A stretch of DNA of 64,000 nt, taken from NCBI GenBank assembly GCA_903916735.1, contig CAIWXX010000054.1, forward strand, positions 1-64,000, given 5' to 3'. Positions 1-64,000 of the stretch are shown piece after piece. The translations under genes and the position numbers were made by a program. The stretch is from an uncultured Acidobacteriota bacterium (GTDB lineage Bacteria; Acidobacteriota; CAIWXX01). The notes under the pieces are model-generated. The model worked only from the letters and a program-made list of their open reading frames with translations. It searched no databases and was not told where the DNA came from. The first letter of the stretch is position 1. Each line of letters opens with the position of its first letter.

Positions 1-1438
1 GCGTCGTTTCGCCGTCCCTCAACCGGATGCTTGACGACACCGACCGGTTGCCGATCGTCGGAGGTTGAGTCACAGTGCCCTCGCGCACAATCGACGTCAG
101 TTCGAATTCAGCTTTGAGTGAGATCTCATCATTGTAATGAATGGTCGGAGTCACTTCGACTCGTAACCCGATATCGGTCATTTGAAAAGAAGTGATCGCC
201 TGATTGTTGACGCCGCCTCCTGAATACGGCACAAACGTCGTCACCGGGATCGGCACTTTTTCGCCGATTTTTATTTCGATCTTCTCTCCATCGGCTGTGC
301 GAAGCTGAGGTCGTGCGATGAGGCGGGTGCGGGTGTCGGTCCGCAGCAATCTGAACACCACGGATGGAATCGAAAACAAGATGTCGGATAGCTCGATGTT
401 GTCGAGCATGTGTCCGCGAATGAGTGAGCCGGATGGCAATTGAGTCACCGGTTCAAGCGCCACGGCGCCGGCCACGGCGTAGGAGCTGAAATCGAGTCCG
501 TACTGGCGCAGGCGATTCCGATTGAACTCCAGAATCTCCATGTCGACGACAACTTCGGCTCGCCTCATATCCTCTTTTTCGATCAGACGCCGGGCGTATT
601 CCAGCTTCTCGGCGCTATCGCATACGGTGATTGCTTTGAGATCGGGGTTGATCATGATGCGCTTGAGATCGACCATCGATTTCAAATTCGAGGCGACCTT
701 CGTCACATCTCCATTATGGAGATAGAATGTTTTTAGAAGCTGCTCGTCATACTCGGCGCGCTTTGTTTCGTTATCGGGGGCGATCAGGATCGTATGCTCG
801 TCAACCGGCTTATAGAAGAGCCTAGTCATGAGCATGAGCCGGTCCAGCGCCTCCCGGAAATTCATCTGCTGAAAATTCACATTGACCTTACGGCTCTTGA
901 AGGAATCGTCATAGATAAAAGTGACGCCGGTCAGACGTTCGATCGACGTGAAAATATCCGATAATTCGGCGTCGGTCATTTTGAGTGTCACGGGAGATTT
1001 TTGGAGCGAATCCAGAGGCGACGGGATCGGCGGCTCTTTGGGAGTTTTTGGAGATTCGGCTTCGGCGAGCAAACGCTTACGGACCATGTCACGCTTCAGG
1101 AGTGCCCGGTCGTTGAGGGGGTTTTCGACATAGGCGTCGCAGAATTCGCGATACGCGAGGTCCCACTCCTCGGCTTTCTCAAACGTTTCGCCTCGCTTCA
1201 CATGCGTATCGCCGCTCTTGATGAGCGCGCCGGAGAGTGCCAACCGATACGTGGGCTCTTCAGGATTTTTCGCGGCGGCTTCGCTGTAGTAGCGGATGGC
1301 GTCGGTGTATCGTTGAGCGCGTTCGGCATGGAGGCCACGATTGTAAGCACGAGAGGCGGCGCATCCTGTCAGAAGAAGGCCGGATGCGAAGAGTAATAAA
1401 GCGTGCCGATAAGAATAAATGATGAAGCTCCTGTTCAT
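1..1438 (-). CDS. Secretin (GspD/PilQ family) lipoprotein, 3' end outside the window
   Basis: Outer-membrane secretin of a type II secretion or type IV pilus machine; about 479 residues are visible and the C-terminal end lies beyond base 1. The reverse strand starts MNRSFIIYSYRH, followed by a lipobox ending LLLTGC, so it is probably lipid-anchored. Residues about 30-120 look like TPR helices, about 145-330 like secretin N-domains (TGVTFIYDDSFKSRKVNVNF), and then the secretin core begins (ARPQLRTADGEKIEIKIGEK followed by VPIPVTTF), a strongly conserved family signature. The start ATG at 1438 overlaps the stop of the preceding gene (ATGA), which indicates translational coupling. Whether it serves secretion or pili cannot be told without the downstream genes. 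Confidence 0.93.
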   Translation of the reverse strand, partial: MNRSFIIYSYRHALLLFASGLLLTGCAASRAYNRGLHAERAQRYTDAIRYYSEAAAKNPEEPTYRLALSGALIKSGDTHVKRGETFEKAEEWDLAYREFCDAYVENPLNDRALLKRDMVRKRLLAEAESPKTPKEPPIPSPLDSLQKSPVTLKMTDAELSDIFTSIERLTGVTFIYDDSFKSRKVNVNFQQMNFREALDRLMLMTRLFYKPVDEHTILIAPDNETKRAEYDEQLLKTFYLHNGDVTKVASNLKSMVDLKRIMINPDLKAITVCDSAEKLEYARRLIEKEDMRRAEVVVDMEILEFNRNRLRQYGLDFSSYAVAGAVALEPVTQLPSGSLIRGHMLDNIELSDILFSIPSVVFRLLRTDTRTRLIARPQLRTADGEKIEIKIGEKVPIPVTTFVPYSGGGVNNQAITSFQMTDIGLRVEVTPTIHYNDEISLKAEFELTSIVREGTVTQPPTIGNRSVSSSIRLRDGETT

Positions 1439-1941
1439 TTCCGTCCTGCTGTGATGATGGCCGTGTTGTGATAGGTACGGTCTTCGAGCGTGACATTATC
1501 CGAGTCGATTTTTTTGACGATATATTTTTGTTCGAGGAGATCGCCTTCTCTCAGCGTGTAGATATCACCCTTGAAGCTGAAAAGCGCCACCAGTGAGCCT
1601 TCATTGGCGGTCCCGACAAATCTGGCTTCCGGTTTGATTTCCGGAGGCGGAGGTGGAGGAGGCGGTGGCGGTGAAGGCGGGACGAGGGGTGGAGGAGGCA
1701 CGTCGGTATAAATGAATAAATTCCTCGGATGTACAGATGATGTGTCCGGCGGGTCCACCTGAGCGTGCAATTTGTGGACGGTTGGAATCGGCTTCTGTAT
1801 TTTATGAGAGAGGCGGGCGATGTCGGATTTCTGTTGGATGGAAGAGGCCGTCGAAGGACTATCGGGCCGGCTATAGAGAGCCAGAGTGAGGAGTCCACAG
1901 AAAATTGTCAGCAGGAAAATGAGCCGCCGTTTCTTATTCAC
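1435..1941 (-). CDS. GspC/PilP-like inner-membrane clamp protein
   Basis: A 168-residue bitopic protein. Residues about 5-23 are a membrane anchor (RLIFLLTIFCGLLTLALYS), residues about 80-100 a polyproline linker, and residues about 105-165 a small beta domain (GTANEGSLVALFSFKGDIYT, then LREGDLLEQKYIVKKIDSDN). That layout is typical of GspC or PilP homology regions, which link the inner-membrane platform to the secretin N-domains. Its start overlaps the upstream gene by 8 bp and its stop overlaps the secretin start, so all three form one operon. The family is assigned from architecture and neighbours, because the primary sequence is short and divergent. Confidence 0.7.
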   Translation of the reverse strand: MNKKRRLIFLLTIFCGLLTLALYSRPDSPSTASSIQQKSDIARLSHKIQKPIPTVHKLHAQVDPPDTSSVHPRNLFIYTDVPPPPLVPPSPPPPPPPPPPEIKPEARFVGTANEGSLVALFSFKGDIYTLREGDLLEQKYIVKKIDSDNVTLEDRTYHNTAIITAGRK

Positions 1942-3460
1942 CCATGTTTCTCCTGTTCAGATGGCTTCGAGCGGGATTACTGATCGTGACCTCATTCGAT
2001 GTGCATCCTTGTAGCCCGTCGTTATCGGTGACACAAAGGACGACGGTGTAAGTGGCCGCCGTCGAATAGGCGTGACTTGTTCGATCGCCTGCTCCGGTCC
2101 ATCCATCGCCGAAATCCCAGTCCCATCGAACAATCTGCCCATCTTCATCCGTCGATTGTGTGCCGTTGAAATAGACGGTCGTGCTGACTGTCGGGCTCGT
2201 GGGAGACCAGACAAAGACGGCCTTGGGCGGAGCGTCAGGAGTGGTGTCAACTTTTATTGTGAGCGTCTGGCTCTGTATTGAACCTGCATAAGCATATACC
2301 TCGGTATCAACATCCGTCTTGAGAGTATCTCTCGCGAGTCCTTCCGAGTTGGTTTGCACGGGAGCTCCACTTGAAGAGAGAGTCCCACTCGACGCCCAGA
2401 AGATGACAGACACATGCGCGACCGGCATGTTCTGGTCATCATAAGCAATGGCTTGAAGCGTTGTGTGGCCGCCGCCTGCGGGAAGAGACATTGGGTTGGC
2501 GGTCAGGATAAGAGTCGTCAGATTGGAACCGACTTCGATATCGTCTTCCGCATAGCCTTTTAATCCGTCATTATCGACAACACAAAGAACAACGTGATAT
2601 GAAGCCGCCGTATGGTAAGCGTAGGTTGTTCGTTCGCCGGTTCCGGTCGATCCGTCGCCAAAATCCCATTCCCACCGAACAATCTGCCCGTCCTCGTCGG
2701 TCGATTGAGAGGCGTTGAAATAGATCGTGGCGCCGACAGCCGGGCTCGCCGGTGACCAGCTGAATTTTGCGGTCGGAGGAGTATCAGGAGTGTCATCGAC
2801 CTGAACTGTCAACGTGTCGCTTTTCACTTTGCCTGAATAGGCATAAACATCGGCATCCTTGTCAGTTGTGAGAGTGTCCTTTGCGATGCCATTGGCGTTC
2901 GTGAGCATGGAATTCCCGCCTGAGGCGAGAGTCCCATTGGAGCATATGAAAATGATGGATGCCTGCGGCACGGGCGAATTGTGCTCATCATAAGCCACGA
3001 CTCGAAGCGAGCTTTTTCCGCCGCCGGCGGGAAACGACATCGGGTTCGCGGAAATAACCAGAGATTCGACGGGGATGCCGATGTCGATATCAACGCCTTT
3101 GATGTCCACCGTGCCCGAAATTGCGGAAATCGTGGCTGTGCCGGAGGATTTGGGCGCGAAGAATTGGGCGGTCGCGCGCCCATCCTGGAATGTCGCCTTG
3201 ACTGGATCGATGCGCCCAGCAGTCGTGGTAAACATGATCTCGGTTCCGTCCCAGATCGGCGCACCGGTTTTTTTCATTCCGATCGCGGAGATCTGGCAGA
3301 TTCCACCGGCGGCCACGTTCGTGGGGCTCACTTGGAGTGTGATCGTTGCCTGTTCAGAGGTCGCTGTTGGAGCCGAATGTGAGCAATTAAATAAAGCGAT
3401 GCCTGCCAAAAAAGCAGCGAAAAAAGCACTCTCAGAGGATCCTTTTCTAAGTTTTTTCAT
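1934..3460 (-). CDS. Lipoprotein with invasin-like Ig and PKD domains
   Basis: A 508-residue secreted lipoprotein; the lipobox ends IALFNC with the acylated Cys at residue 26. The domains are an invasin/Big_1-like domain (about 36-130), Big_1 (131-220), PKD (228-312), Big_1 (316-405) and PKD (411-495). Both PKD domains carry the WDFGDG signature. The Big_1-PKD block of about 180 residues is a tandem duplication. It is the first gene of the visible operon with the clamp protein and secretin, so it may be a surface or periplasmic accessory of that machine rather than a free adhesin. That role is inferred from position only; no enzymatic motif is visible. Confidence 0.85.
   Translation of the reverse strand: MKKLRKGSSESAFFAAFLAGIALFNCSHSAPTATSEQATITLQVSPTNVAAGGICQISAIGMKKTGAPIWDGTEIMFTTTAGRIDPVKATFQDGRATAQFFAPKSSGTATISAISGTVDIKGVDIDIGIPVESLVISANPMSFPAGGGKSSLRVVAYDEHNSPVPQASIIFICSNGTLASGGNSMLTNANGIAKDTLTTDKDADVYAYSGKVKSDTLTVQVDDTPDTPPTAKFSWSPASPAVGATIYFNASQSTDEDGQIVRWEWDFGDGSTGTGERTTYAYHTAASYHVVLCVVDNDGLKGYAEDDIEVGSNLTTLILTANPMSLPAGGGHTTLQAIAYDDQNMPVAHVSVIFWASSGTLSSSGAPVQTNSEGLARDTLKTDVDTEVYAYAGSIQSQTLTIKVDTTPDAPPKAVFVWSPTSPTVSTTVYFNGTQSTDEDGQIVRWDWDFGDGWTGAGDRTSHAYSTAATYTVVLCVTDNDGLQGCTSNEVTISNPARSHLNRRNMGE
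1982..3070 (-). repeat. Tandem intragenic duplication of a Big_1-PKD block
   Basis: Within the lipoprotein gene, bases 2531-3070 (residues 131-310) and 1982-2521 (residues 314-493) encode two copies of a 180-residue block. Both copies have ANPMS.PAGGG at their start and STDEDGQIVRW.WDFGDG near their end. The copies are similar but not identical, which indicates an older duplication. Confidence 0.8.
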
Positions 3461-4016
3461 TGAAATGCACGTAGCATGACGTTCTTCTACACAGAGGTAC
3501 TCTCAATTTAGTTCATCGATTATTAGAGTCAATTCACATGAAAACAAATCTACCACCTCGTTCATTAACACTGACAAAATACACCTTTGTTTTTCTGCCG
3601 TCAAGCAATTTTTATCGGCTGCCGCACGACAAATTTGTCGCAGGCAATCGTCTGCGGCCGACCGCTGTTGGGCGGATCGCATTCTCGATAAGGCCGTCAT
3701 CGATTTCAAAGTGACCGCCGCACAAGTGACCGTCGAGGGCATAATATTGGTCGATAAAGCAGGAGACTGCCTTACCGAGGGTGCTTTGAGCTTTGGTAGG
3801 AGCTCCTCGGCTTTGGCCTGCTTGCGGTAGATGGACTTCCCTAGTCGGATACGATGGTATGTGTTTTGGATGGATTCCAGGAAGTGATAGGCATTGCTCA
3901 GAACAATCCTATTGAGCAATAACCTAGCTCATGAGTGCCGGTTTTCCAAGGCCTCGTGGGGGAAATGAGAAGGCCAATATTGCTCTGTCATGAGCAATAC
4001 GCTGTTTTCGAACCGG
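3461..4016. other. Intergenic stretch with two TTGCTCA/TGAGCAA inverted repeats
   Basis: No convincing gene. A 138-codon reading frame on the minus strand (3503-3919) has no recognisable family. Two palindromes of the same core are visible: ATTGCTCA at 3893-3900 with TGAGCAAT at 3914-3921, and ATTGCTC at 3979-3985 with GAGCAAT at 3992-3998. They lie just downstream of the toxin-antitoxin pair and could be protein-binding sites or a shared small repeat. Confidence 0.4.
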
Positions 4017-4559
4017 CTAGGGCATCGCTGTTTTTTCAGGCAACGCCATCATCGCCTCAAGACGTCTTGCGCTTAGTAACAGTCGATAGGGGTGACCAGG
4101 TATCGCCTCGAAATCCCACTTCTGATAGAAGTTCCTCGCGCCATCGTTGATGCAATCGAGGATCACAGCAACGAAGGCGAACGTCTTACCGGTCTCATAG
4201 CAACTACGCAGAGCACACGCAAGAAGGATGCGACCGATCCCCCTGCCTTGATGGGCGATACTAACCCCAAGCCAAGCCAGCACGGCGACTGGCAACGCTC
4301 GGCGTGGCAGATGTTTCGTGATCTCGGATGGCAAATCCCCAAAGTCCGCCTGGGCCGTTGCCAGGGTGTAGTAGCAGGCGATTCTCCCTTCTTGATCAAG
4401 CAGGGCCTCCGTCACGGATAGGCGCTTCTTCTGGTGTTGTAGTGCATTCGTGTGAAGCCACTCATCCACCATGCCCTCACCGCATCGGAACGCATCGCGT
4501 GGGTGTTCGCGACGGAGGCGTTCGAGCCTATACCCATCCGGGAGCCGGATAGGGTTCAG
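4017..4559 (-). CDS. GNAT acetyltransferase toxin, TacT/AtaT type
   Basis: Predicted acetyl-CoA-dependent toxin of a type II toxin-antitoxin pair; the characterised family acetylates aminoacyl-tRNA and stops translation. The acetyl-CoA loop is visible as WLGVSIAHQGRGIGRILL, and the C-terminal YQKWDFEAIPGHPYRL fits the family. A conventional ATG at 4472 would remove the conserved N-terminal FxCGxxxxDEWL block. The frame stays open up to a CTG at 4559 whose last two bases overlap the antitoxin TGA, giving 180 residues, the usual family length. I therefore prefer that non-ATG start, with moderate certainty. It follows the DUF1778 antitoxin directly. Confidence 0.85.
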   Translation of the reverse strand: MNPIRLPDGYRLERLRREHPRDAFRCGEGMVDEWLHTNALQHQKKRLSVTEALLDQEGRIACYYTLATAQADFGDLPSEITKHLPRRALPVAVLAWLGVSIAHQGRGIGRILLACALRSCYETGKTFAFVAVILDCINDGARNFYQKWDFEAIPGHPYRLLLSARRLEAMMALPEKTAMP

Positions 4560-4861
4560 GATTCACCTCGCATCAGAGCGCCGAGCCGCCGTTGCGCCTT
4601 GGTTAGCTTAGGCATCTCATTGAGCGCATTCCAGAACTCCAGTTGTTCTTGCGGCGTAAAGGCGATCGTTTGTTCATGGGATGCATGCACTTCGCGTCGT
4701 GCCTGCGCAACGGTCACCGTTCGCACGTAGTCACTCATGCTGATGTGCCGCAGCTGTGCTGCCTGGGATAGGTAGTTCTTGCTCTCCGGATCCAGACGCA
4801 CCATGAGCGACCCGGCCGATGCCGAGTGGCCCAACCGTCGTGACGAACGAGATCTGAGCAT
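4556..4861 (-). CDS. DUF1778 (TacA-type) ribbon-helix-helix antitoxin
   Basis: A 101-residue antitoxin partner of the GNAT toxin. The N-terminal ribbon-helix-helix is visible as LMVRLDPESKNYLSQAAQLR followed by HISMSDYVRTVTV, and the C-terminal tail PQEQLEFWNALNEMPKLTKA is the toxin-wrapping region typical of TacA. The frame is open to 5065, but the ATG at 4861 is preceded by a perfect GGAGG at 4869-4873, seven bases away, and gives the normal family length, so I start there. These antitoxins normally repress their own operon. Confidence 0.88.
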   Translation of the reverse strand: MLRSRSSRRLGHSASAGSLMVRLDPESKNYLSQAAQLRHISMSDYVRTVTVAQARREVHASHEQTIAFTPQEQLEFWNALNEMPKLTKAQRRLGALMRGES

Positions 4862-5215
4862 TTCTAATCCTCCATACCAAAGACTGCACGGCATTCTGCA
4901 ATACAAATCAACCGGACTGATCAGCATGGTAAATGTGCCTGTAGCGGATTCCCGCCAGTTCAAAGGCAAACTATTTTGCACAATTGTCTCACCCGAAATT
5001 ATTGGGTTTCCTTTTTGCTTTGCCTTATGTCCAAAGCTTCTTAACCCATCATGTGCAGCGATCAACTTTGCCGTTGCATTGGCTCAATCAGCCCGGCTAT
5101 TGACATCAGCGAATGAGATTCAGTTCGTTCGACTCTACGATTGTAGTAATCACAAACCAGACGCTCTGCCGTCCGGGAAATTCGATTCATTCGTTTTCCC
5201 GACGGGCTGTCCGGC
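4862..5215. other. Intergenic, presumed promoter region of the toxin-antitoxin pair
   Basis: Apart from the antitoxin Shine-Dalgarno at 4869-4873 I see no gene or clear repeat here. Overlapping reading frames on both strands have no recognisable domains. The stretch separates the antitoxin from the 3' end of the metallopeptidase gene. Confidence 0.4.
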
Positions 5216-6592
5216 TTAAGAATCAACCCACTTCTGAAAGAGCGGCCGGAGATCCTTGCCGGTTGCGTGCTGCATTGCTTTTTCAAAATCATCGCTCACA
5301 ACACTTCGGCCTCGCTGAGCCCGCGTGTATTCGCGGACACCTCGCCAAAACAATTCATCGCCCAGGGTGCGCCGCAGCTCATCAAGAAAAATAGCGCCCT
5401 TGCTATAGACGATGCAATTCCTGAGCCCCATGGTTGGATAGGGGCCGTGATAGGAAAGGGTGTGATCGACATCCGCATCCTGAGCTCGCTTCCATCGCAC
5501 GTGAGCTCGATCCATCTCGATCTTGTATCCTGATTCGCCCCAGCGGTGTTCTTTCCATGCCGCCGTCACGAAGACAGCAAATCCTTCGTTGAGCCAGAAA
5601 TGATCCCAATTCCGGCACGTGATCAGATTTCCCCACCAGGCATGGCTGAGCTCATGAGCGGGGAGCCAATCTTCGACAACGCCGGGCGTCGCCGTAGCAT
5701 CGAGTTTAAGATCGATAGCGAGCATTTCGGACAGGTCATCGAGGCCGAGCACGGAGAAACCAGCCATTTCCTGCGCTACGTCTCCAGGGACGACAACCTG
5801 TGTGTAAGATTGTAAGGGATATGGCACGCCGGCTCGTTCAGCAAAAAAGTCCATCATCGGCGCCGTTGCTTCAAGCAGGAGACGCAACTTCTCTTCGGTG
5901 ATACCATCACCAACCGCGACCAAATCCACATTCCCATGTTTCATGGCTACGCGGACAAACGGACCGGCTGCAAAGCCGTAGAGGTAGGATGGATACGGCG
6001 TCTCCAGTTCAAACCGCCATGCAACCAGTTGCTTCGCGGAGTCCACTTGTTTTTCGTGAGGAAGCTCGGAGCGAGAAACAAGACGGCCGCTCGCAACGGC
6101 CTCCATGGAGGGGGGCAACAGCAGCGTGAGCGCCAGAGGAGCGCGCACAGAAGGCTCTTCCAGGCAGGGCATCCAATATGATGTCGAAAAGACGGAATAC
6201 AATGTTTTCCCCGAAAATTCGAGCCCTCTCGTCGGATGTGCGGAATAGAAAATTTCCACGGATCGGGATCGTGGAATTTCGATAAATTCCTCGCCTCCTG
6301 AAATGGATGCAGGCACACCATCCACCGTCATCCGCTCAATGATCAGTTCATGCCGTGGAATACGAATCGGCCATTCCTGTGTCGAAGCGGCGTCGAGCTC
6401 GATTCGCATGCGGCCCTCCACGGACAGTTCTGAAAATGAGGGGCGGATTTCTACATCGTATTTCCGGATCGGAGAGATTCTGCTGGAGGGGCCATCAGGC
6501 GCCGTGGTTATTGGCGAAACTGCAGTCCGTCGGCACCCCGCATGACCAAAAACAATGGCGACGACAATTATAAAGACTATTCGAACTCTCAT
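5216..6592 (-). CDS. M1-family-like zinc metallopeptidase lipoprotein
   Basis: A 458-residue predicted lipoprotein (signal MRVRIVFIIVVAIVFGHAGC, Cys20) with the gluzincin zinc site: HELSH at 313-317 and the third ligand Glu336 in NEGFA, exactly HExxH-x18-E. The N-terminal beta-saddle region (about 45-210) precedes the thermolysin-like catalytic domain. The exopeptidase motif GxMEN is replaced by QEMAG (about 274-278), so the N-terminus-anchoring Glu of true aminopeptidases appears absent. A late Tyr (IVYSKGAIFLDEL) could be the transition-state Tyr. There is no large C-terminal helical domain, so it is a short M1 form. The upstream AGGAACGAG supports the ATG at 6592. Its substrate is unknown. 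Confidence 0.85.
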   Translation of the reverse strand: MRVRIVFIIVVAIVFGHAGCRRTAVSPITTAPDGPSSRISPIRKYDVEIRPSFSELSVEGRMRIELDAASTQEWPIRIPRHELIIERMTVDGVPASISGGEEFIEIPRSRSVEIFYSAHPTRGLEFSGKTLYSVFSTSYWMPCLEEPSVRAPLALTLLLPPSMEAVASGRLVSRSELPHEKQVDSAKQLVAWRFELETPYPSYLYGFAAGPFVRVAMKHGNVDLVAVGDGITEEKLRLLLEATAPMMDFFAERAGVPYPLQSYTQVVVPGDVAQEMAGFSVLGLDDLSEMLAIDLKLDATATPGVVEDWLPAHELSHAWWGNLITCRNWDHFWLNEGFAVFVTAAWKEHRWGESGYKIEMDRAHVRWKRAQDADVDHTLSYHGPYPTMGLRNCIVYSKGAIFLDELRRTLGDELFWRGVREYTRAQRGRSVVSDDFEKAMQHATGKDLRPLFQKWVDS

Positions 6593-6659
6593 CTCGTTCC
6601 TGCTCAGTTAGCAGCCGGCAAAAAGATGACGGACACTCCCACAGGGAATGATGACCGCT

Positions 6660-8084
6660 CTACTGTCCTGCCGGCAGCGGCATGATGTTCCAGATGAAAT
6701 ATTTCTCATCCTGGAAATCGACGATATCTTCGCTCTGGTAAACGGTCTGTCCCTTGTGGATCCAGTAGCGGCGAAGTTTCTTCTGAACATCCGATCCCAC
6801 AAAAATGTCATCTCGTCCATCGCCATCCCAGTCGAAGACGACCGTCGCATGCTCGAACCCACCCGACATATTTCCGGGAACAATATCGGCCACATCCCAA
6901 TTGCCGTTCTTTTTCTGCAGCACGAAGATTCCACCCTTGCGCGTCGATGCGATGATCTCACGCACTCCATCACCATCGGTATCGCCGCTGTTCAGAAACC
7001 GGCACATTTCACCACCCGGAAGCGGGATATCTCCGATTTCCTTCATGGCGCCATCCTTCCAGGCCCAGCCTCTGATGACCAATTGCGTGGAAGGATCGCT
7101 CACGCCTTCGGCTTCGACTGACGCATAAAGTTCGGCGCGCCCGTCGCCGTCGAGATCCGTGGCCAGGATCTCCTTCGCGTGTCGATCTGGAAAATGAACC
7201 ATCACAGAACGCGCATAGGTCTTGGTGGATGGATCCCAACGATACATGTCGATGCCGCCGCCTTGCGGTGTTCCGTTCAAACGATTGGGTTCTGAGGGCG
7301 TTGTGAAGAACTCAAGTTTGTGATCCCCATCGACGTCTCCGATTTCGACCTCATGTGTAAACGTCTGTTGCGCTTCCCTGTGGATCTCCAGTGGTTTCAT
7401 GCCTTCCGGAGTTTGTTTGAGCACATAGACGGCGCCCACATCGTGCGTGACGATGACAAGCTCTTCCTGCCCGTCACCATCGACATCTCCGGCTTCGACG
7501 TCGCGGAAGCGGTGTTCGCGCTGTCCCACGGCCGCGGTCCATAGCGTTTCCGCCTTGAAGCCCGTGCCAGGCCCTCCCGCCTCTCGCCAGATCTGGAGAT
7601 AAGGCATGTTCGCGCTGATGGTCAGAATTCCGGGTTCTCCGAATGCCGGCTTGAACCACATGCACTTGTGGAAGACGTTCCCGCCTGCAAGCTCGAACAC
7701 CTTCTCCTCCGGCTTTCCATTGACTTCCGACCACGTGATATCTTTCTCAGAGACTCCAGGAACTTCGACAGTCGTCCAGTTGGGTTTGGAAAAGGCAAAC
7801 GTGAGCGGCCCCGAAGCGGGCGTGCCGTCATCACCCACCTTGCGCACATAAGACTTGCCGTCAGTTCCGATCCCGGGCTGAAGCTCCACTCTTCCTGGCG
7901 GCACCGACACCTCTTCCCGAGACCATCCATCCTTTCCCGGTCGCAGGATCAACATGGTCGCGGGCGAAGGGCCGTTTTTAAAAACCGAGCGGGCCACGAT
8001 GAGTCCCCCTCGTGGCGCCTTCTTGCAGCTACTCAGGGGAAGAAGGGCAAGGATCAGTATCGGCAAAAGAGCACATCTGCGCAT
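6660..8084 (-). CDS. FG-GAP/VCBS repeat lipoprotein
   Basis: A 474-residue secreted lipoprotein (MRRCALLPILILALLPLSSC, Cys20) built of beta-propeller-like repeats with calcium-binding acidic loops, seen repeatedly as DVDGDGQEE, DVDGDHKLE, DLDGDGRAE, DTDGDGVRE and DWDGDGRDD. Such proteins form seven-bladed propellers on the cell surface or in the periplasm; no catalytic motif is present. GGAGG a few bases upstream supports the start. It lies 67 bp upstream of the metallopeptidase on the same strand, so the two may be co-transcribed. The function is unknown. Confidence 0.85.
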   Translation of the reverse strand: MRRCALLPILILALLPLSSCKKAPRGGLIVARSVFKNGPSPATMLILRPGKDGWSREEVSVPPGRVELQPGIGTDGKSYVRKVGDDGTPASGPLTFAFSKPNWTTVEVPGVSEKDITWSEVNGKPEEKVFELAGGNVFHKCMWFKPAFGEPGILTISANMPYLQIWREAGGPGTGFKAETLWTAAVGQREHRFRDVEAGDVDGDGQEELVIVTHDVGAVYVLKQTPEGMKPLEIHREAQQTFTHEVEIGDVDGDHKLEFFTTPSEPNRLNGTPQGGGIDMYRWDPSTKTYARSVMVHFPDRHAKEILATDLDGDGRAELYASVEAEGVSDPSTQLVIRGWAWKDGAMKEIGDIPLPGGEMCRFLNSGDTDGDGVREIIASTRKGGIFVLQKKNGNWDVADIVPGNMSGGFEHATVVFDWDGDGRDDIFVGSDVQKKLRRYWIHKGQTVYQSEDIVDFQDEKYFIWNIMPLPAGQ

Positions 8085-8358
8085 GGAACCTCCACAGTAT
8101 TGCCGGCGAGCCTCTCTGAATCGCCGGGCCTAAAATAACCTGCATAGCATTCCCCAAATGGGTTGCGAAAGCAAGTTCTCCAAACGCTCATGACTGCCGC
8201 GGCGTCGGTGTTGGCGATCAAAAAGGCGAAGCAAAAAGGAAAAAGGAAATATGACGGGTCATCGTCACGCCTGAAATCTTGTGATGCTAATTTGACAACC
8301 ATGCCAAGCGGGAATAGATTCTGACAAGTTTCTGATTATCTAGCGGAGGTAAAATTCT

Positions 8359-8979
8359 ATGTCATTCTGCAGCCAATGCGGCGTGAAAAATGTCGATGAC
8401 GCTCGATTCTGCCAAACCTGTGGTGCGGCGCTTCTCGCAGCTCCAGCCGGGGCTCCAATAGCACAGCAACCTCAAGCAGCTCCACCGCCACCACTATCTC
8501 CAGTAGCGCCTCCACAAGCCTATGGCCCTCAGCAGTATCAACAGCCGGTCCCGCCTTTTCAACCGCAACCTCCTTACGGCGGACAGCCGCAGTATGGCGC
8601 TCCGCAGCCACCCCCCGGCGCCTATCCTCCGAATTACTACCCACCTCAGCAACAGGCCATGCCCAAGCGGAAGGGTACAGTTGCTGCAGCCATACTTGGA
8701 TTTTTCCTCGGCGGCTTCGGTGCGCAGGCTTTTTATAATGGCCAAATGAAAAAGGGCGGCGTACAACTGGTCGCTTTTTGGATTGTCTGGCTGTTCCTCC
8801 TGCCCTGGCCACAGCCGGTCTTCGATCCGATGACCGGCCAGGTCGGGCCATCAAGCGGACCTGTCACCATCAGACTTATCGTGGGACTTCTCTTCGCTGC
8901 CGCCTGCGCGTTTGATGGATACAAAACAGCCGAGCGGATCAACAATGGAGAACAGATCAAGGATTTCGGGTTTTTCTGA
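8359..8979 (+). CDS. Zinc-ribbon protein with C-terminal TM2 domain
   Basis: A 206-residue protein. Two CxxC pairs (Cys4/7 and Cys18/21; FCSQCG and FCQTCG) form an N-terminal zinc ribbon. A Pro/Gln-rich linker spans about 30-100, followed by a TM2 domain (about 108-200) whose first helix reads AAILGFFLGGFGAQAFYNGQ. The arrangement puts a small zinc module in the cytoplasm next to a two-helix membrane hairpin. GCGGAGG at 8343-8349 supports the ATG. It opens a plus-strand series of zinc-ribbon proteins ending in a HerA-like ATPase, so it may anchor that complex at the membrane; this role is inferred. Confidence 0.85.
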   Translation: MSFCSQCGVKNVDDARFCQTCGAALLAAPAGAPIAQQPQAAPPPPLSPVAPPQAYGPQQYQQPVPPFQPQPPYGGQPQYGAPQPPPGAYPPNYYPPQQQAMPKRKGTVAAAILGFFLGGFGAQAFYNGQMKKGGVQLVAFWIVWLFLLPWPQPVFDPMTGQVGPSSGPVTIRLIVGLLFAAACAFDGYKTAERINNGEQIKDFGFF

Positions 8980-9521
8980 AATCAAAAACTCCGCGCCTTA
9001 TCATGCATCATTCTGAGGGCGCCGCCGGCGCCCGAAGAATCTCCCGGCGCTCCGAAATTATATCTGGCCTAAATTCGCATTGAAACCCTTGCGCATCTTC
9101 CTGTACCTACTCCAGCTCCCGGCTCGGTTGGATTTACGTTGTGAGCGAAACAGCATCAATGCTGTTCGCGAGTGCATCGACAGGGCGAATGTGATCCCCG
9201 GATCTGCGGGAATCCCCGATCCCGCAGCATTCCTAGAACCCGTCGAATTTACTGGGTATTATTAAACCAATTGGGTGATACGTTGGTTGCTGCAGAGGAA
9301 CCGAGGCGCCAAGGAACGGAGGTGAGCAGGCTCCTCTGCACCTCTTCTGTTGCGAGAAAAAAGGAATCTCAAATGCAATATTAATGCCGCGGGATTAGGG
9401 GGCATCAACGCGAATTGACCGGCTTAATCGTGCGTGATATGAAAGTCCGAGTTGAGCAGCAAGATTCTAATCCAAAAGCTCACGACAGGAGGGGACTCGC
9501 TAGAGAAGGGGGCACATAAAT
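8980..9521. other. Intergenic region with two strong hairpins
   Basis: No gene recognised. A perfect hairpin GGGCGCC-GCC-GGCGCCC lies at 9017-9033, 38 bases after the TM2 gene stop, without a T-tract. A second, CTGCGGGA/TCCCGCAG, is at 9204-9211 and 9220-9227. They may partly terminate or stabilise the transcript between the TM2 gene and the rest of the cassette. Confidence 0.45.
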
Positions 9522-10241
9522 ATGGAAAAGAGGAGCTTCTACGCGCCGGACATCGACATTTCGACACTCGGACAATCGCTACAAGATTGGTTCACACAAC
9601 AACAATATGAGACTCAAATTCCGCCTTCACAAGCCGGCGGGATCACAGTACAGGCACGGAAAGAAAGCACGCTGCGGAAGGTTATCGGCATGGCCAATGC
9701 ACTCACCGTCGTCATCAACCTCGACGGCGAATACATCACGATCGAGATGGGCGGCGCCAAGTGGGCTGAGAAGGGTGCTGTCGGAGCCGTCGGGCTTCTT
9801 ATCTTCTGTCCCGCACTCATCACGGCTGGTATCGGCGCGTTTCAGCAGTCACAGGTTCAAACGCAAGCGTGGCAGTTCATCGAAGGTTTTCTTAAATCCA
9901 ATTCGGCTTATGGAGGGAGTATGATGGGAGCCGGCTCCCCTTTTGGCCCCGCGCCTTCTCCTTCTGTCTTTCCCGGACAACCGCCATTGGCCTCACTGCG
10001 ACAACATGATCCTGCATCGCCGCCTCCGCCTGTCAACCTCGGACAGGCGCCTGCCGCCGAGCAGGGTGAAGCCGTCGACGCGAAGTGTCCTCAGTGCAAT
10101 CAGCCATTGCGGCCAGGCTCCAAGTTCTGCAACTCGTGTGGAAACCCGATTCCTTCGAGTGCCGCATATTGCCTGGGATGCGGCAGGCCTCTACTCGCGG
10201 GCGCCCGATTCTGCGATGCTTGTGGGACACCGGTCAGCTAA
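9522..10241 (+). CDS. Uncharacterised protein with C-terminal double zinc ribbon
   Basis: A 239-residue protein of unknown function. Residues about 1-80 are a folded domain (YAPDIDISTLGQSLQDWFTQ, then a beta-rich part VVINLDGEYITIEMGG). A hydrophobic helix lies at about 88-108 (GAVGAVGLLIFCPALITAGI). A Pro-rich linker is followed by four CxxC pairs (CPQC, CNSC, CLGC, CDAC), i.e. two zinc ribbons of the same style as the neighbouring genes. The shared zinc-ribbon modules in three consecutive genes argue for a common assembly. A purine stretch (GGGGGCAC) upstream is a weak ribosome site for the ATG. Confidence 0.8.
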   Translation: MEKRSFYAPDIDISTLGQSLQDWFTQQQYETQIPPSQAGGITVQARKESTLRKVIGMANALTVVINLDGEYITIEMGGAKWAEKGAVGAVGLLIFCPALITAGIGAFQQSQVQTQAWQFIEGFLKSNSAYGGSMMGAGSPFGPAPSPSVFPGQPPLASLRQHDPASPPPPVNLGQAPAAEQGEAVDAKCPQCNQPLRPGSKFCNSCGNPIPSSAAYCLGCGRPLLAGARFCDACGTPVS

Positions 10242-10272
10242 TTGAACGTTGCGGAAACACTTGGAGATAGAA

Positions 10273-11958
10273 ATGCCTCATCCGGCTGAATCAGCGACGC
10301 CGAAACACTGTATCTCTTGCGGCCAGCCACTCAACCCGCAATCCTGCTTCTGCGTTAGATGCGGCGCACGAGTTGGCACGGCTGCAGCATCCACGCAGTT
10401 TGCAGCGCCCCCTCCGCCCCCGGCAGTGGGTGCGGCACATTCTCCTGGTGGAGTCACACCGCCTCCTCCAGCAGCCCGCCCGGTGGTTCAACTACCGGCC
10501 AAGGCGACGCCGCCGGCCGCGACTCCACAATCAGCACCACCTGCTCCCCTCACTGGCTTTCAGATCACTTTGCAGGCGGCGGGTCCATATCGGGCACGCG
10601 TACTCATGATCCTGCAGCAATCTCTCGGACTCAATGCCGCCAATGCCAATGCGTATATCGCATCCGCACCGGTGCTTCTGGCCATCGGCTTGAATGAGGA
10701 TGCGGCGATGAGGCTTCGAGCGGCACTCGTCGGCGCCGGCGCCTTCGTTTCCATACAGGGGCCGCCTCCGCCGCCTCCTCCGGCAGAAGAAAAGGCTCGC
10801 CCACCCAAACCCGAACCGGTTCGCAAAATGGCGGCGACAATGCGAACTCTGCGCGAAATTCCTGAACGACGGGGACTTCGCACAGTCACTGGCCTGGCCA
10901 TCGGGCGCACTTTCTCCTACCTTGCGTACGCTCGCGCCGAAGGTCGCCGTCTGGTCGCTCCTCCTGACTTCATCCGCTTTGATGCGCGCATCTTATTGCC
11001 GACCGCATTGAAACCCGCCGGCGGGGGTTCCGGTGAAACCGTCGGACTCGCTGCTCTGGCCCAGTGGCCTCGATATCCTGAAGACGTAAGAATCGGATTC
11101 CTGACCGAGATGGGAAAGGATGATGGGCAGTCGGTTATCACATTGAGGAGTTATCTCAAAGCGATGGCTTTCCGGTTGGCTGAGGTTCTCGGCCCTGATT
11201 CCCTCGATGCACACTCAGGGTCGGAGACGAACATCAGTATCGATCCTGAATGGGCCGATGACATGGCGCGGCTTCTGGCAACAACGGCCGAAGATGCTGG
11301 ATTCCCGGTGGCGAGAGTCGTTCCCGATCCACTGGCAGCACTCTCCTTCAATCTTCAGAAGGGGTTGCTGAAAGCAGTTCACGGCGTCGAACACATCATG
11401 GTCGTGGACTGGGGTGGCCAGGGACTCAGCATCTCTTTCATTGAACGATGCGATGATAAAGAGCCTGTCGTCTTCGATACCACCGACTTTCCAATGGGTG
11501 GAATGTGGCTTGATATGATCATCGAAAATTGGCTCCGGCAGAAGTTGCCGGAAGAGCTCCCAGACGAAGATCGCCGCGCGCTCACGCTCTTTGCTCATGA
11601 TTTCAAGGAAGAGGCGTCCCGATCATTTGCGGATGGCCGAACCGAACATGTTCAATACTGCGTCACGCCTGCCGGCACTCCTCCAACTCGCCTCGTCATC
11701 ACTCGCTCCGAGATGGAGAGCCTTCTCAAGGATGCCAAAGAACAGCTCCAAAAAATTCTTGTCGAAGCCGTGGTGCGGATCGGCTTCAAGCCCGAACATC
11801 TTGACCAGATACTGCTGGTTGGCGGTGGAGCGCGATGGTACTTCGCGCGAGAAGCCGTTCGGACGGCGCTTGGGCGAGTCCCCTTGATGAGCCCACAGCC
11901 AGAAGAGAGCATCGCTCGCGGGCTCGCCGTCAGCGGGATGATGTTGGGGAAAGGGTGA
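10273..11958 (+). CDS. Zinc ribbon - L7/L12-like - Hsp70-like ATPase fusion
   Basis: A 561-residue protein with a novel-looking domain order. Residues 13-30 form a zinc ribbon (CISCG and CVRCG). A Pro/Ala linker follows. Residues about 96-162 resemble the C-terminal domain of ribosomal protein L7/L12 (LMILQQSLGLNAANANAYIA, ending MRLRAALVGAGAFVSI). Residues about 205-560 are an actin-fold ATPase of the Hsp70/DnaK type: TVTGLAIGRTFSYLAYA (phosphate 1), HIMVVDWGGQGLSISF (phosphate 2), QILLVGGGARWYFAREAV (adenosine site) and ESIARGLAV. No substrate-binding domain follows. A TTG further upstream is possible, but the ATG at 10273 has GGAG six bases upstream. It sits 31 bp after the double zinc-ribbon gene. 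Confidence 0.85.
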   Translation: MPHPAESATPKHCISCGQPLNPQSCFCVRCGARVGTAAASTQFAAPPPPPAVGAAHSPGGVTPPPPAARPVVQLPAKATPPAATPQSAPPAPLTGFQITLQAAGPYRARVLMILQQSLGLNAANANAYIASAPVLLAIGLNEDAAMRLRAALVGAGAFVSIQGPPPPPPPAEEKARPPKPEPVRKMAATMRTLREIPERRGLRTVTGLAIGRTFSYLAYARAEGRRLVAPPDFIRFDARILLPTALKPAGGGSGETVGLAALAQWPRYPEDVRIGFLTEMGKDDGQSVITLRSYLKAMAFRLAEVLGPDSLDAHSGSETNISIDPEWADDMARLLATTAEDAGFPVARVVPDPLAALSFNLQKGLLKAVHGVEHIMVVDWGGQGLSISFIERCDDKEPVVFDTTDFPMGGMWLDMIIENWLRQKLPEELPDEDRRALTLFAHDFKEEASRSFADGRTEHVQYCVTPAGTPPTRLVITRSEMESLLKDAKEQLQKILVEAVVRIGFKPEHLDQILLVGGGARWYFAREAVRTALGRVPLMSPQPEESIARGLAVSGMMLGKG

Positions 11959-12211
11959 TTGGGGATGTTGGATCTGGAGCGGGAACGGGTACGGGGGACT
12001 GACTGGGAATCTGGAACTGACAACCGGGGACTATTGCCATGCATCATGCCGAATTGAATATTGTTGACAAACGCGGGCGCGGACGAAATTCGTCGACGTT
12101 TACCTCTACGGCCATGTTCACCTGGAGAGGGGCGGGGGGCGGGGCAATCGTGATGCGTCTGGTCCGGCCTGGCACCCTTGAAGCACGACACTAAGAGAGA
12201 GGTGAAGGGAT
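11959..12211 (+). other. Intergenic guanine-run tract between Hsp70-like and HerA-like genes
   Basis: Two clusters of G-runs on the coding strand: about 11965-11998 (GGGG, then GGG, GGG and GGGGG with short spacers after one long loop) and 12128-12144 (GGGG-C-GGGGGG-C-GGGG). Both could fold as G-quadruplexes. AAGGGAT just before 12212 is the likely ribosome site of the next gene. Confidence 0.5.
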
Positions 12212-15200
12212 ATGGCGATACAACTTGCGGGGCCGCAGGGTCAGGTGATGAACCTTGCCGACAATGCACTCAGCCGAGGTCTTCTGACAGCACTCGAAAG
12301 ACGCTATCTTCCGGGCGTGCCTGAGCTCGGACTGGTGCCGGTGCAGTCCGACCCGAACCTCATGGCCAATATCCGTTTCCTGCGAATTCTGGAAGTGGCT
12401 CACTCGTCGGATCTGAACCGGAGTCTGCATGCGCTCAATATGCAGAATGTCATCAGCTCCTTCCGAGATGGTTCGCATTCGCTCATCTTCATCGTCTCCG
12501 GCGATGCCAATTCCACACGCATCTACATCGGGCTTCACAAGTCCGATCCTGAAAGCCATGCTCACACGGCGGATTATATTGAGATTCTTTCGAGCGCCCT
12601 GCACGGGAATTTTCCCGGCATCCGGCTGGCTCCGCTGGATCCTCGTGCTGTCTCGACGGATGTTCTGAAACCGATCGCGAGCCTGCGCCGCGTGGGCGCA
12701 ATTACAGGAATTCCATCGCAAAAGGAGGATTCCCAAGACATCTTTGTGCAGGGCCTCGAGCGAATAGCCAACAGCCTTCGAGGAGAACAATACTGCCTAA
12801 TCGTCATTGCCGAACCGATTTCGGAAACGGCTGTTGACGACGTCATCCAGCACTGCCGTGATCTGAGCTCGGAGATCCACGCATACGTCAAGGGGACTTT
12901 TTCGGATTCATCAGGGCATACGACGTCGCGCGCCGATCAGAAAGGCGGGTCGCTTGCGGGAGGGCTGCTTGTTGGCGGCGGCTCCCTACTCGGCTCCATG
13001 CTGGGGCTCGGCCCCATCATGGGCATGGCGGCGCCCCTGCTACAGGCCGTCGTCGGCGGAGCGGGATTTTCGCTGGGACGCACCGATACAACATCGGATC
13101 AGCGGACGATCGGGACGAGTCGCGAGGTGCTCAACAAGACGGCGGAAACATGCGAGACCTTGCTCGATCGCTATGTGGAGCGCCTACAGGAAGGGAAAAA
13201 CCTGGGCTTCTGGAATTCGGGCATCTTCCTGCTGGCCGAAGATGAGAACACACTGCATCGTGCGCAGGGAGTCGTCAGGGCGATTCTCTCGGGCGAGCAA
13301 ACCTACTTCGAGCCCTTGCGATCCATCGACCTGACAGGGCATGACGAAGTCCTGCGAGATGCGATGATGCAGTTCCGAAACCCCGCGATTCAGTTTCCGG
13401 CTCAAGCACCCCACCCACTCGGCGCCGTCTTCCAGCAACTCGCGACACCGATCAACACCGCCGAATTGTCGCTCATCATGGGACTGCCCCGGGAAGAGGT
13501 CCCTGGGATCCGGCTCACGCCAATGGCGGACTTTGGATTGAATCCACCCGCCTCCGATGGATTTGCACTCGGCCAGGTCATCTACCGCGGCGAAGTGCTT
13601 CCTGATCGTTTCAACATTCCGCCGAAAAGCTTGACAAAACACACTTTCATCACGGGAATCACGGGCTCTGGAAAAACCAACACGTGTCTGGCGCTGCTGC
13701 GGGCGGCGTATGAACGGGAACAGGTTCCGTTTCTGGTCATTGAGCCTGCCAAGACCGAGTACCGCGTGCTGCTTGCCGATCCCATCATGGGACGTGACTT
13801 GCAGGTCTTCACTCTCGGCGATGAAACGACATCTCCCTTTCGATTGAATCCATTTCAGTTTGCGCGAGGCTACCCGCTGCTGACGCATATCGATCTCCTC
13901 AAGTCCGTTTTCAACGCGAGTTTCCCGATGTACGCTTCCATGCCCTACATCCTCGAAGAGGCCGTTTTGGACGTTTACACCGATCGCGGATGGGATCTGG
14001 CGCGTTCCGAGAATCGTTATATCGACTACATGAAAGAGGATTACTCGGCCTATCTCCCGACACTCGAAGATCTCTACAACCAGATCGACACGGTTGTCGA
14101 GCGCAAGAAGTACGCCCAGCAACTCAGCATGGACATCTCCGCTGCACTCAAAGCGCGCATTAAAAGCCTGCTCATCGGCGGCAAAGGACTCATGCTCAAC
14201 ACTCGCCGCAGCTATCCACCGGAACTCCTGTTCAACAAGCCGACCGTCATGGAGCTCAAGAATGTCGGGGACGACGCCGAGAAAGCATTCCTCATGGCAC
14301 TGCTTCTCATTAACCTGTATCAATACTGCGAGACGAGTCGCAAATATGGCGGCGGGTTGCAGCACCTCACGCTGATCGAAGAATCGCACCGGCTGCTGAA
14401 AAATATCCCTCCGGCAGTCGGCGCCGACTCAGCCAACCCTCGCGGCAAAGCCGTCGAGATGTTCACAGACATTCTGGCTGAAATCCGTGAATATGGCGAA
14501 GGATTCATTATCGTCGATCAGGTGCCGGCGAAACTCACGCCGGACGCCATCAAGAACACGAACCTCAAAATTCTGCATCGAATCGTTGCGGAAGATGATC
14601 GCACATCAGTCGGCAACGCGATGAACCTCACGGCCGAGCAGAAGGAACACGTCGTGCGCCTGCGGGTGGGGCAGGCCGTCATCCACAACGAGTACCTCGA
14701 CAAACCCATTCTCCTGCAAGTCTACGGCGTCAAGGATAATATTCGGGATCAGTTCGAACGAGATATCGGGCGGGAAGGGCTCCGCAGCAAGATGACCGCC
14801 TTCCAGAATAAGGTGCGCGATATTTACCGCCGCTATCCAGCCTGTGCTCGATGCGATGCCCCGTGCATCTATTTTTCAGATCTCAATGCGCCTGATGGGG
14901 AATCGTATGAGAGATTCCAGCGATTCCTGGATTGCCTTGTCGTCGGGCCGCCGCCAGCGACACGACAGGAATGGAACCGAACTCTCGCGACCCTACGAGA
15001 TGGATTGCGCAAGCGGCATGCCGGTGAGAATCCGGCGCCCGGAGTCGTTTTTTGTCATGTTGTGCAGTTGGCGCACGCCGCACTGAGAGAACGCCTCAGC
15101 TATTATCGTGGCGGCTTCGGCGGATATAGGTCTTATATTCGCCTTGAAGAACTGCTCATGGATTTGCTGTGGGGCATGACGGGCGATGGACCACTCAGCC

Positions 15201-15583
15201 AGGAGGCAGCCGAAAAGGCGGTCGCCTATCTCGACGAAATGCGCAGCAAGATTGCGATGCAGCCACGGCGCCTGGAACCTGGGTGCCGATTCTGCCGGAG
15301 ACAATGCGCCTACGGATTCATGGTCCAACGTGATTTGCAATCGAAGGCAAAAGCTCTGGCAGCCCGTCTGAAAAATGCGGCTGAACAACCGGGATTCGTT
15401 AATAATTTCAAGAAACTCGTGGACGTCGTCCAATCTTTCTCACAAGATGTCACACCGTTTGCAGTATCACCTCAACACCTGCACCCGCTGGCTTTCTGCT
15501 ATCTCGTCAATTCAGGCGCGCAAAGACCATACGTCCTGCAAGGCTTTCAACAGGTGGCCGACTCGTCGGCCAAGAGCAAGTAA
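12212..15583 (+). CDS. HerA/VirB4-like P-loop ATPase with cysteine-rich C-terminus
   Basis: A 1123-residue ATPase of the FtsK-HerA superfamily (DUF87/DUF853-like core). The N-terminal about 420 residues are family-specific and include a Gly-rich hydrophobic stretch at about 250-295 (GGLLVGGGSLLGSMLGLGPI) that may contact the membrane. Walker A is GITGSGKTN at about 482-490, followed by the typical FLVIEPAKTEYR; Walker B is LTLIEESHR at about 719-727, and a sensor-like segment reads GEGFIIVDQVP. C-terminal cysteine clusters (CARCDAPC about 878 and CRFCRRQC about 1025) probably bind metal. Homologues pump DNA or protein through ring channels; the substrate here is unknown. Next to an Hsp70-like gene, this is the motor of the cassette. 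Confidence 0.9.
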   Translation: MAIQLAGPQGQVMNLADNALSRGLLTALERRYLPGVPELGLVPVQSDPNLMANIRFLRILEVAHSSDLNRSLHALNMQNVISSFRDGSHSLIFIVSGDANSTRIYIGLHKSDPESHAHTADYIEILSSALHGNFPGIRLAPLDPRAVSTDVLKPIASLRRVGAITGIPSQKEDSQDIFVQGLERIANSLRGEQYCLIVIAEPISETAVDDVIQHCRDLSSEIHAYVKGTFSDSSGHTTSRADQKGGSLAGGLLVGGGSLLGSMLGLGPIMGMAAPLLQAVVGGAGFSLGRTDTTSDQRTIGTSREVLNKTAETCETLLDRYVERLQEGKNLGFWNSGIFLLAEDENTLHRAQGVVRAILSGEQTYFEPLRSIDLTGHDEVLRDAMMQFRNPAIQFPAQAPHPLGAVFQQLATPINTAELSLIMGLPREEVPGIRLTPMADFGLNPPASDGFALGQVIYRGEVLPDRFNIPPKSLTKHTFITGITGSGKTNTCLALLRAAYEREQVPFLVIEPAKTEYRVLLADPIMGRDLQVFTLGDETTSPFRLNPFQFARGYPLLTHIDLLKSVFNASFPMYASMPYILEEAVLDVYTDRGWDLARSENRYIDYMKEDYSAYLPTLEDLYNQIDTVVERKKYAQQLSMDISAALKARIKSLLIGGKGLMLNTRRSYPPELLFNKPTVMELKNVGDDAEKAFLMALLLINLYQYCETSRKYGGGLQHLTLIEESHRLLKNIPPAVGADSANPRGKAVEMFTDILAEIREYGEGFIIVDQVPAKLTPDAIKNTNLKILHRIVAEDDRTSVGNAMNLTAEQKEHVVRLRVGQAVIHNEYLDKPILLQVYGVKDNIRDQFERDIGREGLRSKMTAFQNKVRDIYRRYPACARCDAPCIYFSDLNAPDGESYERFQRFLDCLVVGPPPATRQEWNRTLATLRDGLRKRHAGENPAPGVVFCHVVQLAHAALRERLSYYRGGFGGYRSYIRLEELLMDLLWGMTGDGPLSQEAAEKAVAYLDEMRSKIAMQPRRLEPGCRFCRRQCAYGFMVQRDLQSKAKALAARLKNAAEQPGFVNNFKKLVDVVQSFSQDVTPFAVSPQHLHPLAFCYLVNSGAQRPYVLQGFQQVADSSAKSK

Positions 15584-15601
15584 TCCCTTAGGAGTACTAC
15601 T

Positions 15602-15790
15602 ATGTCCCAGAATCCGGCAAATGCAGATATCACACCTGAAGCCATTAAGGATGTCGATCACCTTCCAGAACGAATCGGTGAAGTCGATGAAGCTCGTTTC
15701 AAGCCGCCTGCGGATGAAGCGCGAGCCGAGCTCGAACAGGCCCTTGCAAAGGGATTCCCGGAGCCCGAAGCCAAAATTAAAACAAACTGA
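15602..15790 (+). CDS. Small acidic protein downstream of the HerA-like ATPase
   Basis: A 62-residue hydrophilic acidic protein starting MSQNPANADITPEAIKDVDH, with no membrane segment or cysteine. GGAG at 15591-15594 sits eight bases before the ATG, and the gene begins 18 bp after the ATPase stop, so it is probably translated from the same message. No family recognised; it could be a small regulatory or adaptor subunit. Confidence 0.6.
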   Translation: MSQNPANADITPEAIKDVDHLPERIGEVDEARFKPPADEARAELEQALAKGFPEPEAKIKTN

Positions 15791-15882
15791 GGCCGACCGA
15801 TCTCGTGAAAATTATTCGGAGAGCCACGGATGTGCATAGAGGAAACGCATTAATAACCGGCTAAGGGCAGGATACTCTTCAA

Positions 15883-15914
15883 CCCCTGGCCCCTAGACAC
15901 TGAACCCAGGACCC
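15883..15914 (-). other. C-run tract (possible G-quadruplex on the minus strand)
   Basis: Four C-runs (CCCC, CCCC, CCC, CCC) at 15883-15914 in the gap between the two small-protein genes. On the opposite strand they form a quadruplex-type pattern with loops of 3, 11 and 4 bases. Confidence 0.45.
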
Positions 15915-15937
15915 TAACCTTTTCATGGAGGCAATCG

Positions 15938-16594
15938 ATGGCTGACGACACAACCGAAAGCACCGCCGAACAAAAAACTGAATCGACGAGCACATCCGAA
16001 ACCAAGGCGGAGGCGGCTCCTGAGACAAAGCAGGAAGTCGAGAAGTCCCTGGATTGGAACAAGCCCGAAGCGGCGCCGCCGAAAGACCAAAAGGACAGCT
16101 CGGCCGATATCGCCGAACCTAAGAACGCGACGGATAATTCCGAGGCCAAGGAAAAGGCTGATTGGCAGGAGTATCGAGCCGAAGGCAAAAAGACGGATGC
16201 CGAATGGCAGGACTATTACGCGAAAAATAAAGAGCAGGATGCAGATTGGAATAAGTACAAGGCCGAGTCCGCCGATAATAAGGAAGATCGGGACTATTAT
16301 GCCGCGAAAGCCGGCGACAATAAGGCAGAGGCACACGACTACAAACATGAAGCGGCGGAGAAACGCGAGGAGCGAGCGGATCTGCAGACGGATGCGGCAG
16401 AGACACGCAAGGATGTGGCCACCGATAAATGGGAGGAGAGCCGGTTGAACGAGTCCTCGGAACAGCGCTCGAAGGATTCAGAAGCTTGGAAGAACGAAGC
16501 CGAGAAACAGACGCAGGAGAAATGGAAAGATCAGGAAAACGCGAATAACATTCGCACGTGGGGCACCGAAGAAGCCGCGAAGATGAAGGATTAG
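15938..16594 (+). CDS. Highly charged Trp/Lys/Glu repeat protein
   Basis: A 218-residue, very hydrophilic protein without cysteine or any hydrophobic segment. After an acidic Ser/Thr-rich N-terminus, residues about 75-125 repeat a Trp-containing unit (ADWQEYRAEGKK, AEWQDYYAKNKE, ADWNKYKAESAD), and the rest is Ala/Glu/Lys-rich helix. It is probably an extended or disordered coiled-coil protein, of the type seen in desiccation- or stress-related proteins. GGAGG (15927-15931) supports the start. Its position after the HerA-like gene suggests it belongs to the cassette; no family was recognised. Confidence 0.65.
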   Translation: MADDTTESTAEQKTESTSTSETKAEAAPETKQEVEKSLDWNKPEAAPPKDQKDSSADIAEPKNATDNSEAKEKADWQEYRAEGKKTDAEWQDYYAKNKEQDADWNKYKAESADNKEDRDYYAAKAGDNKAEAHDYKHEAAEKREERADLQTDAAETRKDVATDKWEESRLNESSEQRSKDSEAWKNEAEKQTQEKWKDQENANNIRTWGTEEAAKMKD

Positions 16595-16620
16595 GGAGTC
16601 CGCTGCGAGAATTCTGAGTT

Positions 16621-16656
16621 GGGAAATGGGAGAGGGATTGGGGACTAGGGGCTAGG
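16621..16656 (+). other. Strong G-quadruplex-type motif
   Basis: Six runs of three or four G separated by 3-4 bases (loops AAAT, AGA, ATT, ACTA, CTA) lie 27 bases after the charged-repeat gene, on the RNA-like strand. The pattern meets the usual G3+ short-loop criterion. No other feature is visible in the 363-bp gap 16595-16957 apart from a Shine-Dalgarno (GAGGAGG) for the next gene. Confidence 0.6.
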
Positions 16657-16957
16657 GCCGGAGGGTTGTGATCTGAATCATCATCCTTCGCCCCCATTGG
16701 CGACAACATAAGAAGACAGAATGAAAAATTCAGATGGCCTCAGTTCATTTTTGAAATTTTGAATTTTGATTTTAGCACTTTGCCTTGAGCGATATTTTCC
16801 AAATGACTCATGACTTCTTTATGACAAGTGCCGATCCTTTCATAGCGCGTGCCGAGAGCAAGGGCCTATCCCACGGTCAACTTGCAACAATGATTTGGAT
16901 GGCCTGAAATCCGATATTGAGAACTGGGACTCATAACTGGCAACGAGGAGGCGCACG

Positions 16958-17332
16958 ATGTCCGGCAACGATGACGAGCTTGATCCTTTGCATTCCAGCC
17001 ACTTTCGCCCGGCTGATCCACTGACGCAGGAGGAAGTTGGAGGCGTGCTCGAAAGAGCCTTTCGCCGAGAGGGTGGCGATGAGCCGCAAGAAGCTGAAGC
17101 ACGCCGATTTTTAGAGTTGGCGGATGAAGCCGAAGGGCGAGCAGAAGCGGCTGAGGCGTTGACGCGAGAGGCCGAACGCGCCGCAACTCAGGCGGCTGAA
17201 CGCTATGCGCTGAGCGGCGGCACCGATGATCTTGCCGCCATCAAACGCTGGCAGGAGGCCGCAAGCGAATACCGGCGTGAAGGCGCGTCGCAACGATTGG
17301 AGGCCGAGAGGCTTCGGAAATATTTGCCCTGA
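16958..17332 (+). CDS. Small coiled-coil protein at the end of the cassette
   Basis: A 124-residue acidic helical protein (MSGNDDELDPLHSSHFRPAD, then long Ala/Glu/Arg helices with heptad-like spacing such as EAEGRAEAAEALTREAERAA). It has no cysteine and no membrane segment. GAGGAGG precedes the ATG at a normal distance. It is separated from the previous gene by a guanine-run tract, so co-transcription is not certain. The function is unknown; a coiled-coil adaptor for the cassette is the simplest guess. Confidence 0.6.
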   Translation: MSGNDDELDPLHSSHFRPADPLTQEEVGGVLERAFRREGGDEPQEAEARRFLELADEAEGRAEAAEALTREAERAATQAAERYALSGGTDDLAAIKRWQEAASEYRREGASQRLEAERLRKYLP

Positions 17333-17704
17333 GTCATTGCCGGTTGTAAGTCCCCAGTTCTCAGTGATCGGAAGTTGTCCGGAAAGCCGGCAACTGATCG
17401 AGCCGCCCCCAGTTGTGAGCGATCTACATGAGACGATGCTCGCCTATGCAGTTAAAACAGTATTCCGAGGAACACCTGCGGATCGATACAATGAGGTGGC
17501 GGCTCCGCTGCAATCGAGAAATTCTCTCTCTAGAGTATCTGCCTCGCCAGGCGGTTATTGCGAATCGTCAGTTTGAAGTACTTCTTGCCATAGTGGCTTT
17601 CGGGAATGTCCGGCATGCTGATGACGATTGGCCCGTCGGTTGGCCGTTTTTTGCAAGCTCCCGGACCCCATTTCTTGGGCTTGAAAGAACAGCCCTGTGC
17701 CGCT

Positions 17705-17920
17705 GAGCGCCTTCGCCCAGACGCCGGATTGACGCGATGACTTCGAGGGCTGCGTGCCGGCATAGATCGGAAAGAGTTGGATAATTGAAAAGCAATTCAG
17801 GCCATCTCGTAACATGTCGCTCCCATGCGAAGGCAGGCCTGCCTAGTGTGAATGAGCTCACTCGCAGACTGGCCGACGATATGCACGCCAAGAAACTGCC
17901 GCTCTCTCGAAGGAACGGAT
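17705..17920 (-). pseudogene. Remnant of a pyridine nucleotide-disulphide oxidoreductase (SthA-like)
   Basis: The minus strand encodes two adjoining pieces of the C-terminal dimerisation domain of soluble transhydrogenase/dihydrolipoamide-dehydrogenase-type flavoproteins, in different frames. The first is FLGVHIVGQSASELIH (about 17900-17850), the second LFNYPTLSDLCRHAALEV (about 17800-17745), matching the family pattern LGVHIxGxxAsElIH ... FNYPTLxxxYkxAAxD. A frameshift near 17810 separates them, and nothing of the FAD or NAD domains is visible, so it is a decayed fragment. A downstream frame ending RNNRLARQIL (17530-17690) is not explained. Bases 17333-17530 and 17921-18202 show no recognisable gene. 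Confidence 0.65.
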
Positions 17921-18202
17921 TATTTTCTCTCCCTTTCCCGATTCGATCCACTTCCGGTTCTCTCCATTGCCACCCGGAAAACACACGCCAATCCACTCAC
18001 GACATAGTTCCAATAGCTCGACCATCAGTATCGTTCAGCCGGTCGTGTCAGCCGAGAACGGTTCGGGTTGAGGTGGATGTTTCGGGAACACTCCAGTTGC
18101 TCGGCTCATGCACCGAGCCGACGCGTGATGATGGGCTTTGCTAGGAAAATTGAAAAATTGAAGACACGATTCGCCCCACGTATCTGTTCGACCTCGCGGG
18201 GA

Positions 18203-19555
18203 TCAATTGACGTAGCCCAAAGACCTGAGGTTTTTCTCTTCCTCGGGTGAAGGCGATCGGGCTTTCCATTCCGGTCCGGCCTGCCCGGCATAGCGCATGA
18301 GAATCTCCCGCAAGCGGGATACCGCCTGTTCATTGCCCAGAGGCTGCGGATGCTGCTCCTTCGGATCCCTCACGAGATCATAGAGCTCGAAGGAGTCCCC
18401 TTCGGATTTTGGGGTTCGAATAAGTTTGAAACTCTCAGTGCGCGCTGAGTGGATATGATTTTCGAGAGGCTGAAAGTAGTCGCGCCCAGTGTGCTGCTTC
18501 CTCGCAGGGTGCGCGCTCGAAAAAGCGAGCGGAGGTCGGCCCAGGTCGCCGTCGGCCAGCCGAAGAAGGTTCCGGCCCGGAAATGTTGTAGCACCGGGTG
18601 GAGTGACATGGAGGAGGTCGAGGAGAGTTGGAACGAGATCCACCGTCTCGACGATCGAATCGATTGCGCGAGGAGAAAGTCCGGGTGCGCAGAGTACGAG
18701 CGGAATGCGTATCTGCTCGTCGAAGACCCGGGTGCCATGATTGAACGGCGGCTGGTGGTCATCGAGCGTCTCGCCGTGATCGGAGAGAACGACCAGGACA
18801 GTGGCCGAGAGGTCGATGGCATCGAGTAGTGTCCCGAGCTGGTCGTCGTCATAACGGATCTGCGCATCATAAGCATCGATGAGCTCGTGGACGTGCAGAG
18901 GCCGAGCGCCTCGGAACCAGCGGCCACCGCGCTGGTAGGCTGGTACCCGCTCGGCGATGGGCCCTGGGTCCGAATTGGCGAAAAGGGGCCGGTATGACGG
19001 ATCCGGATCGTAAGGGCCGTGAGCATCGAATAGATGGAGGAAGAGAAATCGCAGGTCTCCGTTCCGTTTCTTCCACCAATCGATGGCCCGGCGGGTGGAC
19101 TCAGCGCCTCCTCTGCGGATTCCAGCGAAATCCGCATCGTACACATCGAATCCCTGGTCCAGGCCGGAGATTTCCGGAATGAGCGGCCAGCCGCTGACAA
19201 AGGCGCCGGTCGACCAACCTGCATCATGAAGAATCTCGGCGAGCGTCACCTGGTCTGCTGCCAGAGCATCGCCGTTGTCGATCGCACCGTGCTTGAAAGG
19301 ATAATGACCCGTCATCATCGATGCGTGCGAGGGGAGGGTGTTCGTCTCCTGCGTGAAAGCCCGGCGGAACAACCAGCCTCGAGCGGCAAGGGCCGAGAAC
19401 CGTGGCGCCGTCGCACGCCCATAGCCGTATATCGGGATGTGATCGGCACGCACTGTGTCGATGGTCACGATGACGAGATTCCTGGGCGGTCGAGAGCAGG
19501 CGGCAGAGGTGATGAAGGAGAGCCAGACGAAGGCGAAACCGACTCTGCTCTTCAA
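18203..19555 (-). CDS. Sulfatase-like alkaline-phosphatase-superfamily lipoprotein
   Basis: Extracytoplasmic hydrolase of the sulfatase fold, about 450 residues. The frame is open to 19738, but a TTG at 19555 gives a classic lipoprotein signal (KSRVGFAFVWLSFITSAAC), so I start there; a GTG at 19588 is an alternative. Metal-site motifs are VTIDTVRADH near the N-terminus and LSDHGETLDDH later. The usual Cys/Ser-x-Pro-x-Arg formylglycine site reads TLPSHASMMTG, with Thr as nucleophile and His instead of Arg, so it is unlikely to be a formylglycine sulfatase. Thr-type members act as phosphatases, phosphodiesterases or phosphotransferases. It ends with the motif LRSLGYVN. Confidence 0.85.
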   Translation of the reverse strand: MKSRVGFAFVWLSFITSAACSRPPRNLVIVTIDTVRADHIPIYGYGRATAPRFSALAARGWLFRRAFTQETNTLPSHASMMTGHYPFKHGAIDNGDALAADQVTLAEILHDAGWSTGAFVSGWPLIPEISGLDQGFDVYDADFAGIRRGGAESTRRAIDWWKKRNGDLRFLFLHLFDAHGPYDPDPSYRPLFANSDPGPIAERVPAYQRGGRWFRGARPLHVHELIDAYDAQIRYDDDQLGTLLDAIDLSATVLVVLSDHGETLDDHQPPFNHGTRVFDEQIRIPLVLCAPGLSPRAIDSIVETVDLVPTLLDLLHVTPPGATTFPGRNLLRLADGDLGRPPLAFSSAHPARKQHTGRDYFQPLENHIHSARTESFKLIRTPKSEGDSFELYDLVRDPKEQHPQPLGNEQAVSRLREILMRYAGQAGPEWKARSPSPEEEKNLRSLGYVN

Positions 19556-20283
19556 GTAGTGGGGACCATCCGGACCATGAGAGCCCACTTTGCGACAATT
19601 CCCCCATCCGAATGTGCTCACCTCCGGCCTTACACCAGGGACGGCCGGATGGTTCGTGGACGAAAGCACCCCAACACGATACGAGGACAAGGTCGTTGCG
19701 TCAAGCTCTTCGCAAGGCCCCCCCACGGTAGTGGCCAAGTCTGGGACGATATGGATCTGAGGCTGTCAGCTTGTTGCGGTTCATCAGGGATCACTTGAGA
19801 GTCTTCGATCGACAGGCCTCAATTCGTAACGTACTCGAGTCTGCAAGAATCCTGCAAAAATATATATGTCAAATTATGTATGGTCCCAGAACGGTGCCGA
19901 TATTCTATTGACTCCTTCAGCCTATCCGAATGCGGCATAGCCGCAACCAAACAAGATGGCTTCGAAAACCATCGCACCCAAACCTCTCAGGAATGCAGGA
20001 AGAGAAGAGAAGAAAGCAGGAACGGATTTTGATATTGACCGGCGGAGGTTTCATAAGTCATTCCTGCATTCTTTTCTTCCTGGCTTCCGGAGAGGAATTC
20101 ACGATTCCGCCTTATCACAATGTTTGCCGTTTTGTGCACAGATTTAGCCGATCAGATACTAACCGCCACCATCAAGTTGAATATCGTCGACGAACCCGGG
20201 CAAAAACGCATGTCCTCGCGGAAAGACGCCCTGATCTCTACGAGCTGGGGTAATCCGACAGGCGGCGAAGATCCACCGGTCCG
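19556..20283. other. Intergenic region containing a dispersed repeat
   Basis: No gene recognised. The central part (19990-20163) is a member of the dispersed repeat family described separately. The rest (19556-19989 and 20164-20283) shows nothing I can name, apart from probable promoter sequence for the lipoprotein gene. Confidence 0.4.
19990..20163 (+). repeat. Dispersed repeat family, copy R1
   Basis: It begins with GGAATGCAGGAA and contains the inverted TTCCTGCATTC, then the block CTTCCTGGCTTC..GAGAGG, then AATTCACGATT, and a tail TTTGTGCACAGATTT..CCGATCAGATACTAA. The tail matches copy R4 (47420-47450) almost base for base. It is probably a non-autonomous mobile or REP-like element. Confidence 0.7.
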
Positions 20284-21111
20284 CTACACTTCGATGTGAA
20301 AAAACCCTTTGAGACCGAAGCCGAAGATGATGGAGAGAATGAAGAAGGCAATGAGCCAGTTGATGGCGTAGCCGAAGAAATTCAGGTCGTGGGGCGCGTA
20401 AGCGATTTCAACCTTGGTCACCGGCACGTTCTGCGGGATGGCTGGTTCTCCCGGATCAATCAGCCGATCGAGGAATTGATTCCTAACTCTCGCCGTCGAA
20501 ACCTTGGCGAATGGGTTTGCGGAGACTACAACCTGCTTCGTGAATGACTGATTATCGACCTTGAACGTCAATGCATGAAGCCCTTCCTGGAGCCCCTTCA
20601 CTCGCCAGTCGATTTCTTTTTCATCTTCCATCCGCAAAGCCGGAGTCTCAATTTGTATGCCCGGAGACGGCTGCACAGTGAGATCGCTCTGAAGCGGGCT
20701 CTGTTCCATTGTCACCTTCAAAAGCGCGGACTCCCCTGGTTTCAAGGGCCGGCAACCAAACCAAAGATCAAGCTGGATCAGGATGAGCACGATAGGAATC
20801 ATCATGACGAGCATCGGTTTCAGGGCATAAAACATGTATTTGGCGTTATAGCCGAGTATCTTCTTCTGAGCTTGTAAAGTAACCTGGAAGTTATCCTTGT
20901 AAAGACGGAGTTCGAGCAAGTGGGCCTTGATCTTGTCCTTGACCTTCTTGATTCCCTCCTGGTTGGAAGAGTACTTGTAGACCCAGAGCATCAGGAGCGC
21001 CGTCAGAAGAGAGACGACGATCATTCCCACCCAGGGATTCATGTTCTTGAAAGGAAAAAGTAAAAGATCAAATGCTTTTCCGAAGATAAAATTAATTGCT
21101 GAAGCCATCAT
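20284..21111 (-). CDS. Oxa1/EMC3 (DUF106)-like membrane protein
   Basis: A 275-residue membrane protein. TM1 spans about 27-45 (WVGMIVVSLLTALLMLWVY), a charged helical hairpin covers 50-90, TM2 is about 99-118 (PMLVMMIPIVLILIQLDLWF), a periplasmic beta-rich domain follows (about 122-245), and a last TM is at 248-268. The N-terminal third (helix, cytosolic coiled coil, Pro-containing helix) resembles the DUF106/EMC3/YidC insertase superfamily. The periplasmic domain and final helix are additions not usual there. It is the last gene of the minus-strand phosphodiesterase/cysDN group, 137 bp after the small RHH-like gene. The function is a guess from topology. Confidence 0.6.
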   Translation of the reverse strand: MMASAINFIFGKAFDLLLFPFKNMNPWVGMIVVSLLTALLMLWVYKYSSNQEGIKKVKDKIKAHLLELRLYKDNFQVTLQAQKKILGYNAKYMFYALKPMLVMMIPIVLILIQLDLWFGCRPLKPGESALLKVTMEQSPLQSDLTVQPSPGIQIETPALRMEDEKEIDWRVKGLQEGLHALTFKVDNQSFTKQVVVSANPFAKVSTARVRNQFLDRLIDPGEPAIPQNVPVTKVEIAYAPHDLNFFGYAINWLIAFFILSIIFGFGLKGFFHIEV

Positions 21112-21170
21112 ATACCTGCACCGCTGAGTTCAAATGACTCGTGAGATGAAAAGGTTCAAAACGTTGACGC

Positions 21171-21518
21171 CGACGTCCACGCTATCCTGTGTGATTGTTG
21201 TCATGCAATGACCATCGCTCCGGGTTTCATCATTGTGAATGAAGCGGACTAGGATATGTAACCGAGGCCCTTCAACTTCTTCTTGATTTCCTCTTCACTC
21301 TGGGCTTCGTCGAGCTTGGATAGTTCCTTGTCCAAACAATGCGTGATGAATTCCTCGGGTGAAGAATAGCCGGCAAGGCCTGCGAATTTTTTCACCCGTT
21401 CGTACAATTCTTTTTCGAGCTTGACTTTAACCGCGCCCATTGATGACTCCTTGCTTAATCGTTTTCAAAGGATCGTGCATTTTTCAAAACCGCCACCACA
21501 ACATCACCGACGTCCACG
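21171..21518. promoter_or_regulatory. Two CCGACGTCCACGCT motifs upstream of genes in this group
   Basis: The same 14-base sequence CCGACGTCCACGCT occurs at 21170-21183, upstream of the Oxa1/EMC3-like gene, and at 21507-21520, upstream of the small RHH-like gene. The second copy sits inside a perfect CCACAACA/TGTTGTGG hairpin (21497-21527). The centre GACGTC is palindromic. Related copies lie at 27254-27264 and 27303-27313. They are probably operator or RNA-structure elements; no regulator is identified. Confidence 0.5.
21249..21440 (-). CDS. Small ribbon-helix-helix-like protein
   Basis: A 63-residue protein (MGAVKVKLEKELYERVKKFA, then GLAGYSSPEEFITHCLDKEL) with a basic beta-strand followed by two helices, as in ribbon-helix-helix DNA-binding proteins. 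The C-terminal tail KKLKGLGYIS carries the LGY motif shared with sulfatase and CysD tails in this window. GGAG lies about eight bases upstream of the ATG. It is placed between the phosphodiesterase trio and the membrane protein; it could regulate this group through the CGACGTCCACG sites, which is inference. Confidence 0.7.
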   Translation of the reverse strand: MGAVKVKLEKELYERVKKFAGLAGYSSPEEFITHCLDKELSKLDEAQSEEEIKKKLKGLGYIS

Positions 21519-21585
21519 CTGTTGTGGGAGCAAGACGGGGATTTTATTCTCATCTTGCCCATTACAATTCGCAACATAATGGCGC

Positions 21586-23580
21586 CTAGGCAGGGAACTG
21601 CAGAACATTCTTGCCCACCATCCCGGCCGGTTTTTCGATTCCGAAGACCTGCAGGATGCTGGCAGTGAGATCGCAGAGTGAAGGGAAGTCGGCATTCACT
21701 TTGCCGTTTGTGAAAAGGATTCCCGGGATGACGTCTGGATCCATGCAGTGATCGCCGCTCCACTTCTCCATATTATTTTCGAGGACATTCATCGGAACCT
21801 TCCCCAGCGGTGTCGACCATGAGGAACGATAACCGCGGTTATAACCGACAAGGATATCCGGAGCTTCTTTGACATAGAGCCCCTGATAAACATCGGACGC
21901 GACATAGGCCTTCGTGATCACTTGTTGGCCCGTAAGCGGATCAGTGACAGCTTCCAGCTTCTGCGCAATTTCGCGGACGAGACTTTCCTTATCCACGCCG
22001 GGCTCCACGATTCCCCTCCCCTCCCGTCCTCGCACGTTGACATACAGACCATTCAGACCGATGGCATAGGCCCGTGTGCGTGACCAGTCGGTGTTTTGGA
22101 GATAGACCGCGTCCCGTAACCTTTCGCTGATGAGCTTCATGTAGCCGCTTTCCTTGAGCCACGTGTTGAGGTTGAAGGCGCGGTGGAATGGAGTGAACCC
22201 GTGATCCGACATGACGATGATGAGCGTATCCTTATCCGCTTTGCTCAGCACCTTGGCGAGGAACCCATCCATTTCGGCATAGATGTTCTCGATCGCGTTC
22301 CCATATTTTTGCGCCAGAAGCGGATCATAGGCTGGATGGTCCTTATCGATACAGCGCCAGAACATATGCTGCCGCTGATCGGTGCTCGAAAAATAGTAGA
22401 AGAGAAGGCCTGAATCGAACCGGCCCAATTCATAATCGAAGATCGCTCGATCTTCTTCCAGAACGCTATCATCTTGGGTCAAGAAATCCCCATCGTCGAA
22501 GATGCCATGATCAAGCGCCTTGGTATCCGCAGGCAGGCCTTTCGTGTAGAAAGGCCCGAACTTCGCATTCAGTTCCTTGGCGTAACTTTCCGGGGTCGAA
22601 ATGGGGAGAGCAGGATTGCCGGGATCGATGTTCACGGGAGAGACATAGAGCTTGAATTCGGGATGTGCCTGCTTGAGGTAAAATTTGCAGATTCCGCCGA
22701 CACTCTGCGTTGGGATCATCGGAAAATGAATCTGCTTCCAGCCGCTCCATTCCCCTTCTCTCAGAATGAATTCATGATCCTGAATGCGAACCTTCGCAAC
22801 CCGATTCATGGGGTCGACAAAGACCGTGAAATCGATGAAGGTATCCTGTTTTTCATTCTTAAAGGGGTTCGGTGGCCCAAATAGCTTGGCCTCCACTTTG
22901 CCTCTGACGACACTGACATCGAAGACCGCCCCGCCATCCATGTTTTCCATGAGCACCGTGTGCTGCGTTGTATAGTAGCTGAAGGTGCCGTAGCCGCCCA
23001 GGATATCGGGAGTCCCCATTCCTGAAACTGTCCGTTGCTTTGTTGGAGCCGGGGGATAATTGGAGGGCATCTTATAAAGAGTGGCCGGTATGTCGTGCCT
23101 TTCCAAAATCTGCCAGAAGGCCTCGCCCTTTCGAAGCAGCTCCACGCCGCCTCCAGACATAGGAAAAACATAATCCCCAATCTTGATTGTCTTCGTCGAC
23201 GGCTTCGTCAGAGAGGTTGAAAGAAAAGGAAGATAGTTTTCGGGATTCCTGTGAATGAAGTCGAAGATGCCGTGCCCGCCCGGATTCATGCCGGTGATGA
23301 AATTCGACCAGGCCACGGGGCTCTGCGGCGGCGTGCTTGTTCGCAGCGGTCTGAAGGCTCCTTGACGCGCCAGCGTCTCGAAATGCGGCAGTCGCCCCAT
23401 CTTCATGAACACATCCGTGAGATGCGGATCCATCCCATCGCAGCCGAGAATGATGACCTTATTCCTAGTCTCTCTTTTCCCCAGAACTCTGGCGACGACG
23501 TCGGGCGTGTTTCCGAGAGCGAGGATGGAGCCTGCCGCGAGGCCCATTTGCACGAACTCTCTCCGATCCAGCTTTCTCAT
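21586..23580 (-). CDS. Tat-exported type I phosphodiesterase/nucleotide pyrophosphatase family protein
   Basis: A 664-residue alkaline-phosphatase-superfamily enzyme exported by the Tat path (LDRREFVQMGLAAGSILAL; Arg6-Arg7). The first metal Asp is in VIILGCDGMDPHLTD, the probable nucleophile region is PPQSPVAWSNFITGMNPGGH, and the later metal site is VMSDHGFTPFHRAFNLNTWL. Family members hydrolyse phosphodiester or pyrophosphate bonds of nucleotides, lipids or glycans; the substrate is unknown. It lies 25 bp after a paralogue (23606-25702), and both end with a segment describing trafficking-neutral beta strands rather than extra domains. Conserved stretches such as YAIGLNGLYVNVRGREGRGI are shared with that paralogue. 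Confidence 0.9.
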   Translation of the reverse strand: MRKLDRREFVQMGLAAGSILALGNTPDVVARVLGKRETRNKVIILGCDGMDPHLTDVFMKMGRLPHFETLARQGAFRPLRTSTPPQSPVAWSNFITGMNPGGHGIFDFIHRNPENYLPFLSTSLTKPSTKTIKIGDYVFPMSGGGVELLRKGEAFWQILERHDIPATLYKMPSNYPPAPTKQRTVSGMGTPDILGGYGTFSYYTTQHTVLMENMDGGAVFDVSVVRGKVEAKLFGPPNPFKNEKQDTFIDFTVFVDPMNRVAKVRIQDHEFILREGEWSGWKQIHFPMIPTQSVGGICKFYLKQAHPEFKLYVSPVNIDPGNPALPISTPESYAKELNAKFGPFYTKGLPADTKALDHGIFDDGDFLTQDDSVLEEDRAIFDYELGRFDSGLLFYYFSSTDQRQHMFWRCIDKDHPAYDPLLAQKYGNAIENIYAEMDGFLAKVLSKADKDTLIIVMSDHGFTPFHRAFNLNTWLKESGYMKLISERLRDAVYLQNTDWSRTRAYAIGLNGLYVNVRGREGRGIVEPGVDKESLVREIAQKLEAVTDPLTGQQVITKAYVASDVYQGLYVKEAPDILVGYNRGYRSSWSTPLGKVPMNVLENNMEKWSGDHCMDPDVIPGILFTNGKVNADFPSLCDLTASILQVFGIEKPAGMVGKNVLQFPA

Positions 23581-23605
23581 CGTTTGACTCCTTTTGCCCT
23601 GCCGA

Positions 23606-25702
23606 TCACGATTCCATCAAAGCGTCGCCGTCCATATGGGGAGGTGGTTTCAGCCCGAAGAGAGTGAGCACTGTCGGTGCGATGTCGACAATGCATGGAT
23701 TTTTCTTATTGATCTTGCGATTGGAGAAGAAGATCCCCGGCACCAGGGCAGGGTCTATACAGTGATCTCCACTCCAGGCTTTTATATTATCTTCGATGAC
23801 AATCCGATTCACTTTCCCCTTCACTCCGTCCCATGACGCTCGATAGCCTATATTATAGCCAATGATGAGATCGGGTGCGTTTTCCTTATAGGGCCCGCCG
23901 GGAAGATCATCCTTATCGTACACCTTGCTCATGGCCTTTTCGCCACGTTCATCATCGTACAGAAGCGTGAGCTTTTCGATGAGCTCATTCCTGAGCACCT
24001 TGGCCTCTTCGCCTGCCTCGACGATCCCCTGCGCTTCCCGTCCGACCTGGTTCAGGTAGAGCCCCCCGAGGCCGATGGCATAGGCTTTGGTCCTCTCCCA
24101 ATCCACATCCTTGAACCATTCTCCGCTTTCGGTCATCCCATCTTTCAGGGAAAGATAGCCGTTCACGTAGAGCCATGAATTGATGTTGACTCCACGGCGG
24201 AACGATTTGAAACCGTGATCCGACATGACGATGAGGACGGTCTTGTCATCCAGTCTCGATTGCGTCTTGCCCACAAGCTCGTCCATGTTCGCATAAAGGT
24301 CCTCGATGACTTTCGCGCTCAAGGCACACTGCCCGTTTTTGAGCGCCGGGTGAGCCGGATCCAGGTAGCGGAAGAACATGTGCTGGATGCTGTCGGTGGT
24401 TTCAAAGACGCACGCCGCGACACCCCTCTGCGTCTTGTCGATGGCGTTAAAGAACATCCCTTCCCATTCCCGGTGATTGGAGTAGGTCAGTTCGAGGAAT
24501 GCCTCTTCGCTGAGCGCGCCCTCGTTGAGCGCCCATGTGTCATTGGCTTCTCCAAGGGTGATGAAACTCCCGAGGAGTTTTGAGAGGTAGATGGAATAGA
24601 AAGAGGGGTGCGAAATGGGGAGAGCCGGTTTCTCAGGATCGATATTAAGCGGTGTCAGATACATTTCGAAATGAGGATGAATCTGCGAGACGTAGAAGCG
24701 CGCCGTTGAGCTGATGGTGAGGCCGAGTCCCGGGTGGAAGGACAGCTTTTTCCATTCGGAAAAAACGCCCTTCTTCAAACAAAAGGTCTGGCCCGAAACG
24801 GTGATGTGCGCTTCATCTTTCTCCCGGTCCAGACGAATCTTGAGAGGCAGCCGGATCTCCTCGACCTTCTTGAGCATCGTATTTTCTGGGCCTGAGATGA
24901 ATGTGTCGACTTGCCCGTCTTTGACATCGACCGGCAGAATAACTCCCCCTTCGTGCTCCTTCACTTTTTCCAAGTCCGTTGTGTAGAAGAAGAACGTCCC
25001 CTGACTTCCCTTCAAATCTGGCGCGCACATGCCGGAGAGGAGATGTCCGTTGAATTTTTCGGGAGGGAAGGTGATCGGCACTCTCAGGATTGTCGAGAAA
25101 ATGTTGCTATCGCCGAGTATCTTCCAGAAAGGAACGCTCTTGCGCATCCCTTTGATCTCGGGCTTCGAAATCGGGATGTTGTATTTACCGATGGAGAAAA
25201 CTCGCTTCGGTTTGCTGATGCTGGCTGATGAAAGATCGGGAAGATACGTTCTCGGATCGCGACTCAAAAAATCGAAAATATTGTGTTTGGCCGGATGCGC
25301 TCCCGTCATGAAGGAAGACCAGGCCACAGGCGATATGGACGGTATCGTGGTTCGGAGCGGCGCGTAGGATCCTTCTTCTTTCAGACGAGATAGATGAGGG
25401 AGCTTCCCTTCGGCCATGTACTTGTCCACGAGCATCGGGTCCATGCCATCGAGGCCCAGGATGATGACCTTGTCAATTGTGCTCTTCCCAAGGATCCTCC
25501 TCCTTTTTAACTTCCGGTACACAAATCGGAAGGGCCATGCCAGCAAGGAAAAAACAGCGAGCACCAGGACCATGAAAAGAGTGAAGAAAGATGAGATGAA
25601 GGCGAAGCCGGCGCCGGGCCCGACATAGGCCATCAACGGGAACGGAAGGAGCGTGAAGGCGATCAGGCATATGAGGAATCGTATCGATCTGCTTCTATTC
25701 AT
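23606..25702 (-). CDS. Membrane-anchored type I phosphodiesterase/nucleotide pyrophosphatase family protein
   Basis: A 698-residue paralogue of the Tat-exported enzyme. Two hydrophobic segments at the N-terminus (about 8-25 and 33-58, around VGPGAGFAFISSFFTLFMVL) anchor it. The catalytic domain starts at about 78 with VIILGLDGMDPMLVDKY, followed by PSISPVAWSSFMTGAHPAKH and VMSDHGFKSFRRGVNINSWL. The VGPGAGF segment between hydrophobic stretches is typical of a family found beside such enzymes. The gene starts 10 bp after the cytoplasmic paralogue, so the trio is one transcription unit. The substrate is not predicted. Confidence 0.9.
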   Translation of the reverse strand: MNRSRSIRFLICLIAFTLLPFPLMAYVGPGAGFAFISSFFTLFMVLVLAVFSLLAWPFRFVYRKLKRRRILGKSTIDKVIILGLDGMDPMLVDKYMAEGKLPHLSRLKEEGSYAPLRTTIPSISPVAWSSFMTGAHPAKHNIFDFLSRDPRTYLPDLSSASISKPKRVFSIGKYNIPISKPEIKGMRKSVPFWKILGDSNIFSTILRVPITFPPEKFNGHLLSGMCAPDLKGSQGTFFFYTTDLEKVKEHEGGVILPVDVKDGQVDTFISGPENTMLKKVEEIRLPLKIRLDREKDEAHITVSGQTFCLKKGVFSEWKKLSFHPGLGLTISSTARFYVSQIHPHFEMYLTPLNIDPEKPALPISHPSFYSIYLSKLLGSFITLGEANDTWALNEGALSEEAFLELTYSNHREWEGMFFNAIDKTQRGVAACVFETTDSIQHMFFRYLDPAHPALKNGQCALSAKVIEDLYANMDELVGKTQSRLDDKTVLIVMSDHGFKSFRRGVNINSWLYVNGYLSLKDGMTESGEWFKDVDWERTKAYAIGLGGLYLNQVGREAQGIVEAGEEAKVLRNELIEKLTLLYDDERGEKAMSKVYDKDDLPGGPYKENAPDLIIGYNIGYRASWDGVKGKVNRIVIEDNIKAWSGDHCIDPALVPGIFFSNRKINKKNPCIVDIAPTVLTLFGLKPPPHMDGDALMES

Positions 25703-25712
25703 GGCGGGTTTA

Positions 25713-27017
25713 TCACTCTTCCGAAAATCGATTCACAATGATCTTCGCCAGGCGCGAAATGGAGAGATCAGCGCCGTGATCATCCTTGGCCCAGAAGAAG
25801 GCGTCATCCCACGTGTGCATTCCCTGAAGCTCCGTCCGGTCGAAGATCTTCTTTTTCCCGACAGCGCCCTTCAAGTCAAATCCATACTCGGACAGGACGA
25901 TCAGGTCGGGGCCTTTGGCGGTGAGGGGGCCGGAGTAGATGTCATCGATGTCGAAGACTTTTCTCACGACTTTCCTGCCGTTGTATTCCAGGGCGAGAAG
26001 CCGACGGCTGATCTCTTCCTTGAGTGATTTCTTGTCCGCTTCATCGACGGTGCCGAGGGGGAATTTTCCCTTCAGATTCAGATAGACGCGGTTGGGATCG
26101 AGAACAAAGGCCTTGCTGTCGGCGGAAATATCCTTGAGCTCGGTGGCTTCTGGAATCTCGAACGCCAGCAATCCTTCCTGCTGGAGCCAGGTGTTTAAAT
26201 GGACTTCCTGCTCGATCCCGGTGAAGCCGTGATCGGAGAGAAGGAAGAGACCTTCTTCCCCATCGGTCAGTTTTTGGAAAGATGCCACCAGTTCGCCGAC
26301 AAAAGCATCCACCTTCTGATAATAGCCGATGAAGTCTTTGTGATATTTGTTGGCGTCATCGCCGTAGGCATTCCATAGGTAATGCTGTATCCGGTCGGTT
26401 CCTGTGATGACGAACTCGAAGAAGTCCCATTCTTCCTTCCAGAAAAGATCCAACGCTCCACGGCTTGACGCGAGTGCCTTGTCAAGATCCGAGAGAAGAA
26501 AGTCGGGATCTTGTCTCGCCTTCATGGTATCGATGTCTATCATGTACTTCATTCTCTCGAGCGAGGCGAGATAAGAGAGAGGGCGAACGGACTTGGCGAG
26601 CTCGATGGCGACAAAGCCCGACACGATGGCGCCTCCCTTGATCTCCTTGGCAGGGTAGGTCGAAGGCTGATTGATAACGATGCAACGCTTGCCTTTTTCA
26701 GCGAGGAGGTCCCAAAAGGTCTTTTCTTTGACGGAGAGATAGTTCGGAAAACGCAGCTTGTATGAATTCGCCCAGAGGTCTGTAAACCCGAAGATCCCGT
26801 GAGTGCCGGGGTTTGTCCCCGTCATGAAATCAGTCCAACTCACCGCGGAGATCTCCGGCAAGCTGGCTTTCATCTGATGAAGGTGGCCTGATTGGAGGAG
26901 TTTCTCCATGGAAGGAATGAGACCTTTGCCGGCCATCTCTTTCAGGAGAGTGTACGGAACGCCGTCAAGGCCAATGACACAAACTCGATTTTTCTTCTTC
27001 CTGCTGAAAAGACCCAT
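25713..27017 (-). CDS. Cytoplasmic type I phosphodiesterase/nucleotide pyrophosphatase family protein
   Basis: A 434-residue, shorter paralogue without signal peptide or membrane helix (MGLFSRKKKNRVCVIGLDGV). The metal and nucleophile motifs are retained: VIGLDGVPYTLL, PEISAVSWTDFMTGTNPGTH and FLLSDHGFTGIEQEVHLNTW. It is first of the three tandem alkaline-phosphatase-fold genes, so cytoplasmic, membrane and exported forms are encoded together. The 337-bp upstream gap separates it from cysN and contains two CGTGGACGT-type sites. A role in nucleotide (for example sulfonucleotide) hydrolysis is suggested only by the cysDN neighbourhood. Confidence 0.88.
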   Translation of the reverse strand: MGLFSRKKKNRVCVIGLDGVPYTLLKEMAGKGLIPSMEKLLQSGHLHQMKASLPEISAVSWTDFMTGTNPGTHGIFGFTDLWANSYKLRFPNYLSVKEKTFWDLLAEKGKRCIVINQPSTYPAKEIKGGAIVSGFVAIELAKSVRPLSYLASLERMKYMIDIDTMKARQDPDFLLSDLDKALASSRGALDLFWKEEWDFFEFVITGTDRIQHYLWNAYGDDANKYHKDFIGYYQKVDAFVGELVASFQKLTDGEEGLFLLSDHGFTGIEQEVHLNTWLQQEGLLAFEIPEATELKDISADSKAFVLDPNRVYLNLKGKFPLGTVDEADKKSLKEEISRRLLALEYNGRKVVRKVFDIDDIYSGPLTAKGPDLIVLSEYGFDLKGAVGKKKIFDRTELQGMHTWDDAFFWAKDDHGADLSISRLAKIIVNRFSEE

Positions 27018-27253
27018 CTGATCCCCTCCCTAGCCTCACCGCTGCTTGTCTAGCAACAGCTGCGAGTTCTCACTAACTTTTTTCTGAACCCATGATTGAT
27101 TGATCAAGCCCACCTAAAACTGCTGCATGAACAGCTTTTGCCCGGCCTAAAATAAACCACAACGGGCATACAATTCTTTATGGCAACGGCATGATCGGAA
27201 GAATAAGTGGATCCTCTGATGCATGCCATCCCTGACAAACTGCTTACAGCGTG

Positions 27254-27313
27254 CGTGGACGTGGTTGTCGACGACGAGAGCGGGTACCGTCTATCTCCAT
27301 GTCGACGTCCACG
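27254..27313. promoter_or_regulatory. Inverted CGTGGACGT / CGACGTCCACG site pair
   Basis: CGTGGACGTGG at 27254-27264 and CGACGTCCACG at 27303-27313 form an inverted pair in the gap 27018-27354, upstream of the phosphodiesterase trio. They repeat the motif found before the RHH-like and membrane-protein genes. I see no other feature in this gap. Confidence 0.5.
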
Positions 27314-27354
27314 ATCGAGGTGCTGACATCCTGACTCATTAGGTATACGGGCGA

Positions 27355-28587
27355 TCAATGCTGAGTGTGGGTGATGATGCCGCCGGCGACGACATCAAGA
27401 TCCCGCACTAGAACGAAACGGCCCAGCTCCTGGATCCGGTTAAAGTCATCGACGACGATCGGCTGCTTCATCTGGATCATCATCTGCGCCACTTCCGTCT
27501 CCCGGACTTCGTCGGGCTTCTCGGAGATGTCTTCGAGTGTCGAGGAATTGATCTTCTTCTCCACCGTGATATTCACGGGCATTTCCTGTGTCGCGAGGCG
27601 GAGATGAATATCGTCGCCGGCCACATAAGGCCGCTTCGACATCCAGAAGACATTGGCCTTGATAGAGGAAGTCACAACAGGCTTGTCATCGGCGGGACAA
27701 CCCACCGAGCCTCGTTCGATGAAAAGCGGGTCGGCGAGTGTGATACCGATGCACTCCCCTGCTCCCGCCTCCGTTCTATCCGACCAGAGGATTTCCACGG
27801 ATTTCACAGTCGACTTTGTGCCCTGTGGGAGGAAGACGATTGAATCTCCCTGATGGACTCGTCCGGCTTCAACGCGCCCCACCAATATCCTCTTGTCCTT
27901 AATTTTGTAGACATCCTGGATGGGAAAGCGGAGTGGTTTCATCAGATCCGGTTCCAGAATCTTGAATGTATCCAACCCTTCCAAAACCGTAAGCCCCTTG
28001 TACCATGGCATGTTGGTTGACCTCTTGGCGACATTGTCCCCATCCTTGGCGCAGATAGGAATCACAAATGTGGGTGTGATGCCGAGAGAAGTAAGGAAGG
28101 TGAGAATATCTTTCTTGACCTCTTCGAACCTCTTTTGCGAATACTCCACCTGATCCATTTTATTGAGGACCACGATGACCTGATCGAGCCCCAGCATGCC
28201 GAGAATGTAGGCATGCCTCTTGGTCTGCTCCTGCACGCCCTCGTTCGCGTCCACGATGAGGAGCGCCGCTTCAGCCTGGGAAGCTCCCGTCACCATGTTC
28301 TTGATAAATTCCTTATGTCCCGGGGCGTCGATGATGACGTAGTGGCGCTTGGCTGTTTTGAAGAAAGTCTGAGCGGTGTCGATGGTGATCCCCTGAGTTC
28401 GCTCCTCTTCAAGGTGATCCATGACGAACCCGAACTCGATGTCCCTGCCCAGCTCTTCGCAGGTTTTTCTTATTTCTTCCAATTTCTCTTCGGGGAGGCT
28501 GTCGGTGTCATAAAACAATCTCCCGATGAGGGTCGACTTCCCGTGATCCACGTGACCGACGATGACAAATCTTAGATGTTCTCCCAT
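27355..28587 (-). CDS. cysN: Sulfate adenylyltransferase subunit 1 (GTPase)
   Basis: GTPase subunit of ATP sulfurylase: GTP hydrolysis drives formation of adenosine 5'-phosphosulfate from ATP and sulfate by CysD. It has 410 residues with all translational-GTPase motifs: GHVDHGKST (11-19), the switch-I region [14 protein letters not shown] and NKMD. There is no fused APS kinase domain, and it is shorter than the E. coli protein (475). The gene starts 16 bp after the cysD stop with a good GGGGACC-type upstream purine stretch. APS kinase or reductase genes are not in the window, so the fate of APS cannot be read here. Confidence 0.93.
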
Positions 28588-28603
28588 GATTCCCTGGTCC
28601 CCT

Positions 28604-29404
28604 TCACATATATCCGAGGCTTCGCAGCTTCTGCATGATGTAAGCTGACTCTTTATCTTGAGCTCTTCCGGCTCGTTCTGCGGTATGAGTCGTCTTCAGT
28701 TCCTCGACGATCTTGTCGGTCGTGTCGGCTTGAGATTCAACCGGGTTGCAGCAGGTTTCGCAGCCGATCGAGCGTAGTCTCATTCCATTTTTGGCAAAGT
28801 AGAGCGGGACGATCGGAATTTTCTCGCGTCTGACATATTCCCAGATGTCGAGCTCGGTCCAGTGGAGCATCGGGTGAACCCGGATGTGGTCTTCATCGGA
28901 CTGTCGCGACTTGTACTGATCCCAGAGCTCAGGGGGTTGGTTTTTGTAATCCCATTCGAAATCCTGGTTCCGAGGAGAAAAAACGCGTTCCTTTGCCCGG
29001 ATACCGTGCTCATCCCGTCTGATCCCCAGCAACAGAGCCTTGAACTTATGCTTGTCTATGGCCATCTTGAGGGCGTTGGTCTTCAGCTCGGTGCAGCAGT
29101 CGAGTTTACTCTTCTTCGGCCCCATCCCGTCGGCCAGCGCCGCTTCATTTCGAGCGATCAGCAGCTTTAAGCCCCATTCCTTGGCCTTGCTGTCCCGATA
29201 TTCGTAAATCTCTTTGAACTTAAAAGACGTATCGATGTGCATGACAGGAAAGGGTATTTGATCGTAAAAGGCTTTTCGCACCAGCCAGAGAAGTGTCGTG
29301 GAATCCTTCCCAATTGACCAGAGCACGGCTATTTTTCGGAACTGAACATAGGCCTCTCTGATTATGTAAATGCTCTTCGATTCTAATTCATCCAGGTAAT
29401 CCAT
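28604..29404 (-). CDS. cysD: Sulfate adenylyltransferase subunit 2
   Basis: Catalytic PP-loop subunit of ATP sulfurylase, 266 residues. The ATP-binding loop is SIGKDST at residues 30-36, and conserved segments include [35 protein letters not shown] and [26 protein letters not shown] about eight bases before the ATG is a strong ribosome site. It is first of the cysD-cysN pair, followed by the phosphodiesterase-fold genes. The C-terminus KLRSLGYM carries the LGY tail motif found in several unrelated proteins here. Confidence 0.95.
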
Positions 29405-29935
29405 TTTTTATCACCCCTTGAATATTACGCACGTCGGACTCCTTTCACCGCGGAAGGGTAGCGTTGGATGAGCATGTTGTCAAGTGAGAAACATGCCGGC
29501 CATGGGTTCCTGCGCGCCTCCAGCGCTGCGGAACCCCTGTTGGCGGTCAAATGCTGTAGTTCATCGCCAAAAAATAATGTGTCATCCTTTTCCTGCTGAA
29601 ATAAGGTTCGACACCAATGGTCGTTCCGCCTGTCTTCGGCATATGAACAAATATACAATGCTGTCGATGTGATATTGGCATGGTCATTGCCCTTGCTTGC
29701 ATGGAAAACATCCGCAGATGGGATGATTCGAGAGCATTCTTGAGTCACGTGGGACTTTTTTCTACCGCGTCACCATAATCACAAGAGCATTGAAAAAATC
29801 AAACACTGTCGCTGAATTCAGGGATTCGCTTCAACTATTGCATGTGATTATCAGAAACTCCGCAGATTACGTGCGGATACGTGAGCGTGAACTGGGCTGA
29901 TACCATTCGCCAAGTCATGTGCTATTATCGGGGGC
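29405..29935. other. Divergent intergenic region between cysD and the sulfatase-TPR gene
   Basis: No gene recognised in 531 bp. It must hold the divergent promoters of cysDN (minus) and the sulfatase-TPR gene (plus), but I could not single out convincing promoter elements. Small frames on both strands lack recognisable domains. Confidence 0.4.
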
Positions 29936-31954
29936 ATGAAAAAAAGAATAATGATTTTCATAAGTATAGCCTTGTTCACTTCGGCGGCTTTGGCACTCAT
30001 GGTAGGGTGCCATGGAGGTGCTTCCAAGCAACCGCCCGTCACGTCCATACTCCTCATCACGATCGACTCATTGAGAGCCGATCATCTCGGATGTTATGGC
30101 GGCACATCGGTTTCGACTCCGGCCATGGACGGCATGGCCTCCTCGGGCGTGCGCTTCGCCCGCACATACGCCCATAATGTCGTCGCTCTCCCATCACATG
30201 CGAATATTCTCAGTGGGCTCTACCCCATCGCCCACGGAGTTCACGACGACTCGGGCTTCAGGTTTCCCAGCAACATCGAGACGGCGGCGACACTGCTGAG
30301 CGCGCGCGGATTCTCCTGTGGAGCATTTGTCGGCGCCTACCCGTTGGATTCCCGCTTCGGTCTCAATATCGGATTCGAAATTTATGATGATCATTTCGGC
30401 GACACAACAGAGGTGCAGGAGTTCCAATCCGCCGAGCGTCGTGCGGGAGATGTCGCGAAACCATTTCTACAGTGGCTCGATACAAAACAGCCCGGCGCCA
30501 AATGGTTCGCGTGGGTCAACTTCTACGACCCGCATGCTCCGTACGATCCGATTGAGCCATACCGCACGCAATTTACATCGCATCCTTACGACGGCGAGAT
30601 CGCCTATGTCGACTCACAGGTCGCGCGGATTCTCGCGCAGCTGAAGCAAAAGGGGCTGGATGCATCCACATGTATCATTCTCACATCGGATCACGGCGAG
30701 GGGCTTGGAGAACACAACGAACCGACTCACGGGATCTTCGCTTATGAGAGCACTCTTCGCGTCCCACTGATCATCAAGGGTCCTGGGATGGAGGCGCGGA
30801 CGATTCAAACGGCTGTCCAGCACATCGATCTCTTGCCGACCATGCTCGAACTGATTGGCGGAACCGTGCCAGGAACTCTCAAGGGAAAAAGCCTCAAGCC
30901 GCTCCTCGACGGTGCCGCGGAAGATTCAACGACACGGGATAGCTATTTCGAAGCCAATAGCGCCAATCTCAATATGAATTGGGCGCCTTTGACAGGGATC
31001 ATTTCGGGAACCAACAAATATATCGACCTGCCGATCCCCGAACTCTATGACATCGCCAAGGACCCCGGAGAGAAGGAGAATCTCTTCCAGAAGAAACCCG
31101 ATGTTTCGGCGGACCTCAAGAAGCGCCTATCATCACTTGTCACGGCGGCTGGCAGCGGTTCAATCGGGAGTCAAGATCAAGAGGCTCTCGAACGCCTGCA
31201 GAGCCTGGGCTATGTTTCCAGCGGCGCCTCGGCCGCCAAGTCGTCGCCGACATACACGACAAATGACGATCCAAAAAACCTTATCGGCATGGATTCGATG
31301 ATCGAAAACGCGCGTGCGGCCGCAAGCGCCGGCGACTTGGAAAAGGCCAAGCTGCTCTTTTCCGATCTCATCATCAAACGCCCCGGCACGAGCATCGCCT
31401 ACGGAGAGCTCGCGATGGTTTATCGGCAGTTGGGTCAGCCGCAGAAGGGGATCGAGCTTCTCGAACGTGCTCTCAAAGATGGGCATGGGATTCCAGGCCT
31501 GCTCGCGAAGCTTGGGCTTTGCTACAGTGACGCCGGAAAGAGCGCAAGGGCGATCGAAATTCTGGAGCAAGCTGCAAAGGAAAGCGACGATACCATCGAT
31601 GCGCTGACCTGGTTGGGGATGGCATACTCGAAAGCCGGACAACCTGACCGCGCGATCGCAACTTTTGAGAAAATCCTCGTTGACGACCCGAAGAATCCAG
31701 CAGCCTACGCCTGCATCGGGACGGTGTCCGTCGGCAAGAAGGATCATGCTCATGCCATCGAAGCCTTCAAAACAGCCCTGCAGATCGATCCGGCGCAGTT
31801 CAATGCCATGTACCAACTGGCGACCCTTTACCAGCGCACCGGCCGCGCTACGGAAGCGCGCCCGTACATCGAGCAGTTTGTGCAAACAGCCCCACCCGCA
31901 CACTACAAGCGAGAAATCGAACAGTTAAAAACATTGCTCCAGAAAGGACCCTAA
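29936..31954 (+). CDS. Sulfatase-like lipoprotein with C-terminal TPR domain
   Basis: A 672-residue lipoprotein (MKKRIMIFISIALFTSAALA then LMVGC, Cys25). The N-terminal alkaline-phosphatase-superfamily domain (about 35-410) has LLITIDSLRADHLGCYG and ILTSDHGEGLGEH. The C-terminal third (about 450-670) is a series of TPR repeats (YGELAMVYRQLGQPQKGIEL and similar). The nucleophile position, normally Cys/Ser or Thr two residues before Pro, reads ALPSHANILSG: Ala replaces it. So the enzyme is either inactive or uses another residue. ERLQSLGYVSSG sits at the domain junction. It stands alone on the plus strand. Confidence 0.88.
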   Translation: MKKRIMIFISIALFTSAALALMVGCHGGASKQPPVTSILLITIDSLRADHLGCYGGTSVSTPAMDGMASSGVRFARTYAHNVVALPSHANILSGLYPIAHGVHDDSGFRFPSNIETAATLLSARGFSCGAFVGAYPLDSRFGLNIGFEIYDDHFGDTTEVQEFQSAERRAGDVAKPFLQWLDTKQPGAKWFAWVNFYDPHAPYDPIEPYRTQFTSHPYDGEIAYVDSQVARILAQLKQKGLDASTCIILTSDHGEGLGEHNEPTHGIFAYESTLRVPLIIKGPGMEARTIQTAVQHIDLLPTMLELIGGTVPGTLKGKSLKPLLDGAAEDSTTRDSYFEANSANLNMNWAPLTGIISGTNKYIDLPIPELYDIAKDPGEKENLFQKKPDVSADLKKRLSSLVTAAGSGSIGSQDQEALERLQSLGYVSSGASAAKSSPTYTTNDDPKNLIGMDSMIENARAAASAGDLEKAKLLFSDLIIKRPGTSIAYGELAMVYRQLGQPQKGIELLERALKDGHGIPGLLAKLGLCYSDAGKSARAIEILEQAAKESDDTIDALTWLGMAYSKAGQPDRAIATFEKILVDDPKNPAAYACIGTVSVGKKDHAHAIEAFKTALQIDPAQFNAMYQLATLYQRTGRATEARPYIEQFVQTAPPAHYKREIEQLKTLLQKGP

Positions 31955-32329
31955 TCGATCGGGGCTATCAGGGTCGAAGCCTGGCGATGTGTCGGCGGGG
32001 AAGATAGGCGCTTTCCCAATTTAGTTTGTCAACCTGAGCTCTTCCGCGTTCGTCTTATTAGGCGACCATGAATGAAAGTAATGGCGAGGATCAGGTGTCA
32101 GTCAAGGATTTGGGAAATTCGCTGAAAGAGGAGAAAGGAACCGAGATGCGCCGCCAGTCGGTCACGGTTCCGGGCGAGATCGACACGCCGGACGTACCCC
32201 CCAGAGCCTTTTGGGGTTTCTTAACGCGCAGAGCGAGTGGAGGGCGTTTTGAGAGAAAGACGATGCTTCGCCCAAAACCAAGCCTCTTTGACACACCACA
32301 TCGAATGGCCGGCATCTAAGGAAACTGGT
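31955..32329. other. Intergenic region with a short CCCC/GGGG hairpin
   Basis: A small stem-loop (ACCCCC..TGGGGTTTCTT, about 32199-32222) with a weak T-rich tail may end transcription from the sulfatase-TPR gene. A reading frame at 32068-32319 starting MNESNGEDQV has no recognisable family, and I do not call it a gene. Confidence 0.35.
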
Positions 32330-32793
32330 ATGAAGATGAGTATTCCATTAAAAATGCGGTTCGCCGGAGTCATCGGAAGCGCTCTGGCTGTGGCGATTGT
32401 GCTCACGGCTATCCCTTGGATGAGCACAGAGGAACCCCAGGCCATCGATCATCCCCGGCTATCCGAAACATCGGAAAGTCGTGTGGATTGGGCATTCACC
32501 CAGGCCTGGAAACTGCTTTTCAAAGGAGATCTCTGGGTCGGGTATTCCGTGAAGCGTCTCATGGAGGAACATTCTTTTATCGGCACGATCCATCACACAC
32601 TCACTCGCCGAGATGAACCGTCTCTTGAGAGCGTCGTCTATGGCAAGCGATCGATGCATCCGACAAGCTTCCGGACAAGGAATTGCCCCCGATTCTCATC
32701 AGAGTTGCAAAGACCCCCCACAACTCCGAAGTTGGAAAAGTTGCAATTCATAAACCCGGCGATTCCGATAGTCCTGACGCCGTGAGGGCATGA
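32330..32793 (+). pseudogene. Decayed small membrane-anchored protein gene
   Basis: It begins with a plausible signal anchor (MKMSIPLKMRFAGVIGSALA, then VAIVLTAIPW). The reading continues to about 32645 (SLESVVYGK), where the frame becomes implausible. The next frame resumes protein-like text (AIDASDKLPDKELPPILIRV, then HNSEVGKVAIHKPGDSDSPD) to a TGA at 32793. A one-base frameshift near 32645 is the simplest reading. Its last about 25 codons are repeated at 34030-34108. No family was recognised. It is convergent with murI. Confidence 0.55.
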
Positions 32794-33212
32794 GTGGATT
32801 CTGGTCAAGTCCCCTGCCGTTGGCACCTTGGATGTTCTGAAGAACCGGCAATGTACCTTAAGCGGAATAAGCGATCACTGTGATTCGGCCGGCATCTCTT
32901 TTTCAAATTCGGCGTATTGTTGCAAATACCGAATAAATAGTTCGTCGTCCGCACGCTGACCGGAAATGTAGAATTCAATCATTCCTTTTCCGGTTCTCTT
33001 GGACGCCAGTGCCTCAATTTGACGTTTCAGATGCCGAACTGTTCCTAAATTGCCGTCAATGATCTTAATATTCTTCGGTATGATTTTTCGGAAAGTGCGC
33101 TTGTAATAAGGAAAATGTGTACACCCGAGAACAAAAGTGCCATAGCAAGACATGTCATAAGAGGCCAGTTTTTTCTCTAAATATGGGATAATTATTTCAG
33201 GGTCAAAAACAA
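32715..33212. repeat. Direct repeat, left copy (3' end of small gene + 3' end of murI)
   Basis: A 498-bp segment almost identical to 34030-34527 (offset 1315 bases); I count about 19 differences by eye. The homology starts in a C-run before ACAACTCCGAAGTT and ends after GGGTCAAAAACAA. Together the two copies bracket vapBC. Confidence 0.92.
32875..33212 (-). pseudogene. Truncated duplicate of the murI 3' half
   Basis: It encodes the glutamate racemase C-terminal half, from about residue 152 (FDPEIIIPYLEKKLASYDMS) to the stop, with the second catalytic Cys (VLGCTHFPYYK) but without the first. The frame runs on upstream into unrelated sequence to 33387, overlapping vapC. Without the N-terminal lobe it cannot be an active racemase. 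Several substitutions relative to the intact copy (for example KNIK for RHIK) show it has diverged since duplication. Confidence 0.9.
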
Positions 33213-33296
33213 TTGAATCTTTTGAATACCTAGCCCCGACCCTTGTCCACGTTCCCACCCTGCGCTCTCCTAGAAACAATTTCGTTCTGCATCGAG

Positions 33297-33713
33297 CTAC
33301 GCCGGTGGTGATCGCCAGAATCCCGCTTTCAGAAGACCGCTCGACAGAATGGTCGTCATGTCGCGGTCGCGCGCAAGAACCTGGCACCCGTTGTCCTCAG
33401 CGACGATTGCAATGAGGCAGTCAATTGTCGATCGAACTGTGATGCCGCGCCGCCTCAAGGTCCGATAGAGATCAGCCGCGCGAAAATAGGCTGCGATGCC
33501 GGATGGCTCGAGGAAGGTCATTTCTCTGAACAGGGAGGCAATTTCCTCGTACGCAGCGCTCTTTCGGAGACCCTGGAAAACCTCGGAGACGATGACACCG
33601 CACGTGCACACATCATCCTCCCCGGCGAGAAACTCGGCGACCGCCGCGCCTTCCGCCGATGCATAGCCATTCAGAAAATCCACCCAGGCCGACGTGTCGA
33701 CCAGAACCTTCAT
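33297..33713 (-). CDS. vapC: VapC-type PIN-domain ribonuclease toxin
   Basis: A 138-residue PIN-domain endoribonuclease toxin of a VapBC pair. The acidic metal-binding residues are visible: Asp6 (VDTSAWVDFL), Glu44 (VSEVFQGL), Asp98 (STIDCLIA) and Asp116/118 (LARDRDM). Family members cleave tRNA or rRNA. The start overlaps the vapB stop by four bases (ATGA). Homology of the flanking repeats ends 85 bp beyond its stop, so the toxin lies within the inserted segment. Confidence 0.93.
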   Translation of the reverse strand: MKVLVDTSAWVDFLNGYASAEGAAVAEFLAGEDDVCTCGVIVSEVFQGLRKSAAYEEIASLFREMTFLEPSGIAAYFRAADLYRTLRRRGITVRSTIDCLIAIVAEDNGCQVLARDRDMTTILSSGLLKAGFWRSPPA

Positions 33714-33919
33714 CGATGGCTCTTAACCCTCTCGCGGAGCCGGTCGAGGTTCCCTTCCCACTGGATCTTGCCCTGGAACTTGAGAAGTCCGCGCAATCTT
33801 CTCCGGCGGGCGTACTCCCGGAGGGCCTCGTTGATGACCTGGGTTTTGGTCTTTCCATGGGCCATCTCCATGGCACTCACGATCGCTGCTTCTTCGATAT
33901 TCAAGGTCGTTCTCACCAT
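33710..33919 (-). CDS. vapB: VapB-type antitoxin
   Basis: A 69-residue antitoxin of the VapB family (MVRTTLNIEEAAIVSAMEMA, then HGKTKTQVINEALREYARRR), with ribbon-helix-helix N-terminus and a basic C-terminus that wraps the PIN toxin. GGCAGATG upstream gives a modest ribosome site. It is co-transcribed with vapC and presumably autoregulated. Upstream (33920-34029) lies sequence unique to the insertion. Confidence 0.92.
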   Translation of the reverse strand: MVRTTLNIEEAAIVSAMEMAHGKTKTQVINEALREYARRRRLRGLLKFQGKIQWEGNLDRLRERVKSHR

Positions 33920-34029
33920 CTGCCTCCCGATGCAGATTATGAGCTAACCAGATCTGCATTGCAATCATGAACAGCTAGCCTGGATTCCCACATAAGCTTC
34001 CGACCCCAATCATCATTCGCCGAGGGCGG

Positions 34030-34527
34030 CCCCCACAACTCCGAAGTTAGAAAAGTCGCAATTCATAAACCCGGCGATTCCGATAGTCCTGACGCCGTGA
34101 GGGCATGAGTGGATTCTGGTCCAGTCCTCTGCCGTTGACACCTCGGATGTTCTGAAGAACCGGCAATGTACCTTAAGCAGAATAAGCGATCACTGTGATT
34201 GGGCCGGCATCTCTTTTTCAAATTCGGCGTATTGTTGCAAATACCGAATAAATAGTTCGTCGTCCGCACGCTGACCGGAAATGTAGAATTCGATCATTCC
34301 TTTTCCGGTTCTCCTGGACGCCAGTGCCTCAATTTGACGTTTCAGATGCCGAACTGTTCCTAAATTGCCGTCAATGATCTTAATATGCCTGGGTATGATT
34401 TTTCGGAAAGTGCGTTTGTAATAAGGAAAATGCGTACACCCGAGAACAATAGTGCCATAGCAAGACATGTCATAAGAGGCCAGCTTTTTCTCTAAATAAG
34501 GAATAATTATTTCAGGGTCAAAAACAA
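34030..34527. repeat. Direct repeat, right copy (intact murI side)
   Basis: Partner of 32715-33212. It contains the last codons of the small decayed gene (plus strand, to 34108) and the 3' 340 bases of intact murI (minus strand). Left of 34030 the sequence is unrelated to that left of 32715, which marks the junction. Confidence 0.92.
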
Positions 34528-34975
34528 AATTTTCGGCGTGCATAACCAGTTCCTGTAAAGGCAGGTAATCTATGATGCGTTGGTCGTCGACATGGGAAAC
34601 CAGTTTTTGAAATTTTTCCTCTTTCAATGTCATCTCGGTAGCGAATACCAGGACTCGCTTGTCACGATGATCCTTGACGGCCGGCTTGATCGCCGGTTCC
34701 ATGCCAATGATAGGGATTTGACAGTGGTTTCGCAGTTCATTGATAGCGACACTCGTCGCCGTATTACAGCTGACGACCAGGGCCTGAATTCCTTTGGCGA
34801 CGAGGAACTTTGCAGCTTCACCGACATATCGTCGCACTAGGTCCTTTGGTTTATTGCCATAAGGAACATGAGTTGAATCGGCATAATAAAGATAATCTTC
34901 GTGAGGTAATATCCTGAGAGCCTCGTATAATACCGTCAGTCCGCCGATTCCAGAATCAAAAAATCCAATTCGCAT
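34190..34975 (-). CDS. murI: Glutamate racemase
   Basis: Converts L- to D-glutamate for peptidoglycan, in the cytoplasm. It has 261 residues, the normal family length. The substrate loop is GFFDSGIGGLTV (Asp7-Ser8), the two catalytic cysteines are Cys70 (VVSCNTATS) and Cys180 (VLGCTHFPYY), and DSTHVPYGNK matches the family signature. Its 3' end lies in the duplicated segment, but the gene itself is complete. Upstream (34976-35100) I see no clear promoter. Confidence 0.96.
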   Translation of the reverse strand: MRIGFFDSGIGGLTVLYEALRILPHEDYLYYADSTHVPYGNKPKDLVRRYVGEAAKFLVAKGIQALVVSCNTATSVAINELRNHCQIPIIGMEPAIKPAVKDHRDKRVLVFATEMTLKEEKFQKLVSHVDDQRIIDYLPLQELVMHAENFVFDPEIIIPYLEKKLASYDMSCYGTIVLGCTHFPYYKRTFRKIIPRHIKIIDGNLGTVRHLKRQIEALASRRTGKGMIEFYISGQRADDELFIRYLQQYAEFEKEMPAQSQ

Positions 34976-35189
34976 GCTTCATCATGATCTCGGAATGAGA
35001 ATTTGACAAGCTGAGGGCAAGAACATTTTCACAGCCGGCTTCTTGATCATTCGTCGACTCATCCGAGACGTGCAGGAACGGCATGAGGGCAGCGGATCTC
35101 ATGGAAGGCCGGGCTTGAACCCGCACAGAGACGTGTTCACATGTGCCGGACAATGGCCGGTCCCACTTTGAGATGATACCGCGTCAGGT

Positions 35190-35540
35190 TCAAAAATGGC
35201 ATTGACGAGTCGATATCCATCGGTCACGGAGAGGTCGTTGAGAATATGCTGGATTCTCAAACCAAATTTCCTATCTATAAGGCGCTCCATTTTCTTGAGT
35301 CGTTCGGGCGGCGCGATGGCAAGGAATGGCTCAAAATCATGAGTCACTATCATAATGCACGCCTCATCGGCCAGGAGTCAGGAAAACCAAGCGACGATGT
35401 CTTCGCGAAGAGCCCGATCGATGGCATCGAGGGATTCGTCCAGGAGCGCGACGGGGAAGAAAGACGCGACTGTTTCCACATCTCTTTCATGTCTCCTGAA
35501 GACTACAGCCGCCGCCCGCTCCGTTGGTCGAAAATATGAG
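35190..35540 (-). pseudogene. Probable remnant of an ABC transporter ATP-binding gene
   Basis: The minus strand reads VALLDESLDAIDRALREDIV (Walker B and D-loop-like, about 35455-35395), an in-frame TGA, then ACIMIVTHDFEPFLAIA (H-switch-like, about 35350-35300). That order and spacing match the end of an ABC ATPase domain. No Walker A or signature is intact, and the in-frame stop and divergent flanks show decay. The rest of 34976-35582 contains nothing else I recognise. Confidence is limited because only two motifs are left. Confidence 0.45.
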
Positions 35541-35582
35541 GCTCGTTTTATTTTTCATCTTCAAAACTGCCGACATAATCAC

Positions 35583-37058
35583 TTAAGCACTCGTGGCAAC
35601 CACGTCCAGGAGCTCGATGAGATCCGCGATGGTTGTCAGCGGGTTAATGATTGTGCAACGCAGAAACCGCTTGCCTTTGAGATCAGTCTGGACCAGGTAG
35701 AAACGTCCCGTCCGCAGGATGCAATTGCGGATTTGCTGTTGCAGGTCATTCAATCCACTTTCATCCAGGCCCCTTTTCAGGTAGCGGAAACAGATAATAT
35801 TACTTTGCGGCAAAGCAGCCAGTTCGAAATCGGCCCGTGCCTTGATCTTCTGCGCAAATTCCTGAGTCAGATCGTACATGGCGTCGACATAATCACAAAA
35901 AAAACGGGTGCCTAGGACCGAAAGACAGATATAGAGTTTGAGCCCCATCATGCTTTTGGTGCACTCGATCGTCCTGTGAGCGAAATTGTACCACTCCTCG
36001 TGAGCACTCTTTGAAAAAAGATAGCTCGCTTTCTGAGCGAAGGCGTCGTAAGAGTGATCGCCGTTTCTGAAGATCACAGCCGTGGTCAGAGCCGGCATCA
36101 AGAGCATCTTGTGCGCATCCCAAACCACCGAGTCGGCTTGTTCAATCCCCCGCAAGAGGCCGCGATATTTTTTCGATAAGAGAGCGACGGCGCCGTGAGC
36201 GCCATCGACGTGAAGCCAAATATGGTTTTGCCGACAAAAAGCAGCCAGATCTTCCAGGGGATCATATGTTCCGGTGGCGGTAGAGCAGCCGTTGACCACA
36301 AGTGCCATGACTTTCCTCCCGTGCTGGTGGAGATGCCTGTATGTTTTCTCCACGTCGGGGAGGCCGATCTGAAAAGTGTCGTTGACCGGCAGCAAGTGCA
36401 CCGCATTCTCACCCAGCCCCATGATGCTGATCGCGCGAGAAACCGAATAATGACACTGCTCCGAAACCAGGACGGCCAGGCCTTCTTTTGAATCAACACC
36501 CTCAGTCCATGCGTTGGTGGAGGATTGCACCTGGCGAGCGGCGAGCAGTGCGGTCAGGTTACCGATCGTGCCGCCGGACGTGAAAACGCCATCGGCATGG
36601 CGATCGAAGCCGATCACGCCTGCCATCCAATCGATGACCCGTTTCTCCATGGCGACATCGGCCGGCCCCATTTCATAAACCGCACTGCTATTGTTCAGGA
36701 AGTCGCTGACGAATTCCATTAATGTCGCCAACGGGAGGGGTGCCGTCGTCTGATGGCCGACATATCGAGGATGATGGAGGTGGTTGGATTGAGCGACCGC
36801 TTGCTGTACCAATTTCAGCCAGTCGCCATTGCCCTGGTCAGGAAAATCTGCAGGCCATTGATCGAGCATTGCCAGCGGAACGATGTCGGGAAGAACCGCC
36901 TCGACCTGCCGATTGGAAACCCGGGACAAATAATCGGCGAGGAGGTCCACCACTTGATGCCCTCGTGCCCGAAAAAGCTCGGCATCGAATTCCTGTTTGA
37001 TTTTTTCCACTTTTGAGGAAATTTGATTTTCAGTCCCCTTTCCCAATTCAGACTCCAT
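35583..37058 (-). CDS. PLP-dependent group II amino acid decarboxylase
   Basis: A 491-residue enzyme of the glutamate/aromatic amino acid decarboxylase family, which removes the alpha-carboxyl group to give an amine. The PLP Lys is Lys317 in VVWDAHKMLLMPA; HVDGAHGAVALL holds the pyridine-contact Asp and Ala, and FTSGGTIGNLTALLAAR the phosphate-binding loop. Substrate cannot be read from sequence. A polyamine-type transporter lies 1.7 kb downstream on the same strand, so an amine product fed to or exchanged with polyamine metabolism is possible. No near neighbour is co-transcribed. Confidence 0.9.
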   Translation of the reverse strand: MESELGKGTENQISSKVEKIKQEFDAELFRARGHQVVDLLADYLSRVSNRQVEAVLPDIVPLAMLDQWPADFPDQGNGDWLKLVQQAVAQSNHLHHPRYVGHQTTAPLPLATLMEFVSDFLNNSSAVYEMGPADVAMEKRVIDWMAGVIGFDRHADGVFTSGGTIGNLTALLAARQVQSSTNAWTEGVDSKEGLAVLVSEQCHYSVSRAISIMGLGENAVHLLPVNDTFQIGLPDVEKTYRHLHQHGRKVMALVVNGCSTATGTYDPLEDLAAFCRQNHIWLHVDGAHGAVALLSKKYRGLLRGIEQADSVVWDAHKMLLMPALTTAVIFRNGDHSYDAFAQKASYLFSKSAHEEWYNFAHRTIECTKSMMGLKLYICLSVLGTRFFCDYVDAMYDLTQEFAQKIKARADFELAALPQSNIICFRYLKRGLDESGLNDLQQQIRNCILRTGRFYLVQTDLKGKRFLRCTIINPLTTIADLIELLDVVATSA

Positions 37059-37277
37059 CTTCTATTTCAGCACATGCGATCATTCATTTTTGCATGTCCA
37101 AGAGGCCTGTTTGTGTTGGGCGGCCGCCCCTGATGTCGTTCCCCTATTTCCCATGGAAATCTGTGTCATAATAGAAGGCTCTTTGCCTCTCTGATCGCAT
37201 GCAAAACCAACTGCTGTGGAGAATCATGGAAGATGCATGCCTCAAAAGGAAATGACCGGCTGAGTTGTCATCTGACG

Positions 37278-37772
37278 TCATCGTTCAGAGTGCTCATTTT
37301 TGAGCTGCTTCCCGGTTGCCAAGAAGTGGTTCAGCGACTTCTCCCACCATGTCACCATATCATGGAATCCTTTCTTCGAGTGACGAGTCTCCAGAATCCG
37401 GTTGCCGGCTTCACTTAAGGTCGTGAACTCATACATGATGTGAGCGGCGGTCGGGCCATCCGCACATGCGCTCAGAGTGACACGCAGCCGTGTCACGACA
37501 TAACCGGGCGTGACGCGGACGAATTCCACAACCCCTCTTTCTTTGTCATGCTGTGTGATCATCCAGGTCGTCTCGGGCTCTCCATCATGATGGGTCATAA
37601 AAACGCATCCATCTTCCGCAAATCCGCTGGACGAGTACACCATGTTGTACGTAAAGCCATCGAGCCACTGCGCCTCTTGAACGGGGCATATAAGCGGAAA
37701 GACCTTCTCCGCCGGCGCCTCGATTTTCTGGACATAGCTCCGAACAATCCGACGAGATTGGAAACCATGCAT
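37278..37772 (-). CDS. SRPBCC (START-like) family protein
   Basis: A 164-residue protein with a helix-grip fold (YVQKIEAPAEKVFPLICPVQ, later TWMITQHDKERGVVEFVRVT), typical of the polyketide cyclase/START-like superfamily that binds hydrophobic ligands. The frame is open further upstream, but ATG 37772 (MHGFQSRRIVRSY) begins the conserved fold and has GGCGGGG a short distance before it. Ligand and role are unknown; it stands alone, 219 bp beyond the start side of the decarboxylase. Confidence 0.75.
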   Translation of the reverse strand: MHGFQSRRIVRSYVQKIEAPAEKVFPLICPVQEAQWLDGFTYNMVYSSSGFAEDGCVFMTHHDGEPETTWMITQHDKERGVVEFVRVTPGYVVTRLRVTLSACADGPTAAHIMYEFTTLSEAGNRILETRHSKKGFHDMVTWWEKSLNHFLATGKQLKNEHSER

Positions 37773-38709
37773 TGTGTCACCCCGCCTTTCTTTCTGAAAA
37801 GATTGCGACTCTTCGCTGACCAGTCCGCGCGGTCTCTGGGCCATGAATACCGATCCCAGCAGCACCACCGCACAGCCAAATGCTATTTGTGAAATGCCTC
37901 CAAGGACCTTTCCTTTCTGCCCGGCCTGTCAAAAGGCCGCCGGACATATCGAAAATTGCACTATGTTATCAATGTACCAAGTTATCAATATAGATATTAC
38001 AAAATCAATGATCGGCTGTCAAGGCGTCAATACCAAAACGGTAGCCGACGCGCTGACGGTTCCTCTATATCTGCGACATCCGCTGAACGTGCCGTACAGT
38101 CGCCGGCGATTCGGATGATCTGCCGTGACCGCGAGGATCCCAGTGGAGGGTCAATGCGAGCCGAAAGAATGAGGTTTTATCGGGGCGTGTGTCCGAACTA
38201 ACCCCAACTTCCGAATACGATGACACCCCACCATGCCAGGTACACAGTTGCCAATGACATTCAATTGGTTTTATCGTGTACTTGATAAGATAGTGTTTAT
38301 TAGAGCCACCCGACACCAGTGCTTCAACCGCGCTCTTGCGGCTGATGGCACGAGTGTATGAATTAAGCCCGACGGCGATGCCGCCACAGAGGCGAGCAGC
38401 GCCGATTGCTGAGATCGTATCTTTTAATGTCTAAACGGCGAAATGTCGACACGAAATGGCTAGACCTTCGGAACATGCAAGATCCCATCCGAACTTCTTA
38501 GGAATGCAGGAAGTAGGGAAACCAGGAACGAATCGACCATTGCCAGCACACGACCTTCCGTTCCTGCATTCCTCCCTTCCTGGCTTCCTGAGAGGTCTGG
38601 AGTCCCTCTGTGATGCGGCCACCGTCTTTGGTTCTGGCTCCGCCAAGCGGGGAGGTTGGGGGTAACGGTTCCTCTGTCGCACCCTCAGCCCTTGAGGCCA
38701 CTGTCAACC
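37773..38709. other. Long intergenic region with a dispersed repeat
   Basis: No gene recognised in over 900 bp. The right part is repeat copy R2 (38428-38644). The left part (37773-38427) shows nothing I can identify; short frames lack recognisable domains. Confidence 0.4.
38428..38644 (+). repeat. Dispersed repeat family, copy R2
   Basis: It starts TGTCTAAACGGCGAAATGTC and continues with GGAACATGCAAGATCCCATC, GGAATGCAGGAA, TTCCTGCATTCC, CTTCCTGGCTTCCTGAGAGG, ending TTTGGTTCTGGCTCCGCC. The first about 75 bases are the inverse of the last part of R4 (47450-47520); the last about 90 bases match R3 and the inverse of R4's beginning. Confidence 0.75.
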
Positions 38710-40566
38710 CTACGTCCCCCTCAACTCGGTCCATGCCCGCTCCATTTCAATCGTGAACTCGCCGATGTCATGTGTGATCCTGTAACGGCTCAAATCATCC
38801 ACCGGCGGAAAGAGGATGGTATCGCGACGAAGGTTTTCATCGAGCAGGCGGCGGGCGTCCGGATTAGGCATCGCATAGAGGATCTTCCGCATATTGCGGG
38901 CGGACACGTCAGGTCGCAACAGAAAGTTGAGAAACAGCTCGGCTTCTTCTTTATGCGTCGACTTCTTCGGGATGCACATGTTGTCTATAAACATCATGCA
39001 TCCCTCCTTCGGAAGCACGAACTTGAACTCTGGGTGCTCCTGGTTTAATCGAAACGCGTTGCCAGACCAGTCTTGAGCGATCAGTGCATCGCCGTTGATC
39101 AGAAGATCATTGATCAAATTGGCTTCGTATTTCCTCAGTAGCGGTTTCTGCCGCATCAGCAATTCCAGGGCCTGCCGCAGATGCGATGGATCCGTATCGG
39201 TCGGAGGGTAACCGAGTCGGATGTATGAAACAGCAAAAACCTCGCGCATGTCGTCCACCATCAGGAGTTTCCCGGCATAGCGTTCATCCCACATCACATT
39301 CCAGCTGTCGACAGGGTCTGTCACGACCGAGCTGTTATAGACAAAACCGGTAAAGCCATATGCATAGGGGACCGAGTATCGGCCGTCCGGGTCGTACCAG
39401 AGTTTCCTGAAAGTGGGATCGATATGTTCGAGGTTAGGGATGTTGCGAGGGTTTAGCGGTGCAATCAGCCCTTCACGGATCATGATCTGCACCATGAACC
39501 CGGTCGGCACAATGATGTCGTATCCGGTGGCTCCCATCTGCAGCTTGGAGAGAAGCTCTTCGTTGCTGTTGGTGTAATCCTGCGTGACCTTCACACCGTA
39601 GGTTTTCTGGAAATCGGTCAATATGGACTGGTCGATGTATTCAGCGAAAATATACAGGCGCACGACCCGCTCTTCGCGCGGCGAGAAAAGCGTGAACGCG
39701 CAAAGTGCAATTCCGATCACACCGAGGAGAACGTACGAAAATAACCGGATGGCGCGGCTGGTTTGAGCGCCAGTTTGGATCAGTGTCGCAGCGATGATAG
39801 TCGACGCCGTCAAGACGATGAGAATTGTGGAAACGGCATTAACCGCGGGAGTGATACCGAATTTGATGAGGGAATAGATCTTCAGGGGCAGCGTTGATGA
39901 GCCGGGTCCGGCTGTGAAGAACGTCACAACGAAATCGTCGAGACTGAGAGTGAATGCGAAAAGCGCTCCCGCAATGATGCCGGGTGAGATCGCCGGCAGG
40001 ACGACATGGAAAAAGGCCTGAAGGCGAGTGGCGCCGAGATCGAGGCATGCGTTTTCAAGGTTTCTATCAAAGTTGCGTACCTTGGCCAGTACGATCAGGG
40101 TAACGAACGAGATACTGAATGTGATGTGAGCACAGATGATGGAGACAATACCGAGCGGCATTCGGATGAAAACGAAGAGGGCCAGCAGTGAGATACCAAA
40201 GATGATTTCAGGGATAATGATCGGCACATGAAGCAGGCTTTGGAAGAGAGCGCGTCCGCGAAAGGAATACTTGCCGAGTGCCAGGGCAGCGAGAGTGCCG
40301 AGAACCGTTGAGGCGGCGGTGCTGGCAACGGCAATGATGAGCGAGTTACGGACGGCGATCCACAGCGCTCGATCGGAGAAAGCCACCGCATACCAGTCCA
40401 GTGTGAAGCCTGACCAACTCGTGATGTTTCGCGATGCGTTGAAAGAGAAAAACATCAGCAGCAGCAATGGCGAAAGAAGAAAGAGAACGACGAGCGAGCT
40501 TAATACCCTGAGCCACCACCCCTTCCCAATCCGCAAATCATTCGCACGCGAAAGACCACCCTCCAT
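38710..40566 (-). CDS. Fused polyamine ABC permease (PotC) and binding protein (PotD)
   Basis: A 618-residue fusion. Residues about 1-270 are a PotC-like permease with about six membrane helices and the coupling loop ENACLDLGATRLQAFFHVVLP. A further membrane helix (about 272-295) anchors residues about 305-618, a PotD-type periplasmic spermidine/putrescine-binding domain (LYIFAEYIDQSILTDFQKTY, then SKLQMGATGYDIIVPTGFMV). So the binding protein is tethered permanently to its permease. It follows potB by 3 bp, and no separate potD is present. Substrate is inferred to be a polyamine from family resemblance. Confidence 0.92.
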   Translation of the reverse strand: MEGGLSRANDLRIGKGWWLRVLSSLVVLFLLSPLLLLMFFSFNASRNITSWSGFTLDWYAVAFSDRALWIAVRNSLIIAVASTAASTVLGTLAALALGKYSFRGRALFQSLLHVPIIIPEIIFGISLLALFVFIRMPLGIVSIICAHITFSISFVTLIVLAKVRNFDRNLENACLDLGATRLQAFFHVVLPAISPGIIAGALFAFTLSLDDFVVTFFTAGPGSSTLPLKIYSLIKFGITPAVNAVSTILIVLTASTIIAATLIQTGAQTSRAIRLFSYVLLGVIGIALCAFTLFSPREERVVRLYIFAEYIDQSILTDFQKTYGVKVTQDYTNSNEELLSKLQMGATGYDIIVPTGFMVQIMIREGLIAPLNPRNIPNLEHIDPTFRKLWYDPDGRYSVPYAYGFTGFVYNSSVVTDPVDSWNVMWDERYAGKLLMVDDMREVFAVSYIRLGYPPTDTDPSHLRQALELLMRQKPLLRKYEANLINDLLINGDALIAQDWSGNAFRLNQEHPEFKFVLPKEGCMMFIDNMCIPKKSTHKEEAELFLNFLLRPDVSARNMRKILYAMPNPDARRLLDENLRRDTILFPPVDDLSRYRITHDIGEFTIEMERAWTELRGT

Positions 40567-40569
40567 CTC

Positions 40570-41436
40570 TTACCTCACTGCCGCAGGGGTTCCCTGCACC
40601 GGTTCTATATAGCGCAGGTAAAGCACAACAAATACCATCACAACGAAGATCAACGTCGCCGAGATTGCCGAGCCGAACGGCCAGTTCCTGGCTTGCGTGA
40701 ATGCGTCGGTGATAATGTTCCCAATCATAATATTATTGGGGCCGCCGAGAATTTCGGGAATGACGAAATTGCCCATCGTCGGCACGAATGTGAAAACAAT
40801 GCCGGCGAAGACACCCGGCAGAGACTGCGGTAGCGTGATATTCAGGAATGTACGGAAGCGGCTTGCCCCGAGGTCCATTGAGGCCTCCAGCAGTGTCGCG
40901 TCCATGCGATCGAGTGATGCGAAGATCGGGAGCACCATGAAGGGCAGGTTCCAGTAGACAAATCCGATGAAGACGGCGATGAGCGTGTTCATAATATGGA
41001 GCGGTCGGGAGATCAACCCGGTCGCCACGAATAAGTTATTGAGCCAGCCGTTATCGCCGATGAGTGTGACGATGGAGTACATCCGGATCATAAAATTCGT
41101 CCAGAAAGGAAGGATGATCAGGAACATCATCACAGATTTGACGCGAGTTGTCGCGAAAGCCATGTAATAGGCAATCGGATATGAGAGCGTCAGCGTGAGA
41201 ACCGTATTGATGGTTGCGATCAGCACCGAACGGCCGAAAACCCGCACATAAAGCGGGTCAAACAGGTGCCTGTAATGTTCGAGCGTGAAGCCCGGAATCA
41301 CACCTCCATAGGTCCCGCGGTAGGAAACGCTATAGATCAGGACGATGAGGAGCGGCACGGCGAAAAAAACGATCAACCAGAAGAGCGGTGGAAAAAGCAG
41401 AACGTGAAATTCGCGAATCTTCAACCGACTACGCAC
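40570..41436 (-). CDS. potB: Spermidine/putrescine-type ABC transporter permease
   Basis: A 288-residue inner-membrane permease with six predicted helices and the EAA coupling motif (LLEASMDLGASRFRTFLNIT, then LPQSLPGVFAGIVFTFVPTM). It pairs with the fused PotC-PotD subunit and the ATPase PotA. Its start overlaps the potA stop by 8 bp and its stop is 3 bp before the fusion gene, a tight operon. Confidence 0.92.
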   Translation of the reverse strand: MRSRLKIREFHVLLFPPLFWLIVFFAVPLLIVLIYSVSYRGTYGGVIPGFTLEHYRHLFDPLYVRVFGRSVLIATINTVLTLTLSYPIAYYMAFATTRVKSVMMFLIILPFWTNFMIRMYSIVTLIGDNGWLNNLFVATGLISRPLHIMNTLIAVFIGFVYWNLPFMVLPIFASLDRMDATLLEASMDLGASRFRTFLNITLPQSLPGVFAGIVFTFVPTMGNFVIPEILGGPNNIMIGNIITDAFTQARNWPFGSAISATLIFVVMVFVVLYLRYIEPVQGTPAAVR

Positions 41437-42511
41437 GAATCACTCCCCCGGATGTTTTGCTCCACATCAGATGCACCTCTTCGCCGGGTTCATAAAACCC
41501 TTCGGTCATCCCCGGCAGGTAGTTCTGCACGTGCACAGTGACCGTATTGCCGGGGCGCAATTCGATGCGATATACAGTGGTCTCTCCCATATAGACAGAT
41601 TCACGAATGATCCCGTTGATGGAGTTCTCATATTCCTGGGGGCCGACTAGGCTCATCTTGAGCCGTTCGGGCCGGATCATGAACACCACATCATCGCCTG
41701 CCGTGACATCGGATGGTTTCTGCAACCGGACGGACGTGTCGCCGGTCACATGGAGCGTGCATCCGTCTGGATCCGTCGCAACGACCGTGCCATCGAAAAA
41801 ATTCATCGATCCGATAAACTCGGCCACGAACCTCGTTGCCGGTCGTTCGTAAATCCCTCGCGGCTCATCGCACTGTTCGATGACGCCTGCCTTCATGACG
41901 GCGACTCGATGCGCCATCGCCAGCGCCTCGGTTTGGTTATGCGTCACGAAAACGAATGTGATTCCGATCCGTTTCTGCAATTCCACAAGTTCAGTGCGCG
42001 TCTGTTCCGCGATCTTCTTATCCAGCGCGCTCATGGGTTCATCCAGCAACAGCACTGCCGGCCGGTTCACGAGCGCGCGCGCCAGCGCCACCCGCTGCTG
42101 TTGTCCGCCTGACAGCTGCGCCGGCATTCGTTCTTCCAGGCCGCCTAATCCGACCATCGCAATAGCCTCTTCGACACGCGTGCGTAATTCCATCTGAGCG
42201 ATTCCCTTGATGCGTAATCCGTAACTAATATTCCGATGAACGTTCATGTTCGGGAACAGCGCGTAGTTCTGAAAGACCGTGTTGACATCTCGGCGATAGG
42301 GCGGCAGGTCGGTGATGGGCACGCCGTTGAGCAGAATCTGTCCGCTGTCGGGTCTCTCAAATCCCGCGATCATTCTCAGGATGGTGCTCTTGCCGCAGCC
42401 ACTCGGCCCCAACAAGCAGAAAAATTCGCCTTTCTCCAAAGAGAGGCTGACATCCCTCGCCGCCGTTGTCGCACCATAGAGTTTGGTGAGGTTCCGTATT
42501 TCAAGAATCAT
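41429..42511 (-). CDS. potA: Spermidine/putrescine-type ABC transporter ATPase
   Basis: A 360-residue ATP-binding subunit. Walker A is GPSGCGKST (about 35-43), the signature LSGGQQQRVALARALVNRP, Walker B LLLDEPMSALD, and the H-loop FVTHNQ. The C-terminal TOBE domain (VVFMIRPERLKM) is typical of PotA and related importers. GAGGAGC upstream supports the start. It is first gene of the potA-potB-potCD operon; a 116-bp gap separates it from the reductase gene upstream. Confidence 0.94.
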   Translation of the reverse strand: MILEIRNLTKLYGATTAARDVSLSLEKGEFFCLLGPSGCGKSTILRMIAGFERPDSGQILLNGVPITDLPPYRRDVNTVFQNYALFPNMNVHRNISYGLRIKGIAQMELRTRVEEAIAMVGLGGLEERMPAQLSGGQQQRVALARALVNRPAVLLLDEPMSALDKKIAEQTRTELVELQKRIGITFVFVTHNQTEALAMAHRVAVMKAGVIEQCDEPRGIYERPATRFVAEFIGSMNFFDGTVVATDPDGCTLHVTGDTSVRLQKPSDVTAGDDVVFMIRPERLKMSLVGPQEYENSINGIIRESVYMGETTVYRIELRPGNTVTVHVQNYLPGMTEGFYEPGEEVHLMWSKTSGGVIRA

Positions 42512-42627
42512 CCGGCATTGCTCCTCGGTTCCATCTTCATCGGCTTAACAAAGAGATCTTCCCACAATCCAGAACAATCCGGTACATCCTTCAGATGCAG
42601 AAAATGCCCCCAAATCGGGCTGAAGAA

Positions 42628-43860
42628 TCATCCGTAAATCGTCCTCAGGTCTTCGACGCGCTTCGCGATATCGATCCGATTTGCACAGACCGCTCGACAG
42701 TCTGAACATGAGAGGCAGTTTGTGAAGCTTTTCTTGTGAGGAATTTCCTTCATCGCCTCACGGGCGGCATGAAAGTTTCCATAGATCGTCGCATACAGGT
42801 GCGTCCGCATGAGCGTTGGGACATCGACTCCCGAGGGGCAGGTTGTCACACAATGGCCGCATTGCCGGCAATAAGCCATGGCGAGTTTGACCTTCCGATC
42901 AGAGAGGAATTTCTGTTCTTCAGGAGTGTACTCAAGCGAGGATGCAACCTTGAAATCCATATCCATCTGCTCGAATGTCGTATACCCGGGTATCGCCATA
43001 TGGATATAATCATGTTTCAGCACCCATTTCAGAACGGCGGCGTGATGAATACTACCTTCGTAGTATTTTTGTGTTTCCTCAGGGAGATGCTCCTTGTACC
43101 AGTACTGGGAACATTGAGTTTTCATGGCGACGAGACCAATGCCTTTCCCGTGCGCATCTTTCAAAGCCTGAACGAGATCAGCGTCTCCATCCATGGCATA
43201 GTTGAAGGCGGTCAGGATCACATCCCACACGCCGCTGCGGACCGCATCCCGAAGGCATTCAGTCATGCCGCGATGCGTGCTGAAGCCGATGAACCGCGCC
43301 TTCCCCTGTTTTTTAAGAGTCTGCAACGCATCGATGATTCCAGGATTGTTGAGATACTGAACATCCCACACATTATGAGAATAGAGGATGTCCACATGGT
43401 CCGTTTGGAGACGCTGCAAGCATTCGTCTGCCGTTTTTAGGTAAAAAGCCTTGGCCTTCTCCGGCACCATCCCGCGCTGTTCTTCAGGGATGAATATCTT
43501 CGTGGCGATGACGACGTGATCGCGTGCGTTCAGCTCCTTGATCACCCGGCCCACCATTTCTTCGTTCCGGCCCTGCTGGTAGTAGGCGGCGGTGTCAAAG
43601 TGCCTCACTCCGATTTCATATGATTTTCTGACAAGTTCCGGGTTTGAAGCGTTCATCACTCCCATGCTCACAATCGGGAGCGTGATGCCCGTTTTGCCCA
43701 ACGCCCTGGTGATCAACTCGCGCTTGGCGCTGGTCGGCGGTTGAGGAGTTTCAACAAGCCCACTCGAACCCCGAGCAGCTCCAGCCAGGCCAAATGATGC
43801 TATTCCCGACAGCGTTCCAGTGAGAAACGACCTTCTGTCCAGGCCCCGTTTGTGTTCCAT
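42628..43860 (-). CDS. Tat-exported aldo/keto reductase with two C-terminal 4Fe-4S motifs
   Basis: A 410-residue oxidoreductase. A Tat signal (LDRRSFLTGTLSGIASFGLA) precedes the aldo/keto reductase barrel (about 50-320), whose catalytic set is visible: Asp and Tyr in HFDTAAYYQQG, Lys in VIATKIF and His in LYSHNVWD. The tail holds two CxxCxxCxxxC clusters (CRQCGHCVTTCPSG about 331 and CLSCSDCRAVCANR about 382) able to bind iron-sulfur centres. Such fusions are a known subfamily of unknown substrate. Export suggests periplasmic redox chemistry. It follows the lipoprotein gene by 51 bp. Confidence 0.92.
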   Translation of the reverse strand: MEHKRGLDRRSFLTGTLSGIASFGLAGAARGSSGLVETPQPPTSAKRELITRALGKTGITLPIVSMGVMNASNPELVRKSYEIGVRHFDTAAYYQQGRNEEMVGRVIKELNARDHVVIATKIFIPEEQRGMVPEKAKAFYLKTADECLQRLQTDHVDILYSHNVWDVQYLNNPGIIDALQTLKKQGKARFIGFSTHRGMTECLRDAVRSGVWDVILTAFNYAMDGDADLVQALKDAHGKGIGLVAMKTQCSQYWYKEHLPEETQKYYEGSIHHAAVLKWVLKHDYIHMAIPGYTTFEQMDMDFKVASSLEYTPEEQKFLSDRKVKLAMAYCRQCGHCVTTCPSGVDVPTLMRTHLYATIYGNFHAAREAMKEIPHKKSFTNCLSCSDCRAVCANRIDIAKRVEDLRTIYG

Positions 43861-43911
43861 GAGTGCCTCCCGACACAGTGTGTTGATAAGCCGAACGCAT
43901 CGATAATAAAT

Positions 43912-44796
43912 TCAGTTCGCTTTCTGAATCAGCTCCGACATCGTTTTTAATAACCGGGTTCGAAGAGCGGCATCGCCCAGCTTCATAGCGCCCCCGATAT
44001 ATGTGCCACTCCAGAATAGGGAGATGTCCCCGTGATAGGGATCTGTGAGCGTGTAAGAGCCCTCTTTGAGATCCATCGGCGCCTGGCCCGCGGGCTGACG
44101 TAATCGTCGAAGCATGTCTTCACAATCCTTCGAATCGGCTCCTTGAATGATGAAGAGCTGAAACTCAGCCTTGCCGACGCTATAGTCAGCCGTGAACCCC
44201 GAGTGCAGGAAATCGTAGCCGAACAGATTCTTGGCCACATACTGTTCGGAATGCGCCTTTTTGCCCTCTTCCGGGAACAATGTAAGAGTCGCCGGGAGGA
44301 CGGGGTCGCCCCCGATGTCACTGGCGATCTTCTTCCCAAATGCCTGAAGGATTTCATCGGCTCTGTCACCCAGCTCATAGCCGCTGATTTTCACATAAGC
44401 GTCCCTAAGTACGAAGTTAAGAACAGGCGATTCCAGATAAGCTTCGGCGCCGATGCCTTTCAGGTATTGCCCATCAATCGGCCTTTCCTGACTATACATT
44501 CCAAATGCATCCACCGGCGTCTGGTGATGATAGATCTCCACCGTCACCGATGCATCCTTTTCTCCTGAATATTGCCCGACGCTGAGCTCCCTAAAGTTGT
44601 AGCTCAAATACAACTCGGCTGCTCCATCGATGTACTCGAACAGGTTATCAGGCTCAAAAGTGCGCATGTTCTCGGATTGCTTCCAGCCTGAGATCCCCAA
44701 TATGTTCTCTTTCGTTGTATGTGTGTCCCCGGCGCGCGATTCATGTCCACATCCAAATGTGAAAAGCGACATCAGCGCCAGTGCCAGAATTTTCAT
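43912..44796 (-). CDS. Lipoprotein of a DUF6599-like family
   Basis: A 294-residue lipoprotein (MKILALALMSLFTFGC). The conserved block FEPDNLFEYIDGAAELYLSY and later VTVEIYHHQTPVDAFGMYSQ resemble a family I recall as DUF6599, of unknown function. The frame is open upstream to 44925, but the ATG at 44796 has GGGAG seven bases before it and begins a proper lipoprotein signal. It is likely co-transcribed with the exported Fe-S reductase, so a shared periplasmic redox role is possible. Confidence 0.8.
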   Translation of the reverse strand: MKILALALMSLFTFGCGHESRAGDTHTTKENILGISGWKQSENMRTFEPDNLFEYIDGAAELYLSYNFRELSVGQYSGEKDASVTVEIYHHQTPVDAFGMYSQERPIDGQYLKGIGAEAYLESPVLNFVLRDAYVKISGYELGDRADEILQAFGKKIASDIGGDPVLPATLTLFPEEGKKAHSEQYVAKNLFGYDFLHSGFTADYSVGKAEFQLFIIQGADSKDCEDMLRRLRQPAGQAPMDLKEGSYTLTDPYHGDISLFWSGTYIGGAMKLGDAALRTRLLKTMSELIQKAN

Positions 44797-45179
44797 GAAA
44801 GCTCTCCCTCTATGGTTCTTCATATTCGCGGCAGCTGCACCGCCCACAATTGCCAGAATGTAGGGCCGCCACGCTGGTTTGTCAAACCAGGAACTCGCGG
44901 TTGGTATATAAGATAACAGTCGCATATTCCCGTGCTTCCAATGTCACCCATTTCGGCCACTCAGGCTCTTCCCGATGGTGCCCGTTCTTCTGTGCTTCCC
45001 GCCGCGTGAATGGCAATATCGAGGAGGCTGAGCGTGGGCGATGTTGCTGCGAAGAGCCGTTCTATTGATTCAGCATGCGTCTCACCGGCAGCAAGTGCCG
45101 TGATCGCCAGGTCGGCTTGATTATGATCCCGAAAGAACAGGCAAGAAAATTGGTATCAGTCCGATTTAATACAAAGACA
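44797..45179. other. Intergenic region, nothing recognised
   Basis: Contains the GGGAG ribosome site of the lipoprotein gene (near 44804-44808) and presumably its promoter. I see no gene or repeat in the remaining about 370 bp. Confidence 0.35.
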
Positions 45180-45519
45180 TTATCGTCTTCGCGCAAAGAG
45201 AGAGGTGCGAATGAGAGCTATCGGCGCGAAGACCACAATGGGGCACACACCCAGAAAGGGTGTGATGCGAATAAGATCTTCCACCGGAATGAACATCAGT
45301 ATGATCCCACATACAATAATACCAAATGACCATCGGATGAACACGCGGCCGCCGTACTCATTGATATCGTACCAATCTTCATCCGACCGAAATGCTTTCC
45401 GGATGCGTATGCCATAGTAACAGTTCATCCCCGATTTTGCGCCGAACCAGAGGTATGCCCACGAGGATAAAAATAATTCCACTGGCGATATTCACCAACC
45501 CGAGTGCGATGCTGGGCAT
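45180..45519 (-). pseudogene. Frameshifted SdpI-family membrane protein gene
   Basis: From ATG 45519 the protein begins MPSIALGLVNIASGIIFILV then GIPLVRRK (one membrane helix). About base 45450 the frame must change to continue as NCYYGIRIRKAFRSDEDWYD followed by NEYGGRVFIRW and two more helices, which is the SdpI/YfhL signature. A single-base indel explains the break. Intact homologues are immunity or signal-transducing membrane proteins; here it is probably dead, unless the shift is a sequencing error. Confidence 0.7.
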
Positions 45520-45576
45520 TTCGTGAGCTCTTGACGGTTAAATGATAATACCATCGATGTACATCGAGTGTTTTCA

Positions 45577-45888
45577 TTACATCTCGTAAAGATTCACCTC
45601 ACGCCGGCAACTGCCTGTGCCCAACCACTCGGCAATGTTCTCGACGGTCTCGTCGACGGCGAGATGAGCCCCTTCCTTTGTGCTGCCAGCAACATGTGGC
45701 AAGAGAATGACATTCGGCAATTCGTGGATCGGGAAGCGCGAAGGCGCTCCTTCAGTGGCTCCTTTCTGAGGATAGCAGTACCAGGTATCGATTGCCGCTC
45801 CTTTTAGGATCTTGCCTCTGAGGGAGAGATAGAGACTTTCGCCATGGCCGAGCAGGCTGTGCCAATTGCCTGGGAGGCAATTGGGCAA
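45577..45888 (-). pseudogene. C-terminal fragment of a D-2-hydroxyacid dehydrogenase
   Basis: The segment encodes the end of the NAD-binding domain: ILKGAAIDTWYCYPQKG, then ELPNVILLPHVAGSTKEGAH, with the catalytic His of the family (LPHVAG) and the usual last helix. The N-terminal two thirds of the enzyme are missing. The upstream side runs into repeat copy R3 about 65 bp away. It is a truncated, presumably dead gene. Confidence 0.75.
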
Positions 45889-45953
45889 CTTCGCATTTCA
45901 CACCCTCCAGATCAAACGCGTCATCTGTCACAGAGGGGTGAAAACAGACCGCT

Positions 45954-46036
45954 CCTGCATTCCTCTCTTCCTGAGAGGTCCGGAGTCGCGGGTGGTGCGC
46001 CCACCGTCTTTGGTTCTGGCTCCGCCAGGTTAGGAG
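45954..46036 (+). repeat. Dispersed repeat family, copy R3 (short)
   Basis: It reads CCTGCATTCCTCTCTTCCTG, GAGAGGTCCGGAGTCGCGGG, then TTTGGTTCTGGCTCCGCC and AGGTTAGGAG. It is the inverse of the first about 85 bases of R4. Its end overlaps the stop codon of the sensor gene, so R3 and R4 flank that gene as inverted repeats. Confidence 0.75.
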
Positions 46037-47034
46037 TGCGGATTGTGAATATCCCCGTAAAGCTTTTTTGCGCAATCGGGGCAGATGCTATGAGTGAATA
46101 CCGCATCGGAGTGATCCCCGATGTACTTCTCTATCTGTTCCCAATATCCGGAATCCGTTCGAACCTTTTTGCAGGCAGCACAGATCGGGAGAAGCCCGTG
46201 CAGAGTCTTGACATGAGCGAGGGCGTTTTGCAGTTGCGAAATGAGCCCATCCCGTTCGATCAGGAAAAACCGCTGCTGGTAAGCGAGCTTGGTGATGAGG
46301 GTGCCGAGGATGCCGAGAATCAGCCCTGAAACCATAACAACAATCCGGATGGCTCGAAGTTTCCGATGGATCGTCGCAGCGGTGATATCCACACCGACAA
46401 CGGCAACGGTCTCTGCTTTCTCATTCTTGATCGGAGCATAGCCGGTCATGAGATCCGGGTAAGGCGGATCGGGAGAGACATCCAAATCGGCGGTCGCGTG
46501 TTCCCAGGCGTTCATCAGTTCAGGAAAAGGGACAGCGTCGTATGGCTTCCCCGGCTGTTCGCAAATCTCGTCCTCGTCAATGACGCCATTATTATTAACA
46601 TCCCGAGCCGCTTGGTCGACTATGAATTCATAATCAGCCGGCTTCGCGGTCGGGCGCATCTGTCTCCGCATGGCATAAATATACCGAACGTCAGGATTGA
46701 AAAGCGAGATACCGTTCAGAAATCTCTGCACTCGCTTATAGGGTTCCTTGGATGCGTCAGCCGGCGAATGAATCTGATCCAGATCATGGAAGTCAATTCC
46801 AGCAGCAGTCGCAATGGCGACCCCTCTGGCATGGAAGCGGATTTCGTTCACAACAACGCGTCGAGCTACCACGTAAAGGGAAATAAAAAGCACGGCTATG
46901 ATCAACCATGTAAGAATGAAGCCGACATATCGTCGATTGGTAATAGCGCGTAACAGGGAAAGCAGGAAGCTGTTATCGCGGAAAAGCCGATGGCGCTTTT
47001 CGTTCATCGTTGAAGAAGAGTCCTGAGCTTCCAT
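46030..47034 (-). CDS. Membrane sensor-like protein with C-terminal cysteine motif
   Basis: A protein of about 334 residues: an N-terminal TM helix (VGFILTWLIIAVLFISLYVV), an extracytoplasmic sensing region of about 180 residues with a calcium-like acidic loop (DVNNNGVIDEDE), a second TM helix (IVVMVSGLILGILGTLITKL), and a cytoplasmic tail with HGLLPICAACKKVRTDSGYW ... ICPDCAKKLYG. That tail is a conserved four-Cys module found at the ends of many PAS sensors and response regulators. No kinase or cyclase domain is present. The start is uncertain (ATG 47034, ATG 47007 or TTG 47106). It is flanked by inverted repeats R3 and R4. Confidence 0.8.
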   Translation of the reverse strand: MEAQDSSSTMNEKRHRLFRDNSFLLSLLRAITNRRYVGFILTWLIIAVLFISLYVVARRVVVNEIRFHARGVAIATAAGIDFHDLDQIHSPADASKEPYKRVQRFLNGISLFNPDVRYIYAMRRQMRPTAKPADYEFIVDQAARDVNNNGVIDEDEICEQPGKPYDAVPFPELMNAWEHATADLDVSPDPPYPDLMTGYAPIKNEKAETVAVVGVDITAATIHRKLRAIRIVVMVSGLILGILGTLITKLAYQQRFFLIERDGLISQLQNALAHVKTLHGLLPICAACKKVRTDSGYWEQIEKYIGDHSDAVFTHSICPDCAKKLYGDIHNPHS

Positions 47035-47596
47035 TTTCAATAACTGGGATAAGAGCGATTGCGTCGGGCTATCGCTCGGCACAAAACAAATACATATCTT
47101 GACCAAAACATAGGCTGATTAGAAAGTTCTGTCAAGCATTGCTTTGCAGGAGAGCCTTGGAATCAGCAGAACTCAAGAGCAACAATCATATGAGATGATG
47201 GAGGGAATGATCGAGGTTCCACTTCCTAACCCGGCGGAGCCAGAACCAAAGACGGTGAGCGCACCACCCACGACTCCGGACCACCCAGGAAGCCAGGAAT
47301 GGAAGAATGCAGGAACGGAAGGTAGTGTGCCGGCAATGGTCGGTTCGTTCCTGATTTCCTTTCTTCCTGGCTTCCTGAGAGGAATTCACGATTATGCCTG
47401 GTCACAACTTTTGCCATTTTGTGCACAGATTTCACCGATCAGATACTAAGAGGTTCGGATGGGATCTTGCATGTTCCGAAGATCCCGCCATTTCGTGTAG
47501 ACATTTCGCCGTTTAGACACTAACACCAGATGTTTGGCGCCTTTCGGAAAAAAAAGTTGTCATCGGAATGCGGATGCACGACGGAAGCCATGTTCA
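47035..47596. other. Intergenic region dominated by repeat copy R4
   Basis: Outside the repeat (47221-47523) I see no gene. Bases 47035-47220 should hold the sensor promoter; nothing clear was found. Confidence 0.35.
47221..47523 (+). repeat. Dispersed repeat family, copy R4 (longest)
   Basis: The most complete member, about 300 bp. It begins CTAACCCGGCGGAGCCAGAA (inverse of R3), contains GAATGCAGGAAC and CTTCCTGGCTTCCTGAGAGG, shares TTTTGTGCACAGATTT..CCGATCAGATACTAA with R1, and ends with ATTTCGTGTAGACATTTCGC and GTTTAGACA, the inverse of the R2 start. The last two blocks are themselves similar (GCCATTTyGTG ... AGAyACTAA), like two related element ends placed side by side. Confidence 0.75.
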
Positions 47597-47871
47597 TCAA
47601 CCCAATAATTCTTTCAACCGGGAAGCGCCGGCGGCGGCCGATGACGAGCGGTCAGGCGATTCCTTTGAGATAGACACGGAAAGAGTAATTGAACCACTCC
47701 TCGACACGCTCGATGTGTTCCATGTAGACGATGGCCGAGCGACGAATGCGGATGAAATATTGCGACGGAAGCCGCTGCTCCCATTCTTTCATCGATTTAA
47801 GTGTGAGCCCCTTGACGCCGTCCACGAGCTGAATCTCGGAGTAATCTCCGGCGGGTCATCGACGATCAAAG
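47597..47871 (-). pseudogene. LytTR response regulator with the receiver domain deleted
   Basis: The minus strand starts like a receiver domain (LNALIVDDPPE) and then jumps, in another frame, into a LytTR DNA-binding domain: YSEIQLVDGVKGLTLKSMKE, FIRIRRSAIVYMEHIERVEE. A further frameshift precedes a typical C-terminus (SRLKELLG). Almost the whole receiver is missing. Its start overlaps the end of the histidine kinase remnant, which is the order of a LytS/LytR operon. It is a dead gene. Confidence 0.75.
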
Positions 47872-48390
47872 CGTTCAACGGCTATTTCATTGGCATCTCC
47901 ATCGTCGGATCGGATTTTCAGCTGGATGTGAACCCATCCATCTTTTACAGAAGTTCGAAATGCATGCCGGACCGGGAAGGCATTTTCCAGCCTCTGCCGA
48001 ACGTTGTTCAGCCCGGTTCTTGTGCTCAGGCTATCATCATCACCCTCTGCGCCGGTAGAAATCCAATGCCCGGTGTTGCTCACCATCACACTCAGCCAAT
48101 CGTGACTCGGCGCGTCGGCGATACGAACCTGCAGCGGAAGTGAGCTCGTCTTCATGCCGTACTTGATGGCGGTTTTGGCGAGAGGGTGGATGAAAAAACC
48201 AAGGACAGGATATACGCGAGCGGTTGGATCAATATCAACACGCACATCGAGTTTGTCCTCGTACCGCTATTTCTGTATCGCAAAATAATGCTCAATGGCC
48301 TCCAATTCAACCTTGAGATGAACATCGGCGAATTGCTCACTCTCCCGAGAACACCGCAAAAATTCCTGGAAGCGTTTTGATTGAGCTTTT
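47856..48390 (-). pseudogene. LytS-type histidine kinase remnant with in-frame stop
   Basis: The C-terminal kinase domain is readable: SEQFADVHLKVELEAIEHYF, AIQK, an in-frame TAG (48267-48269), then RYEDKLDVRVDIDP and FFIHPLAKTAIKYG (N-box region, VENAIKHG in active kinases), VMVSNTGHW and TGLNNVRQRLENAF (G-box). The membrane/sensor part and the phospho-accepting His are not visible upstream. With the truncated regulator next to it, this is a decayed two-component system. Confidence 0.75.
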
Positions 48391-48520
48391 CCTTATTTGA
48401 CATCTGCACGTTGGATGCCTACATTTTGGCCCTGCCCTGAGAAGGTCATGATTATTTTTCAATATTCATTTTACTACACGAGTAGTAATTTCCCAGTTCC
48501 GATAAAGAGCGGAATTTTCG

Positions 48521-49501
48521 ATGACCCTGACCCCGGCTTCCGGAGGCGCAGGGGGGCAAGCGTATGAGGGAGAAATAAAACGGGCCATACAAACTGGTTC
48601 GCGGAGTCGCTTCCGGCTTATAACTCCATGCCGCTTGGATGCATACGCGCTTCTCTGCCTTATCATTGTCCTCAGCTGGTCCACAACAGCTTCGGCTTCA
48701 ACTCTCAGGCCGCCGCGCGTCCTCCTGATCATGGCTCATCCCGATGACGAAACCATGTTCACGATGGGGAGGTTCCGGGAACGCGGCTGGCTCGTCAGCA
48801 TCGCACTTGTCACCAACGGAGAAAATGGTCAGGTCGTGCAGGGGATCAAGCCGCACTATGTCCCCGCGGAAGACGAAGACATCCTGATCGAACGAACGCC
48901 TGGCCCCGGCACCTGGTTGACGATTCCGCCCGATGGCCCGCGGCTGCGTGAGATCCGCACACACACAAGCCTTGCCAGGGAATGGCGATCCGAATTCTTG
49001 AAGAGCATGTCGCGCCATGGAGTTGTGACGGTTTTCTTTCTGTCGGAGCCGGCGCACCCGGACTTCGAGGATAGCTGGGACAACAGAGTCGTCAATTGGA
49101 ACAAGGCGCTCCTGACAGACCGCTTGCAAAAAGCCGACAGACGAGTCAATCCCGACATCATCATCACTCTGAACCCCGATGAAACCCGGGCACATCCTCA
49201 GCACATCGGGCTCGCTCGAATCGTCAAATCCTTTGTCAGAGCTCACACCCCTTGTGGTTCGACGCGAGAGTCGGCGTCGGAATTCTTCCCGGATATGCCG
49301 GAATCGACATCATTCGGCGTTTGGACGCGGAGGCAGCAAGAGAAAGCCTCGACCGCCTCTTCGAACAATTTCCTCCCAGCCGTTTGCGGTGCCGGAGGCT
49401 CCCGACTGCCCCAACAGTGGTCTCCCTGGCACGATAGCTGCCAGACTGCATCATCAGAGCATGAGCTGAAGATCGGTCAGATGCTCCTGTTCCCAGCATG
49501 A
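48521..49501 (+). CDS. PIG-L family deacetylase, probably frameshifted near its end
   Basis: Secreted or membrane-anchored zinc-dependent N-acetylglucosaminyl-type deacetylase. A signal segment (ALLCLIIVLSWSTTASAS) precedes the metal-binding MAHPDDETMFTMG and the distal His of LNPDETRAHPQHIGLARIV. After about residue 240 (SFVRAHTPCGST) the annotated frame becomes low-quality. The +1 frame reads LWFDARVGVGILPGYAGIDI then IRRLDAEAARESLDRLFEQF, more protein-like, so a frameshift near 49240 is likely. The start is also uncertain. It may be a recently broken gene. Confidence 0.65.
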   Translation: MTLTPASGGAGGQAYEGEIKRAIQTGSRSRFRLITPCRLDAYALLCLIIVLSWSTTASASTLRPPRVLLIMAHPDDETMFTMGRFRERGWLVSIALVTNGENGQVVQGIKPHYVPAEDEDILIERTPGPGTWLTIPPDGPRLREIRTHTSLAREWRSEFLKSMSRHGVVTVFFLSEPAHPDFEDSWDNRVVNWNKALLTDRLQKADRRVNPDIIITLNPDETRAHPQHIGLARIVKSFVRAHTPCGSTRESASEFFPDMPESTSFGVWTRRQQEKASTASSNNFLPAVCGAGGSRLPQQWSPWHDSCQTASSEHELKIGQMLLFPA

Positions 49502-49627
49502 ATCTTAAGGGTATCTCCTGAAACACCGAGCCATTCTCGAGTATTTCACCAACATTTTCTCAATCGAGTTTGATCGCACGACGCATCAGGCGGCTTGCCG
49601 ATCTTACTCTCAGATGCAACTCAGCAT

Positions 49628-49915
49628 TTAAAGTGGTGGTGGACGCCAGCGATTGACGGCTTTGACCAGGATGATCAGGCCGCCGCTCATGAGCAGTGCG
49701 AAAGCAAGCAAGCCCGTCATGGCCCGGTCAGTCCGTATAAGAGTGATGAGGGCGCCAATCGCAATTCCGCAGATCACGAGCACGCCCAGGAGAGTGATGC
49801 CGGTCTTGGTCCAGTCGGTTTTGATCCCTCTGCGGCGCTGTTCGCGCCACAGTTGTACGGCATAGATCAGAGCAGACAGAGCTATCGCCAGCCCACCGAG
49901 TGCACTTGCGCCCAT
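49628..49915 (-). CDS. Small three-helix membrane protein
   Basis: A 95-residue hydrophobic protein with three predicted helices (ALGGLAIALSALIYAVQLW, GITLLGVLVICGIAIGALIT, GLLAFALLMSGGLIILVKAV) and basic loops. GGAG about 11 bases before the ATG is acceptable. No family recognised. Its regular helix pattern and basic cytoplasmic loops make it likelier than chance to be a gene. Confidence 0.55.
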   Translation of the reverse strand: MGASALGGLAIALSALIYAVQLWREQRRRGIKTDWTKTGITLLGVLVICGIAIGALITLIRTDRAMTGLLAFALLMSGGLIILVKAVNRWRPPPL

Positions 49916-50354
49916 CGTCGTCAGTTCTCCTCAGCCGCGGATTGCGTCAATGGAAAGAAAACGATCTCATCATCCCCATCAGCATTGATTCCAACCGCCG
50001 CCCTGAATTGCACCCCATGCTATTGCACCCTTTTCCCCACGCATTTGATTCCTACTCCGATAAGGCAGTTGACTCTTCTGCGCCTATGATCTCATCTCCA
50101 GACGAAGACTTCAATAGCGACGGTGCTGACCGAAATCCGCGGATAATGAATGGCGGCAAGCCATCAGATAGTCTCGATAGACCCGGCATGACGGCTCGGC
50201 AGGAGCCTCGCCCTCCCAAACCATCGATCAGGGGAATGCTTGATATGCGGAGGGGAGGGCTCGGCATCCTTGCGAGCCATGCCGCAGAGGCCCCGCAGCC
50301 ATTTTGTCGCAATAGGCGTGTGCTTACTCGCGGATAGGGGCATAAATTCCGCCT
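49916..50354. other. Intergenic region, nothing recognised
   Basis: About 440 bp between the small membrane protein and the toxin-antitoxin promoter. Frames on both strands show no recognisable domain. Confidence 0.35.
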
Positions 50355-50380
50355 TTGACAACACGTACGTAATAGCGTAC
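50355..50380 (+). promoter_or_regulatory. Promoter/operator of the Axe/Txe-type pair
   Basis: TTGACA (50355-50360) is followed by the inverted repeat GTACG-TAATAG-CGTAC (50365-50380), the kind of palindrome bound by YefM-type antitoxins. A canonical -10 (TACCAT) would place the start point close to the GGAGG at 50390, so the -35/-10 assignment is tentative. Confidence 0.55.
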
Positions 50381-50399
50381 CATGGTGCTGGAGGTTTCC

Positions 50400-50642
50400 A
50401 TGACCGTGATTAAAGCCAGCGCCGCGCGGGTCAGACTCTACCGCCTGATCGACGAGGCGGCCGTCTCGCATGAGCCCGTGTTCATCTCAGGGAAACGCAG
50501 CAACGCCATTCTCCTTTCCGAAGATGATTGGCGATCCATTCAGGAAACTCTTTATCTCCTGTCCATCCACGGCATGCGTGATTCCATCGTCGACGGGCTA
50601 ACGACACCTGTTTCCAAATGTGCCAAGAAGATCACTTGGTGA
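50400..50642 (+). CDS. YefM/Axe-type antitoxin (Phd superfamily)
   Basis: An 80-residue antitoxin (MTVIKASAARVRLYRLIDEA, then SGKRSNAILLSEDDWRSIQE) with the Phd/YefM N-terminal DNA-binding fold and a C-terminal MRDSIVDGLTTP..KKITW toxin-neutralising tail. An ATG at 50382 is in frame, but ATG 50400 has a perfect GGAGG five bases upstream and fits the family length. It is autoregulated in known members. Confidence 0.92.
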   Translation: MTVIKASAARVRLYRLIDEAAVSHEPVFISGKRSNAILLSEDDWRSIQETLYLLSIHGMRDSIVDGLTTPVSKCAKKITW

Positions 50643-50902
50643 CCTGGAGGCTAGTCTACACGCGACAGGCACTCAAGGATGCCAAGAAGCTGATGACCGC
50701 TGGCCTGAAGGATAAAGCCGTAGAGTTGCTCAAAATCCTCGAACGTGATCCCTTTGAGGTCCCCCCTCCATATGAGAAGCTGAAAGGCGACGTAACGGGA
50801 GCTTGCTCAAGACGAATCAACATTCAGCACCGACTGGTTTACCAGGTCCTTGAAAAAGAGAAAATCATCAAAATAATCCGGCTCCGGACTCACTACGATT
50901 GA
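50639..50902 (+). CDS. Txe/YoeB-type mRNA endonuclease toxin
   Basis: An 87-residue RelE-superfamily toxin that in known members cleaves mRNA in the ribosomal A site. The signature is complete: WRLVYTRQALKDAKKLMTAG, PPPYEKLKGDVTGACSRRIN, IQHRLVYQV and RLRTHYD. GTG 50639 overlaps the antitoxin stop (GTGA) and gives the family length; an in-frame ATG at 50618 lies within the antitoxin gene. Confidence 0.93.
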   Translation: MTWRLVYTRQALKDAKKLMTAGLKDKAVELLKILERDPFEVPPPYEKLKGDVTGACSRRINIQHRLVYQVLEKEKIIKIIRLRTHYD

Positions 50903-51530
50903 TAGCCATCCCGTTTATGGGAGCGTCACGCTGCTGGATCAATCTCTGTACGAATTCTGTTGTTTCCTGAAACATGGTCAAACATACTCGACCAAATAGT
51001 GTTCGATTAACACCTCAGTAGGAATGACATCATTCGGGCCGTAACTCCGGAAAGGTACTCTGAACTCATATTGCATGTTTATGCCTCATTCGCCCCCAAT
51101 GTTTCCCACGTCCAAATCGTAAAAATTAAATCGCCTCGATAATCTGGCGAACCTTACGTTCAATCCATTCCTTCGCGCCAGGGCGCGTCCGCACAACAGC
51201 TCTGAGTTTTTTTTGTAATTGTGCTGGCTCATATCAATCCATCCTTCTTTCTTTCTGAGCAGACATCGGCAATGCCTCTCGCTCGATCCGACTCGAGTGC
51301 GCGAGCGCCTCAATGCCACATTCCAATTCCGGTGGGATTGATCCAATTCAGATGATCACCCTTGTAAACATGCCGAAGCCTTACCCCAACCCCGATGAAC
51401 TGCCACCGAGTGCATCCCACCTGCGGCTGATTGCCCACAGATTTCGCTCCCACTCGCCCACAATCCGTCTGCCGGTTCTGATGAGGTCTCGCACGGACGC
51501 ATACTTGACGCCCAAACTTCGTTCATGCGT
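50903..51530. other. Intergenic region with traces of two tiny minus-strand frames
   Basis: On the minus strand, MQYEFRVPFRSYGPNDVIPT (about 51075-50985) and MSQHNYKKKLRAVVRTRPGA (about 51230-51125) look protein-like. The latter requires correcting an eight-base A-run at about 51209-51216. Both are too short to classify. Bases 51240-51530 show nothing recognisable. Confidence 0.3.
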
Positions 51531-51534
51531 CAGC

Positions 51535-52074
51535 GCTGTATGACGGCGGCCTCTATTCGAATGGCAACAAGTTCCTGATCGACGCGAGGGAAATCGCGCC
51601 TCTGAGCGATGGCGGCTACATGAAGAGCTGAAGGACGCGACGGTGTCCAAGGACGAAGGATGCATCTTCGCCGGAGCTGCCTATCCGTTTTCGGGCAGCA
51701 AGCAGGCATGGTTCGCCAAGGCGGACGCGTCCGGAGCCGTCAAGATGAATCCGTCCTACGCGCTGGGCGGGCACTACTACAAAAATAACAACGTATCCGA
51801 GCACAAATACTACGAAGAGAAGATACGCAGGCTTTCGTCGTTTCCCGAGTTCAACCCGAACCCGATACTGGAAATCGGGCCCGGCGGAAACCTGTTATAC
51901 GCCAATTGTGCTGCAACGGTCCTTGCCATGTCACTCGGACTTTCAAGTCCTGCCGATTTCCTTCCGCCCGACGCGGGCGAATTGCAACGGAAAGCCGTCC
52001 TCTCCCTCGAAGGCAGGAACTTCTTTCGCGAAAAAGAACTGGGCGAAAGGATTTTATGCCATTATCGTAATTGA
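51535..52074 (+). pseudogene. Mosaic fragment: repeat-propeller piece joined to a PAS domain
   Basis: Three pieces follow one another: ALYDGGLYSNGNKFLIDARE to a stop at about 51630, then KDEGCIFAGAAYPFSGSKQA (resembling blades of beta-propeller repeat proteins), then from about 51818 a PAS-like sensor segment KIRRLSSFPEFNPNPILEIG, NLLYANCAA..ALSLEGRNFF. No kinase or other output follows. It is a composite of gene debris, not a functional gene. The longest open frame is 51643-52074. Confidence 0.55.
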
Positions 52075-52214
52075 CCGTAATTGGATGTCGGCGGAGGATA
52101 GATCCCCAGTGCCCTGTCATCTCAATCAGGAGTTCGCTTAGGAAATCGGCTATGGCTTGCGGCGGCACAAATCGGCTGCGGTGGCTGATTTCGATGTCCT
52201 CTAACATTTTCAGC

Positions 52215-52468
52215 CTGATCGCATTGGAGAGGCCAAGCTGGTCCTCAATGCCATTGAAGAGCAGCTCAATTGCGAGGGACGCCGGCATGTTAATCTCGAT
52301 ATCGGCTATCTGGATCACAACAAGATTGTGATCGCATCAATGAAATACGGCGGGCAAAAAATTTACCTCGGCGCCGGCATCTATGCCGATCTGATCGCGC
52401 GCTATGAAGGCGGTCGCTATCGGCCCTTTGCCTGGACTTTTCCGGATTTTCGCGACGGGGCGGTATGA
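52215..52468 (+). pseudogene. C-terminal fragment of a DUF4416 gene
   Basis: The plus strand reads GEAKLVLNAIEEQLNCEGRR, HVNLDIGYLDHNKIVIASMK, IYLGAGIYADLIARYEGGRY and PFAWTFPDFRDG, ending in TGA at about 52468. This matches the pattern of DUF4416 (…NIDPGYL..K.VLAT…IYLG.GIYAE…P..WT.PDYR). The N-terminal half is missing and the preceding sequence is out of frame. It is a decayed gene; bases 52469-52573 show nothing. Confidence 0.65.
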
Positions 52469-52573
52469 CCTCGAGTTGGCGGCACTCAGGCAGTCATACA
52501 AAGTGCAATTGCGAATCCATCGTGTCTGAATGATGTGCTGGTGGCTCGCCATCACAATTGGCACCTGTTCAAC

Positions 52574-53230
52574 TCACTGTTCCAAAACATATTTGAGCAA
52601 TTCAAGAGGAGCGCTGAATACTGCCTGCGCTCCCGCCATCACCAATTCCTGATGTGATCCGTATCCCCATCCGGCGCCCAATGGCAAAACTCCATGACAC
52701 GCCGCGCCACACATGTCATGTTTGCGGTCACCAATCATCGCTGTTCTTTCCGGTTCAATCCCTTCCGTATCGATGATGTAGCCGATAAGATCTTCCTTGA
52801 GGCTGCGATCGCCGTTGAGCTCACTTCCATAAATTTCCTGAAAATATTCGACCAGGCCGAAATGTTCGATGATTCGTTTCGAATAGATCGTGGGCTTTGA
52901 GGTCGCGACGGCAAGCCATTTCCCAGCTTTCCGTAGATTGCCAAGAAGCTCCGGAATCCCCATATAGACCGTGGCATCATAGATGCCGATCTCACAATAG
53001 CGCCGTCGATAGTGCCCCAGTGCCGAATCTGCTTCATCCTGACGCCCAGGACCCAGCAATTGCTCGAACGATTCCTTCAATGGCGGTCCGATGCACCAGA
53101 TGAGCTCGTCAGAAGAAGGCGTGTTGATGTCGAGCTCTTGAAGTGCATAACGAATGCAGTCGGTGATTCCCTTTTTTGGATCGGTGAGAGTTCCGTCCAG
53201 GTCGAACAGGATGTTGGTTATTGAATTCAC
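52574..53230 (-). CDS. HAD-superfamily phosphatase (phosphoglycolate phosphatase-like)
   Basis: A 218-residue cytoplasmic HAD hydrolase. Motif I is ILFDLDGTLTDPKKG (Asp nucleophile), motif II VATSKPT, motif III lysine and motif IV MIGDRKHDMCGA are all present with a helical cap between I and II. The GTG start overlaps the aroB stop (GTGA), so it is the last gene of the aromatic operon. The substrate is unknown; it may simply be a housekeeping phosphatase carried with the operon. Confidence 0.9.
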   Translation of the reverse strand: MNSITNILFDLDGTLTDPKKGITDCIRYALQELDINTPSSDELIWCIGPPLKESFEQLLGPGRQDEADSALGHYRRRYCEIGIYDATVYMGIPELLGNLRKAGKWLAVATSKPTIYSKRIIEHFGLVEYFQEIYGSELNGDRSLKEDLIGYIIDTEGIEPERTAMIGDRKHDMCGAACHGVLPLGAGWGYGSHQELVMAGAQAVFSAPLELLKYVLEQ

Positions 53231-54324
53231 TTTTCCCGTCTGACTTCATCCAGCCATTCATCGACGAGGGCCAACCGAATATCGCCGTCAATGATGCATG
53301 CTTTCCCGATCTTTTCAAGAAGTATCAGGGCCAGGCCTTTGGCTGTTTGCTTCTTATCCGTACTGAAGAAGCTCAGCAATTGTTCGCCCGATAGATCATC
53401 CGGCAACGGTGGCACAGGAAATTTTTTCAGCAGGCGATCGGTTCTGCAGAATTCGGTTTCTGGAAACACACCTTGCTTCGAGGAAAGCCACGAAGCCCAT
53501 CGCATTCCGTAGACGATGGCTTCGCCGTGGCGATACCGGCTGAAGCCCGTCGCGACTTCCAGCGCGTGCCCCATTGTGTGGCCGAAATTGAGTATCCGGC
53601 GGAGGCCCTTTTCTTTCTCGTCCTGCTCCACGATTCCAGCCTTGGCCCTGCAGCACAATGACACCATCGCCGATAATGAATCGACATTTGACCCCTCTGC
53701 GAGTTTTTCCAGATGAGCTTCCAGCGACGAGAAAATGTTATCATCGCAAATGAGGCCGTATTTGACGACTTCGCCGAGTCCGGCCCAGGTGTCTCTCCTG
53801 TTCAGCGTCCTCAGCGCAAGAACATCGATGCAGATCAAAGAAGGTTGATGGAAGCAGCCGATGAGGTTCTTGCCAAGAGGGTGATTAATGCCGACCTTGC
53901 CGCCGACACTGGAATCGACCTGAGCCAGGAGTGTCGTGGGAACCTGCACGAAGCGCACTCCTCGCAGATATGTTGATGCGACAAATCCGGCCAGATCCCC
54001 GACAACACCTCCGCCAAGCGCGATGACTAGCCCGTCGCGCCGGAGATTTGATGTGATCAATGCAGAATAGAGCTCGGCTGCCTGATCGAGTGATTTGGAA
54101 TGCTCGCCATCGGGGACGACGTGAAGAGTTGCTCGCAGGCCCTCCCTTTGAAAGGATTGCATAACGCAATCGCCAAAAAGTGCGGCCACTGTCTGATCAG
54201 TAATGATCGCGACCTGGTTGCCGTGGGCTCTGGACGAGACCATATGGCCGATCTCTGAGAGGCACCCGGGTTTGATGAGTACCGAGTAGCTTCGTTCTGC
54301 CAGATGAACAGAGATCTCATTCAT
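53227..54324 (-). CDS. aroB: 3-dehydroquinate synthase
   Basis: Second step of the shikimate pathway, converting DAHP to 3-dehydroquinate with NAD and a divalent metal. It has 365 residues. The NAD/phosphate loop is IALGGGVVGDLAGFVASTYL, the substrate region VPTTLLAQVDSSVGGKVGIN, and metal ligands are in LGEVVKYG and LNFGHTMGHALE. It lies 175 bp after aroA on the same strand and overlaps the HAD gene. Confidence 0.96.
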   Translation of the reverse strand: MNEISVHLAERSYSVLIKPGCLSEIGHMVSSRAHGNQVAIITDQTVAALFGDCVMQSFQREGLRATLHVVPDGEHSKSLDQAAELYSALITSNLRRDGLVIALGGGVVGDLAGFVASTYLRGVRFVQVPTTLLAQVDSSVGGKVGINHPLGKNLIGCFHQPSLICIDVLALRTLNRRDTWAGLGEVVKYGLICDDNIFSSLEAHLEKLAEGSNVDSLSAMVSLCCRAKAGIVEQDEKEKGLRRILNFGHTMGHALEVATGFSRYRHGEAIVYGMRWASWLSSKQGVFPETEFCRTDRLLKKFPVPPLPDDLSGEQLLSFFSTDKKQTAKGLALILLEKIGKACIIDGDIRLALVDEWLDEVRREK

Positions 54325-54499
54325 GGCAGAGGCCTCAGTTGCCGGTTCCCTGTTTCCGGTGTCGTCATGGTTCCTGTTCCCAAACTGTTGTGGCGGATCC
54401 TCATGGATGAAGATTCTCCGGGAAATTGTTTCAAATGAAAAGCGATGAAAAGGAGGCCGAAAGGCGAGCAGTTATTGACATCCAAATTTTGTATCCGGC

Positions 54500-55783
54500 T
54501 CATTGGAGAGCCATTTCATGGAGAGTGTTAAAAAAGCCCGGATAGGAAATCTCAGCGCACTCGGCTGACTTGATGACTGTCTCGCCGTCGGCAAGAAGAC
54601 CGGCGATTGCGAATGCCATGGCAATGCGATGGTCATGGTAACTGTCGATCGTTGCACCTCGGAGTCGCTGAGGTCCCCGGATAACGAAACCGTCTTCGAA
54701 GGCCTTCACAGGAGCGCCCATGGCACGGAGATTCATGGCCACCGCTTCAATGCGGTCGCTCTCCTTGACACGAAGCTCCTTGGCATGACGAACGACTGTT
54801 TCGCCATAGGCCTGTGTCGCCGCTATCGCGAGAATCGGGAGTTCATCGATGATTTCGGGAATGATATCTCCTCCGATCGATGCCCCCTGGAGGTCGCTGG
54901 ATCGGACATAGATGTCCGCTCGTGGTTCCCCACAGATTGTCCGCTGGTTCTCGAACGAAACCCGAGCGCCCATTGACTCAAGGACTCGCAGGAGTCCGAT
55001 CCTGGTCGGATTGATACCAATGTCTTTGAGCATGAGGTGGGAGCCGGAGACCAGCAGCGCGGCGACGATGAAGAACGCGGCCGAAGAGAGGTCACCGGGC
55101 ACGTCAACGTCTGCGGCGTGCGGCGCCGCCTGTCCCGAGATGCCGACTCGTCGCCCTCTCTTCTTCACATCGACCCCGAAAATGGGAAGCATGATTTCCG
55201 TATGATTCCTTGAAAGGCCCGGCTCATCGATTTGGGTTTCTCCGTCGGCATAGAGCGCGGCCAGCAGAAGGCACGATTTCACCTGAGCGCTCGCCACCGG
55301 AGAAAAATAATCGATCGGATTGAGTCGTCCGCCGTGAATATGCAGAGGCAGCGTGCCGCCTTCTTCCGCTTCAATGTGAGCCCCCATTTCGCGAAGCGGT
55401 GCGATGATGCGAGCCATTGGCCGCCTCTGCAGAGATGCGTCCCCGTCGATGACTGAGGCGAATGGCTGTGCGGCGAGAATCCCGGATAGAAGGCGAACCG
55501 TTGTGCCCGAGTTGCCGGCATCCAGAATCTGAACGGGCTTTCTCAAGCCGTACAATCCGCCGCCTTTGACAATGGTTTCACTGGCCTCATCTTCGATGCT
55601 GATTCCCAGCTGTGCGAGGCACCCGCGAGTGCTCATCACATCCTTGCCGGGTGAGAGATTATGGATGTGCGATGTACCTTGAGCGATGGCGCCCAAAAGA
55701 AGCGCTCGATGCGAAATGGATTTGTCTCCGGGAACGGCGATTTTTCCATGGAGATTCGTGGCCGGCTTAATACTTTGGTCCAT
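54500..55783 (-). CDS. aroA: 3-phosphoshikimate 1-carboxyvinyltransferase (EPSP synthase)
   Basis: Joins phosphoenolpyruvate to shikimate-3-phosphate. It has 427 residues. Signatures: GDKSISHRALLLGAIAQG, DAGNSGTTVRLL, DASLQRRPMARI, and near the C-terminus HAKELRVKESDRI and DGFVIRGPQ. It starts 96 bp after aroF. The gap to aroB (54325-54499) contains a short G/C-rich stretch but no recognisable terminator. Confidence 0.96.
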   Translation of the reverse strand: MDQSIKPATNLHGKIAVPGDKSISHRALLLGAIAQGTSHIHNLSPGKDVMSTRGCLAQLGISIEDEASETIVKGGGLYGLRKPVQILDAGNSGTTVRLLSGILAAQPFASVIDGDASLQRRPMARIIAPLREMGAHIEAEEGGTLPLHIHGGRLNPIDYFSPVASAQVKSCLLLAALYADGETQIDEPGLSRNHTEIMLPIFGVDVKKRGRRVGISGQAAPHAADVDVPGDLSSAAFFIVAALLVSGSHLMLKDIGINPTRIGLLRVLESMGARVSFENQRTICGEPRADIYVRSSDLQGASIGGDIIPEIIDELPILAIAATQAYGETVVRHAKELRVKESDRIEAVAMNLRAMGAPVKAFEDGFVIRGPQRLRGATIDSYHDHRIAMAFAIAGLLADGETVIKSAECAEISYPGFFNTLHEMALQ

Positions 55784-55879
55784 CGAGTCACCTCGTGCAA
55801 GAAAATCCGATTCGATTGATATGAGTTATCATCATGCGGCTGTGTTTGTACGACGCCTCTCTGATCATGCAGCCGACAA

Positions 55880-56968
55880 TCAGCCAACGCGTCCCCAGCC
55901 GAATGTCCGTCGCTGTGACCCGGCAGTCGGAACGCCCAACGGGGTTGATGATGGCATGTCGATCTTCCGCCCGACTGCTTCGGCCACCAGTTTGACTTCA
56001 TTGACGAGTTGGCGGAATTGAGCCGGCGTCAGAGATTGGTCTCCATCAGACAACGCCATGTCGGGATTTGGATGCACTTCGACGATGAGCCCGTCGGCCC
56101 CGGCAGCAACCGCCGCTCTCGCCATCGGAATCACCGCATCTCTTCGGCCGGTTCCATGCGACGGGTCCACGATCACGGGAAGATGAGTTATAGATTTGAG
56201 TACCGGCACGGCATTCAGATCCAGAGTATTGCGCGTGGAGTTTTCGAATGTTCGTATCCCCCTTTCGCACAGGATCACATTTGAATTTCCTTGCAGGAGA
56301 ATATACTCGGCGGCCAGCACCAACTCACTCAGGCTGGAAGCCGGGCCGCGCTTCAAGAGCACTGGTTTACCGGCCTGCCCAACCGCCCGCAAGAGCGGGA
56401 AGTTCTGCATCGATCGAGCGCCCACCTGGAGGCAATCCACATAGGGCAGTATTGTCTCCACATCTTTCGGCTCCATGGCCTCAGTGACGACGGGCAAATG
56501 AGTCCCACGTCCGGCCTCCTGCAGGAGTGCCAGACCTTCCAGCCCGAGGCCCTGGAAGGAGTATGGCGAAGATCGGGGCTTGAAGGCGCCACCCCTCAAC
56601 GCCGTGGCCCCGTAGGCCGCGACGAAGCGAGCCGCCGTCATGAGCTGCCGTTTATCTTCAACCGAACAGGGACCAGCGATGATCGCGAGAGTTTCCCCTC
56701 CAACATCGATCATTCCCAAAGGAACCGTCGATCCATCAGGGTTTCTTTCGAGTGCAGCCAGCACCGGGCCTTTCGGGGCATCGATGAGCCATTCCACGCC
56801 CGGCAATTTTTTTATGACGCGCGAATCACATTCGAAATGCGCGGATCCGATGATGAAATCGCCGAAGGGGAGTGATACCGTCTGCGCATCCATTTTCTGA
56901 GTGCTTATCGCAGCCAGGACGGCGTGCACATGAGAGCTATTTATTGGATCTTTCATCTTGATGATCAT
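55880..56968 (-). CDS. aroF: 3-deoxy-7-phosphoheptulonate synthase (DAHP synthase, type I-beta)
   Basis: First enzyme of the shikimate pathway, condensing phosphoenolpyruvate with erythrose-4-phosphate. It has 362 residues. An N-terminal ferredoxin/ACT-like domain (about 1-95) precedes the barrel, as in the type I-beta enzymes where that domain mediates feedback control. Catalytic and metal motifs: IIAGPCSVE, FKPRSSPYSFQG, LKRGPASSLSE, LCERGIRTFE and VDPSHGTGRRD. Its ATG overlaps the trpA stop (ATGA), coupling the common pathway to tryptophan genes. Confidence 0.95.
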   Translation of the reverse strand: MIIKMKDPINSSHVHAVLAAISTQKMDAQTVSLPFGDFIIGSAHFECDSRVIKKLPGVEWLIDAPKGPVLAALERNPDGSTVPLGMIDVGGETLAIIAGPCSVEDKRQLMTAARFVAAYGATALRGGAFKPRSSPYSFQGLGLEGLALLQEAGRGTHLPVVTEAMEPKDVETILPYVDCLQVGARSMQNFPLLRAVGQAGKPVLLKRGPASSLSELVLAAEYILLQGNSNVILCERGIRTFENSTRNTLDLNAVPVLKSITHLPVIVDPSHGTGRRDAVIPMARAAVAAGADGLIVEVHPNPDMALSDGDQSLTPAQFRQLVNEVKLVAEAVGRKIDMPSSTPLGVPTAGSQRRTFGWGRVG

Positions 56969-57771
56969 TTGTCAATCTCCACCATCGGCTTCTCCGGCCG
57001 GCTGTTGCCTACCAGAGTCTCCACAAAAGTGCGAGCAGCTTGGAAAATCCGGCCATCGCCATGTTTTTCAATTTCCTGGATGAGAGCCGAACCGACGACC
57101 GCTGCTTCGGCCACCTCCCAAATACGGCGCACATCCTGCGCTTCACGCACGCCGAAGCCGACGGCGATGGGCAGGCCTGAGATATTGCGTGCCCGCTTCA
57201 CCCGTGCATCAAGATCCACTTTCGCCCCGTCATGCGTGCCGGTGATCCCTTCGCGTGCAACCATATAAATAAAACCTCGGCCGAATTTCAACAAGTACGC
57301 CAGGCGCTCCTCTGAAGTATTCGGGCTTAAAAGAACAATCGGATCGATCCCCTGTGAGGCGACGAACGAATACCAGTCGGGCATCTCCTGCGGGGGGAGA
57401 TCCAGAATGAGAATTCCATCGATCTGCGCAGCCTTCGCCGCCGGCATCAGTCGTTCGAAACCGAATGAAAGCAGCGGGTTTATGTAAGTGAAAAGAATGA
57501 TGGGAATATCTGAATGCCGGCGGAGCCCGGCGATCAATTCGAGAGTTCGTTGAATGCCGCCGCCCGCTTTCAGAGCTCGTTGATGCGCCCTTTGGATAAC
57601 CGGCCCGTCCGCAATCGGGTCCGAATGTGGAACACCGATCTCGATGGCCCGAGCGCCTCCCTGTACGGCTCCACATGCCGCCTGAAGAAAGCCCTCATCC
57701 GAAGGATCGGATGCGGTCAGATAGGGAATCAGCCCGTTGCCTGCGCCCACAGCTGCTTTCAGACGACTCAT
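56965..57771 (-). CDS. trpA: Tryptophan synthase alpha chain
   Basis: Cleaves indole-3-glycerol phosphate and passes indole to the beta chain. It has 268 residues with [20 protein letters not shown] (catalytic Glu and Asp) and [14 protein letters not shown]. The frame is open upstream to 57957, but ATG 57771 overlaps the trpB stop (ATGA), is preceded by AGGAGG, and begins the family sequence [20 protein letters not shown]. Confidence 0.95.
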
Positions 57772-58985
57772 GGGTCTCCTCCTCCTTCGGTCGTGGTATT
57801 CATCCAATTCGACAGTGTCTCCACATCTTTGTCCCCACGCCCTGAGAGATTCAAAAGAATGTGCGCTTTTGGCCCAAAGTCCTGCATGGCTCTTTCGAGA
57901 ACGTAGGCGACGGCATGAGCACTTTCCAGTGCGGGGATGATGCCTTCGTGAGCACACAGGCTGCGAAAGGCCTCCAGGGCTGCACTATCATCGATCTTCG
58001 TATACCGCGCGCGGCCGGTGTGGAAGAGCGAGCTGTGTTCGGGACCGATTGCGGGGTAGTCCAACCCGGCCGCAATAGAACTGGTTGGCAGGATTTGACC
58101 TCCACCATCCTGCAGGAGATATGTGAAGCAGCCGTGGAGAATTCCCGGAGACCCACCTGAAAATCGAGCCGCATGCTGCCCTGGCTGTGAACCGTGGCCG
58201 CCGGCTTCGACTCCGATGAGTGCGACATTTTGGTCTTGCAGGAATGCTGAAAAAAGCCCGATGGCATTCGAGCCTCCGCCTACACATGCCACAGCCGCAT
58301 CTGGAAGACGCCCTTCCGCCCTCAAGAATTGGGCTCTCGCTTCTTCCCCGATCACAGACTGAAACGTTCGCACGATTGTAGGGAAGGGCCTGGGGCCGAG
58401 AGCCGATCCGAGCAGGTAATAGGTCCCGGTCGGTCGAGCAGCCCAATCCCTGAGCGCTTCATTGATCGCTTCCTTCAGTGTTCCAGCTCCCAACGCCACC
58501 GGGTTGACGATCGCTCCCAGGAGTCGCATCCGTGCGACATTGGGGGCCTGGCGGTCCATATCGGTTGATCCCATATATATTGTGCAGGGGAGATCGAGAA
58601 GGGCGCATGCTGTGGCCGCTGCGACTCCGTGCTGGCCCGCTCCAGTTTCTGCGATCACTCGTTTTTTGCCCATTCTTTTGGCCAGCAGAGCCTGGCCCAG
58701 AGCGTTGTTGATCTTGTGAGAACCCGTATGGTTCAGGTCTTCGCGCTTGAGATAAACGGTGCCGACGCGAGCGATCTTCTCAAGTCGCGTCGCCCGATAG
58801 AGTGGTGTCGGCCGGCCTGAATAAGAGGCGAGCAGATCACGAAATGATTTTCGAAAAGAAGAGTCGGCCCAGGCTCTCTTGAACGCGTCATCAAGTTCGA
58901 GCAATGGCGCCATCAGCATCTCCGGAACGAAGCATCCTCCAAAGGGGCCGAAATCCCGCGTTTCCTTCATCAGTTCGCTCTGCAC
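57768..58985 (-). CDS. trpB: Tryptophan synthase beta chain
   Basis: PLP enzyme joining indole and serine. It has 405 residues from GTG 58985, chosen because GGAGG lies five bases upstream and the product begins just before the conserved [15 protein letters not shown]; an open frame to 59351 runs into trpF. The PLP Lys is in [15 protein letters not shown], the catalytic Glu region is [14 protein letters not shown], and [11 protein letters not shown] binds phosphate. It starts 19 bp after trpF. Confidence 0.95.
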
Positions 58986-59004
58986 ATTTTCCTCCGCCGG
59001 CAAA

Positions 59005-59700
59005 TCAGCTATCAGTTCGACACGCCCGGGTAACTCCTGGAAGATGGAGGAAACCTTCTCGAGCGGCCGCGCAAAATTCACGAATACGACCGGGATCCTT
59101 GAATCCGGGGTGGGATTCGAGTCCCGTTGCGGCGTCGACGCCCCAGGGCGCACACGCGGCAATGGCATCCACCACGTTATGAGGTCCAAGTCCACCGGCG
59201 AGCACGAAGGGACGCGGCGCTTGCAGAGCCACTCTCCACGGGAAGCTGCGACCGGTGCCTCCAAGGGCGCCCTGTACATATGCATCCAGAAGAAGGACAT
59301 CGCCCCATGATTTCCGGGCAATGGTTTCCATCTGAGTTCGACGGGCTTCAATGATCTTCGTCCCTCCTTTCGCGAGCCTCTGTCGACGATCGCCGGAGAT
59401 TGGGCTTATCAACTGTAAAAACTCCACGCCCCATCTGCCGATGTCGTTATTCTCCCACGATGAACCAGGAAGTGTGAGAAGCACTGGTGCGAGGCCCATC
59501 TCTCTTGCGGCAGAGATTAGGATCGGTACGCGATCTTCAGGGACATAGCGAGGGCTCCCCGGCCATGTGTTCACCCCGACATGCGTTGCGCCCGAATGAG
59601 CGCAGGCATTGAGATCGGAAATTGATCGAACACCGCAAACTTTGATCCAAGGCCGATCGGCAGACGGTATCCGTGGAGCCCTTGCGAACACATCCTTCAT
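59005..59700 (-). CDS. trpF: Phosphoribosylanthranilate isomerase
   Basis: Amadori rearrangement step of tryptophan synthesis. About 231 residues: WIKVCGVRS holds the catalytic Cys, [18 protein letters not shown] the catalytic Asp and the phosphate-binding GGTG. ATG 59700 overlaps the trpC stop (ATGA) with GGAG seven bases upstream; ATG 59706 is a poorer alternative. It has somewhat more divergence than its neighbours (for example [12 protein letters not shown] for the usual GFIFYPKSPRY), but all key residues are present. Confidence 0.92.
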
Positions 59701-60506
59701 GCGCATACTCCGTCGGATGGAATCCCAAGAATTTTCCGGTAGCCGGCCATGAGCGATGCCGGATCATCCGATCGCATCAGCGCTTCGCCGATCAGGACGC
59801 CGTGAGCGCCGGAGTCCTTGACTGAACGGAGATCATCATTGTTGCGAATTCCGCTTTCGGCGATGCAGGCACAGCTAGCAGGACAGAATCGTGCCAGTTG
59901 CCGGATCAGATCCAGATCGACATGAAAAGTATCCAGATCCCGTGCATTGATGCCGATGAGTCGTGCACCGGCTTCGACGGCATGATCCAACTCGTGGCGC
60001 GAGTGGACTTCCACAAGCGGCTCCAGGCCGAGCTGTCGTGAAAATGCGATGAAATGAGGGAGGCGTGATCGCAGGACTCTCACAATAAGAAGAACCCAAC
60101 TGGCACCGTCTTCTTTTGCCTGTAAAAGTTGGTAGGAGTCCAGGATGAAATCTTTGTAGAGCACCGGCACGGAAGTGGCCTGAGCCGCATTTCTGACGTC
60201 AGCGTGTGAACCGCGGAAGTAGTCAGGCTCACAGAGGACGCTCACAGCATCGGCGCCGGCTTGTTCATAGGCTTTTGCTCTGGCTGTAACATTGATATCG
60301 CGTCTGATCCATCCTTGGCTCGGTGACGCTTTCTTGATTTCGGCAATTATGAATCCGTTGCTTTCCCGGATGTTCCTGACAGGATTTTCCATTGGAAGTT
60401 CAGCAGGCCGCAGTCTGGAAGCGAGAAGATCATAGGAACATTCAGCAGCGTCCTCAGCAATGTGTTTCTGCCGGCTTGCCAATATTGCCTCGATATATTT
60501 ATGCAC
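59697..60506 (-). CDS. trpC: Indole-3-glycerol phosphate synthase
   Basis: Ring-closing decarboxylase of tryptophan synthesis, 269 residues. Conserved segments: IIAEIKKASPSQGWIR (catalytic Lys), VPVLYKDFILDSYQLLQAK, LVEVHSRHEL, IGINARDLDTF and CIAESGIRNNDD. It starts at GTG 60506, with GGAG a short distance upstream and an 8-bp overlap with trpD. It is separate from trpF, unlike the enterobacterial fusion. Confidence 0.95.
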   Translation of the reverse strand: MHKYIEAILASRQKHIAEDAAECSYDLLASRLRPAELPMENPVRNIRESNGFIIAEIKKASPSQGWIRRDINVTARAKAYEQAGADAVSVLCEPDYFRGSHADVRNAAQATSVPVLYKDFILDSYQLLQAKEDGASWVLLIVRVLRSRLPHFIAFSRQLGLEPLVEVHSRHELDHAVEAGARLIGINARDLDTFHVDLDLIRQLARFCPASCACIAESGIRNNDDLRSVKDSGAHGVLIGEALMRSDDPASLMAGYRKILGIPSDGVCA

Positions 60507-61524
60507 AGTGTTTCTCCGCCGGTGCCTGTTGCAGCATTTCCTGAAAGAACCAGCCGACGATGCCGGATTCGATTGTCTGCAAGGCCGTTTGCGCTCCCTC
60601 TTTCAGGTTCTCGCAGACGCCGGCTGCTCTGAGAGTCAACGCGGTGTTGGCAGCCACGGCGTTTCGAAGCCCGGGAGTCGCCTGGCCTTGAAGCAAGGCA
60701 GCAAGAGCTGTTGCGTTCTGATGGACACCGCCTCCGTGAAGATCCTCCGGCCTGCCTTCTGCAAATCCGAAATCACCAAATGTCAGATCATATCGTTCAA
60801 TTTTCTCGTCTGTGATATCGATGACATGAGTGATGCCGAAGAGAACGGCTTCGTCATATCCGCCGTCGCTGTGAATGACCAGAGCCCGCTCCGCCTGAAG
60901 CGCCCGCAGGCTCTCCGCCATGATTTCCATCCTGTCCATGTCAAATACGCCGACAACCTGCCTTTTGACACCGGCGGGATTTAAAAGGGGACCGAGTAGA
61001 TTGAAAACGGTTCGCACGCCCATGGTTTTTCGCAAAGGTGCAACGTGGATCATTGCCGGGTGATACTTGGGTGCAAACAGAAAGGCGAACCCGTAATTGC
61101 GAAGTCTTGCCGCAGCCTTATCGGCTTCTTCATGAATTGGATACCCGAGGTATTCCAAAATGTCCGCCGATCCGCATGCGCTGGAAATGCTCCGGTTGCC
61201 GTGTTTGGCGACCGTAACGCCCATGGCGGCGGCCGTGAGCGCAGCCGCGGTGCTGAGGTTGAATGTGTGGCTTCCATCTCCACCGGTTCCACACGTGTCG
61301 ACGGCATCCGTGTGCGTGGGAAATGGAGAAACGGCTTGGCGGAAAGCCGAGGCGAGTCCTACGATTTCATCGGGCTTCTCGCCGCGGGCAGCGAGAGCCC
61401 CAAGGAAAGCGGCAATGGCGATAGGTTCAAAACGTCCGGCCGCCAGGTCGCGCCCGACTTCGAATGCCTCCTGGCGATTCAGGGTATCGCCGGATGTTAC
61501 TTTCGACAAAAGATCTCTACGCAT
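60499..61524 (-). CDS. trpD: Anthranilate phosphoribosyltransferase
   Basis: Transfers phosphoribosyl from PRPP to anthranilate. It has 341 residues from ATG 61524 (GGGAGG six bases upstream). The PRPP loop is DTCGTGGDGSHTFNLSTAAA, followed by KHGNRSISSACGSADILEYL and later NLLGPLLNPAGVKRQVVGVF. An in-frame start at 61551 lies within trpG. It is not fused to trpG, and overlaps it by 8 bp. Confidence 0.95.
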   Translation of the reverse strand: MRRDLLSKVTSGDTLNRQEAFEVGRDLAAGRFEPIAIAAFLGALAARGEKPDEIVGLASAFRQAVSPFPTHTDAVDTCGTGGDGSHTFNLSTAAALTAAAMGVTVAKHGNRSISSACGSADILEYLGYPIHEEADKAAARLRNYGFAFLFAPKYHPAMIHVAPLRKTMGVRTVFNLLGPLLNPAGVKRQVVGVFDMDRMEIMAESLRALQAERALVIHSDGGYDEAVLFGITHVIDITDEKIERYDLTFGDFGFAEGRPEDLHGGGVHQNATALAALLQGQATPGLRNAVAANTALTLRAAGVCENLKEGAQTALQTIESGIVGWFFQEMLQQAPAEKHCA

Positions 61525-62101
61525 GATGTGCCTCCCGGCAAATGCCGACAAAATTTCTTAGAATTTGCCGCCCTTCGGGTGTCAAGATGGATTCGGGGTG
61601 GAACTGCACTCCGTGGCATGGGAAGGTTTTATGCCTGATGGCCATGATTTCGCCTTCGGGAGTGGTCGCATGCACGATGAGGCATTCCGGAATTGATTCA
61701 GGCACCGCCACCAGCGAATGGTAGCGGCCTGCCAGAAAGGGGCTTGGCAACCCGCTGAGAACACCCGTGTCGTCGTGTACGACAGGCGAAACCTTCCCGT
61801 GCATGGGCTTCGAAGCCCGATCAACTTTTGCACCAAATGATTCGGCGATGACCTGATGACCAAGGCAAACGCCCATGATCGGGATGCGATCGGCAAACGC
61901 ATGCACAACATTCCTGCAGATGCCTGCATCAGCGGGGGTGCCGGGACCGGGCGAGAGCACAAGGCCGGTCGGCTTCATCGATTCGATTTCTGCGATCGTG
62001 ATGCAATCGTTGCGCACGACCTTCAGACTGGGCTCGATGCCCCCAATCATAGAAACCAGGTTATATGTGAAGGAATCGTAGTTATCGATGAAAAGTATCA
62101 T
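61517..62101 (-). CDS. trpG: Anthranilate synthase glutamine amidotransferase subunit
   Basis: Supplies ammonia from glutamine to TrpE. It has 194 residues, a class I amidotransferase with the nucleophile in IMGVCLGHQVIAESFGA and the His/Glu pair in HGVQFHPESILTPEG. ATG 62101 overlaps the trpE stop (ATGA). It could also serve aminodeoxychorismate synthase (pabA), as in other bacteria; that is an inference from the family. Confidence 0.95.
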   Translation of the reverse strand: MILFIDNYDSFTYNLVSMIGGIEPSLKVVRNDCITIAEIESMKPTGLVLSPGPGTPADAGICRNVVHAFADRIPIMGVCLGHQVIAESFGAKVDRASKPMHGKVSPVVHDDTGVLSGLPSPFLAGRYHSLVAVPESIPECLIVHATTPEGEIMAIRHKTFPCHGVQFHPESILTPEGRQILRNFVGICREAHHA

Positions 62102-63597
62102 GAGGCACCTTGTCCGAGTGAAACCTGCTGTTGTGTCGCGTGTGTGATGCAGAAGGAGGATTCGTCCAACCCATCGCCTGATAGGGCCATTATCAAGGCT
62201 GCTGCCTTTTGATGGATTTCATTCCATTCGGACTCTTCCTTCGAATCGGCAACGATGCCGGCGCCGGAACGGAAGCCGGCGCGGCCTCGATCGAATTCGA
62301 TCGTGCGGATGGCAATGCATGTTTCGAGATTGCCGGAGGTGTCGATGATGCCTACAGCGCCTCCATAGACACCTCGGTCGGCGCCTTCAAGCTCCGAGAG
62401 AATCTGGACGGCCCTGATCTTCGGCGCTCCACTCACAGTGCCGGCAGGGAAGGTGCTCCAGAGTGCCTCCAGCGCGCTGTGACCCGGAGAGATGACTCCC
62501 TGTACTTCCGAGACGATGTGCATGACATGTGAAAACCGTTCAATGGAATGGCTCACCGGCACAGTGACAGAATCAAATTCGCAAACCCGGCCAAGATCAT
62601 TGCGCGCCAGATCCACCAGCATGGCGTGCTCCGCCATTTCTTTGGGATCGCTCAGGAGCTCATTTTCGAGTTGCAGATCTTCTTCCGGTGACGCGCCTCG
62701 ATGCCGTGTCCCGGCGATGGGAATGGTCGTGGCATGCTTCCCTTCGATGCGAACAAGCATCTCCGGGGAGGCGCCAACCACTTGCCGTCCCCCAAGGGAA
62801 ACGTAGAAGTGATAGGGAGACGGATTCAGTCGCCTGAGCCGTCGATAGACTTCGAAAGGATCGCCGGTACACTGTCCTTCGAATGGTTCAGAAATCACAA
62901 CTTGATAGGAATCTCCTGCGCGGATCGCAGATTGAATGGCGCGGACATTGGCTGCGAATCTTTCACGATCAGGCTGCCGGTCGGGGCGCCACGATCCAAA
63001 ACCTCGTAGTATCGGTGTGGAGATCGCCAATTTCTCAAGCATATCCTCCAACAAGCGGTCACAGGTATCGGCGTCGTCACCATCATGTGGAATACGAAAG
63101 AGGTAGCCCTCCTGGCGAAGATGATCGATGACAAGCCCCGTCGTATAGAATCCGAAAATGAGCCGAGGCCTTCTTGCGGCCTTGAATGCTCTCTTCAGAA
63201 CCGGCTCGACATACGCGTACGAAGAGTAATCAATCCAGCCGACGGCACCTCCCAGGAATGGCACCGGCGTCTTGGCCTCGCGGAATGTAAACCCGTCCAC
63301 CCACGATGAAAAGGCCTCCAGAGGTTTCTCATCCAGAGCGATAATCTTGTTGCCTTTCCGGAGCCACGCATGATCATCGGCCTCGAATATTTCCGTGGGA
63401 TCGAACCCTATGAATGAGTATCGAGCCTGCGATTCGCCGCCGGCAACCGATTCCAGCAGAAAGGCGTCCTCGCTCGGCCGGGTGAGCGTGAGGAAAGCCC
63501 GGACAGGCGTCGTCAAATCTGCCGGGAACTTGAGGACTATTGGGGGTCGAGCCTGGTTCCTCACTTGGGCATTTTTGTTTTTACTCTTCTCATTCAT
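62098..63597 (-). CDS. trpE: Anthranilate synthase component I
   Basis: Converts chorismate and ammonia to anthranilate. It has 499 residues from ATG 63597, preceded by AAGG eight bases upstream; an open frame to 63699 runs through the attenuator and is not used. The feedback site for tryptophan is visible as FLLESVAGGESQARYSFIGF. The chorismate-binding core includes RIEGKHATTIPIAGTRHRGA and TFPAGTVSGAPKIRAVQI. It is the first structural gene of the operon, 31 bp beyond the attenuator T-tract. Confidence 0.95.
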   Translation of the reverse strand: MNEKSKNKNAQVRNQARPPIVLKFPADLTTPVRAFLTLTRPSEDAFLLESVAGGESQARYSFIGFDPTEIFEADDHAWLRKGNKIIALDEKPLEAFSSWVDGFTFREAKTPVPFLGGAVGWIDYSSYAYVEPVLKRAFKAARRPRLIFGFYTTGLVIDHLRQEGYLFRIPHDGDDADTCDRLLEDMLEKLAISTPILRGFGSWRPDRQPDRERFAANVRAIQSAIRAGDSYQVVISEPFEGQCTGDPFEVYRRLRRLNPSPYHFYVSLGGRQVVGASPEMLVRIEGKHATTIPIAGTRHRGASPEEDLQLENELLSDPKEMAEHAMLVDLARNDLGRVCEFDSVTVPVSHSIERFSHVMHIVSEVQGVISPGHSALEALWSTFPAGTVSGAPKIRAVQILSELEGADRGVYGGAVGIIDTSGNLETCIAIRTIEFDRGRAGFRSGAGIVADSKEESEWNEIHQKAAALIMALSGDGLDESSFCITHATQQQVSLGQGAS

Positions 63598-63627
63598 GCT
63601 CAGCCTTTCTTCGATTCGAATATGGAC

Positions 63628-63657
63628 AAAAAAAAGGCCCACCGTTTTCGGTGGGCC
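63628..63657 (-). terminator. Transcription attenuator of the trp-aro operon
   Basis: On the minus strand, GGCCCACC (63657-63650), loop GAAAAC, GGTGGGCC (63643-63636) and eight T (63635-63628): a perfect intrinsic terminator placed between the leader peptide and trpE. Its 5' arm shares bases with the antiterminator arm. Confidence 0.93.
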
Positions 63658-63706
63658 GGGTATCTCGCGTTTTAATCTACATAGGAGCTCCGCGAGCACC
63701 CGGCCC
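63653..63706 (-). promoter_or_regulatory. Antiterminator hairpin of the trp leader
   Basis: GGGCCGGGTGCTCGCG (63706-63691) can pair with CGCGAGATACCCGGCCC (63669-63653): nine plus six base pairs around a small internal loop. The 3' arm covers the 5' arm of the terminator (63657-63650), so only one can form. The 5' arm starts four bases after the Trp/Phe codons of the leader peptide, so a ribosome stalled there leaves it free to act. Confidence 0.88.
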
Positions 63707-63775
63707 TGTAAACCAATACCAGTAGCTCAGGCTGCTGGTTGGCAGTGTCGTGTGTCGCGTCTCTCTATTTGTCAC
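63677..63775 (-). CDS. trpL: trp leader peptide containing Tyr-Trp-Tyr-Trp-Phe
   Basis: A 32-codon frame from GTG 63775 to TAG 63677. It includes TAC TGG TAT TGG TTT (63724-63710), i.e. Tyr-Trp-Tyr-Trp-Phe, directly before the antiterminator arm. The product is not expected to act as a protein; its translation rate controls attenuation. The inferred transcription start lies only a few bases before GTG and no Shine-Dalgarno is visible, so initiation may be leaderless, or an internal CTG may be used. Confidence 0.8.
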   Translation of the reverse strand: MTNRETRHTTLPTSSLSYWYWFTGPGARGAPM

Positions 63776-63784
63776 AACGGCATA

Positions 63785-63813
63785 TATATAAAACGCGATG
63801 GGAATTAAGTCAA
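63785..63813 (-). promoter_or_regulatory. Sigma70-type promoter of the trp-aro operon
   Basis: On the minus strand, TTGACT (63813-63808), a 17-base spacer, then TATATA (63790-63785), near consensus. The expected start is at about 63778. AT-rich repeats (TATATATA) allow a slightly shifted -10. No TrpR-type operator was recognised. Confidence 0.8.
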
Positions 63814-64000
63814 GAGAGGCATGCATTCCAAAATCTGCGGTTAAGCCGGGGATTTCGGCACCACCCTCCAGAGTGACGTCAAAGTCAAGCCGGAGCCTCA
63901 TCAGGAAATTTTACTTTCCTTCCTGCAACGATAGATGCGTGGAGAAATTGAGGGGGTTTGCTCCGCCCTCTACTCCTCTGCGACAACCTGCGTCTCATCC
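63814..64000. other. Window end, nothing recognised
   Basis: A weak stem (GAGGG.. / ..CCCCTC, about 63948-63969) may belong to a gene beyond the window. No gene is identified. Confidence 0.3.

Follow-up and report, generated by a model that had tools for sequence, protein, structure and literature searches.

A VirB4/HerA-like ATPase cassette with zinc-ribbon and Hsp70-like genes from an uncultured Acidobacteriota bacterium is probably a little-described toxin-deployment or conflict system

Introduction

Three consecutive genes for zinc-ribbon proteins, the last of them Hsp70-like, precede the gene for a large ring-type ATPase in an uncultured Acidobacteriota bacterium. The locus raises the question of whether these genes form one system and what such a system would do. 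A sequence-only reading had suggested defense, envelope stress, or macromolecule transport, with the zinc ribbons as putative assembly modules. Here, we analyzed the first 64,000 nucleotides of contig CAIWXX010000054.1 (the window) and compared the cassette with loci gathered from other genomes. We conclude that the cassette is probably a little-described toxin-deployment or conflict system.

Results

Gene content of the cassette

An ORF check recovered seven plus-strand ORFs (P1 to P7) at or near the positions first read from the sequence, each with a plausible Shine-Dalgarno sequence on its 5' side. The features are as follows.

8359..8979, plus strand: P1, 206 aa; zinc ribbon and TM2 domain, both above the Pfam cut-off
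9522..10241, plus strand: P2, 239 aa; DZR and Zn_Ribbon_1 above the cut-off
10273..11958, plus strand: P3, about 561 aa; zinc ribbon, L12-CTD-like domain, and Hsp70 nucleotide-binding domain (NBD); longest ORF from TTG 10249
12212..15583, plus strand: P4, 1123-aa VirB4/HerA-like ATPase (DUF87, AF2, Foldseek)
12920..13102, plus strand: P4 residues 237-297, disordered Gly-rich hydrophobic insert (pLDDT <50; hydropathy)
13598..14722, plus strand: P4 residues 463-837, HerA/VirB4 ATPase core (Pfam stretch; invariant columns)
14732..15580, plus strand: P4 residues 841-1123, helical C-terminal domain with Cys clusters (AF2 helices; Cys counts)
15602..15790, plus strand: P5, 62 aa, acidic; ORF 19 bp after P4, GGAG site
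15938..16594, plus strand: P6, 218 aa, highly charged; ORF with Shine-Dalgarno site
16958..17332, plus strand: P7, 124 aa, charged, probably helical; ORF of uncertain membership, given its distance from P6

P1 carries an N-terminal zinc ribbon (nt 8365-8433; Zn_Ribbon_1, 32.9 bits against a cut-off of 25), which a Pro/Gln-rich linker separates from the TM2 membrane domain that had been proposed for it (about nt 8671-8799; 30.2 bits, cut-off 27.9). The double ribbon ascribed to P2 was likewise recovered (DZR, 41.2 bits, cut-off 27.3), together with three C-terminal Zn_Ribbon_1 stretches at about nt 10083-10235. The run of three ribbon genes thus stands in Pfam terms for P1 and P2, whereas the ribbon of P3 (about 10303-10374) remains below the cut-off in sequence, at 16.3 bits. 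The N-terminal domain of P2 contains a hydrophobic segment; it matched nothing in Pfam, and the neighbors of the ATPase homologs included no relative of it. Membership of P2 in the zinc-ribbon-OB-TM family of Actinomycetota was rejected, since the proteins were unrelated on comparison.

The three small charged proteins said to follow the ATPase are present as ORFs P5 to P7. P6 is extreme in composition, with 97 D/E/K/R residues, 9 I/L/V/F/M, and 8 Trp, and none of the three proteins matched a Pfam family, WXG100 included.

Intergenic distances are 543 bp (P1-P2), 254 bp (P3-P4), 148 bp (P5-P6), and 364 bp (P6-P7), and gaps of 148 to 543 bp weaken the claim of a single operon; a common transcript for P1 to P7 is no more than possible. 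The promoter-like TTGACA-17-TAGATT on the 5' side of P1 (8292-8320) is a consensus match only, and promoter and terminator scans were at shuffled background or barely above. Zn_Ribbon_1 occurs in about 15 genes and PF00012 at 4 loci of the 5.37-Mb home genome; at these frequencies a chance run of three ribbon genes, one of them Hsp70-like, is unlikely by our own estimate, which is no formal statistic.

In a PADLOC search, the window proteins gave weak matches only, to HerA, mad8, and the zinc-ribbon stretch of PD-T4-6. A known defense system was rejected for the window genes, none of these matches being of note.

P4 is a VirB4/HerA-like ATPase

P4 proved to be the 1123-residue HerA/VirB4-like ATPase with C-terminal cysteines that had been described (9 Cys after residue 840). 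Its DUF87/HerA core scored 31.0 bits against a Pfam cut-off of 23.2. An AF2 model from 67 sequences (mean pLDDT 86, pTM 0.80) begins with an alpha/beta N-terminal region, in which two long beta-strands flank the insert; the ATPase core follows, and then a C-terminal domain that is helical and contains cysteines. The Walker and catalytic residues of the core are invariant over 67 relatives. The Cys-rich C-terminal domain is also found in the Chloroflexi, Actinomycetota, and Obscuribacterales branches of the family.

Foldseek searches of the model against the PDB returned TrwK/VirB4 of the R388 type IV secretion system (T4SS) first (E 2e-15, about 1000 columns), followed by HerA and SIR2-HerA. 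The rmsd of about 17 over the whole chain and the low TM-score mean that the full-length similarity is coarse: the domains match, and their arrangement may differ. Sequence matches of P4 in the PDB include HerA/DUF87 helicases. The best NCBIfam match was NF033849 (ser_rich_anae_1; 95 bits at residues 283-800, cut-off 650), from which P4 differs in that its insert is Gly-rich and hydrophobic, not Ser-rich. The HerA equivalog scored 38.8 bits against a cut-off of 970; an ordinary HerA repair helicase was rejected for P4, which lies far below the equivalog cut-offs and has no NurA in its cassette. P4 is encoded in single copy in the home genome and belongs to a large, mostly undescribed ATPase family.

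P3 is an NBD-only Hsp70-like protein

P3 most likely starts at ATG 10273 rather than at TTG 10249. Of the L7/L12-like domain and Hsp70-type ATPase ascribed to it, the latter is clear in sequence (about 10867-11946; HSP70, 58.3 bits against a cut-off of 20.6), the match covering profile positions 155-375 only. The L12 CTD (about 10558-10761; 23.5 bits) is below the Pfam cut-off and appears as a fold in the AF2 model (pLDDT 75), in which residues 104-171 form a beta-alpha-alpha-beta-alpha-beta, L12-like domain. Foldseek matched the model to the DnaK NBD (E 4.5e-23).

In contrast to an Hsp70 chaperone, P3 terminates after the NBD, without a substrate-binding domain, and its catalytic motifs are degenerate: GLAIG stands in place of the first phosphate motif, GIDxG, and GGQGLS in place of GGGTxD. 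These two features make a chaperone role unlikely, and the protein remodeling envisaged for the Hsp70 was not borne out; the motifs suggest a nucleotide-binding or pseudo-ATPase switch instead. The adenosine motif, GGxxRWYF, resembles that of the partner Hsp70s of Verrucomicrobiota and Lentisphaerota described below. Within the home genome, P3 matched only two ordinary DnaK-size proteins, and the other genomes searched contained no P3-specific homolog. Its long branch leaves its placement in the tree unsure.

An upstream partner slot recurs among ATPase relatives

Single-protein scans of genome and viral contigs gave no matches, and relatives were retrieved with an alignment query. Loci were gathered by the ATPase alone (14 plasmid and 80 genome loci), and neighbors were annotated thereafter; partner counts were taken over the 81 other loci with enough upstream DNA. 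A search of 247 genomes of the host phylum gave only two distant matches, the host class being represented by two genomes. The closest P4 relative (49% identical) comes from a Chloroflexi locus, L021, whose contig begins at the ATPase, without upstream sequence; the only match for P3 in that genome was an ordinary DnaK-size protein.

Co-occurrence of the ATPase with an Hsp70-like gene had been set beforehand as the test of the proposed link, and it was observed. An Hsp70-like gene lies directly upstream of the ATPase on the same strand in 12/81 loci, compared to about 0.1% expected at the exact -1 position from the PF00012 frequency of the home genome, and the count rises to 17/81 when any position in the locus is allowed; the loci are not independent, which overstates any binomial significance of the pairing. 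The pairing is spread over several distinct branches of the ATPase tree and occurs in Verrucomicrobiota, Lentisphaerota, Synergistota, Bacteroidota, and Cyanobacteriota. Divergent NBD-only relatives lie at -1 in L023, L025, and L084. In three extra loci from viral contigs, the directly upstream gene encodes an Hsp70 twice (L122 and L123) and a zinc-ribbon-TM protein once (L124). The cassette is genuine, and the ATPase-Hsp70 pairing is kept far above chance level. The ATPase-linked Hsp70s separated from 12 background Hsp70s (DnaK/HscA/HscC/archaeal) with a support of 100/100, in a tree that is unrooted and so cannot tell whether they form one clade.

Other proteins occupy the same slot elsewhere. 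Dynamin pairs are found in L011, L016, and L017, proteins with a zinc ribbon, an OB-like domain, and TM segments in Streptomyces, Bathyarchaeota, and Ktedonobacteria, and large zinc-ribbon membrane proteins in Obscuribacterales. The idea that zinc-ribbon membrane proteins act as partners thus gains ground from other ATPase branches. The hydrophobic insert was present in 14/17 Hsp70-linked ATPases (the window counted) and 5/7 dynamin-linked ones, compared to 0/27 of those linked to a zinc-ribbon membrane protein. The insert may thus be a membrane element whose place a membrane partner can take, but the pattern is only suggestive: the two groups largely coincide with two parts of the tree, and phylogeny confounds the comparison. 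The window has both.

Relatives carry modular toxins with cognate downstream genes

The genes downstream of the ATPase in relatives show exchange of N- and C-terminal parts. The downstream proteins of L024 and L037 have N-termini in common (66/99 identical) and differ in their C-termini (Colicin-DNase/WHH and Endonuclease_NS_2, respectively); those of L029 and L033 have similar N-termini and unrelated C-termini. Conversely, the toxins of L024, L033, and the dynamin-type L011 have the same C-terminus (z about 40-52), and L029 and L031 have a third one in common. In Bacteroidota Hsp70 loci, a HEGRH metallopeptidase alternates with an LHH nuclease. The gene after the toxin covaries with toxin type (DUF6985-like in L011/L024/L033, SUKH in L012/L016, a third family in L029/L031), a pattern as expected of immunity, and these genes are predicted to encode immunity proteins. 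Such shuffling of toxin termini with cognate immunity is what characterizes secreted polymorphic toxins (PMC3482391). By their sequences, the relatives, not the window, show these features of a kept N-terminus, a variable C-terminus, and a cognate following gene.

Among 124 neighbor proteins, the commonest families were dynamin, Colicin-DNase/WHH, SUKH, WYL, zinc ribbon, and metallopeptidases. WYL regulators lie in several relative operons, including the Hsp70-type L024 and L030, and PADLOC matched neighbors of relatives to LeoA/LeoBC and WYL. No T4SS structural family was among the 25 commonest families of the 124 neighbors. HExxH proteins adjoin the ATPase in the loci of the closest P4 relatives, L021 and L002, the latter being a locus of the host phylum that also carries a PsbP-like gene; this family has been recorded beside type VI toxins (PMC3482391). 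In the window cassette, family and tblastn searches revealed no recognizable toxin or immunity gene, and tblastn with 200 downstream proteins of relatives yielded no convincing effector in the window.

Discussion

Interpretation of the cassette

The reading that we favor, at slightly less than an even chance, places the cassette as a divergent member in a family of conflict systems that is widespread and in which a VirB4/HerA-like motor deploys polymorphic toxins, its exchangeable partner being an NTPase or a zinc-ribbon membrane protein. In the mechanism that we infer, a hexameric P4 ring would sit at the inner membrane face, held by its hydrophobic insert and/or by P1 and P2, and would power the passage of a protein substrate through or across the membrane with ATP. 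The suggested role in macromolecule transport fits the VirB4-like fold of P4. P3, whose Hsp70 part is the NBD alone, may gate or recruit the motor by its nucleotide state, not by client folding. The substrates in relatives would be the polymorphic toxins, small nucleases or metallopeptidases that keep their N-terminal region and whose genes have the immunity gene next to them; in the window, this role would fall to the candidates P5 to P7. No secretion channel or outer-membrane part was identified for the cassette.

If this reading is right, anonymous "DUF87/ATP-binding protein" genes, plasmid-borne or chromosomal, in bacteria that range from E. coli and Lactococcus to Bacteroides, cyanobacteria, and Streptomyces are toxin-deployment or conflict machinery with testable parts, and simple predictions follow as to the exported protein, the protecting protein, and the dispensable genes. 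Hsp70-fold and dynamin-fold NTPases would then share one slot, which bears on the gating of secretion and defense motors. A more far-reaching version, which we consider doubtful as a whole, holds that the family is an unrecognized class of protein export. Its VirB4/HerA-like ring ATPase would have either a membrane-inserting hairpin of its own or a zinc-ribbon membrane partner, an NTPase of exchangeable type (Hsp70-like, dynamin pair, or other) would gate it, and polymorphic toxins would be its dedicated cargo across many bacterial phyla, with a relative in Bathyarchaeota; the window Hsp70 would be a pseudo-ATPase docking switch. Polymorphic toxin systems driven by FtsK/HerA-type motors are a known kind, and a distinct export class is a real possibility.

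The strongest rival, though an unlikely one, is intracellular defense by abortive infection. Here, the HerA-like ring and its Hsp70 or dynamin NTPase would sense invasion or membrane disturbance and free or activate a nuclease or protease resident in the same cell, the next gene restraining it, and nothing would be exported. HerA is paired with effectors in SIR2-HerA defense, and the WYL regulators (often defense-linked) and LeoA/LeoBC matches around relatives favor this reading, as do the relatives with DUF2357 and SF1-helicase neighbors, which resemble extended type III-A CoCoNuTs (PMC11090510). However, the shuffled toxin termini with cognate immunity bear the signature of secreted toxins (PMC3482391), the best structural match of P4 is a secretion motor, and PADLOC lends the window genes no support as defense genes.

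Protein quality control or envelope stress, with P3 passing damaged proteins to a membrane-bound P4 ring, appears improbable. The Hsp70 fold, the membrane zinc-ribbon partners, and a window without a recognizable toxin agree with it, but P3 has neither the substrate-binding domain nor key catalytic residues, the cassette has no DnaJ, GrpE, or protease, and the neighbors of relatives indicate polymorphic toxins with immunity, not envelope stress. The same neighbors, being toxins and membrane or switch NTPases, speak against a motor that acts on DNA in repair or conjugation (HerA-NurA-like or VirB4-like), as do the missing NurA and the lack of T4SS structural families among the 25 commonest; the DUF87/HerA core, the HerA and VirB4 matches in Foldseek, and the plasmid location of some relatives leave this reading very improbable in our view rather than baseless. 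Least probable of all is that P1 to P3 (and P7) merely adjoin P4 without a functional link. The gaps of 543 and 254 bp are loose, and a P3-type protein is not kept with the ATPase elsewhere, yet Hsp70-like and zinc-ribbon membrane genes recur at this exact position in unrelated phyla.

Comparison with known systems

Full-text searches of open-access papers revealed no description of this ATPase together with Hsp70 or dynamin partners and polymorphic toxins. The P4 model has its best PDB match in TrwK/VirB4; P4 differs by its C-terminal Cys domain, and the cassette lacks recognized T4SS parts and a relaxase. With the HerA/DUF87 helicases (HerA-NurA, SIR2-HerA) P4 has the ATPase core in common, whereas its N- and C-terminal regions are large and unrelated, and NurA and SIR2 are missing from the cassette. 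Type VII secretion is unlike it as well: EssC has a triple ATPase and P4 a single ATPase domain, and WXG100 proteins are not found among P5 to P7.

Predicted GTPase-centric conflict systems combine Hsp70 and GTPase components, some of them linked to zinc ribbons and membranes, according to the part of that survey considered here; a HerA/VirB4 motor core is not described in that part, and an NBD-only zinc-ribbon Hsp70 differs from its systems (Kaur et al. 2020, PMC7159879). The bacterial dynamins LeoABC (PMC4159319) correspond to the pairs that fill the upstream slot in three relatives, where the window has an Hsp70; the portion of that paper considered does not discuss an ATPase-toxin link.

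The "EccE3-HerA" ATPase described in extended type III-A CoCoNuTs (eLife 2024, PMC11090510) resembles the P4 family by its published description: an N-terminal region with an insertion of variable length between beta-strands, a VirB4-like ATPase, and a small helical protein nearby. The cassette differs from an extended type III-A CoCoNuT in that its genes include no McrB/McrC (DUF2357), HEPN, or TerY, the partner being a zinc-ribbon Hsp70 NBD. A CoCoNuT-like context does occur among relatives: L010, L083, and L089 adjoin DUF2357-type genes, and L010 also adjoins an SF1 helicase.

Gly-rich insert and zinc-ribbon membrane partner

Comparison of one region of P4, the VirB4/HerA-like ATPase of the window, with its equivalent in relatives revealed a Gly-rich hydrophobic insert in ATPases partnered by Hsp70 or dynamin, which is absent from those with a zinc-ribbon membrane partner.

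P4 residues 237-297 (window 12920-13102, + strand): Gly-rich hydrophobic insert

Actinomycetota, Chloroflexota, Bathyarchaeota and one viral contig share a conserved protein with zinc-ribbon, OB-like and transmembrane parts, encoded immediately next to the ATPase at the loci below (locus-internal coordinates) and others. Besides the ribbons, no Pfam family was found in it.

L013 8639-9442, L052 8823-9392, L124 6631-7371: zinc-ribbon, OB-like and transmembrane protein, immediately adjoining the ATPase

Dynamin-type and CoCoNuT-like loci

Plasmids of Lactococcus, Treponema and E. coli carry operons of a dynamin pair, a P4-family ATPase, an HNH-type nuclease and an immunity-like gene, with an additional WYL regulator in L011 and L016. 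These operons are the dynamin counterpart of the window-type ATPase system.

L011 5259-14084, L016 4328-14276, L017 5775-14174: dynamin-pair operons

In Photobacterium, Psychrobacter and Acinetobacter (L010, L083, L089), the ATPase lies between DUF2357 and a small helical protein, with an SF1 helicase farther upstream in L010. These loci are probably extended type III-A CoCoNuTs.

L010 3-12922: DUF2357, ATPase, small helical protein

Variation at Hsp70-type and related loci

Two Hsp70-like genes stand in tandem upstream of the ATPase in L029 (3403-7178), and in the Hsp70-type loci of Bacteroidota two small conserved genes (products of about 94 and 80 aa) follow the metallopeptidase gene (L080, 13455-13978; L096, L097, L099). 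The actinomycetotal L026 and L028 belong to the ATPase clade of L023, L025 and L084, loci with divergent Hsp70 relatives consisting of the nucleotide-binding domain (NBD) only; a GTPase-like gene lies upstream in L026 and L028, and these two loci may likewise conceal a divergent NBD.

Elsewhere in the window, 20284-21111, adjoining a sulfatase gene, encodes a protein with an EMC3/TMCO1-like domain barely over the cut-off. The home genome harbors another adjacent zinc-ribbon gene pair away from the cassette (C151:4655-5771; frames of 350 and 1017 aa).
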